Part shown: one piece after another, positions 1 through 29,137 of the stretch
Layout of the letters: the number at the start of each line of letters is the position of its first letter
How positions within the stretch are numbered: position 1 is the first letter of the stretch
Virus record (IMG/VR): IMGVR_UViG_3300025096_000084
Location: 1 to 29,137 of that record
Strand: one strand, 5' to 3'
Length of the DNA stretch: 29,137 bases
DNA from: a virus
Made by a program: the position numbers and the translations under genes
The notes under the pieces: generated by a model
Databases searched by the model: none
What the model saw: only the letters and a program-made list of their open reading frames with translations
Told to the model about the DNA's origin: nothing

Positions 1-481
1 TAACTGCGCCACCTGTGCCCATTCTATTAGCTTTACCAGTAGCAATAGGATCAACAGGTGTTTCGAATGATGGGCTTTCACCAGCACGTGTATTAACACT
101 TAAATCAGGTAGATCTTTCCGTGAAGCGTTCCGCTGTATTTGCTTAATATCATCTAATTCTAATTTGTTTAAATAACCATGAAGTGGCGTATAGTTTCCA
201 GTAGATGCTGCTTCAGTTAAAGAGCCTTTGAATAAAGTATACTCATCCATATTATTAGCAATCTTTCTTTTAATTCTCAATGCATCAGCATGTTGAATTT
301 CATTGGTCGTCTTAAATATAGAGCCATTGTCAAATGCTTGCTTAAAGCTAAGGTCAGCTCCTTTAATCCTTTTTCCTTTTGTAGCAAGATTAGCGGCATC
401 TCCTGAAAGAGTTCTAAATATAGGCTTTAGAACCTCTTCCATTATTTCACTACCAATGGCTTTTCCAATTTGATTACCCAT
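1..481 (-). CDS. Unidentified protein, 3' part cut by the window edge
   Basis: An open frame runs from an ATG at 481 to the left edge without a stop, giving 160 visible residues. It begins MGNQIGKAIGSEIMEEVLKP and is mixed-charge and Lys-rich, with no transmembrane segment or motif I can name. Its ATG shares one base with the stop of the 84-aa gene upstream (TAATG), so it is probably translated by coupling in the same late operon. In T7-like phages the large terminase follows the small terminase; this protein shows no Walker A motif in the visible part and does not look like TerL, so it is probably an accessory gene between them. The reading frame is well supported; the function is unknown. 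Confidence 0.75.
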   Translation of the reverse strand, partial: MGNQIGKAIGSEIMEEVLKPIFRTLSGDAANLATKGKRIKGADLSFKQAFDNGSIFKTTNEIQHADALRIKRKIANNMDEYTLFKGSLTEAASTGNYTPLHGYLNKLELDDIKQIQRNASRKDLPDLSVNTRAGESPSFETPVDPIATGKANRMGTGGAV

Positions 482-735
482 TACTTCTTCCTCACTTTTA
501 AACGACTTCTACGGTTTTCAGATGCAGGCTGTAATCGACCTTTAGTTTTACTACCTTTATAGTGAGCAGCATCTTTACCATCACCTACAGAACCACCAAG
601 TTTAGCGGATAATCTATCAGCATTCCTTCTGATTTCTTTACCCTTCTCTGTTTGCATATAAGCTTTCTGCTGTTTAAGACGCTTAGCTTTAGCTTCAGGG
701 TTCTTTTTGTAGTATTCAGACGTTTTGCCTGCCAT
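481..735 (-). CDS. Small basic protein, conserved-looking, 84 aa
   Basis: The protein starts MAGKTSEYYKKNPEAKAK and is strongly basic throughout, ending in an Arg/Lys-rich tail (RRSRLKVRKK). It has no signal peptide or membrane segment. The composition suggests a nucleic-acid-binding protein, but that is inference. It resembles, from memory, a family of short hypothetical proteins next to the small terminase in marine phages. The ATG at 735 is chosen because a GGAGG sits four bases upstream (740-744); a TTG at 753 in the same frame is a less likely start. It overlaps the end of the small terminase gene by 20 bases and ends in a TAATG junction with the next gene. Confidence 0.85.
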   Translation of the reverse strand: MAGKTSEYYKKNPEAKAKRLKQQKAYMQTEKGKEIRRNADRLSAKLGGSVGDGKDAAHYKGSKTKGRLQPASENRRSRLKVRKK

Positions 736-961
736 ACATCCTCCGATTAACAAGTTCAGGGTCTATTTTAGGCATAATTCTATTTAATTTATCTAAGGCA
801 CTACCATCATGAGCGACACCGCTGACATCATTAGTCTTTAGCCAGTCACAGGCTGCCTTTAAATCTTGTGTTGAAGCCTCGCCACTTTTAACCCTTTTCA
901 GGAATTCAGTTGTAACGAGATTATGTAATTCATTGAATTGGGTTTCAGTGGCTTTATTCAT
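716..961 (-). CDS. Small terminase subunit (T7 gp18-like)
   Basis: This 81-aa protein (MNKATETQFNELHNLVTTEF...) fits the short small-terminase / DNA-maturase A proteins of T7-like phages: T7 gp18 is about 89 aa. The visible pattern is an acidic-basic helical N-terminus, a central segment with LKAACDWLKTNDVSG (residues about 34-48), and a C-terminus ending near a VNRRMYG stretch. This layout matches small terminases of marine cyanopodoviruses as I remember them. It would recognise concatemeric phage DNA and hand it to the large terminase for packaging through the portal. Position after fibre and holin genes agrees with T7 gene 18. Its ATG overlaps the stop of the 51-aa gene (ATGA). Confidence 0.85.
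   Translation of the reverse strand: MNKATETQFNELHNLVTTEFLKRVKSGEASTQDLKAACDWLKTNDVSGVAHDGSALDKLNRIMPKIDPELVNRRMYGRQNV
740..744 (-). promoter_or_regulatory. Ribosome binding site GGAGG deciding the 735 start
   Basis: On the minus strand GGAGG is followed by four bases and ATG. It lies inside the last codons of the small terminase gene and selects the 735 ATG over an upstream in-frame TTG. It is one of the few strong Shine-Dalgarno sites in the window. Confidence 0.75.
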
Positions 962-1113
962 GCGTTTCCGTAACCTTTATTAAATGCTTTAGCTAGATTA
1001 CCATAAGGTATATCAGTTTTGTAATCTTCTGTGTAATGCTTTTTCTCAGCATCAGGTCTGGCATATACGCCTGTACGCTTTTTAGGTTTCTTAGCTATGT
1101 TCTTTTTAGTCAT
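958..1113 (-). CDS. Small basic protein, 51 aa, unknown
   Basis: The frame codes for 51 residues beginning MTKKNIAKKPKKRTGVYARP, with a highly basic N-terminus and an aromatic-containing C-terminal half. Its ATG overlaps the stop of the 54-aa gene upstream (ATGA), and its own TGA overlaps the ATG of the small terminase (ATGA). This exact coupling on both sides, in the same strand as all neighbours, is the main evidence that it is a real gene. No signal peptide or membrane segment is seen. Function is unknown; nucleic-acid binding or a role with the terminase is only a guess. Confidence 0.75.
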   Translation of the reverse strand: MTKKNIAKKPKKRTGVYARPDAEKKHYTEDYKTDIPYGNLAKAFNKGYGNA

Positions 1114-1274
1114 TTCTCTCCAGGGAATAGGGATTTCTTAATCATTGCAACTGCTTGGTCATCTAATGTATTTTCAGTGGATGAAACTAAACCTTCTAGT
1201 AGATCAATTATCAGTTGTTTTACTGCTGTGCTCTTGATGAAAGCGAATAGGACTGGTTTGATTAGTACGATCAT
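1110..1274 (-). CDS. Small protein, 54 aa, unknown
   Basis: The protein starts MIVLIKPVLFAFIKSTAVKQ and has a hydrophobic N-terminal half followed by an amphipathic acidic segment (STENTLDDQAV) and a short basic tail. The start lies inside the end of the secreted-protein gene (overlap about 71 bases, different frame), and the stop is an ATGA junction with the next gene. The hydrophobic start could be a weak membrane anchor or just buried helices. From memory, similar 50-60 aa proteins sit at this place in marine cyanophages. Reality of the gene is supported by the tight coupling; function is unknown. Confidence 0.7.
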   Translation of the reverse strand: MIVLIKPVLFAFIKSTAVKQLIIDLLEGLVSSTENTLDDQAVAMIKKSLFPGEK

Positions 1275-1854
1275 AATTAATTTTAGTTAGTGGATTATTT
1301 TGAAGTTGTTTAACTTCTTTTTGATACGCAGCTATAGGTATGACATCATGACAAAGATGATAAACACGTGTTCCAGGTCTTAGCATAAAGCCTTTTTGCT
1401 GGAGTTTTGCACAGTTATCTATCCTTACAAGTTCATAATTAAGCTGCATCTTTTCTTCTTGACGAGCTGCGATTGATTTACATCTTTCTATTATACCACC
1501 ATCAAGGGGTACCATGAAATTAATCTGAGCACCCCAGTTTTCATTCTTGACATAACCTTCAGGGTCCATAGGTAGCTGTGGTTCGACATGATTGCCCATA
1601 TAGAATGGGCTAAAGGTCATTGTCGGTCCATTACAGGATATGCCCGGGCCGTAGTTTTGACGGCTCGGAGCGCCATTATTCTGGAATTGAACGGCTTGAT
1701 TGGTAACATTTCCTGTAGCTGCTGCCACAGGGTTCGAAGTATTGTTGGTTTCTCCCTCTTCAGCATAACTAGGTGCTCCTATTGCGAGAAGACTGATAAT
1801 GATGTAGTAGTAGAAGTAGTGTCGATTTCTCGGTCTACTTCTGTTAGAGATAAT
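1204..1854 (-). CDS. Secreted protein with Cys residues, non-AUG start
   Basis: The frame from the end of the preceding secreted-protein gene down to 1204 encodes a hydrophobic signal-like stretch (YYIIISLLAIGAPSYA, cleavage expected after SYA), then a mature part with EEGETNNTSNPVAAATGNV, a CNGPTMTFSPF segment and four Cys in total. No ATG, GTG or TTG lies between the neighbouring gene body and the signal peptide. An ATT at 1854 would give a basic n-region (NRSRPRNRH) before the hydrophobic core; ATC/ATT codons at 1803-1795 are alternatives with a shorter signal. The start is therefore uncertain. An ATG at 2166 opens the same frame, but the protein it would add is low-complexity shadow of the upstream gene. 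Function unknown; probably envelope-targeted. Confidence 0.65.
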   Translation of the reverse strand: MISNRSRPRNRHYFYYYIIISLLAIGAPSYAEEGETNNTSNPVAAATGNVTNQAVQFQNNGAPSRQNYGPGISCNGPTMTFSPFYMGNHVEPQLPMDPEGYVKNENWGAQINFMVPLDGGIIERCKSIAARQEEKMQLNYELVRIDNCAKLQQKGFMLRPGTRVYHLCHDVIPIAAYQKEVKQLQNNPLTKINYDRTNQTSPIRFHQEHSSKTTDN

Positions 1855-2150
1855 ACTTGACTTGCTGCCCTTGTTGTTATCTCTAGGGTGAATGGATCTC
1901 CGACGGTATGTATTGTAAATACCGAATCGGTGTCTACAATGCCACCAGAACTTGCTGAGGTATGTGTTATATTTTCCCCAGTCCATTTGTTGATAGCAGA
2001 GCCATAAGTTGTTGTATCTACGGTCTCTACTATATTTTGTGTCATTGTTGTGGTGGATTGCATGGACCCCTGAGTAAAGTTGGGGGTCACTAACTCTGCT
2101 CTCGCTACCGAGGGGGATAACAGCATTAAGAGGAATAGCCATTTCTTCAT
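1779..2150 (-). CDS. Secreted Thr-rich protein, 123 aa
   Basis: The protein starts with a textbook Sec signal peptide (MKKWLFLLMLLSPSVARA, residues 1-18) and continues with a Thr/Ser-rich chain without Cys, ending TTTSLSVFSQ. It has no lipobox. It looks like the first of a pair of small secreted proteins that I associate with marine cyanophages; no role is established. The ATG overlaps the stop of the holin-like gene (ATGA), and its 3' end overlaps the next secreted protein in another frame. Nested secreted pairs near a holin recall Rz/Rz1 spanins, but neither the lipobox nor the transmembrane coiled-coil layout of spanins is present. Confidence 0.8.
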   Translation of the reverse strand: MKKWLFLLMLLSPSVARAELVTPNFTQGSMQSTTTMTQNIVETVDTTTYGSAINKWTGENITHTSASSGGIVDTDSVFTIHTVGDPFTLEITTRAASQVLSLTEVDREIDTTSTTTSLSVFSQ

Positions 2151-2458
2151 TCTTTTTTCTTGTCAATCATCGGACAGTTAACAGGAGCGTTGCCTTTACC
2201 TTTAGAATTTGCTGTATTTAATCCGAAGCTAGCTAAAGCCCCAGTAAAAATACTTGCAACGAAAGTTATGTCGGAACTTCCAGATTTCTTAATAACAGGT
2301 AATTCAACATAGTTCAATGTAATTATAAATCCTGCCCAAACAACTACTCCAAGTCTAACCATAGTAGAGAGGAGTGCTATTTGTTCTTCTTCAAATTCTC
2401 CTCGTTTTCCTTTGATTCGGTCAAGGATGTTTCCTTTTTCTTCCGGTTTTCCTTCCAT
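2147..2458 (-). CDS. Small membrane protein, putative holin
   Basis: This 103-aa protein has a charged N-terminus (MEGKPEEKGNILDRIKGKRG, residues 1-20) and two probable transmembrane helices (around residues 28-53 and 65-83), then a short basic tail. Size, two-helix topology and position between fibre genes and small terminase match the place of the T7 holin (gp17.5), so a role in timing host lysis is the best inference. No endolysin is in the window. The start lies 82 bases inside the proline-rich gene, in another frame, and its end couples to the secreted protein through ATGA. It could also be a structural membrane protein unrelated to lysis. Confidence 0.65.
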   Translation of the reverse strand: MEGKPEEKGNILDRIKGKRGEFEEEQIALLSTMVRLGVVVWAGFIITLNYVELPVIKKSGSSDITFVASIFTGALASFGLNTANSKGKGNAPVNCPMIDKKKE

Positions 2459-2811
2459 TTATTAACTTTAGCTTGTAGTTGTTTTTGAAGGTTCTTCTTA
2501 ATTGTATCAAAGAAGGGAGTAGCAAGAGTAGTAGCTACTACTGCAGTAACTGCTGCATAGGTAGCTGTAGCTACTATCTCTGCCGTTGGTAAAGGTAATT
2601 GTATATCTATTACAGGTATCTTTAGTTTCGGAGGATCAGCTGGTGTCTCTTCTGTAGGCTCCGCCTCCACCCCCTGTGGGGCCTCCAGATCGCTCGGAGG
2701 TATCACTATAGGGGGAAAGGATGGTATTCGAGCAGAAGGTGGTTTAAATTCAATTGAAGTTATAGTGGGTGTTTTCGGTATAATTAAGTTAGGAAATGAT
2801 ATACCAGGCAT
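2377..2811 (-). CDS. Proline-rich protein with one membrane segment
   Basis: The 144-aa protein has a proline-rich N-terminal half (for example RIPSFPPIVIPPSDLEAP at residues 28-45, then PTEETPADPPKLKIP), one hydrophobic Ala/Val/Thr helix (about residues 77-101), and a Lys/Glu-rich C-terminal tail likely to be helical. Similar proline-rich plus membrane-helix proteins occur among cyanophage structural or host-contact genes, from memory; no function is known. The first about 43 residues are clearly paralogous to the small ORF at 7456-7614. Its last 82 bases overlap the start of the holin-like gene. It may anchor or arrange fibre components, but that is a guess. Confidence 0.75.
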   Translation of the reverse strand: MPGISFPNLIIPKTPTITSIEFKPPSARIPSFPPIVIPPSDLEAPQGVEAEPTEETPADPPKLKIPVIDIQLPLPTAEIVATATYAAVTAVVATTLATPFFDTIKKNLQKQLQAKVNKWKENRKKKETSLTESKENEENLKKNK

Positions 2812-2820
2812 TTAGTATTA

Positions 2821-3978
2821 TTATGCGTTATTTGCTGTTGAAACTTCAACCCAATAACTACCAGTATAAAGTAAAGTTATAGCATCATCAGTACCATTTA
2901 AACTGAAATCACCTGAAAGTTTTAAGTTACCTGTACCATCTTTCATTACAACAGTTCTAGCACCATCAGCAACAACTAATGTAAGAAGTTGACCTAATTT
3001 TCCACCGTTAATAGTATCTAAATCATCGCTTGCTGCATCACCTTCAGTATCAACTATATGATAATTAGTAGAAACTTCTATAACACCAGATGATATAGTC
3101 AATTCTGCACCTGTTGTATCATTATCTGTTGCTGCAACTTGAAGCCAATTAGTACCGTTATAGACAAAAGTTATAGTATCTGTAGTATTATCTAACCAAA
3201 CTTCTGAACCCATTTGTAATCTTAAATTACCTGAGGTTTTACATTTAATAGTTCTAGCATTATTCTGTGCACATAATGTGAGTAATTGACCTTTAGAACC
3301 ACCGTTAATGGTGACCAAATCATCACTTGATGCATCACCTTCAGTATCTACTTTATGGTAATCATTTGTAACAGTGATTGCGCCAGATGCTATAGTTAAC
3401 TCTGTACCTAGGCTACTATTCATATATGATACTTCTAACCAATCAGAACCATCATAAATAAGCGTTATATTATCATCTTTATGAGTTAAAGTTCTAGGAT
3501 TTTGGGTTAGTTCTATATTGCCACCTTGAACAATATTTATAGTACGACCTGAGTCAGCTGCACGTAATATTAATCTTTGACCTTCTACACCACCATTAAT
3601 AGTAGCTAAGTCGTCAGTAGCGGCATCTCCTTCAGTATCTACTTCATGATATGAATGAGTTACTGCAATTACTCCACTAGCTATAGTTAGTTCAGCACCT
3701 TTATTATATATAACTTTATCTACTGTTGTAGTACCTGTTATCGTTGCACCTGTTGATGCAGTTTCAACGATAGTTGATCCTCCAACTTGTAATTTTAGAT
3801 TACCAGTTCCAGCATCATTTATAATACTATCACTACCATCATGTGATATAACTAGATCTTTTGATGTACCTAGATTGAGTGATTCTGCGTCTTTTAAATA
3901 TTGAGTACCTTCAGAAGAGAATCTACCATCAGTTATGGTTTCTGCTTGTGACGTACCGTCAAATGTTCTGTATGTCAT
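2821..3978 (-). CDS. Fibre-like protein with three tandem repeats
   Basis: The 385-aa protein starts MTYRTFDGTSQAETITDGRF. Residues about 40-70 contain DLVISHDGSDSIINDAGTGN, a motif common in phage fibre shafts. Then follow three tandem repeats of roughly 90-95 aa (about 95-184, 192-282, 290-381), each with an (A)ELTIxSGxIxV start, a VDTEGDAxxDDLxTINGG core and an end like ITLIYDGSDWLEVS. A similar repeat ends the protein encoded at 6353-7450. These features point to a trimeric fibre or fibre-tip protein outside the virion. The frame also opens upstream from a TTG at 4080, but that would overlap the tailspike gene, so the 3978 ATG is preferred. Confidence 0.85.
   Translation of the reverse strand: MTYRTFDGTSQAETITDGRFSSEGTQYLKDAESLNLGTSKDLVISHDGSDSIINDAGTGNLKLQVGGSTIVETASTGATITGTTTVDKVIYNKGAELTIASGVIAVTHSYHEVDTEGDAATDDLATINGGVEGQRLILRAADSGRTINIVQGGNIELTQNPRTLTHKDDNITLIYDGSDWLEVSYMNSSLGTELTIASGAITVTNDYHKVDTEGDASSDDLVTINGGSKGQLLTLCAQNNARTIKCKTSGNLRLQMGSEVWLDNTTDTITFVYNGTNWLQVAATDNDTTGAELTISSGVIEVSTNYHIVDTEGDAASDDLDTINGGKLGQLLTLVVADGARTVVMKDGTGNLKLSGDFSLNGTDDAITLLYTGSYWVEVSTANNA
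2836..3696 (-). repeat. Three tandem protein-level repeats of about 95 aa
   Basis: The coding DNA contains three consecutive units, each starting at an ELTIxSG motif and containing VDTEGDA and TINGG. Units are similar in protein sequence but clearly diverged, so this is an old internal duplication, not a recent DNA repeat. Confidence 0.85.
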
Positions 3979-4006
3979 AATGTTTGTACTTTTATTAATG
4001 CCATAA

Positions 4007-6349
4007 TTAATAAGAAATATATTCAACAACCCATGTTGAACGTGGAAGATTACCAGGGCTACCTGCATCAGATAATTCAACTTCTAACAAATCACTAGTT
4101 GTTATAAATTTATCCGCATCAGTTAGAAAATCATAATTACTTTTCTTTAATAATTCATGAGTAACTATAGGTGTACCTACTTCGAAAAGGATAGCATCTG
4201 AGTTTGTACTTGTAGTTCTTGTATCATCTCCACCACCTATGTTATTAGTAGCACCAGAACTAATAACTCTTCTTCTTAGTTTGATATTGTAGTAATTAGT
4301 ATCATGATTTGCATATCCAGAAGATGTTGTAGTTGGCGGATGAACTGATAACCAAGCTCTAGTAATCATATAATTATAAGGTTTCCTACCGAACATAAGT
4401 ATCTGATTATTAGCTGGTGTTGTATCTTCAGTATGTATTGCCATAGATTCACCTTCAATTGTTCCAATAAGTTCTTTTTGAGATAAATGTATTATATCAG
4501 CTGCACTGAAAGTACCAGCAAAAATATTATCTTTTATTTTAAGTCTACCTGTATAACCAGCACTACTATTTGAAAATTCTAGTGCTCTTTCGTCATTACC
4601 GCTTACACCAACTACAGTATTATTAGTTATTGATGCTATAGGATCTCTTTGATGTAAATCTCTTAAATATATTGCAGGATTATCTATACCTGATTCTGTA
4701 TTTGTTTGAGTAATATAATTATTTTCAATACTGAAATCATTTGGATTATCTAAAGAAATAGCTCCTGTATTACAATTTTCAATATGATTACCAATAATTT
4801 TTACTTTGAGATCACTTTTGGCGAGAGCTTGTGCATAAGTTGATGTATCAACATAAGAAGTACATTCAATGACAGCAGGGTAGCTACTTCCACCTTCTCT
4901 GTAACTTCCTCCAGATACACCGCCTGTAGTAATATTATTCCAAAAATTATCAGAAATCAAAATACCAGCTGATTCTTTTACTCTAATCCAACCTCCTAAT
5001 GAGCAATCTGAAATAGTATTATTAGAAAAAATTATTTGATCTGGTGATTTACCACTATCATGTAAATTTGCTGTACCACCATTACCAAGTCCTGTCCATC
5101 CATTACCAACGTCTAAAACATGAGCTGATGTTCCTACAGCATCACCGGCATCATTAAATGAACCATCTATATCTCTAAAAGTATTACCAGTTATTGTTAT
5201 GTTTTCAGCTGCTAACCAACTAAAAGCAGTTGAGTTCCAAACTGCTCCTGAGTTGCTATTAAATGTACCAGTTACACCAACAGCTTCAAAAGTATTAGTT
5301 GTAGCATTTGCAACAGTCCAAGTTCTATCATTTATGCTTGATGCACTTGAACCAGTTATAGCGTCTATAACGACAACATCTCCATTCGAGAAACCATGAT
5401 TTGCTGCGGTTATTTGTGTATTGCTACTTACTGTAGATGCTGCTGTTATTAATTTATAGGAATTAAAATTAGTATAACTAGTAGCATGATATTTACCATT
5501 AACGATAATTGCAGTGTCTCCTAAATCTCTAAAAGTATTACCTGTAATAGTTAATCCTTTTGCTCCATTCGTATCGATTCCTTCAGACCCTTCACCTTCT
5601 CCATCAAAATAACAACCTGATATAACTGTTCCAATACATGCTTTATCTAAATCAACTCCTTCTTTAAAGTACTCCCATCTACTATCAGTAATTTTCAAAT
5701 CTTTAGTATAAGCACCAAAGACACCACCAGATATATTTTCAAATTGACAATTACTAATTGATATGTCTGTAGATCCTACAAGTGCTATCCCATAACCACC
5801 AGAGGTAGGTCCATCATGTGTACCTTCATTAAATAATTTACAATGAGAAATTTTGATACCATCAGAGTTAGCAAAAGCTATACCTCTAATTTGTTCTACT
5901 CTAGAACCGTTTGTAGTATGATCTAAATCAATATTTAGACTTTCTATTATTGTATTCTTAATATTATTTGTACTTTTTGTACCAATACCAAATGCTATAT
6001 GATCTGTAATTCCACTTGGAGTTCCTAGTTTTAAAGTAGCATTATAACCTTTTAATGTTTTACCAGATCCTTTAATTTCTAACCCAAAGTATATATTTCT
6101 ATGATTTTCTGGGTCTTGATGATCAGCTTCAATAGCTGTATCAGGAATATCAATTTTATATGTTCCTTTTGGGAAAATTATATAATCTGCAGCATCTATT
6201 GCAGCTTGTATAGCAGCTGTATCGTCAGTTGTACCATTACCTACTGCACCGAAATCTTTAACTGATACTACATCTTGTAATTTACTATCAACTGTTCTAG
6301 TTACAGCTCCTGTACCAGTTTGAGTAGTTTGTACTTTTGTTAATGCCAT
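4007..6349 (-). CDS. Tailspike-like protein with beta-helix
   Basis: The 780-aa protein has a short N-terminal joint (TGTGAVTRTVDSKLQDVVSV, residues 11-30) followed by KDFGAVGNGTTDDTAAIQAA, the signature start of pectate-lyase-3-type right-handed beta-helices. The rest shows regular beta-helix turns such as LTITGNTFRD and ITITGNTFRDIDG. Around residues 303-374 an inserted module (NHGFSNGDVVVIDA...) interrupts the helix; the same module type occurs in the gp12-like protein and the 135-aa protein. The last about 150 residues form a separate end domain. Such proteins bind or degrade surface polysaccharide. Catalytic residues cannot be assigned by eye. It sits between two other fibre-like genes. 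Confidence 0.85.
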   Translation of the reverse strand: MALTKVQTTQTGTGAVTRTVDSKLQDVVSVKDFGAVGNGTTDDTAAIQAAIDAADYIIFPKGTYKIDIPDTAIEADHQDPENHRNIYFGLEIKGSGKTLKGYNATLKLGTPSGITDHIAFGIGTKSTNNIKNTIIESLNIDLDHTTNGSRVEQIRGIAFANSDGIKISHCKLFNEGTHDGPTSGGYGIALVGSTDISISNCQFENISGGVFGAYTKDLKITDSRWEYFKEGVDLDKACIGTVISGCYFDGEGEGSEGIDTNGAKGLTITGNTFRDLGDTAIIVNGKYHATSYTNFNSYKLITAASTVSSNTQITAANHGFSNGDVVVIDAITGSSASSINDRTWTVANATTNTFEAVGVTGTFNSNSGAVWNSTAFSWLAAENITITGNTFRDIDGSFNDAGDAVGTSAHVLDVGNGWTGLGNGGTANLHDSGKSPDQIIFSNNTISDCSLGGWIRVKESAGILISDNFWNNITTGGVSGGSYREGGSSYPAVIECTSYVDTSTYAQALAKSDLKVKIIGNHIENCNTGAISLDNPNDFSIENNYITQTNTESGIDNPAIYLRDLHQRDPIASITNNTVVGVSGNDERALEFSNSSAGYTGRLKIKDNIFAGTFSAADIIHLSQKELIGTIEGESMAIHTEDTTPANNQILMFGRKPYNYMITRAWLSVHPPTTTSSGYANHDTNYYNIKLRRRVISSGATNNIGGGDDTRTTSTNSDAILFEVGTPIVTHELLKKSNYDFLTDADKFITTSDLLEVELSDAGSPGNLPRSTWVVEYISY

Positions 6350-6352
6350 AAT

Positions 6353-7450
6353 TTAATTATCTCCATGAGAAGTTAATAGCCATTGGTATCCATTATATAT
6401 AAGTGTAGCAGTATCACCATTAGAAACATCAATTGTCACACCACCTACTATCGTATTTAATGTATCACCTTCAGCAGCATCAGTTAATACTATATCACCA
6501 GCTTGACCTATATAATCCCATCTAGCATCAGGTGAACCACCATCATCTTCTATATCTGCTGAAGTTCCTGTTGGACCTCCTGATGAATGAGATGTACCAG
6601 CTCTATCACATTTATAATATTTACCACTATCATTATGTACTATATCACCAATTATATAAGCTGTACTAGCTCTCCATTCAGGTGGTCCTGAAATAATTAA
6701 AGTTTGTCCAGTTACACCACCTGTAATTGTTGTAACAGCATGAGTAGTACTAGTTGCTGAAGGACATATTTGATGATAAGTATTAGTCACTGCTAATGCA
6801 GTACCACTTAATTCTGTTATAGCTTTACTATAAACTAAACCTTTACTAATTGTAGTATCATTAGATAAAGTGGTAACACCTGTTACTGATAATGTACCAG
6901 CAATAGTTCCATTAGCATCAAATGTAGCATTACCTGTTACATCTAATGTCCCAGCAATATCAATATTATCAGCTAACTTAGTACTATCTACTGAATCATT
7001 AGCTAATTTATCTGTACTGACAGCAAGTCCTGCTAATTTAGCTGTAGAAACTGTTCCATCACTAGGAGTTACATTTGTATCTGCAGTTTTACCTTTTAAA
7101 ACTCCAAAAAATGTAATACCAGTTTCAGGGGCTTCAGTAAATGTAATTGTACTAGCTGAAGTATCTACAGTATATGCAACATCAGGTTCTTGTAAAACAC
7201 CACCAATACTTATAGTGACATCTAAAGCACTAGATAATGCAACATCTATACTATTATGATGTAAATTGAATGTAGTTGTACTACCGTTAAAAGAACTAGA
7301 TATATCATCTATCTTATATTGTTGTTGACCAGTTATGGATGAATGGGTACCTTGAGTTGTCCACTTGACACCATCATAATGGTAGGTTAATCCATTAGTA
7401 GCGTTATGATTTTGTCCCACACTTGGGGACAAGGGAAAATTTAATGCCAT
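6353..7450 (-). CDS. Fibre-like protein with carbohydrate-binding-like insert
   Basis: The 365-aa protein starts MALNFPLSPSVGQNHNATNG, then has a YHYDGVKWTTQG segment typical of phage fibre adaptors. Residues about 48-120 form an SSSFNGSTTTFNL...VLKG beta domain widespread in marine phage tails. A low-complexity shaft (KLADNIDIAGTLDVTGN) follows. The C-terminal part (about 212-365) matches one unit of the repeat found in the 2821-3978 protein, split by an insert (258-316) with W, TAYIIGDIV, GKYYKCDRAG and a second W, reminiscent of CBM5/12 chitin- or cellulose-binding folds. The role is most likely receptor or glycan contact. The ATG follows the 52-aa ORF by five bases. Confidence 0.8.
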   Translation of the reverse strand: MALNFPLSPSVGQNHNATNGLTYHYDGVKWTTQGTHSSITGQQQYKIDDISSSFNGSTTTFNLHHNSIDVALSSALDVTISIGGVLQEPDVAYTVDTSASTITFTEAPETGITFFGVLKGKTADTNVTPSDGTVSTAKLAGLAVSTDKLANDSVDSTKLADNIDIAGTLDVTGNATFDANGTIAGTLSVTGVTTLSNDTTISKGLVYSKAITELSGTALAVTNTYHQICPSATSTTHAVTTITGGVTGQTLIISGPPEWRASTAYIIGDIVHNDSGKYYKCDRAGTSHSSGGPTGTSADIEDDGGSPDARWDYIGQAGDIVLTDAAEGDTLNTIVGGVTIDVSNGDTATLIYNGYQWLLTSHGDN

Positions 7451-7455
7451 AAATA

Positions 7456-7614
7456 TTAGGATCCGTTATTTGCTGTTGAGAGTTCTAAATTACTAGGTGG
7501 TATTACTATAGGAGGAAAATAGGGAATATATGCAGAAGGTGGTGCAAATTCCATTGCAGGGATATCTGTTACTTTTGGTATAGTTGGTACTTTAATATTA
7601 GGTGGCCCTTTCAT
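7456..7614 (-). CDS. 52-aa proline-rich ORF, chimeric remnant
   Basis: The ORF encodes MKGPPNIKVPTIPKVTDIPA and then FAPPSAYIPYFPPIVIPPSN, ending LELSTANNGS. The first about 43 residues align with the N-terminus of the proline-rich protein at 2377-2811, both in protein and in DNA. The last residues instead match the C-terminus of the fibre protein at 2821-3978 (STANNA); 16 bases are identical at 7464-7479 and 2826-2841. It therefore looks like a fusion of a proline-rich gene start with a fibre gene end, left by recombination or deletion. It lacks the membrane helix and Lys-rich tail of its paralogue. It could still be expressed; its function is unknown. Confidence 0.65.
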   Translation of the reverse strand: MKGPPNIKVPTIPKVTDIPAMEFAPPSAYIPYFPPIVIPPSNLELSTANNGS

Positions 7615-7617
7615 TAC

Positions 7618-7809
7618 TTATAGAGTAGCTTTGTACTCATCATGTGTAATATAGGTATCTTTAGGACCATTATCCGTCATTTCCGTTTTTACTATAGGGT
7701 TAAACGAATCACTAGCAGTATATGCAGTTAAAGTTTTATCTTCAGATACATGTGCATTGTCTTTCGTATAAGTACTTAAAGTACCATTTGGTCTAAAAAA
7801 TAATTTCAT
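7618..7809 (-). CDS. Small protein, 63 aa, unknown
   Basis: The protein (MKLFFRPNGTLSTYTKDNAH...) is hydrophilic, with several Thr and Asp residues and no membrane segment or signal peptide. It ends YITHDEYKATL. It lies directly after the gp17-like fibre gene and is preceded by one of the strongest ribosome binding sites in the window, AAAGGAG at 7814-7820, which overlaps the fibre stop codon. That placement suggests efficient translation coupled to the fibre. A fibre chaperone or small virion part would fit, but nothing in the sequence proves it. Confidence 0.75.
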   Translation of the reverse strand: MKLFFRPNGTLSTYTKDNAHVSEDKTLTAYTASDSFNPIVKTEMTDNGPKDTYITHDEYKATL

Positions 7810-7813
7810 AATT

Positions 7814-7820
7814 CTCCTTT
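7814..7820 (-). promoter_or_regulatory. Strong ribosome binding site AAAGGAG
   Basis: On the minus strand AAAGGAG lies four bases before the ATG of the 63-aa gene and overlaps the TAA of the fibre gene. Most other starts in the window lack such a site, so this small gene may be translated unusually well. Confidence 0.75.
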
Positions 7821-10056
7821 AAGCTGAGTTAATGTCAGCAGTCCATGTTGTACCATCATCTGACCAATAAGCTTGATCTTTGTCTTCAACTTTCCATAAA
7901 GCAGAACCAGGTGTTGATACAGTATACCAAGCATAATTTGCTGGTCCATTTGTTCTACTACCAGAGCCGTTTCTAAATGAACAACCTGGCATTAATTTTG
8001 CAAAATCAAATGTTGAATAAACATTACCAGCACCACCTGTATTTCCTGCTATTTTTATATTAGAGGTATAACTATCGGTAGAATTCCAAAGATTTCGACT
8101 TACACCTTCTGGAGTTTTTGTATTATCACAGAAAATATATATCCATACATCTGAATAATCTCTAGGTGTTCCAGGACTATCATCAGGATTATTATTAGTT
8201 CCATTTAAATCTATCCAATCATATGCTTCTACAGTATTACCTGTAATATCCCATGTAAAACTACCTTGAATATCACCAAGATCATCCCAGTTTCTCGCAT
8301 CGGAATAAATAAATTCTGTAATAGCAGAACTTCCACCAGAACTACCAGTTGATTTATAAACACCTTGTACAAGATTATTCTTAATTCCTATATATGTATG
8401 GGCTGTAGAATCTGCATCTGGAGTACCTATCATCCAACCGTATTTTATAGTTTTTTGACAGTTCACAATATTGTTTATACATAAATGCTGAGCACCTTCA
8501 TTAGCCCAAGTATCAGTAGTACCACCACTTATAGTATTTTCTTCAGTGATAGCTTGTAAACTAAATAAATTTGCAGAAGCTCCACCAGACCAATTATCTT
8601 GTATTTCTAATTTATTACCTTCAATAAGAGAAAATCCTGTTTGAGCGTCAAGTCCTTTCCAGTTTTCTATTAAAGTAAGAGAACCAAGTAGTCTACAATA
8701 ATTACCAACTACATGTGCATGTCCACCAACTTGTAATTTAATAAATCTACCTTCGCAATCTTCTATGTAATTTTCTGAAACAGTATGCTTTCCTCTAGCA
8801 TAAAATTCTGAAGTATTAGTATCAAATACTTTAATACCATCTGCATCTTTTAAATTTACACCACCATGTCTAATATTGTAAATGTAATTATTTGATACAA
8901 GTGAATTAGTAGAATCTGTAACACTAATACCAGCACAAACACCTGAAGTAGTTGCGTTATCACGATTCACACCTGATACTTTATTACTTATTATTTCTGC
9001 AGTTTCAGCACCATCTACCAATATACCTATAGCTGAAGTGCTTATTGTATCATCTTGGAAACAATTAAAAATTCTACATCTATAAACACCTACAAATCCA
9101 TAGTCACCTGATGAAGTACTTATACTAACTCTGATACCTGTAGCTACTTTATTATTACATTGAATTCTTAATCCATCAAAAATTATAGATTTAGGTGCAG
9201 TTGCTCCTGTGTTATGAATATAAAATCCATAAGATAAATAACCTGATTGGTCAAATGAAATTTTAGCACCTTCACCTATTAGCTTTATAGATTGAGTTCC
9301 ACTTACAGCGTTATTTGTAATAGAACTTGTAACTTTATAAGTTCCTTCAGGGAAATATAAAGTCCCTCCATTTGTAACAACATGTTGAAATGCAGCATCA
9401 ATAGCAGTTGTATCATCAGTGGTACCATCTCCTACGGCACCATAATCTTTAACTGAAATAATGTCTTGTAACTTACTATCCCATGTTCTAGCTACTGCGC
9501 CAGTACCAAGTTGAGTAAAAGTTCTATCACCATCAGAATCAAATGGAGGAGAAGCTTCTACCCATTGTCCAGAATCTATATCTACATAGTAGACATAAGC
9601 TCTACCATCTACACTATCGTACCATATATCACCATCTGCTGGACTTGTTGGAGCTGTGGCTCCTGTAGTAAATGAAGTATCTGATGATACATCCTTCTCA
9701 CTTAATTTACGAAGAAGTTGATCTTGGTTTGCATTTAAATCTCCAGATGCTACTGAAGAACCACCTTGATATACAGCTCTAGCATTAGAAACATCTGTAT
9801 TTGCTTGTAGTTTTATAGTACCAGATGTTAAATCTGCTCCACCAATATGTATTGTTTTAGCAGCAACATCAACTGAATATTGACGTGGTGAAGCACCTTC
9901 ATTAATTGAAGTGGGTGCATATGTTAGGCTGATATCATCTAAGTAGACTTCTACTTCTATGGATTTAAAAACTTCAAACCCACCTGACCAGCTGAATGTA
10001 TTAGCGGAGCCTGTATTAGCACTCCATAGTTTGATTACTTTTGTTTGATTAGCCAT
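7819..10056 (-). CDS. Tail fibre (T7 gp17-like) with beta-helix
   Basis: The 745-aa protein begins with a domain (residues about 1-125) like the T7 tail-fibre N-terminus that attaches to the tail: FSWSGGFEVFKSIEVEVYLD, then VYQGGSSVASGDLNANQDQL, typical of this family. A linker with GDIWYDSVDGRAYVYYV (about 143-159) follows. At 184-216 LGTGAVARTWDSKLQDIISV leads to KDYGAVGDGTTDDT, the start of a pectate-lyase-3 beta-helix, which makes up most of the rest. T7 gp17 is 553 aa and lacks this helix, so the adhesin part differs. It is the primary tail fibre/spike by position after gp16. Enzyme activity on polysaccharide is possible but unproven. Confidence 0.9.
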   Translation of the reverse strand: MANQTKVIKLWSANTGSANTFSWSGGFEVFKSIEVEVYLDDISLTYAPTSINEGASPRQYSVDVAAKTIHIGGADLTSGTIKLQANTDVSNARAVYQGGSSVASGDLNANQDQLLRKLSEKDVSSDTSFTTGATAPTSPADGDIWYDSVDGRAYVYYVDIDSGQWVEASPPFDSDGDRTFTQLGTGAVARTWDSKLQDIISVKDYGAVGDGTTDDTTAIDAAFQHVVTNGGTLYFPEGTYKVTSSITNNAVSGTQSIKLIGEGAKISFDQSGYLSYGFYIHNTGATAPKSIIFDGLRIQCNNKVATGIRVSISTSSGDYGFVGVYRCRIFNCFQDDTISTSAIGILVDGAETAEIISNKVSGVNRDNATTSGVCAGISVTDSTNSLVSNNYIYNIRHGGVNLKDADGIKVFDTNTSEFYARGKHTVSENYIEDCEGRFIKLQVGGHAHVVGNYCRLLGSLTLIENWKGLDAQTGFSLIEGNKLEIQDNWSGGASANLFSLQAITEENTISGGTTDTWANEGAQHLCINNIVNCQKTIKYGWMIGTPDADSTAHTYIGIKNNLVQGVYKSTGSSGGSSAITEFIYSDARNWDDLGDIQGSFTWDITGNTVEAYDWIDLNGTNNNPDDSPGTPRDYSDVWIYIFCDNTKTPEGVSRNLWNSTDSYTSNIKIAGNTGGAGNVYSTFDFAKLMPGCSFRNGSGSRTNGPANYAWYTVSTPGSALWKVEDKDQAYWSDDGTTWTADINSA

Positions 10057-10063
10057 TTATTTC

Positions 10064-13000
10064 TTAGGGATTTCCGAGTTTGTATAAAGGACTTGTCTCA
10101 ACTCGACTTTTTTCTCTTCGAGTTTTTAATGCATCTTGTTCTGCCATCAAACGTTTAATTACAGGATGATCTTGAATAGAAGCCCATGCTTTCGACCTAG
10201 CATCTTTAAATACATTATCAATTAAAATATTATGATTATAATCTGTGCTTGGATTTAGTATTGCTTGCGTTGCGTCGTTTTTATCTCTATTCATCTTAGC
10301 AAGTGACTCTATAACATTAGGTTGCTTAGCTAAATGATTTAAGGCTTCTTCTGGATTTTTGAAGGTATGCCAACCTACTCGGACATCGGCAGTGCCTATA
10401 GCAGTTTGGAATAAAGATCTAGCTTCAGCGCTTTTAGATAAGTCATATCCGTTATAACTATAAGTCGTAGATCTCATATCATAATTACTTTCTAATAAGA
10501 GTTTTCTACCAGGTGAATTCTTTCTTAAGCTAATTTGAACAGGAGAAACTGCATTAAATGCACGGTGTACGAAATTATGATCATTTATGTATGAACCATC
10601 TAATATATCACCTTTAGGCTTAAGAGATTGATTCCCACTTAACGGTGAAAGGAATTCAGTACTTTGATTTCTATTTCTTATAGAAGCCCACATACTAGAA
10701 TTTAATTCTTTCATATGAGGATTAAGGAATTTACCAAGTTCATTTCTCATACCGGCCATAGGTACACTATTATTAAGTATAGTACCCATTCCTTTGTTCC
10801 ACGCCCATGGCTTCATTTGAACCATTTGCATTAATTGATCTAAACCAGATAAATATGTTTTACCTGTCATCCCTCTACCAACTACATAAGCAACAGCTTG
10901 TAATCTATTCATAGCCCATTCCTCACCCATTAATTCCATATTATCACCTATATCTGCAATAGCAGAGAAGATAATATTAAATGGTTCTAAAGAAGTATAA
11001 TCGAAACCTACGTCACCAAAGTAGATGTGATTTTGTTTCCAACTGCCAGAATTAATCCACTGTTGTTTAAGTTGCCTATCAGCAGGTCCATTACCTGTCA
11101 TTTCACCGTTAAGATATTTATGTGCTACAGTCATTACTACTGCCGAACCAACAGCTTGTCTGCCTAAAAGAAGGTCTTTAGCATTAGCTAAATCCTCAGC
11201 ATTATCTATACCATACTTAGCTAAACTTGTAAAGTCATCACCAGAATGCCTTAGAATAGCTCTTGATTCATCCATAAGAAGACCAACTAAAGGTGTGTTC
11301 TTAAAGGATAATCTAAGTCCATTGATACCTGTTCTAGCAAATAAGTAGAAAGGTTTAATTAATGGCATTTGATTAAATGTTTTATCTAAGGATGCAGACC
11401 AACCTTGTAATTCTTCAGTTAAGGTGATTTCTTTAAACTGTTTGTTTAAGTAGGAATCTCCAGAAATATCTATATTACCATCAGCATCTAGGAAATTATT
11501 AAAGTGTGAGTCTTCAGCGTCTTTCATCATTTGTGGAGTAATCTCCACTGTCTCATCACCGTACTTCTCTACAATTTCACGTAAGCCTTTTTCTTTAGAT
11601 CTAACTCTAGCTAACAACCATTTAAAAGTGTCATCACCTGCAGCAAGTACTCTAGGAGACCAGCTTAGGAATTTATTATTATTTAGAGTTCGACCAATTT
11701 CAGCCATACGCATAGCTGCTTTGTCTGCATCAGTACCGTTACTTTCTGTCCATGTTTTATATAACTCCCACTGCTCATCACTAGCAGTTACTTTCTGCAT
11801 GTACCTATTTTTTATCTTTTTAATATCTCCAGACCAATAGCCTTTCATATTACGATTAAAAACTTGCCATGATTCAGGTATCAGTTCTACCATACCTTTC
11901 ATCTTAGCATAGGCTACACGTCTTTGAAGTACGTTATCTGTGAATGGTGCTCTAATGGTTGCGCCTGCGGCTTGATTGAGTGCATTATAGTAGGCATTGA
12001 TACCAGTACCCATAATAGCTCTTACTGGCGTCTTAGGTCCACTAAGGATGCTATTAACCATTACTTCTTGTAATTGACCGATTAACACACCATTATTTAC
12101 TTTACCTTTAAACTCACCACCACTAATTTTAGCTCTCATCCAACCATCAAAGTCTGTCCAATTATGGATATCATCTGACATTCTAAAGACTTCTAAAATA
12201 CCATCTGCCAATTCATTTGTGTTACGGTTTTGTAGCATCTCCATCATCATGGAAATACCATCTCTAGATTCACGTTCTAATTGCTTAGTTCGTTTAGTAA
12301 CTCTTTCAGTTAATTCTTGTAGAGCTTCTTTTGTTAAACCGTCACCACCTGCAAGGGTTTCCCCCATTAAGTTATATAGATAACGTGAACGTTTTACATT
12401 CGCTAATCCTATAACTAAATTATCTGCAAGTTGACTCCAAGGTCCGTCTATTGAGAATATATCAGAAGCTTTCTTAATTTCACTAGCTCCAATAGCTACA
12501 TCTCTAAGTCTAGAAAATACAGCTTGGTTAATGTTATCAGCAGCTATGACGTTCTGCATAGACCATGCTTGTACAGCAGGTAGATCATCAAATGATCCAG
12601 TACTCATAGGTATATCCCTAAACATTGGTCCCCAGAACTCTTTAGACGATACTGAGGCAGCGTCTCTGCCTAGTACTTCTTGTGTTCTTTTTAGAACTAA
12701 GTCATGTAAGTTGCCTAATGTCCTATTCTCAGCTTTCATACCCTTCAAAGCCATTTGATAACGAGGGTCATCATTAATAGCTTTACTTAGGTCTGTTACA
12801 TTCTCTAAGGAAACACCATTCTTAGCCATCTGTTTGGTTTGTAATGGTGAGAATGGGTACTCAGTTGAGCCTGATGGTTGAATAGCTTTAGTAAGATCAT
12901 TTCTATCAGCAGCTATTGTTACATCATACGGTGTATTTGTAGGTGTAGCTGCTGTACCTTGTGATCTATCCTTAAGGTTATTGTTTTTATAACCACCAAA

Positions 13001-14998
13001 AGTAGATTGTATTTGATCAGGAGTTGCATTTGGTGATACCCAAGGGGAATCTGAACCTTCAAGTGATCTATTTAACTGGCTTTTACCAGCTTCAAAGCGA
13101 CTTTTAAGTCTTAAATTCCTCTTATCAAACATTGCTTTAGAATTCTTGAAAGCATCGTAACTATTGATAAAAGCTTTGTCCTTTAATGACCATGCTTTTT
13201 TAGTACCTTTGATTGCTTTTCCACCGCCCCAAATACTTATTGGAAATACAGAAGCTAATGCACCAAATAGTAATTCATAGCCTGCTTCCTCATTCCATAC
13301 ACCAATAACATTTAATGTTTGGTTTACAAGAGGATCATTTACAACATCACCTAAAGCTATAGAACGTCCAGCTATATTAAAGCTAGGGTTTTTAGCGGCT
13401 AAATCTTGGAACCAAGGCATTTGTTGTAGATTACCTTCAAACAATATCATATCATCCTTATCCATCGACATGCCATGTGCAGATCGATCCATCATCGCGT
13501 TACCTAACGTGGTATATTTAACGTTAACTTTATAGGCCGAAGCAACTGCTCCTGGTATAGATTTTCCAAAAGCACCTAATCCAGCATAAGATAATCCTGG
13601 TGCCCCTGCTGGATTAAACTTCAAGAAATTCATTAATCCTATTCTAGTCGCTTGCAGTCTTGTTGCAGCGAGAGGTATAGCTACCTGCGGTCCAAGGGCC
13701 ATAGAACCTAGCAGTCCACCTAGTACAGGGTAGAAATGATAACCTACGCCTTCACCAAACTTAGAAGCTCCTGTACGTCTTATATTCTGAGCTTGATACT
13801 TATATTTATCTAAGAATTGTTTATCACTTGACGTTTGATAAGGGTCACCAGTTCTCGTATCTGTGAGTTGACCATCGACCTTCTTCATATAACCTTGACG
13901 ATAATCGTTAAACCTCTCGCCAGAACTTATAGCATCAGACGTCATCCTTAAGACCCCAGCCATGGTGCCTTTGGCGAAGTCATCCATAGACACCATAAAG
14001 TCTTGGTCAAAGGTTTGTCCAGGCCAATATTGCGGTCCTCTTTCTGCCCAATTTTTAGGGTTCAACCAACTGATATCTTTATCAGGTTGAAGAACTCGTA
14101 GCGCATGGTCTCTATCTGTAAAGTATTGATAACCACTATTAATACCTTCAAATGGACTTTGCACCATTTGTGCTGTAGCTTTCTCAGGACCTGAAATATT
14201 AAACCCAGCTCCTGATCCTTTTAAGGACTCTCTATATGCATCTATATTTGCTTTTGTTTGAGCCTTGAATTCATCTATATTTTCTATTGTAGGTAGTAAA
14301 TCTTTATATGTTACTACACCATCTCCATCATGATCATAAAGTGGTACTAGTTGTGGATCTTTATTTAACTCAACGATGACTTCATCTAACTCATAAATTT
14401 GACTCTTATCATAAACTTTTGTCCAAATCCTTCTTTCATTCTCAGAAACAACGCCACCATTAGCCTTGAGATTAAGACGTTCCACCTGGATTTCAGGGAA
14501 CGGACGTCCATCTCTATCTAAAAACTGTACGTCCCAAGGACTTTTCTCTATGCCTGATTTTGTTTGCGGAGTGTCTAAACCTAAATCGTCTGTAGGGAAT
14601 GTAGGTTTATCTGCAGGTGGTTCGGTGATACCCAACCCTTCTGTAGGAAATACCTGAGTTTCAGGTTTTGCGTAATCTGGCTGAACCCCACTGTCTACCT
14701 GATCACCTCCAAGCGAAGCTTCATCTCCTGTGAATGGTGTGTTTTGTTGAGGTTGTGATGGGTCGAAAGGGTTGACTGGTGCATCATACTGGACTTCACT
14801 ACCTTGATCCTCTGCTTCTTCGCCTACTTGATCCTCTGCTTCTTCGCCTAGTATTTCAGCATTTTGCTGTTCTAAGTTTTGAACATATTCAGGATCTAAT
14901 TTTTCTAATGATTCTACTAACTTGTCTTGCTCTTCTATTGTATCAGATAAAGTACCTGAGGGAGTAGAACGAAAGTCTGAATCTAAATATGATGACAT
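10064..14998 (-). CDS. Internal virion protein D (T7 gp16-like)
   Basis: This is the largest gene, 1644 aa, in the position of T7 gene 16 (1318 aa), whose product leaves the virion and helps build the trans-envelope DNA channel. The N-terminal about 150 residues are acidic and Pro/Gln-rich, with GEEAEDQ twice (51-57 and 59-65). Residues 222-233 form a perfect EF-hand-type loop with D222, D224, D226, G227 and D233. The middle contains hydrophobic Ala/Gly-rich stretches (for example around YPVLGGLLGSMALGPQVAIP). I see no SLT-type transglycosylase motif that T7 gp16 carries at its N-terminus. Assignment is by size, order and partner genes; sequence similarity could not be tested. Confidence 0.8.
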   Translation of the reverse strand: MSSYLDSDFRSTPSGTLSDTIEEQDKLVESLEKLDPEYVQNLEQQNAEILGEEAEDQVGEEAEDQGSEVQYDAPVNPFDPSQPQQNTPFTGDEASLGGDQVDSGVQPDYAKPETQVFPTEGLGITEPPADKPTFPTDDLGLDTPQTKSGIEKSPWDVQFLDRDGRPFPEIQVERLNLKANGGVVSENERRIWTKVYDKSQIYELDEVIVELNKDPQLVPLYDHDGDGVVTYKDLLPTIENIDEFKAQTKANIDAYRESLKGSGAGFNISGPEKATAQMVQSPFEGINSGYQYFTDRDHALRVLQPDKDISWLNPKNWAERGPQYWPGQTFDQDFMVSMDDFAKGTMAGVLRMTSDAISSGERFNDYRQGYMKKVDGQLTDTRTGDPYQTSSDKQFLDKYKYQAQNIRRTGASKFGEGVGYHFYPVLGGLLGSMALGPQVAIPLAATRLQATRIGLMNFLKFNPAGAPGLSYAGLGAFGKSIPGAVASAYKVNVKYTTLGNAMMDRSAHGMSMDKDDMILFEGNLQQMPWFQDLAAKNPSFNIAGRSIALGDVVNDPLVNQTLNVIGVWNEEAGYELLFGALASVFPISIWGGGKAIKGTKKAWSLKDKAFINSYDAFKNSKAMFDKRNLRLKSRFEAGKSQLNRSLEGSDSPWVSPNATPDQIQSTFGGYKNNNLKDRSQGTAATPTNTPYDVTIAADRNDLTKAIQPSGSTEYPFSPLQTKQMAKNGVSLENVTDLSKAINDDPRYQMALKGMKAENRTLGNLHDLVLKRTQEVLGRDAASVSSKEFWGPMFRDIPMSTGSFDDLPAVQAWSMQNVIAADNINQAVFSRLRDVAIGASEIKKASDIFSIDGPWSQLADNLVIGLANVKRSRYLYNLMGETLAGGDGLTKEALQELTERVTKRTKQLERESRDGISMMMEMLQNRNTNELADGILEVFRMSDDIHNWTDFDGWMRAKISGGEFKGKVNNGVLIGQLQEVMVNSILSGPKTPVRAIMGTGINAYYNALNQAAGATIRAPFTDNVLQRRVAYAKMKGMVELIPESWQVFNRNMKGYWSGDIKKIKNRYMQKVTASDEQWELYKTWTESNGTDADKAAMRMAEIGRTLNNNKFLSWSPRVLAAGDDTFKWLLARVRSKEKGLREIVEKYGDETVEITPQMMKDAEDSHFNNFLDADGNIDISGDSYLNKQFKEITLTEELQGWSASLDKTFNQMPLIKPFYLFARTGINGLRLSFKNTPLVGLLMDESRAILRHSGDDFTSLAKYGIDNAEDLANAKDLLLGRQAVGSAVVMTVAHKYLNGEMTGNGPADRQLKQQWINSGSWKQNHIYFGDVGFDYTSLEPFNIIFSAIADIGDNMELMGEEWAMNRLQAVAYVVGRGMTGKTYLSGLDQLMQMVQMKPWAWNKGMGTILNNSVPMAGMRNELGKFLNPHMKELNSSMWASIRNRNQSTEFLSPLSGNQSLKPKGDILDGSYINDHNFVHRAFNAVSPVQISLRKNSPGRKLLLESNYDMRSTTYSYNGYDLSKSAEARSLFQTAIGTADVRVGWHTFKNPEEALNHLAKQPNVIESLAKMNRDKNDATQAILNPSTDYNHNILIDNVFKDARSKAWASIQDHPVIKRLMAEQDALKTRREKSRVETSPLYKLGNP
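14803..14850. repeat. Perfect 24-bp tandem duplication in gp16-like gene
   Basis: Two identical adjacent 24-base units (14803-14826 and 14827-14850) encode a repeated acidic octapeptide containing GEEAEDQ. Perfect identity suggests a recent in-frame slippage event in a disordered region. Confidence 0.95.
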
Positions 14999-15001
14999 AA
15001 T

Positions 15002-17230
15002 TTATGCTAATAATTCTTCATTAATGTTTTCGGGATGATCAAATACAGAAGGTTGGCTAGGGTTGATTAAATGCCCATATAAGTCTCGTGCATGAGCATT
15101 TGCATAAGCAAGTGTGCCTTGATCATTCAAATAACCATTGCTTACAGCATGTAACGTAGGATAAGTCTCCTTAAAGTTATACGAAACATTAGTATTTGGA
15201 TTTCTGTTATTTAATATTTGGGTTAGTGGGCCTCGACCAAATCGCCACAAACCTGGATGCTTAGGCTCTTGAGCTTTAAGCTGAGAATTGATAATATCTT
15301 CTGCTGATGTTCCTGGTAGATCACTAGCTAAAGCTTCGTAGAATGCCCATGCAGCGTCACTGTCTGGATGGTTTCTATAATCTAAACCTTTAACTAACAT
15401 TTGATTTATAGTATCTAAATACGGTGAAGTACCTGGTAATACATTAGAATTAAGTATACCATTACCGCCTTTCTCAAGTAGCTCTCTTGAATTATTTAAG
15501 TTTAATACACGTCTCCTGGTTTCAGCATTCTTTAGATTTACACCTGGACGTGGTTGTAAATACGGAAGTGTAGTTGGAGAATCTTTGTGTTTGAAGAATG
15601 TATCTTTAACGGTTTTTAAAGCATGATCAAATGCTTGCTCTTTAGGTATGCCTAGTTTTCTTTGTTTATTATATATACGATTAAAATCTCTTCTAGCGTT
15701 GAACTTAGCTGTACCCCATTCAACTGATTTCGCCTTATCTCTATCACCCATACCGTTCCAAGTTCTGTTAAGGTATATGTCGATCATTTCATTACGTTCT
15801 TGCTTTTGATCCTTAGTATATAAATTTTCTGCATCTTTCTGTACTTGGCTTCTAAATTTATGCCTGGCTCTTGGGTGTACATCAACTAAATCTTCTGCGG
15901 TTAAAAACCCTTGCTTACCGCTTAGTTCTTCTAGATCTTGTACATCTCTTTCATAGTCACGTTCACTTTGAGTTTTATATGTTTTGATATAAGCAGGTAC
16001 TTGACCTGTTAGAGCTATGACAGCGTCTTCATGCTGCCTTACTTGCTCATCTGTTAATTGACCACCACTTTTTATTACAGCATCCTGGAAGGCCATTTCA
16101 GCTTTTTTAACGCCTTGCTCACGTGTCTTTAACGCATGATCTAAATTAGCAGTTATTCCTTTTTCTATGTCAGATCTTAGTTTAGAAAATCTAGGCCCCC
16201 AATGCTCCTTCCAAGTTGTACCTTGTGGAATTCCTAATTCTTTTGCCATATCTTTAGGAATTGGTTGATCACCGATTCTATCAACAACTGCAGTAGATCC
16301 ATTAGCAACACCTTCCCTTTGTAATACCGCCATTGCTGCATCCCACGCACCACTGTTACCTAGGACATTATTGTTTTTATCAACTGTATTGCCTAAAGTT
16401 AAAAGAAGTCGATGAAAGGCTTCGTTATCTTGTTTGCCATGTTGCCAATCTTTGATAGCCTTGGCTCTGGTAATACCTGAAGATTCAATATTATACTGCT
16501 TTCTATCTTTTCCAAGACGGTCATTTCGTGCCTTTTCCATTGCATCTACGGTACCGCCATACTTCAGCATTTCATCTGAGTAGTTATAAATACCTGCAGC
16601 TTTTGCAATTCTATGCACACCTACACTAGCAGCTGCTTCTTTAAATGGTAATCCGTTTATACCTGCAGCTTTTAATTCTTCAGGTGTATATTTCACACCA
16701 TTTAAAACTATAGGCTCTTTACTATTAGACATGTACCAGTCTAATTTATCAGGTAAAGTTTCGTTAAATTCACGAAGCTTTTCTTTTGAATAACCTACTT
16801 GAGCCCAAGGTGAAAGTTTAGCAAGTCTATCAGCTTGTGGATAAGCATCAGGACCCATTAATTGAAGCTGCTCTCTTTTTAATTTTTGAAATTCTTTTTC
16901 TAATCTTTCAGTATCATCTATCTCTGTGTTTAATTTTATTTCGTTTTCTTTAAGTTTTATCTCCTGACCAAGTGAGGCTAATCTTAGATTATCCTTCTCT
17001 TCTTGTGCAATACGTTGGTATCGACCAATCTCTAATTGCTCATCTTTACGTGTTATTGCAGCTTTCCCTAGAGTTTCGGAGAGTTGACTTAAATTGTTTT
17101 CTAATAATCTGGCATCTTGTATAGCACGGTTACCACTTGCTGTAGCTGCACCCGTGTTAATAGCCATGGCTTCGCTCGTTCTAGCACGAGTAGCGCTCTT
17201 TAATCTTGCAATGTTTTCTGCGTATGTCAT
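15002..17230 (-). CDS. Internal virion protein C (T7 gp15-like)
   Basis: The 742-aa protein is almost exactly the length of T7 gp15 (747 aa) and lies between gp14- and gp16-like genes, as in T7. It starts MTYAENIARLKSATRARTSE and is rich in charged helical sequence, including a coiled-coil-prone stretch at about 85-125 (KENEIKLNTEIDDTERLEKE). No membrane segment is seen. Gp15 proteins form part of the inner core around the portal and then the periplasmic section of the DNA-ejection tube with gp16. The stop is three bases from the gp16 start and the gene begins three bases after gp14, so all are one transcript. Confidence 0.8.
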   Translation of the reverse strand: MTYAENIARLKSATRARTSEAMAINTGAATASGNRAIQDARLLENNLSQLSETLGKAAITRKDEQLEIGRYQRIAQEEKDNLRLASLGQEIKLKENEIKLNTEIDDTERLEKEFQKLKREQLQLMGPDAYPQADRLAKLSPWAQVGYSKEKLREFNETLPDKLDWYMSNSKEPIVLNGVKYTPEELKAAGINGLPFKEAAASVGVHRIAKAAGIYNYSDEMLKYGGTVDAMEKARNDRLGKDRKQYNIESSGITRAKAIKDWQHGKQDNEAFHRLLLTLGNTVDKNNNVLGNSGAWDAAMAVLQREGVANGSTAVVDRIGDQPIPKDMAKELGIPQGTTWKEHWGPRFSKLRSDIEKGITANLDHALKTREQGVKKAEMAFQDAVIKSGGQLTDEQVRQHEDAVIALTGQVPAYIKTYKTQSERDYERDVQDLEELSGKQGFLTAEDLVDVHPRARHKFRSQVQKDAENLYTKDQKQERNEMIDIYLNRTWNGMGDRDKAKSVEWGTAKFNARRDFNRIYNKQRKLGIPKEQAFDHALKTVKDTFFKHKDSPTTLPYLQPRPGVNLKNAETRRRVLNLNNSRELLEKGGNGILNSNVLPGTSPYLDTINQMLVKGLDYRNHPDSDAAWAFYEALASDLPGTSAEDIINSQLKAQEPKHPGLWRFGRGPLTQILNNRNPNTNVSYNFKETYPTLHAVSNGYLNDQGTLAYANAHARDLYGHLINPSQPSVFDHPENINEELLA

Positions 17231-17233
17231 GGC

Positions 17234-18106
17234 TTAAGCAAAGGGGTTAGTATTTGATATGTCATAATTCCTTGCTCCACTATAGGCTATACTTGGTGAG
17301 TTACCAAATCCAAAATCTCCTATTGGGTTAGGATTAGAATCCCAGAAATTAGGTAAACTAGCACTTGTAGGTAAACTAGCACTTGGTTTAGGGTAATCAA
17401 TTATACCTAAACCTTTTCCACCTGTAGGATCAAACGCATTAGGCGTTCCTCCTCCTCCAATTGGGGGCGGCTTAAGCATTTTAGACATGCCGTAAGATCC
17501 TAATGCAGATGTTGCGAGTCCAACTATAAGGCCTGCTTTAGACGGCTTCGCTTCTAATTCAGGTGCCATCGGTGTTGGCCCATGTATAGGTGCGAATCTA
17601 ACATTTTCATATAATTTATTAGCTTTACTTGCCGCATCACTTCTGACTATATCCTTCTTAAGAGCCACATCATCCTGAGCTAACATTAGTTTGCTTAGAA
17701 TCTCCGCTTTCTGGAATCCTAGTTTTTTGGCGCTAGCTCCAGCCAACCTACCAGCAGTTTTACCAGATTGTTCTCCAGCATATGATTTCTCATACATCTC
17801 TACTATTTTATTTTGAAGAGTAAAATCAGCATCAGCAAACATACTATCTAACTGCTGGTCGTACTGAGACCACTGATCTACCATAGATTGGTAAACTTGA
17901 TCTTGTTCAATCTCCTGTACTTGAACATCATTTTTATATTTATTATTATCAAGCATTACCTCAGTTAGGTATTGCTCATTCTGTAGGTCAAAATTTCGTA
18001 GCTTAGCTCTATTACGAGCTTTTACGGCTGAGCTTTGAGCATTATGAGAGCCTATTTGTCCGATGGCTTGCATCGCAAACATGCCCCCTGAAACTGGATC
18101 GCACAC
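17234..18106 (-). CDS. Internal virion protein B (T7 gp14-like)
   Basis: The 290-aa protein starts with a GTG codon and reads MCDPVSGGMFAMQAIGQIGS, an opening typical of gp14-like proteins in marine podoviruses as I remember them. A long helical middle (NEQYLTEVMLDNNKYKNDVQ and onward) is followed by a short hydrophobic segment (about 190-206, AGLIVGLATSALGSYGMSK) and a Gly/Pro/Asn-rich tail. T7 gp14 (196 aa) is an ejected core protein that inserts in the host outer membrane. The start overlaps the gp13-like gene by 65 bases; later in-frame ATGs (residues 9 and 12) are alternatives. Confidence 0.8.
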   Translation of the reverse strand: MCDPVSGGMFAMQAIGQIGSHNAQSSAVKARNRAKLRNFDLQNEQYLTEVMLDNNKYKNDVQVQEIEQDQVYQSMVDQWSQYDQQLDSMFADADFTLQNKIVEMYEKSYAGEQSGKTAGRLAGASAKKLGFQKAEILSKLMLAQDDVALKKDIVRSDAASKANKLYENVRFAPIHGPTPMAPELEAKPSKAGLIVGLATSALGSYGMSKMLKPPPIGGGGTPNAFDPTGGKGLGIIDYPKPSASLPTSASLPNFWDSNPNPIGDFGFGNSPSIAYSGARNYDISNTNPFA

Positions 18107-18530
18107 GGCAAAATTCTATAAAGGTTAATTGGTTAGGACCATGTTTAAGTTCCCGTAAGAACTTGAATCCTAGAAACTTTAGAAGTTTTAGATGAGCGGT
18201 ATTCCGTTTATCTACAATATTCCAAAGAAGTTTTTCTTTTCTACTTTCTATAAATCGTTTAGCTTCACGTGCAAAAGTCAAAGGGTATTCATGGATAGCT
18301 TCTGTACATAACATCCATACTTTACCTTCTTCTTGTACTCCTGCCAATCCGGCAGTCTTGCCGTTAGGCACTTCAAACCACACTGTGTCTCCATTGAAAG
18401 CAGACAAAGGAATATGGAAAAGTGGGTAATGACCGTGGCCTTCAAACACTTCTCGATAATCATCTGGTCTTAAGTTAGAGGCAACTTCAACAGCCGCCTC
18501 CATTGTAATTGGGTGAATGTACTTAGACAC
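18042..18530 (-). CDS. gp13-like internal protein with GNAT-type fold
   Basis: The 162-aa protein resembles T7 gp13 (internal virion protein A, 138 aa; DUF2833 family), which is related to GNAT acetyltransferases. Its C-terminal half has NTAHLKLLKFLGFKFLREL (about 109-127), like the GNAT segment where an Asn is followed by a helix and a Gly-Phe turn. Whether it keeps acetyl-CoA binding is unknown. It starts at GTG (18530), inside the last codons of gp12, and its last 65 bases overlap the gp14-like gene. In T7 gp13 is needed for infectivity and for gp6.7 incorporation, not as a known enzyme. Confidence 0.75.
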   Translation of the reverse strand: MSKYIHPITMEAAVEVASNLRPDDYREVFEGHGHYPLFHIPLSAFNGDTVWFEVPNGKTAGLAGVQEEGKVWMLCTEAIHEYPLTFAREAKRFIESRKEKLLWNIVDKRNTAHLKLLKFLGFKFLRELKHGPNQLTFIEFCRVRSSFRGHVCDASHRTNRLS

Positions 18531-21500
18531 GTTGGTAGAATTTATTATTATAATCTCCTTCCCAATTCATTGAAAGTAGGGTAGCAGGAGATGGATGGTT
18601 AGATTTTAAATGAACAGTTAGATTTGTATTTCTATCATATACAGGTATAGTATGTATATACTCATTTGCTATTGCAGCAGTATTTGATGTAATACTATCC
18701 CATTCTAATGATTCATATGTTTGAGTATAATCGTTTCTTCCCTTACGTTTTAAAGTAATATCAACCACACCTACATCTCCAAAGTTAAAGTTCATTCTAT
18801 GTACAACTAATGAACCACGAGTTTCAGATCTAATTTTCTCTCCTTCTGCTTTTATCATATGAATTGTAGGTAGTTCTACTTCAAATTCATACTCATAACC
18901 AATGATAATATCTGTAGTTATAGTTGCACCTGCAGCATTTACATAGTTCTTCCAATTACCAGGTAAGGTGACTACCTTGTTAGGATGTGAACCAGTAATA
19001 GATGCATCAGGTATATCATAACTACGTCCTTCTTGATCACCGCTTGCTTTGATATAAGCTGTTAAAGTATTAGTACTATAGTAACCTACGCCTAAAGTAA
19101 AAGTGGTTACATGAGTTGCTTGGTCATAAGTTAAAGCAGAAGAAGCAAAAGTTTTTTTAGTATCTAAATGTATACGATTAGTATCTGGATCAGTACCAAC
19201 TAACATAGTTGTTGGAGATAATCTGATATCAAATTTTTCTAATGTAAATGTAGAGCCTGTATTTAACACAGCATAATATACATCATCCATTATTACATGG
19301 TATACAATAGTGTTTGGAAGGTTCCATCTAAACCATGCAGACTGAATTCTTTTATTACCTTGGTTAAAGAACCTATATCCCCACACCTCATTTGTACCAG
19401 TATGTAAAGTACTATCAACTGCAAATAAAACTAAATCATTTTGAGTAGATACAGCTGGCATCGAAGAGTTTTTAGGGAATAGATTTGATACAACCTTACT
19501 CTGCTCTAAGACATCAGGTTCGCCTCTACCGCCTGCTAAGATGTTTGCCATCTCATAGAACCTAGTGTTCTTTGCAGTGCTATTCAAGAAGCCTACAGAG
19601 GTGCCTAGAGAGAAGGGTCGTGTATTACTATCATAAGCATACGCTGAAAGGAAACTAACCTTAGCTGTTTCTGGTGTCAATATAGCTTCAGCGCCTGAAC
19701 TTAACAAGAACTGTTCGCTAGCACTAAATAGAACTAATCCAGAGTTAGACTCAACGGCATCATATAGTTTAGTTGGATAAGTAGAGCTAGATTGTAAATC
19801 AATTGGATCTTGATTTGATATAGTCATTGCTGTCTTAGCCCAGAAATTATAGAAATCTCCTGCAGCTCTAGAGCATATGACATTCTCTGCACTTAACAGT
19901 ACAATTCTATTCCTCCAGAATATCATCCGTTGGATTGGATTACCAATGAAAGAGGGTTCAGGGTTAGTAATATCATCACCGGCTTCTCGCTTACCCCAAT
20001 CAGGGTTTAGGAAACGGAATGCACCTGTGGAACTAATATCTGTTGCTGTACCATTGAGATCTAAATATCTTTTAAAAGTTTGAGCATTGTTACCAGTACC
20101 AGTTAGATTTATAGCAGTACCAGCAGTTGCATTAGTAAGGTTAGTTGCTAACTTTATTGTATTATCATCTACTTTAATAGCATAATAAGAAGTACCACTT
20201 GCTATACCTGCGAGTGTTGTACCTCCACCATTATGATAAAATAACGGATCACCTGTAGCTAACCCATGCCCAGTAATAGTTATTGTCTCAGCACCTGTAT
20301 TCACAGCAGATGTTGCAATTGTAAATGTTATATCAAGAGGTAATACTCTAGTCAACTGCACCGGCATCTTATCCTTATTAATTTCTATATTAATACCTGG
20401 AGCAGGGCATTCTTCCCACTGACCTTCACCAAATCTACATGGTTGTATAATTACACTTGCATCGTCATCGTCAGCAGCAGAAGAAGCTGCGTTTGTGAAA
20501 GTAAATGTATTAGCATCTGCAACACTGGTAATAGTATACATACCATCAATAGCACCACCAGTAATAGAACTAACAATTATGTCAGATCCATTAGCAAGAC
20601 CATGATTAAGTGCAGTTACCGTCACTACTTCTGTACTATTGGCTCTATCATATGTAGCTTTTATTGTAATATCATCAACGATAGAAGATACACGGAATTG
20701 TAAGAAGTAATCATCTTCCTGTGCTTCACTATTGATAATTTTAACTACATGCCCATGTCTTCCAGAGGTAGGTAAATCGTCAATACTTTTAGCTTCAGTA
20801 GTAATTATATCCATCAAAACTTTCTCAGGTGTTGATACACCAAACGGATCTTTCCTATATAAATGCAAACCATTACCTACAATAGTAGCTGTTATACCAT
20901 GACCTGATATACCATCTATTGCAGTTTTCATTCCACTAATAATTGCTGCAGCTGATACATGCTCATCAGCATTTGCTGCTGTACAACCTGGCCGGATCAT
21001 TGCAATATTAGCTCTTGATTTTATCTCCTCACTCTTAGTTATTTCAACCCACGTTTTCAATCCTTTTTTTGATTGCTGTTCGTGGACACTATTTGTTGTT
21101 ACGTACACTTCTGTACCACTACCACCGCTAACACCTGTTATATTATTAGCATTAAAGGTAGGTGCTGAAGTATAACCTGATCCACCAGCAGTCAGTGTAA
21201 CTGAAACAAGTGAATCACTACCACCAGTACTGTCAAATACTACAGTAGCTGCAGCGCCTGAACCGCCTCCACCAGAGAAGCATTCAGTATTTTCTGCATA
21301 TGTAGTAGCGCCTGCAGTGTAATTAGCATTACCTACATCCCTGACTTGTACTAATTGTACAGAACCTGTGTTAGTTCTCCAACCTTCTCCACCAAATTGT
21401 AAGTCTGCAAAGGTTTGATAAGCATCATCATAATCATTTCCACCACCATCAGTCTCCATTTGGGCAGCATAGCAACGAGTATCCATCTCATATCTGAGAT

Positions 21501-22236
21501 TAGATTTACCAATCTCAGCTGAGTTAGGAGGAGAAGTTTGCCATACAGCTGTACCAGTTTTATCAGGTTCTACTGTTTCTCGACTCATACCTGCACACTT
21601 ACCATTATTGTCATAATTAAGCATGTTGCTTGTATCTGTATACTCTAAAGCTTCGAGAGAAATAGCCCTATGAAATGAATAGGTAGTATTATCAGCAGGA
21701 TCATAGATATCTAATGCATATTGTTTACCATAAACTATCTTATCAAGTTTAACAAATGCTTCATGTACAACAGGGGGTGATTTATCAGCGGCATCTGTCA
21801 TCATTGTAACATTAGTCTGCCTGTTACAAATGAAAGTAGATTCGTTGATTGTTAAAGGTTGTATATCTGCAGAAGTTGAAGTTCCTATCGCACTATTATC
21901 TAAGTAAGTACATTTACCAGATCCAAGAACTTCAGCATAATCCACGGGTATCTCAACACCATCGCTACATCTCCATATTTTAGTGACGCCAGCATTTGTA
22001 ATTTGTCCGATATATTGTTCATCTTTATCTGTATAAATTGAGAACCATTTTGTTTTTGTAGCAGTAGATGGTGATAGAGTTGATACTAATTCACTACCAG
22101 GTCTTTTGACTAGTCCTCGTGTGACATCAGGTACACCATTCTTTAAGTTGTTTACTTGACCAGGTTGTTTTCTTTCATCTGGTTGTTCCGATATACCATG
22201 AACATAAGTATTAATCTGTTGTGTTATACTTGTCAT
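18523..22236 (-). CDS. Tail tubular protein B (T7 gp12-like), enlarged
   Basis: The 1237-aa protein follows gp11 with a one-base overlap (TAATG) and begins with an ISEQPDERKQPGQVNNLKNG segment (15-34) and GLVKRPGSEL (41-50), characteristic of gp12-like nozzle proteins. The rest shows the family's beta-propeller-like content. T7 gp12 is 794 aa; the extra length includes a Gly-rich block at about 318-382 (LTAGGSGYTSAPTFN) and two NHGL/GHGL modules (about 533-590 and 640-722). The C-terminus ends NWEGDYNNKFYQRV, also family-like. It forms the distal tail nozzle to which fibres attach. The inserted modules probably decorate its outer surface. Confidence 0.9.
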   Translation of the reverse strand: MTSITQQINTYVHGISEQPDERKQPGQVNNLKNGVPDVTRGLVKRPGSELVSTLSPSTATKTKWFSIYTDKDEQYIGQITNAGVTKIWRCSDGVEIPVDYAEVLGSGKCTYLDNSAIGTSTSADIQPLTINESTFICNRQTNVTMMTDAADKSPPVVHEAFVKLDKIVYGKQYALDIYDPADNTTYSFHRAISLEALEYTDTSNMLNYDNNGKCAGMSRETVEPDKTGTAVWQTSPPNSAEIGKSNLRYEMDTRCYAAQMETDGGGNDYDDAYQTFADLQFGGEGWRTNTGSVQLVQVRDVGNANYTAGATTYAENTECFSGGGGSGAAATVVFDSTGGSDSLVSVTLTAGGSGYTSAPTFNANNITGVSGGSGTEVYVTTNSVHEQQSKKGLKTWVEITKSEEIKSRANIAMIRPGCTAANADEHVSAAAIISGMKTAIDGISGHGITATIVGNGLHLYRKDPFGVSTPEKVLMDIITTEAKSIDDLPTSGRHGHVVKIINSEAQEDDYFLQFRVSSIVDDITIKATYDRANSTEVVTVTALNHGLANGSDIIVSSITGGAIDGMYTITSVADANTFTFTNAASSAADDDDASVIIQPCRFGEGQWEECPAPGINIEINKDKMPVQLTRVLPLDITFTIATSAVNTGAETITITGHGLATGDPLFYHNGGGTTLAGIASGTSYYAIKVDDNTIKLATNLTNATAGTAINLTGTGNNAQTFKRYLDLNGTATDISSTGAFRFLNPDWGKREAGDDITNPEPSFIGNPIQRMIFWRNRIVLLSAENVICSRAAGDFYNFWAKTAMTISNQDPIDLQSSSTYPTKLYDAVESNSGLVLFSASEQFLLSSGAEAILTPETAKVSFLSAYAYDSNTRPFSLGTSVGFLNSTAKNTRFYEMANILAGGRGEPDVLEQSKVVSNLFPKNSSMPAVSTQNDLVLFAVDSTLHTGTNEVWGYRFFNQGNKRIQSAWFRWNLPNTIVYHVIMDDVYYAVLNTGSTFTLEKFDIRLSPTTMLVGTDPDTNRIHLDTKKTFASSALTYDQATHVTTFTLGVGYYSTNTLTAYIKASGDQEGRSYDIPDASITGSHPNKVVTLPGNWKNYVNAAGATITTDIIIGYEYEFEVELPTIHMIKAEGEKIRSETRGSLVVHRMNFNFGDVGVVDITLKRKGRNDYTQTYESLEWDSITSNTAAIANEYIHTIPVYDRNTNLTVHLKSNHPSPATLLSMNWEGDYNNKFYQRV

Positions 22237-22904
22237 TAGCGTCTTAATGCACGGTAAGGTTGGTAAGGTTGGTAGGCAGAATCATCAGGCCATCCAAAGA
22301 AGGAATGATCACCTTGATTACATTCATACTCAACACAAGCAGCTCGTGCTTGCATCTCATATGTTGCTAACATTTTCTGTAGACTAGGGTTAGCTACTAA
22401 TTGTACAGCAGCTCTACTAGAAGCTCTGTATATTATATAACGTTGAAAGACATTAGGGATATCTTCAAATTCATATAATCTAACTACATTAACATGGAAG
22501 AAATCATCATCTGGGAATTCAAATGTATGATTAACTTTATCATATATTTTCCAAACACCATCTGTATCTTTACGTCTTACAAAATCACGGGTTCTATCCC
22601 ATGCATCGTCTCTATCAATACGGATAACATCACTATCAATAACGAATTTATTATCAGTATTCTTACCAGTTATTTTTATATGGTTTTCTTTATTGAAAGT
22701 CCAACCTTCGCTTTGAACATCTTGAGTAACCTCTTTTAATATATTATATATAAAGGCTATCTCAGGGTTATCAAACATTGCAGGACTGTTAGATCCTGAA
22801 GCTGTACCTAAAGAAGCAATTGGTGCTTGACCAATACTACCCAGTATTGCATTCACTGCGGATAGTTCTGTATCGAGGTCAACAGTCGTGGGAGTAGAAG
22901 TCAT
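22236..22904 (-). CDS. Tail tubular protein A (T7 gp11-like)
   Basis: The 222-aa protein shows the expected gp11 pattern: an N-terminal AVNAILGSIGQAPI (15-28), then a helical stretch with VTQDVQSEGWTFNKE (about 58-72), and a C-terminal helix with FQRYIIYRASSRAAVQLV (about 154-171). T7 gp11 is 196 aa and forms the adaptor ring between portal and nozzle. It directly precedes gp12 with a TAATG overlap. It is the first gene after the intrinsic terminator at 22922-22945, so its transcription depends on read-through or on an unrecognised promoter. Confidence 0.92.
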   Translation of the reverse strand: MTSTPTTVDLDTELSAVNAILGSIGQAPIASLGTASGSNSPAMFDNPEIAFIYNILKEVTQDVQSEGWTFNKENHIKITGKNTDNKFVIDSDVIRIDRDDAWDRTRDFVRRKDTDGVWKIYDKVNHTFEFPDDDFFHVNVVRLYEFEDIPNVFQRYIIYRASSRAAVQLVANPSLQKMLATYEMQARAACVEYECNQGDHSFFGWPDDSAYQPYQPYRALRR

Positions 22905-22921
22905 AGTTAAGATTTATAAAT

Positions 22922-22945
22922 AAAAAAAGGGACCCGAAGGTCCCC
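22922..22945 (-). terminator. Intrinsic terminator with UUCG loop
   Basis: On the minus strand the RNA forms GGGACC-UUCG-GGUCCC, a perfect six-base-pair stem with a stable UUCG tetraloop, followed directly by seven U residues. It lies about 10 bases after the stop of the 58-aa gene and before gp11, the same place as the main terminator after gene 10 in T7. It should lower expression of tail genes relative to head genes. Confidence 0.93.
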
Positions 22946-22953
22946 GTATAATG

Positions 22954-23130
22954 TTAAGTTACATCGCAGCTGATTCCAGCATAAGCAATCCTGAGGTTTT
23001 GAGTCTCAGACTTGATAGCATTTGAGCTACGAATATCGGTACCCCCACCATCGGTACGGGATACGCTTTCACGGACTGCAACGGCAGCACTGCATACAGC
23101 AGTATTGCCAGCAGCAACAGAGTTAGCCAT
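22954..23130 (-). CDS. Small protein, 58 aa, probable structural
   Basis: The ORF reads MANSVAAGNTAVCSAAVAVR and ends LRIAYAGISCDVT, with two Cys and a Ser/Ala-rich, mildly amphipathic composition. Its ATG is 21 bases after the stop of the 135-aa gene, and it is the last gene before the intrinsic terminator. No Shine-Dalgarno is seen; the gap instead holds two copies of AACTTAAT. Its place in the highly expressed capsid segment suggests a minor head protein, but there is no recognised domain. The opening MANS resembles that of the capsid protein (MANATQSV), which may be chance. Confidence 0.7.
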   Translation of the reverse strand: MANSVAAGNTAVCSAAVAVRESVSRTDGGGTDIRSSNAIKSETQNLRIAYAGISCDVT

Positions 23131-23151
23131 GATTATTTTGTTATTAAGTTA

Positions 23152-23559
23152 TTAAGTTACTCGGCCTACGGCACGGGCAAAGGTCTGACTGTCATTACCA
23201 TCATTGGTTACTTGTAGTCCAGTACCACTGGGTGCTAAAGTAATTTTGAAGGTATCTGCATCAACGTATTTAACGTAGAAGTCGTCACCATCAGCTGCAG
23301 TTGCAGACGAAGTGACTAATGCAGTACCACCTTCTGTATGATAAGTAATTAGATCATTATTTTTTAAACCATGAGCAACTGATGTAAAGACACCAGGGTT
23401 AGCTTCTGTTATAGAAGCCTGTGCTATGGTCATAGTTTTATAATCTAGATGCTTATGTCCAGCAGGAAGCCCGACAAAAGGATCTATAGTTGATGATGAA
23501 ACTGTACCTATACCTTTATGTAAAGTAACTGTATTGGATGTCCCTGGATTTAAAGGCAT
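23152..23559 (-). CDS. Small structural protein with HGL-type beta module
   Basis: The 135-aa protein starts MPLNPGTSNTVTLHKGIGTV. From about residue 50 it contains one beta module: VFTSVAHGLKNNDLITYHTE, then DDFYVKYVDADTFKITLAPS and a DSQTFAR end. Similar modules occur twice in the gp12-like protein and once in the tailspike. The gene lies between the major capsid gene and the 58-aa gene, upstream of the terminator, so it is likely made in high amounts. A capsid decoration or head-tail role is plausible; no experiment-based family is known to me. Confidence 0.8.
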   Translation of the reverse strand: MPLNPGTSNTVTLHKGIGTVSSSTIDPFVGLPAGHKHLDYKTMTIAQASITEANPGVFTSVAHGLKNNDLITYHTEGGTALVTSSATAADGDDFYVKYVDADTFKITLAPSGTGLQVTNDGNDSQTFARAVGRVT

Positions 23560-23573
23560 AATATTATATCCCC

Positions 23574-24587
23574 TTAAGCAGTATTCAAGAATTCAATAGC
23601 AGCTGCAGGGTTAAGTGTATCAGCACCCATTGCTAGGCGACCAACAAGTACGTCACCCTGGTATAGAACTGACACGTCTCCGCCTGTAACTTGAACTTGA
23701 GGTCCAATAGCTTCAACAATACCAGCAGCATCTCTACCGTAGATCAATCCACAGCTATTAGAGAAATCACCAGAGTAGGTGTTGTTCTCACCAGCTTCAG
23801 CGACAACAGTACCAGCCAAGAAAGGAAGGTTGTTAGAACGCTTGATAGATATACCAGCAATTTCAACTAGTCCTTCACCAGAAGTTAGGTTACCTTGTGA
23901 GTTACCATAGTCTCTGTTGAGGATGTTAGAAGATACCTGTGATACTAGAGCATAGTACTGACGAGGTGAGAGTACAGCTGTTCTTCCATTCTTAGGTACA
24001 TTCTTTTCGTCAAGTACAGAAGCAGCTTCAAAGAAGCCATCAACTAGTGCTTGAGCATCATACTCCTTACCAGAACCAAGTTTGATCTGTGTACCACCAG
24101 GCTCAGGTCCAGGTGAAGCAGTGATAGGATGAGCCGCCCTTGCTGCTAGAGCAATGGTACGGAATACTTTCTTATCATATGCCTCAGCCAGAGCGTGTCC
24201 GATCTTGGCAGAGATTTCAGATCTCAGTGAGTAATGTGCAAGAGTCTCATCTAGGTCATAAACAAACGCAGAGCTGATTAGAAGGTCATCACATTGGATG
24301 GTCTTCTCAGCTACTGGAGGATCGCCTGAACCCAGGATTGGCTCACCAGGAGTATGGTAAGCAGCTTGCATGCGTCCCGTGAAAATGAACTGCAATGATT
24401 TGCCGTTCTTTAGGGTACGTCTTTGCACGGTATCACGTGCTATAGTTGCTGACTCATAAGCTTTGAATAGCTCACCTGAGAACAGCTTTAGATAGGTTGC
24501 ATACTTAGTATCGTATGCTGAACCTGCACCGGTGTTCGAGGCTGCCTTATTAAGGGCACCAATCACCGACTGTGTGGCATTAGCCAT
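23574..24587 (-). CDS. Major capsid protein (T7 gp10-like)
   Basis: The 337-aa protein matches T7-like capsid proteins in length (T7 gp10A 345 aa) and pattern: YLKLFSGELFKAYESATIAR (about 32-51), a KSLQFIFTGRMQAAYHTPGE segment (about 63-82), and later DLLISSAFVYDLDETLAHYS (about 100-119), all typical of this HK97-fold family. It assembles the icosahedral head around the scaffold. It is preceded by a 163-base structured leader and followed by two small genes and the terminator. No slippery site for a gp10B-like frameshift was recognised at its end, which is followed by only 14 bases before the next ATG at 23559. Confidence 0.95.
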   Translation of the reverse strand: MANATQSVIGALNKAASNTGAGSAYDTKYATYLKLFSGELFKAYESATIARDTVQRRTLKNGKSLQFIFTGRMQAAYHTPGEPILGSGDPPVAEKTIQCDDLLISSAFVYDLDETLAHYSLRSEISAKIGHALAEAYDKKVFRTIALAARAAHPITASPGPEPGGTQIKLGSGKEYDAQALVDGFFEAASVLDEKNVPKNGRTAVLSPRQYYALVSQVSSNILNRDYGNSQGNLTSGEGLVEIAGISIKRSNNLPFLAGTVVAEAGENNTYSGDFSNSCGLIYGRDAAGIVEAIGPQVQVTGGDVSVLYQGDVLVGRLAMGADTLNPAAAIEFLNTA

Positions 24588-24750
24588 TATTATATAGAGA
24601 GATTAAAGTTTACACTCTCCAAGCTTGGAATTAAATATCGATTTGTTTATGTGGTCTTTCCCACCGTCTAGACGGCTAAGGTTATCCGCGTACGGGCCCA
24701 AGCCAATGGAAAGGAGGTCCTACTCTGAGGTGCCTCCAATCCGAAGTCAT
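24588..24750 (-). other. Structured leader before the capsid gene
   Basis: This non-coding gap has, in transcript order, a hairpin GGAGG..CCT-loop-AGG..CCTCC (24713-24737), a possible GGCT/AGCC stem (24674-24704), a perfect 12-base palindrome CCGTCTAGACGG (24664-24675) and a second one, TCCAAGCTTGGA (24618-24629). None is followed by a U run, so they are unlikely to be simple terminators. They may protect or process the capsid mRNA. The final 30 bases are AU-rich and lack a Shine-Dalgarno. Confidence 0.6.
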
Positions 24751-25272
24751 TTAGAACTTCTTAACTTCAACATATGAACCTTCTAAAACAATAACAGGAG
24801 CTGCATTGTCAACGTATTGTCCAAATTGGAAATTGATAGTACCACGTGTGGCGTCATTCTCAATAACGGTTTCCCACTCTAAGTAACCAAGTGTTCCAGC
24901 GATGTTCTGTTCTAGTACAGGATCAGCTGCTATATCTATGTCACTAATTAGAGTGCCATCTGGTTCTAGTCCAGTAGCTACTGAATGAATCGAAGTAACT
25001 GTTGGAGTATCTAATTTGAACTTAGCTCTACCAGTGGTATTCTGAGTCCAATGGATACGATACTTAATAAGCATCCTTTCATAAGGACCGATGTCAACAT
25101 TCAAAGGTGTGATTGTTCTATAAGTTGCACCTTCACTTGAAGCTGCAGTTTGAGAACTAGCTGGACCATAGCCAGCATTATCTGTTTCCCACTGTTCAGC
25201 AAGAATTTTTGTATCCCAAGTAGGAGAGCTATATACTACTCCACCTGTTGTTGTGTTAGCAAGAAATGCCAT
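24751..25272 (-). CDS. Probable head decoration / structural protein
   Basis: The 173-aa protein starts MAFLANTTTGGVVYSSPTWD and is rich in beta-prone sequence with an ending VIVLEGSYVEVKKF. There is no signal peptide, membrane segment or catalytic motif. It is separated from the capsid gene by a structured leader and lies in the same head block, so a capsid-associated or decoration protein is the best inference. From memory similar proteins occur next to capsid genes in marine phages. Hairpins lie on both sides of the gene, which suggests it forms its own mRNA segment. Confidence 0.75.
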   Translation of the reverse strand: MAFLANTTTGGVVYSSPTWDTKILAEQWETDNAGYGPASSQTAASSEGATYRTITPLNVDIGPYERMLIKYRIHWTQNTTGRAKFKLDTPTVTSIHSVATGLEPDGTLISDIDIAADPVLEQNIAGTLGYLEWETVIENDATRGTINFQFGQYVDNAAPVIVLEGSYVEVKKF

Positions 25273-25297
25273 GACTAATTATGTGTTAATCGAGTCT

Positions 25298-25372
25298 AAC
25301 ATGGTTCCGCCATGCTAGTGAATAAGTCCTTGACCTGTTACCACGGACAGTAACAGTTCAACGGCCAAGGAC
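25298..25372 (-). other. Two strong RNA hairpins between genes
   Basis: On the minus strand a long stem-loop spans 25326-25372 (outer GTCCTTG/CAAGGAC, inner CTGTTAC/GTAACAG) and is followed by a shorter one at 25298-25316 (AGCATGG-CGGAA-CCATGTT with one G-U). No U run follows either. They fill most of the 109-base gap between the porin-like and decoration-like genes. Candidates are RNA processing or stability elements. Confidence 0.7.
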
Positions 25373-25381
25373 CTTTAGTAT

Positions 25382-25750
25382 TTAGAATTTAAACTTAGCG
25401 CCAACTTTAGTGGCCCAAGCATTATCATCATCGGTGTCACTGTCAGCAGTGAGTACAGCTACTTCACCGTAGAAGTCAAGCTTCTCTGTGGCAGCAACAT
25501 TTGCACCGACCTTACCAGAAAGTCTGTTATCTGAATCAGCGCCATCTGTGGCTACGATTGCAGGTCCGCCTTGAACATAATAGTCAAAGGTTTCATTACC
25601 GCCTTCATATCCTACGTGAAAGTCTGTAGTAGACCCCGTGTAATCAGCTCCGGTTAGGGATGCGTTGTTCTCCACGTTCACGTATACGCCACCGGCGAAT
25701 GCAGGAACTGTCGCGAAGGTGGATGCGAGAGCTAGTGCTAGTGTTTTCAT
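25382..25750 (-). CDS. Porin-like outer-membrane protein, 122 aa
   Basis: The protein starts with a clear Sec signal peptide, MKTLALALASTFATVPAFA (1-19), with cleavage expected before GGVYVNVENN. The mature part alternates hydrophobic and polar residues (FHVGYEGG, FDYYVQGGPAIVA, LDFYGEVAVLT) and ends AWATKVGAKFKF, with the terminal Phe typical of outer-membrane beta-barrels. It would make a small barrel of perhaps eight strands. I recall similar porin-like genes in cyanomyoviruses. Being among head genes is odd for a host-envelope protein; it could be exported during late infection or be a virion part. Function in the phage is unknown. Confidence 0.75.
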   Translation of the reverse strand: MKTLALALASTFATVPAFAGGVYVNVENNASLTGADYTGSTTDFHVGYEGGNETFDYYVQGGPAIVATDGADSDNRLSGKVGANVAATEKLDFYGEVAVLTADSDTDDDNAWATKVGAKFKF

Positions 25751-25759
25751 TAATAAAAT

Positions 25760-25876
25760 TTAAGTAGTTTTCGTGTAAGGCACGCCGCGATACTTTAGTG
25801 TTACCTGCTTTTTTACTTGCATTGGTTTTCTCCAGTACCACATCCCCGTTCCATGATGTGGTTTCATGCGTTCCAT
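25760..25876 (-). CDS. RGVxY microprotein (DUF4278-like), 38 aa
   Basis: The ORF reads MERMKPHHGTGMWYWRKPMQ and ends VTLKYRGVPYTKTT. The LKYRGVPY core matches the beginning of DUF4278 proteins (LxYRGVxY), which are typical of cyanobacteria and their phages. The aromatic, basic N-terminal half suggests a small binding protein. Starts at 25876 and 25867 are possible; an ATG at 25822 has a good GGAG eight bases upstream and would give only 20 residues. A hairpin (25837-25862) lies inside the coding region. The gene is short, so part of the support is the motif itself. Function unknown. Confidence 0.6.
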   Translation of the reverse strand: MERMKPHHGTGMWYWRKPMQVKKQVTLKYRGVPYTKTT

Positions 25877-25947
25877 TAAGGAATGAACGGACGCGAGTGC
25901 CAGTTGGCTTCTTCTGGTTTCGACTACCGAGCCGCCAGGTAATTCAA

Positions 25948-26130
25948 TTATACTACAGTTTCACTTGCAGCAGGTGTACCGTCAGCAGTATCGCCAACTA
26001 ATTTATCACATTGAGTAAGATCACTTACTCCTGATCCCTTTACGCCAGGGATGAACCAACGATCACTAGCATTGCTAACCATATATTCAACATGGAAATC
26101 GTTTGCTCTTGCGGCTGGGTTATAATACAT
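25948..26130 (-). CDS. Small protein, 60 aa, unknown
   Basis: The protein (MYYNPAARANDFHVEYMVSN...) begins two bases after the scaffold stop, in the same direction, which supports it as a real gene of the head operon. It contains one Cys, several aromatic residues near the N-terminus and an Ala/Thr/Val tail. There is no Shine-Dalgarno before the ATG; an internal ATG at residue 17 is an alternative start. No domain is recognised. Its place between scaffold and capsid genes suggests a minor head protein. Confidence 0.65.
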   Translation of the reverse strand: MYYNPAARANDFHVEYMVSNASDRWFIPGVKGSGVSDLTQCDKLVGDTADGTPAASETVV

Positions 26131-26132
26131 AA

Positions 26133-26909
26133 TTAAAATTCAAGATCTGAACGTTCTAATTTTTGATATAAGTCTTGTCGATATGCAGGGTCCCTATCAT
26201 ATTTAGGGTTACTCATTGCCTCCACAACTTCAGCTTGGCTACGGAATACATCCCGTGAACTTCTAGCTGCTTTGCCTGTAAGCATTCGTCCTTCATATCC
26301 TTCAGTTGTTTCATACTCTGCTTTCAATCCTGCAACTGCAATTTGAATAGCAGTGGCATCTCCCTTATCAATGATGCTGTTGAAAGCATTAAGTTTATTG
26401 TCAGAAATATTTTCGCCAGCCCAACTGAGTAGATCTTGGTAAGCTGCTTCTCCACCTGCTGAATTATAAACTTGATTCATTTCAGAATCAGTTAAGTCAG
26501 GGGACTCACCTTGAGGAGCAGGTGCATTCTTTTGAATTTCCATGTAAGCATTCACTAGATCAGTGCTACTCATCTCTGTGAACTTGGACATTGTTTCTTC
26601 TGAAATCTGTCCTTCGTTGGAATAGTATTCTTCCGAAGCATTAGTGATTAAAGATACAGCAGGACTTACTTCTTCTTCAGGTTCATCCTGCTCTGTATCT
26701 ACTTCAGTATCTTCATCAGCATCTTGTCCAAGCTTCTTCTCTAATTCAGCATAAGCTAGTTCTAATTCTTCAGCGTTTTTAAACTTGCCAAGAATAAGTT
26801 CGTTCTCTTCTTGACCTAACTTCTCTGCCACCTCCAAAGAATTCTGCTCGTCTTCTGAAAGTTCGGGAGCATCAGCGGGGGTGGGATCATACGTCAGTTT
26901 TTCCGTCAT
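26133..26909 (-). CDS. Capsid scaffold protein (T7 gp9-like)
   Basis: The 258-aa protein is strongly acidic, with a long Glu/Asp run at about 86-102 (DADEDTEVDTEQDEPEEE), predicted mostly helical, and has the position of T7 gene 9 between portal and capsid. A short segment LILGKFKNAEELELAYAELE (about 38-57) matches a motif frequent in podovirus scaffolds. The C-terminal part is more basic (RSSRDVFRSQAEVVEAM, YRQDLYQKLERSDLEF) as expected for the region contacting the capsid protein. T7 gp9 is 307 aa. Its start overlaps the preceding small basic gene by 23 bases. It assembles the prohead and then leaves. Confidence 0.92.
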   Translation of the reverse strand: MTEKLTYDPTPADAPELSEDEQNSLEVAEKLGQEENELILGKFKNAEELELAYAELEKKLGQDADEDTEVDTEQDEPEEEVSPAVSLITNASEEYYSNEGQISEETMSKFTEMSSTDLVNAYMEIQKNAPAPQGESPDLTDSEMNQVYNSAGGEAAYQDLLSWAGENISDNKLNAFNSIIDKGDATAIQIAVAGLKAEYETTEGYEGRMLTGKAARSSRDVFRSQAEVVEAMSNPKYDRDPAYRQDLYQKLERSDLEF

Positions 26910-27111
26910 CTTTTAATCCTCGTGCAGTTACTACTTTTAAATTACCTAAACCAACTGTAGTTACATAGTCAGGGTCGAGACCTATTGTAGGTCGACCTAC
27001 TATGGGAGTTGGTGTGGCAACGTCGTTTTGGTTCAGTGGTTGTGGTTTACTAACCTTCGGGAGGGGCTTCTTCTTCGCCCGTGTTGGGCGACTCGCCTTG
27101 GCTTTGTCCAT
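26887..27111 (-). CDS. Small basic protein overlapping the portal gene
   Basis: The 74-aa protein starts MDKAKASRPTRAKKKPLPKV, very basic and proline-containing, followed by a more neutral part (PIVGRPTIGLDPDYVTTVGL). Its first 62 bases overlap the end of the portal gene in another frame, and its last 23 overlap the scaffold gene. No Shine-Dalgarno is strong here. The tight fit between two essential genes and lack of stops argue for a real gene. A head-assembly or DNA-binding role is possible from the charge, but unknown. Confidence 0.65.
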   Translation of the reverse strand: MDKAKASRPTRAKKKPLPKVSKPQPLNQNDVATPTPIVGRPTIGLDPDYVTTVGLGNLKVVTARGLKDDGKTDV

Positions 27112-28702
27112 TTAGTTGATCGTATCCATCGTTTAATGATTTACCCATTGCTGGGTTTTTACTTGGGTCCATCATTGGAGCTCCTGCTAACTGACCAGCT
27201 TGTTGTATTAAAGCTTGTTGCTGTGCCTGTTGCATCTGTTCTTGCTTCTCTTGAGCCATTGTCTCAGGAGTCTTAACAAGATTCAGTACATCTATACCTT
27301 GAGCTGCAGCTAATCGTTTCACATACTCACCAGGATCAAGGAACTTAGCCATGACCTCTGGACCCATTGTTTGTGCAAGAGTTTGTGCGAATGAAACAAG
27401 ACTCTGTTGATCCTGTCCTCTACCTAAAGCATTAACACCTGCAATAATCTGTGGACGTACCACATCTTTAGGGATCTTAGGGATCTCCTTATTACGTTGA
27501 AGGATATGTAATGTTCTATTAAGATAAGGGATTAAGAATTCAACTGTGAGCAAAGAGAATAAACCTCCAAGCTGTTGTTCCAATTCCATCTGCGTGAGGC
27601 GTACCTCTTCTGCAGTTGTTCTCTCACTTTGTCTAACCTGCAATACTAAGAACGCTTCATTGATTCTACGTTCTAAAGTTTGCATTTGCTCAGCTGCTGT
27701 TCTAAAGTCAGCTGTCTTACCAACCTGTATAACACCAACATCATCAGGTCTACCCTGAACGATGGCACCGTTACCAGCATCGGCTATAGTCTTTGGTTTT
27801 GTTGTTGATGAGGGCGATACTAGGAAGATTACTTTACTAGCTGCTGCAGAGCCTTCTACGAGGGCCTGAGAGAGTCCTTCGAGGGATCTTATATCCCCAA
27901 GGAATTCCTCAACCCTACCTCTACCATAATCCTCTCCGTCTACAGTATTAAATCTTAATACTAACCAGGGAGAAGTATTCTTTGGAGCAGTGCTGCGACT
28001 ATTAGGTAATATCTTATCGAATGCTTCCTGATGCCATACCCATCTACCGTTATCATCGAGTCGGACGTAGGTGTATACCTCAACGTCATGATCATCAGAT
28101 CCTGTCTTGTACCCATCAGAACCAGGAGAGTTAACTACTGACTCAGGCATTAGGAGTTCAGGCAGATCTTGACCTAGAATCCTTCGACTTATTAGTTCCT
28201 TTGTTACGATCTCACAAATGTTCCCGTTACCATCACGATTAACTACGTAACGATTGAGGGGATAGTTTTTAAGACCTTCTTTACCCATAAATATCAATGC
28301 GTTTCCAGAGACAATCAAATGTTTGAGTGCCTGATGGACTACAACTCTATCACTAGAGGCATTGATATAATCCATAACCATCCTCTCCATTTTAGCAAAG
28401 GATAAATCTAATTCACTTTTAATTTCCCGGGGAAACTCTACACCAAGTTTATCATCTCTAACCTGCAACTTAAAGAAGGAGGTTTGAGGTGGCAGTAATG
28501 CTAGCATTAGCTTTGCTGCTAAATTAACTACTGACTTAGAGCCAACTGACTGCCAAGGTGTAACTAATTTTTGATGTGTAGGACGTGAACTTAAATCCTC
28601 TTGTACTAAATAAGGCAGCGTTAATCTAGAACACTCAACAGCGGTATCAAGGAACTGTGTTCTACCATTGGATAGTTGTGTGTATCTGTCACGTGCTTTC
28701 AT
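27050..28702 (-). CDS. Portal / head-tail connector protein (T7 gp8-like)
   Basis: The 550-aa protein is close in length to T7 gp8 (536 aa) and shows the family pattern: KARDRYTQLSNGRTQFLDTA at the start, TPWQSVGSKSVVNLAAKLML (about 48-67), LPPQTSFFKLQV (about 70-81), and later QVRQSERTTAEEVRLTQMEL (about 353-372), a conserved block of podovirus portals. The last about 70 residues are Gln/Met-rich and disordered (QEKQEQMQQAQQQALIQQAG). It forms the dodecameric ring for DNA packaging and exit. The ATG is two bases after the preceding small gene; its end overlaps the 74-aa gene. Confidence 0.95.
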   Translation of the reverse strand: MKARDRYTQLSNGRTQFLDTAVECSRLTLPYLVQEDLSSRPTHQKLVTPWQSVGSKSVVNLAAKLMLALLPPQTSFFKLQVRDDKLGVEFPREIKSELDLSFAKMERMVMDYINASSDRVVVHQALKHLIVSGNALIFMGKEGLKNYPLNRYVVNRDGNGNICEIVTKELISRRILGQDLPELLMPESVVNSPGSDGYKTGSDDHDVEVYTYVRLDDNGRWVWHQEAFDKILPNSRSTAPKNTSPWLVLRFNTVDGEDYGRGRVEEFLGDIRSLEGLSQALVEGSAAASKVIFLVSPSSTTKPKTIADAGNGAIVQGRPDDVGVIQVGKTADFRTAAEQMQTLERRINEAFLVLQVRQSERTTAEEVRLTQMELEQQLGGLFSLLTVEFLIPYLNRTLHILQRNKEIPKIPKDVVRPQIIAGVNALGRGQDQQSLVSFAQTLAQTMGPEVMAKFLDPGEYVKRLAAAQGIDVLNLVKTPETMAQEKQEQMQQAQQQALIQQAGQLAGAPMMDPSKNPAMGKSLNDGYDQLNGQSQGESPNTGEEEAPPEG

Positions 28703-28704
28703 AT

Positions 28705-28974
28705 CTAACTAGGATGTGTAATGCCTTGAGGTGGTGCTGTTGGTGCAGTACCTGGGTTGATAGCTCCAAACTGTTTCACACCACTCTGAGTTCTTTGAAC
28801 TTCAAGAGCTTTTCTTTTCGTTTTAATTTTATTAGCTTCTGTATCATCATCATCTAACTTTTCAGGATCAGGTAGTACGGATGGTGCGGCAGCCGCCTTT
28901 TGAGTTGGCGCTGGGTCCATTCGTGGTGGTGCTGAAGGTGTTTTTTGGCCACCAAATAAGCCTGGTATACACAT
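28705..28974 (-). CDS. Small pre-portal protein, 89 aa
   Basis: The preferred start at 28974 gives MCIPGLFGGQKTPSAPPRMD, with a GAGGAAG ribosome site upstream and a one-base TAATG overlap with the previous gene. An upstream in-frame GTG at 29079 is possible but would overlap that gene by over 100 bases. The protein is Pro/Ala-rich, then charged (DPEKLDDDDTEANKIKTKRK), and ends in a Pro-rich tail. Proteins opening with MC.FGG occur before portal genes in marine podoviruses, from memory; T7 has gp7.3, a tail-assembly protein, in this place. Whether they are homologous cannot be told here. Confidence 0.75.
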   Translation of the reverse strand: MCIPGLFGGQKTPSAPPRMDPAPTQKAAAAPSVLPDPEKLDDDDTEANKIKTKRKALEVQRTQSGVKQFGAINPGTAPTAPPQGITHPS

Positions 28975-29137
28975 TAGTTTTCTTCCTCTAATAAGTTTCT
29001 TATATATTCTACCACGCTGGCTTGACCAGCGCGATACATGATTGATTCGATTGGTTCTTTTGGGTGGACGGGTCTCCACTTAAAATTGTCTTCGACTTTC
29101 TTAAGCAACTCATCCACCCGCTCGTTATGGAGCTTAA
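28974..29137 (-). CDS. Unidentified small protein, 5' end cut by the window
   Basis: The frame is open from the right edge to the TAA at 28974-28976. The visible 53 residues run from KLHNERVDELLKKVEDNFKW to VVEYIRNLLEEEN, charged and helical, with a KWRPVHPKEPIESIMYRAGQ segment in the middle. The stop shares one base with the next start (TAATG), a junction used repeatedly in this genome. From memory, short proteins ending in this way occur just before the portal genes of marine cyanopodoviruses. The start and full length are outside the window and the function is unknown. Confidence 0.75.
   Translation of the reverse strand, partial: KLHNERVDELLKKVEDNFKWRPVHPKEPIESIMYRAGQASVVEYIRNLLEEEN
28981..28988 (-). 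promoter_or_regulatory. Ribosome binding site GAGGAAGA deciding the 28974 start
   Basis: On the minus strand GAGGAAGA precedes the ATG at 28974 by six bases and is itself within the last codons of the upstream gene. It favours the 28974 start over the longer GTG form. Confidence 0.7.

Follow-up and report, generated by a model that had tools for sequence, protein, structure and literature searches.

The Phage_OMP family (also PF24653, PHROG 417, gp222, DUF680, PhCOG173 and T4-GC 241) is among the commonest cyanophage gene families without an assigned function; as DUF680 it was found in 15 of 16 T4-like cyanophages (PMC3037559), and its members are labeled gp222, hypothetical or DUF680 in GenBank. 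A tblastn search placed it, at up to about 56% identity, in 469 phage records, both T4-like and T7-like, all of them named cyanophage or uncultured/marine phage. The glutamine-II (Downstream-peptide) riboswitch, RF01704, was first described as a set of covarying helices with a 17–100 aa ORF downstream (PMC2864571), an arrangement that is also present in the DNA analyzed here. Glutamine-II riboswitches are ON switches, probably translational (PMC6698751), and the genes under their control appear to go down in nitrogen scarcity (PMC2864571).

The DNA in question, the whole of which we call the window, is a 29,137-nucleotide stretch of a viral genome (IMG/VR record IMGVR_UViG_3300025096_000084). 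It is a fragment of a T7-like cyanophage whose closest relative, NATL1A-7, is 76.6% identical at the DNA level across 74% of the head region, and it carries a Phage_OMP gene (OMP gene below) among the following features.

23574..24587, minus strand: major capsid protein gene, gp10-like (PF21703, 7e-81; PHROG 267)
24751..25272, minus strand: 173-aa ORF between the OMP and capsid genes (ORF list)
25296..25374, minus strand: two strong RNA hairpins (25374–25324 and 25318–25296) just 3′ of the OMP stop codon (fold z = -3.5)
25382..25750, minus strand: Phage_OMP gene, 122 aa (ORF, PF24653, PHROG 417, AlphaFold2)
25385..25408, minus strand: C-terminal beta-signal KVGAKFKF, BAM recognition type (pattern in relatives)
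25694..25750, minus strand: predicted signal peptide, residues 1–19 (M1–A19), AFA/G cleavage motif (motif and conservation)
25760..25822, minus strand: leader peptide ORF MQVKKQVTLKYRGVPYTKTT, 20 aa (sequence)
25837..25892, minus strand: glutamine-II riboswitch aptamer, RF01704 (Rfam 58.5 bits; gathering score 33)
25948..26130, minus strand: 60-aa ORF between the scaffold gene and the riboswitch (ORF list)
26133..26909, minus strand: scaffold-like head assembly gene, gp9-like (PF05396, 4e-10; PHROG 1052, 9e-57)
27050..28702, minus strand: portal (head-tail connector) gene (PF12236, 2e-78; PHROG 449)

Coding, export and fold of the OMP

Exactly one ORF occupies the interval 25382–25750; its ATG start codon lies at the 25750 end and its translation runs MKTLALALASTFATVPAFAGGVYVNV...KVGAKFKF, while a plus-strand reading of the same interval is ruled out by stop codons. 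Between close relatives dN is about 0.06–0.10 and dS 0.28–1.65, and with dN so far below dS this is a conserved coding gene under purifying selection. By its sequence the protein is a new member of the known Phage_OMP family, matching PF24653 in a Pfam profile search over residues 2–122 of 122 (8e-39, 133.1 bits against a cut-off of 27) and PHROG 417 at 1.6e-36.

A signal peptide, an alternating beta pattern and a terminal Phe had been read from the letters of this gene in the first-pass annotation, and all three are borne out by comparison with 68 relatives and by shuffling. In the predicted signal peptide all 68 share A19 and at least 90% have A17, so that by motif and conservation the protein has the putative Sec signal that marks outer-membrane beta-barrel proteins. 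The amphipathic strands and C-terminal aromatic beta-signal of such proteins are present as well: the inside/outside hydrophobic contrast over six predicted strands is 1.42, versus 0.63 ± 0.19 when residues are shuffled within strands (P = 0.0002), and the BAM-type pattern (polar)-x-G-x-x-(aromatic)-x-(aromatic or Leu) ends 67 of the 68 relatives versus 10 of 1068 other reading-frame C-termini. The mature chain would have 103 residues and is acidic (pI 4.05). There is thus a strong case, drawn from sequence and modeling, that the protein is a secreted outer-membrane beta-protein of a cyanophage.

AlphaFold2 run with 68 diverse sequences gave five models that agree on six strands (residues 21–33, 36–51, 55–68, 74–86, 91–100 and 111–120; pLDDT 84–85, pTM 0.66); this run superseded one with 33 sequences, in which only one model of five was confident. 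Outer-membrane barrels (FapF, OmpX, OmpG, OprF and Omp38) make up most of the model's Foldseek neighbors in the PDB, all with E > 0.02 and none under E = 0.001, and its top matches among viral models are the Phage_OMP family itself. Searching the PDB by sequence returned no meaningful relative. The last strands match the autotransporter barrel model TIGR01414 above its cut-off, and OMP_b-brl weakly.

To our knowledge, no solved one-chain outer-membrane barrel has fewer than eight strands. At least eight are expected of a closed outer-membrane barrel; one chain supplies six in the monomer model, which makes a lone closed barrel doubtful, though an oligomer could reach that number. Nor does the protein fit a general porin, which is a trimeric transport channel of 16–18 strands, given its mature chain of 103 residues and six strands. 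The earlier description of a small “porin-like” outer-membrane barrel therefore holds only in part; the beta-signal, strand alternation and Foldseek neighbors uphold an outer-membrane beta-protein, but the lone barrel does not sit well with six modeled strands.

Host-family proteins of 256 aa (L178–L182) carry the Phage_OMP module twice per chain. In profile comparisons the phage module matched their first half at 96.5% and their second at 94.0%, and the two halves matched each other at 98.7%; column-shuffled controls reached at most 0.94%. Full-length two-repeat proteins of this kind occur in five of 300 host-family genomes. Because six strands are too few and the host proteins have two copies, the functional form is probably a small oligomer, although a monomer model of six strands is not in itself proof of one. 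On the simplest reading each phage chain would be half a barrel, and two copies would join as a dimer in a 12-strand barrel, as in the two-copy host proteins. The same low strand count, together with the want of a Foldseek PDB match under E = 0.001, could instead signify a soluble periplasmic or structural beta protein that never enters the outer membrane. We regard this as highly improbable, since it leaves unaccounted for the exact C-terminal beta-signal in nearly all relatives, the strand alternation, top Foldseek matches that are nearly all outer-membrane barrels, the TIGR01414 match and the two-copy host relatives.

Proteins of a further host family, about 318 aa long, match Phage_OMP mainly in their last third. 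Most of these proteins (L172–L177) have a His-rich N-terminus (HGSHGG), some have His/Asp-rich loops, and the end is Phage_OMP-like; they are possibly metal-related outer-membrane proteins. Strong Phage_OMP matches in host assemblies are mostly phage contigs, and five GTDB matches were rejected as host genes on this ground: L089, L184 and L187 are podovirus contigs, L186 is cyanophage-like, and L091 is a T4-like phage contig inside a Nonlabens assembly. One divergent copy (L185) is on a host-like contig. A degenerate copy with two stop codons (L183, G115:C1:132523–132861) lies in a host-family chromosome and may be a relic of phage integration. Two tandem paralogs are present at L154:5946–6681, the second very divergent and, by eye, similar to the type found in phage S-SZBM1, whose protein has been detected in virions.

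The OMP gene in the scaffold-capsid auxiliary slot

As the first-pass annotation stated, the OMP gene lies between the scaffold-like and major capsid genes. All three are on the minus strand, and two other ORFs also lie between the scaffold-like and capsid genes. These, of 60 and 173 aa, have no family matches (for the latter, none in Pfam or PHROG) and are conserved around the OMP gene in NATL1A-7-like loci. In related metagenomic loci the order on one strand is portal, scaffold, (hli, psbA), OMP, (173-aa ORF), capsid and tail tube. The same slot houses hli and psbA in P-SSP7, where they separate the scaffold from the capsid gene, and in NATL1A-7 and 9515-10a; the OMP gene is found there in NATL1A-7, 9515-10a, P-SSP6 and S-RIP2. 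Neither psbA nor hli was found in the 29-kb window.

The annotation had singled out this position, and co-expression with head genes, as the point of interest, and here it has to be set aside: T7-like cyanophages have their recognized auxiliary-gene slot at this place, and the T4-like members of the family adjoin nrdC, phoH, psbA or hli, so that co-expression with capsid genes is no common thread. Its suggestion to look for the same neighbors in other cyanophages is answered in two ways, with the same slot in T7-like isolates and other neighbors in the T4-like relatives. The synteny shows the OMP gene to be an auxiliary gene of the psbA/hli (gp9–gp10) slot rather than a head gene, and the slot and T4-like neighbors together point to movement of the gene from one phage family to another. 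This agrees with the OMP tree, in which podovirus copies are intermingled with the rest, with at least 3–4 changes forced by well-supported branches, though many forks are unresolved.

Placement between scaffold and capsid genes might also suggest that the protein is packaged in the virion or attached to the capsid or tail. A distant relative, S-SZBM1_90 (122 aa; a Phage_OMP member at 42 bits), was in fact detected by LC-MS in CsCl-purified virions with an emPAI of 1.06 (PMC9146016). It is only a distant relative, however, and outer-membrane fragments are a common contaminant; moreover, ORF224 of S-TIM4, another Phage_OMP member (73.7 bits) and likewise distant from the window protein, was described as not particle-associated although S-TIM4 virions were analyzed by mass spectrometry (PMC6224464). 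A signal peptide, too, would direct the protein out of the cytoplasm, where capsids assemble, and virion association seems to us very unlikely.

The glutamine-II riboswitch and leader peptide

Upstream of the OMP gene the window contains, in order, the riboswitch, a GGAG Shine-Dalgarno sequence (25833–25830) three nt 3′ of it, the 20-codon leader ORF, its stop codon, 9 nt and the OMP ATG; a short ORF with a ribosome binding site just downstream, as expected of RF01704, is thus in place. Across 36 phage aptamers all 520 of 520 paired cells are standard pairs with 97 double changes, a covariation that none of 500 shuffles equaled. The leader peptide has a sub-threshold match to DUF4278. At all 37 of the riboswitch loci examined a peptide of 16–37 aa with the motif [KR]YRG[VI]xY ends 0–15 nt (in one case -1) before the OMP start, and the codons of its core vary mainly at synonymous positions. 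Neither riboswitch nor peptide is annotated in the T7-like cyanophage records read.

Of 62 podovirus loci with an OMP gene (distinct contigs or records), 52 have the riboswitch directly upstream of it; in nine of the ten exceptions the OMP gene lies 5′ of psbA, and the remaining one is a short contig. Among all fetched loci, the leader peptide directly precedes 60 of 69 podovirus OMP genes and none of 63 others. OMP genes without an upstream riboswitch are those of S-RIP2 and KBS-P-1A, those 5′ of psbA, and those of all T4-like loci scanned. Among 18 other, mostly T4-like, loci the riboswitch is never upstream of the OMP gene, and in four it is 63–216 nt downstream. L050, L104, L105 and L115, which have no podovirus head genes, show this order, reversed relative to podoviruses, and a YRG peptide can be read in L050 and L105.

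The OMP-less phages P-SSP7 and S-CBP1 have the riboswitch in the same slot, and its presence there is therefore independent of the OMP gene. In both it is an unannotated element in the psbA–capsid gap (L087:4837–4960 and L203:4702–4785, respectively), and in P-SSP7 a 17-aa YRG peptide lies 3′ of it.

In the window phage and most of its podovirus relatives, then, riboswitch, leader peptide and OMP form one cassette with the OMP as second frame. The tight spacing from peptide stop to OMP start makes translational coupling plausible, such that more glutamine would give more peptide and more peptide more OMP; judging from this arrangement, translation of the OMP probably depends on that of the peptide and increases with abundant glutamine. 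The absence of a Shine-Dalgarno sequence at the OMP start was rejected as proof of coupling, since most genes of these phages are without one (15 of 18 in NATL1A-7, 8 of 9 in the window). That same fact suits another reading, namely that the riboswitch controls the leader peptide alone and the OMP is simply the next gene, independently translated. The OMP-less riboswitches of P-SSP7 (with its peptide) and S-CBP1 suit it too, as do the T4-like loci with the riboswitch downstream of the OMP gene, and we take it as a serious possibility that nonetheless falls well short of an even chance; against it, the spacing is held in every locus examined across diverged OMP lineages, near enough for coupling or re-initiation.

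The two hairpins just past the OMP gene, equaled in stability by 1 of 200 shuffles, have no counterpart among Rfam families. Slightly 3′ of this site, NATL1A-7 and several relatives carry a tRNA.

Possible roles and relation to known systems

In the mechanism that we prefer, the protein is exported by Sec, has its C-terminal beta-signal read by the host BAM machinery and, in the course of infection, enters the outer membrane of the host. The altered outer-membrane permeability would help the infected cell to acquire nutrients, phosphate for example, at times of sufficient nitrogen. Evidence on phosphate comes from distant T4-like relatives: DUF680 (PhCOG173), like pstS, is over-represented at BATS (PMC3686209), PhCOG173 was suggested to act in phosphate limitation, and when S-TIM4 was left to evolve in nutrient-replete medium on Synechococcus WH8102 its family gene acquired 13 mostly disabling mutations, together reaching ~100% (PMC6224464). 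Phosphate supply under sufficient nitrogen fits the BATS enrichment, the suggested role and this inactivation in replete medium. Phosphate box predictions in phages have been reported to be unreliable (PMC10976474). The permeability and phosphate benefit is the weakest step. As a whole, the likeliest reading is an auxiliary-type protein that acts as a pore or on permeability, is translated together with a leader peptide under glutamine control and benefits nutrient uptake; it is put forward tentatively, at a little under even chances. The more specific proposal that T7-like cyanophages use glutamine to gate a six-strand OMP, which dimerizes into a 12-strand pore and remodels permeability according to host nitrogen state, we would call doubtful.

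In other systems phages are known to encode small outer-membrane proteins that prevent adsorption. The OMP could likewise mask or displace a receptor and so exclude superinfecting phages, its nitrogen-state timing being incidental; its acidity and surface loops fit such a role, as does the loss selected in one host, which would reflect a host-specific interaction (S-TIM4; PMC6224464). A gene present in 469 records of two phage families, whose hosts range from Prochlorococcus to Synechococcus, with no link to tail fiber genes and in a metabolic-gene slot, is less readily explained this way, and we think it unlikely. The S-TIM4 result can also be taken to mean that the gene is costly in that host (PMC6224464), as it might be if the protein, made near the late genes and inserted in the outer membrane, perturbed that membrane late in infection and helped lysis. 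The gene is found beside psbA, hli, nrdC and phoH, however, not with genes for holin, lysin or spanin, and a glutamine riboswitch is no obvious lysis timer; such an aid to release seems quite unlikely. An OMP gene directly behind a glutamine-sensing RNA suggests that the protein is made according to host nitrogen state. Outer-membrane placement and a nitrogen-sensing RNA upstream in most podovirus loci examined make the role directly testable and tie viral reprogramming to ocean nutrient limitation. An outer-membrane unit of six strands whose host relatives carry two copies would, if true, also bear on how small beta-barrels are built.

Both the riboswitch–peptide–OMP cassette and the six-strand unit with its two-copy host relatives appear to be previously undescribed. 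Neither the cassette nor the half-barrel relation to host proteins was reported in the literature searched; subscription papers (e.g., the comparative marine cyanopodovirus study) lay outside it and may hold an earlier mention.

Compared with described members of PF24653/PHROG 417, the window protein shares the full-length match, signal peptide, six strands, terminal Phe and cyanophage hosts, but the best matches among isolate phages of the collection searched reach at most about 54–56% identity. Its locus differs from the family in general: it occupies the scaffold-capsid slot, follows a glutamine-II riboswitch and has neither psbA nor hli. The T7-like isolates NATL1A-7, 9515-10a, P-SSP6, NATL2A-133, P-SSP10 and P-SCSP-R27W share both the slot and the upstream riboswitch; where annotated they have psbA adjoining the OMP gene, whereas the window phage does not. 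For RF01704 no report was found of a second, longer gene, here for an outer-membrane protein, that begins 0–15 nt past the peptide. The small barrels OmpX, OmpA and OprF, found as Foldseek neighbors, are alike in fold type, beta-signal and alternation but have eight strands per chain rather than six. The 256-aa host proteins align to the phage module in each half and, unlike the phage protein, have two modules fused in one chain.
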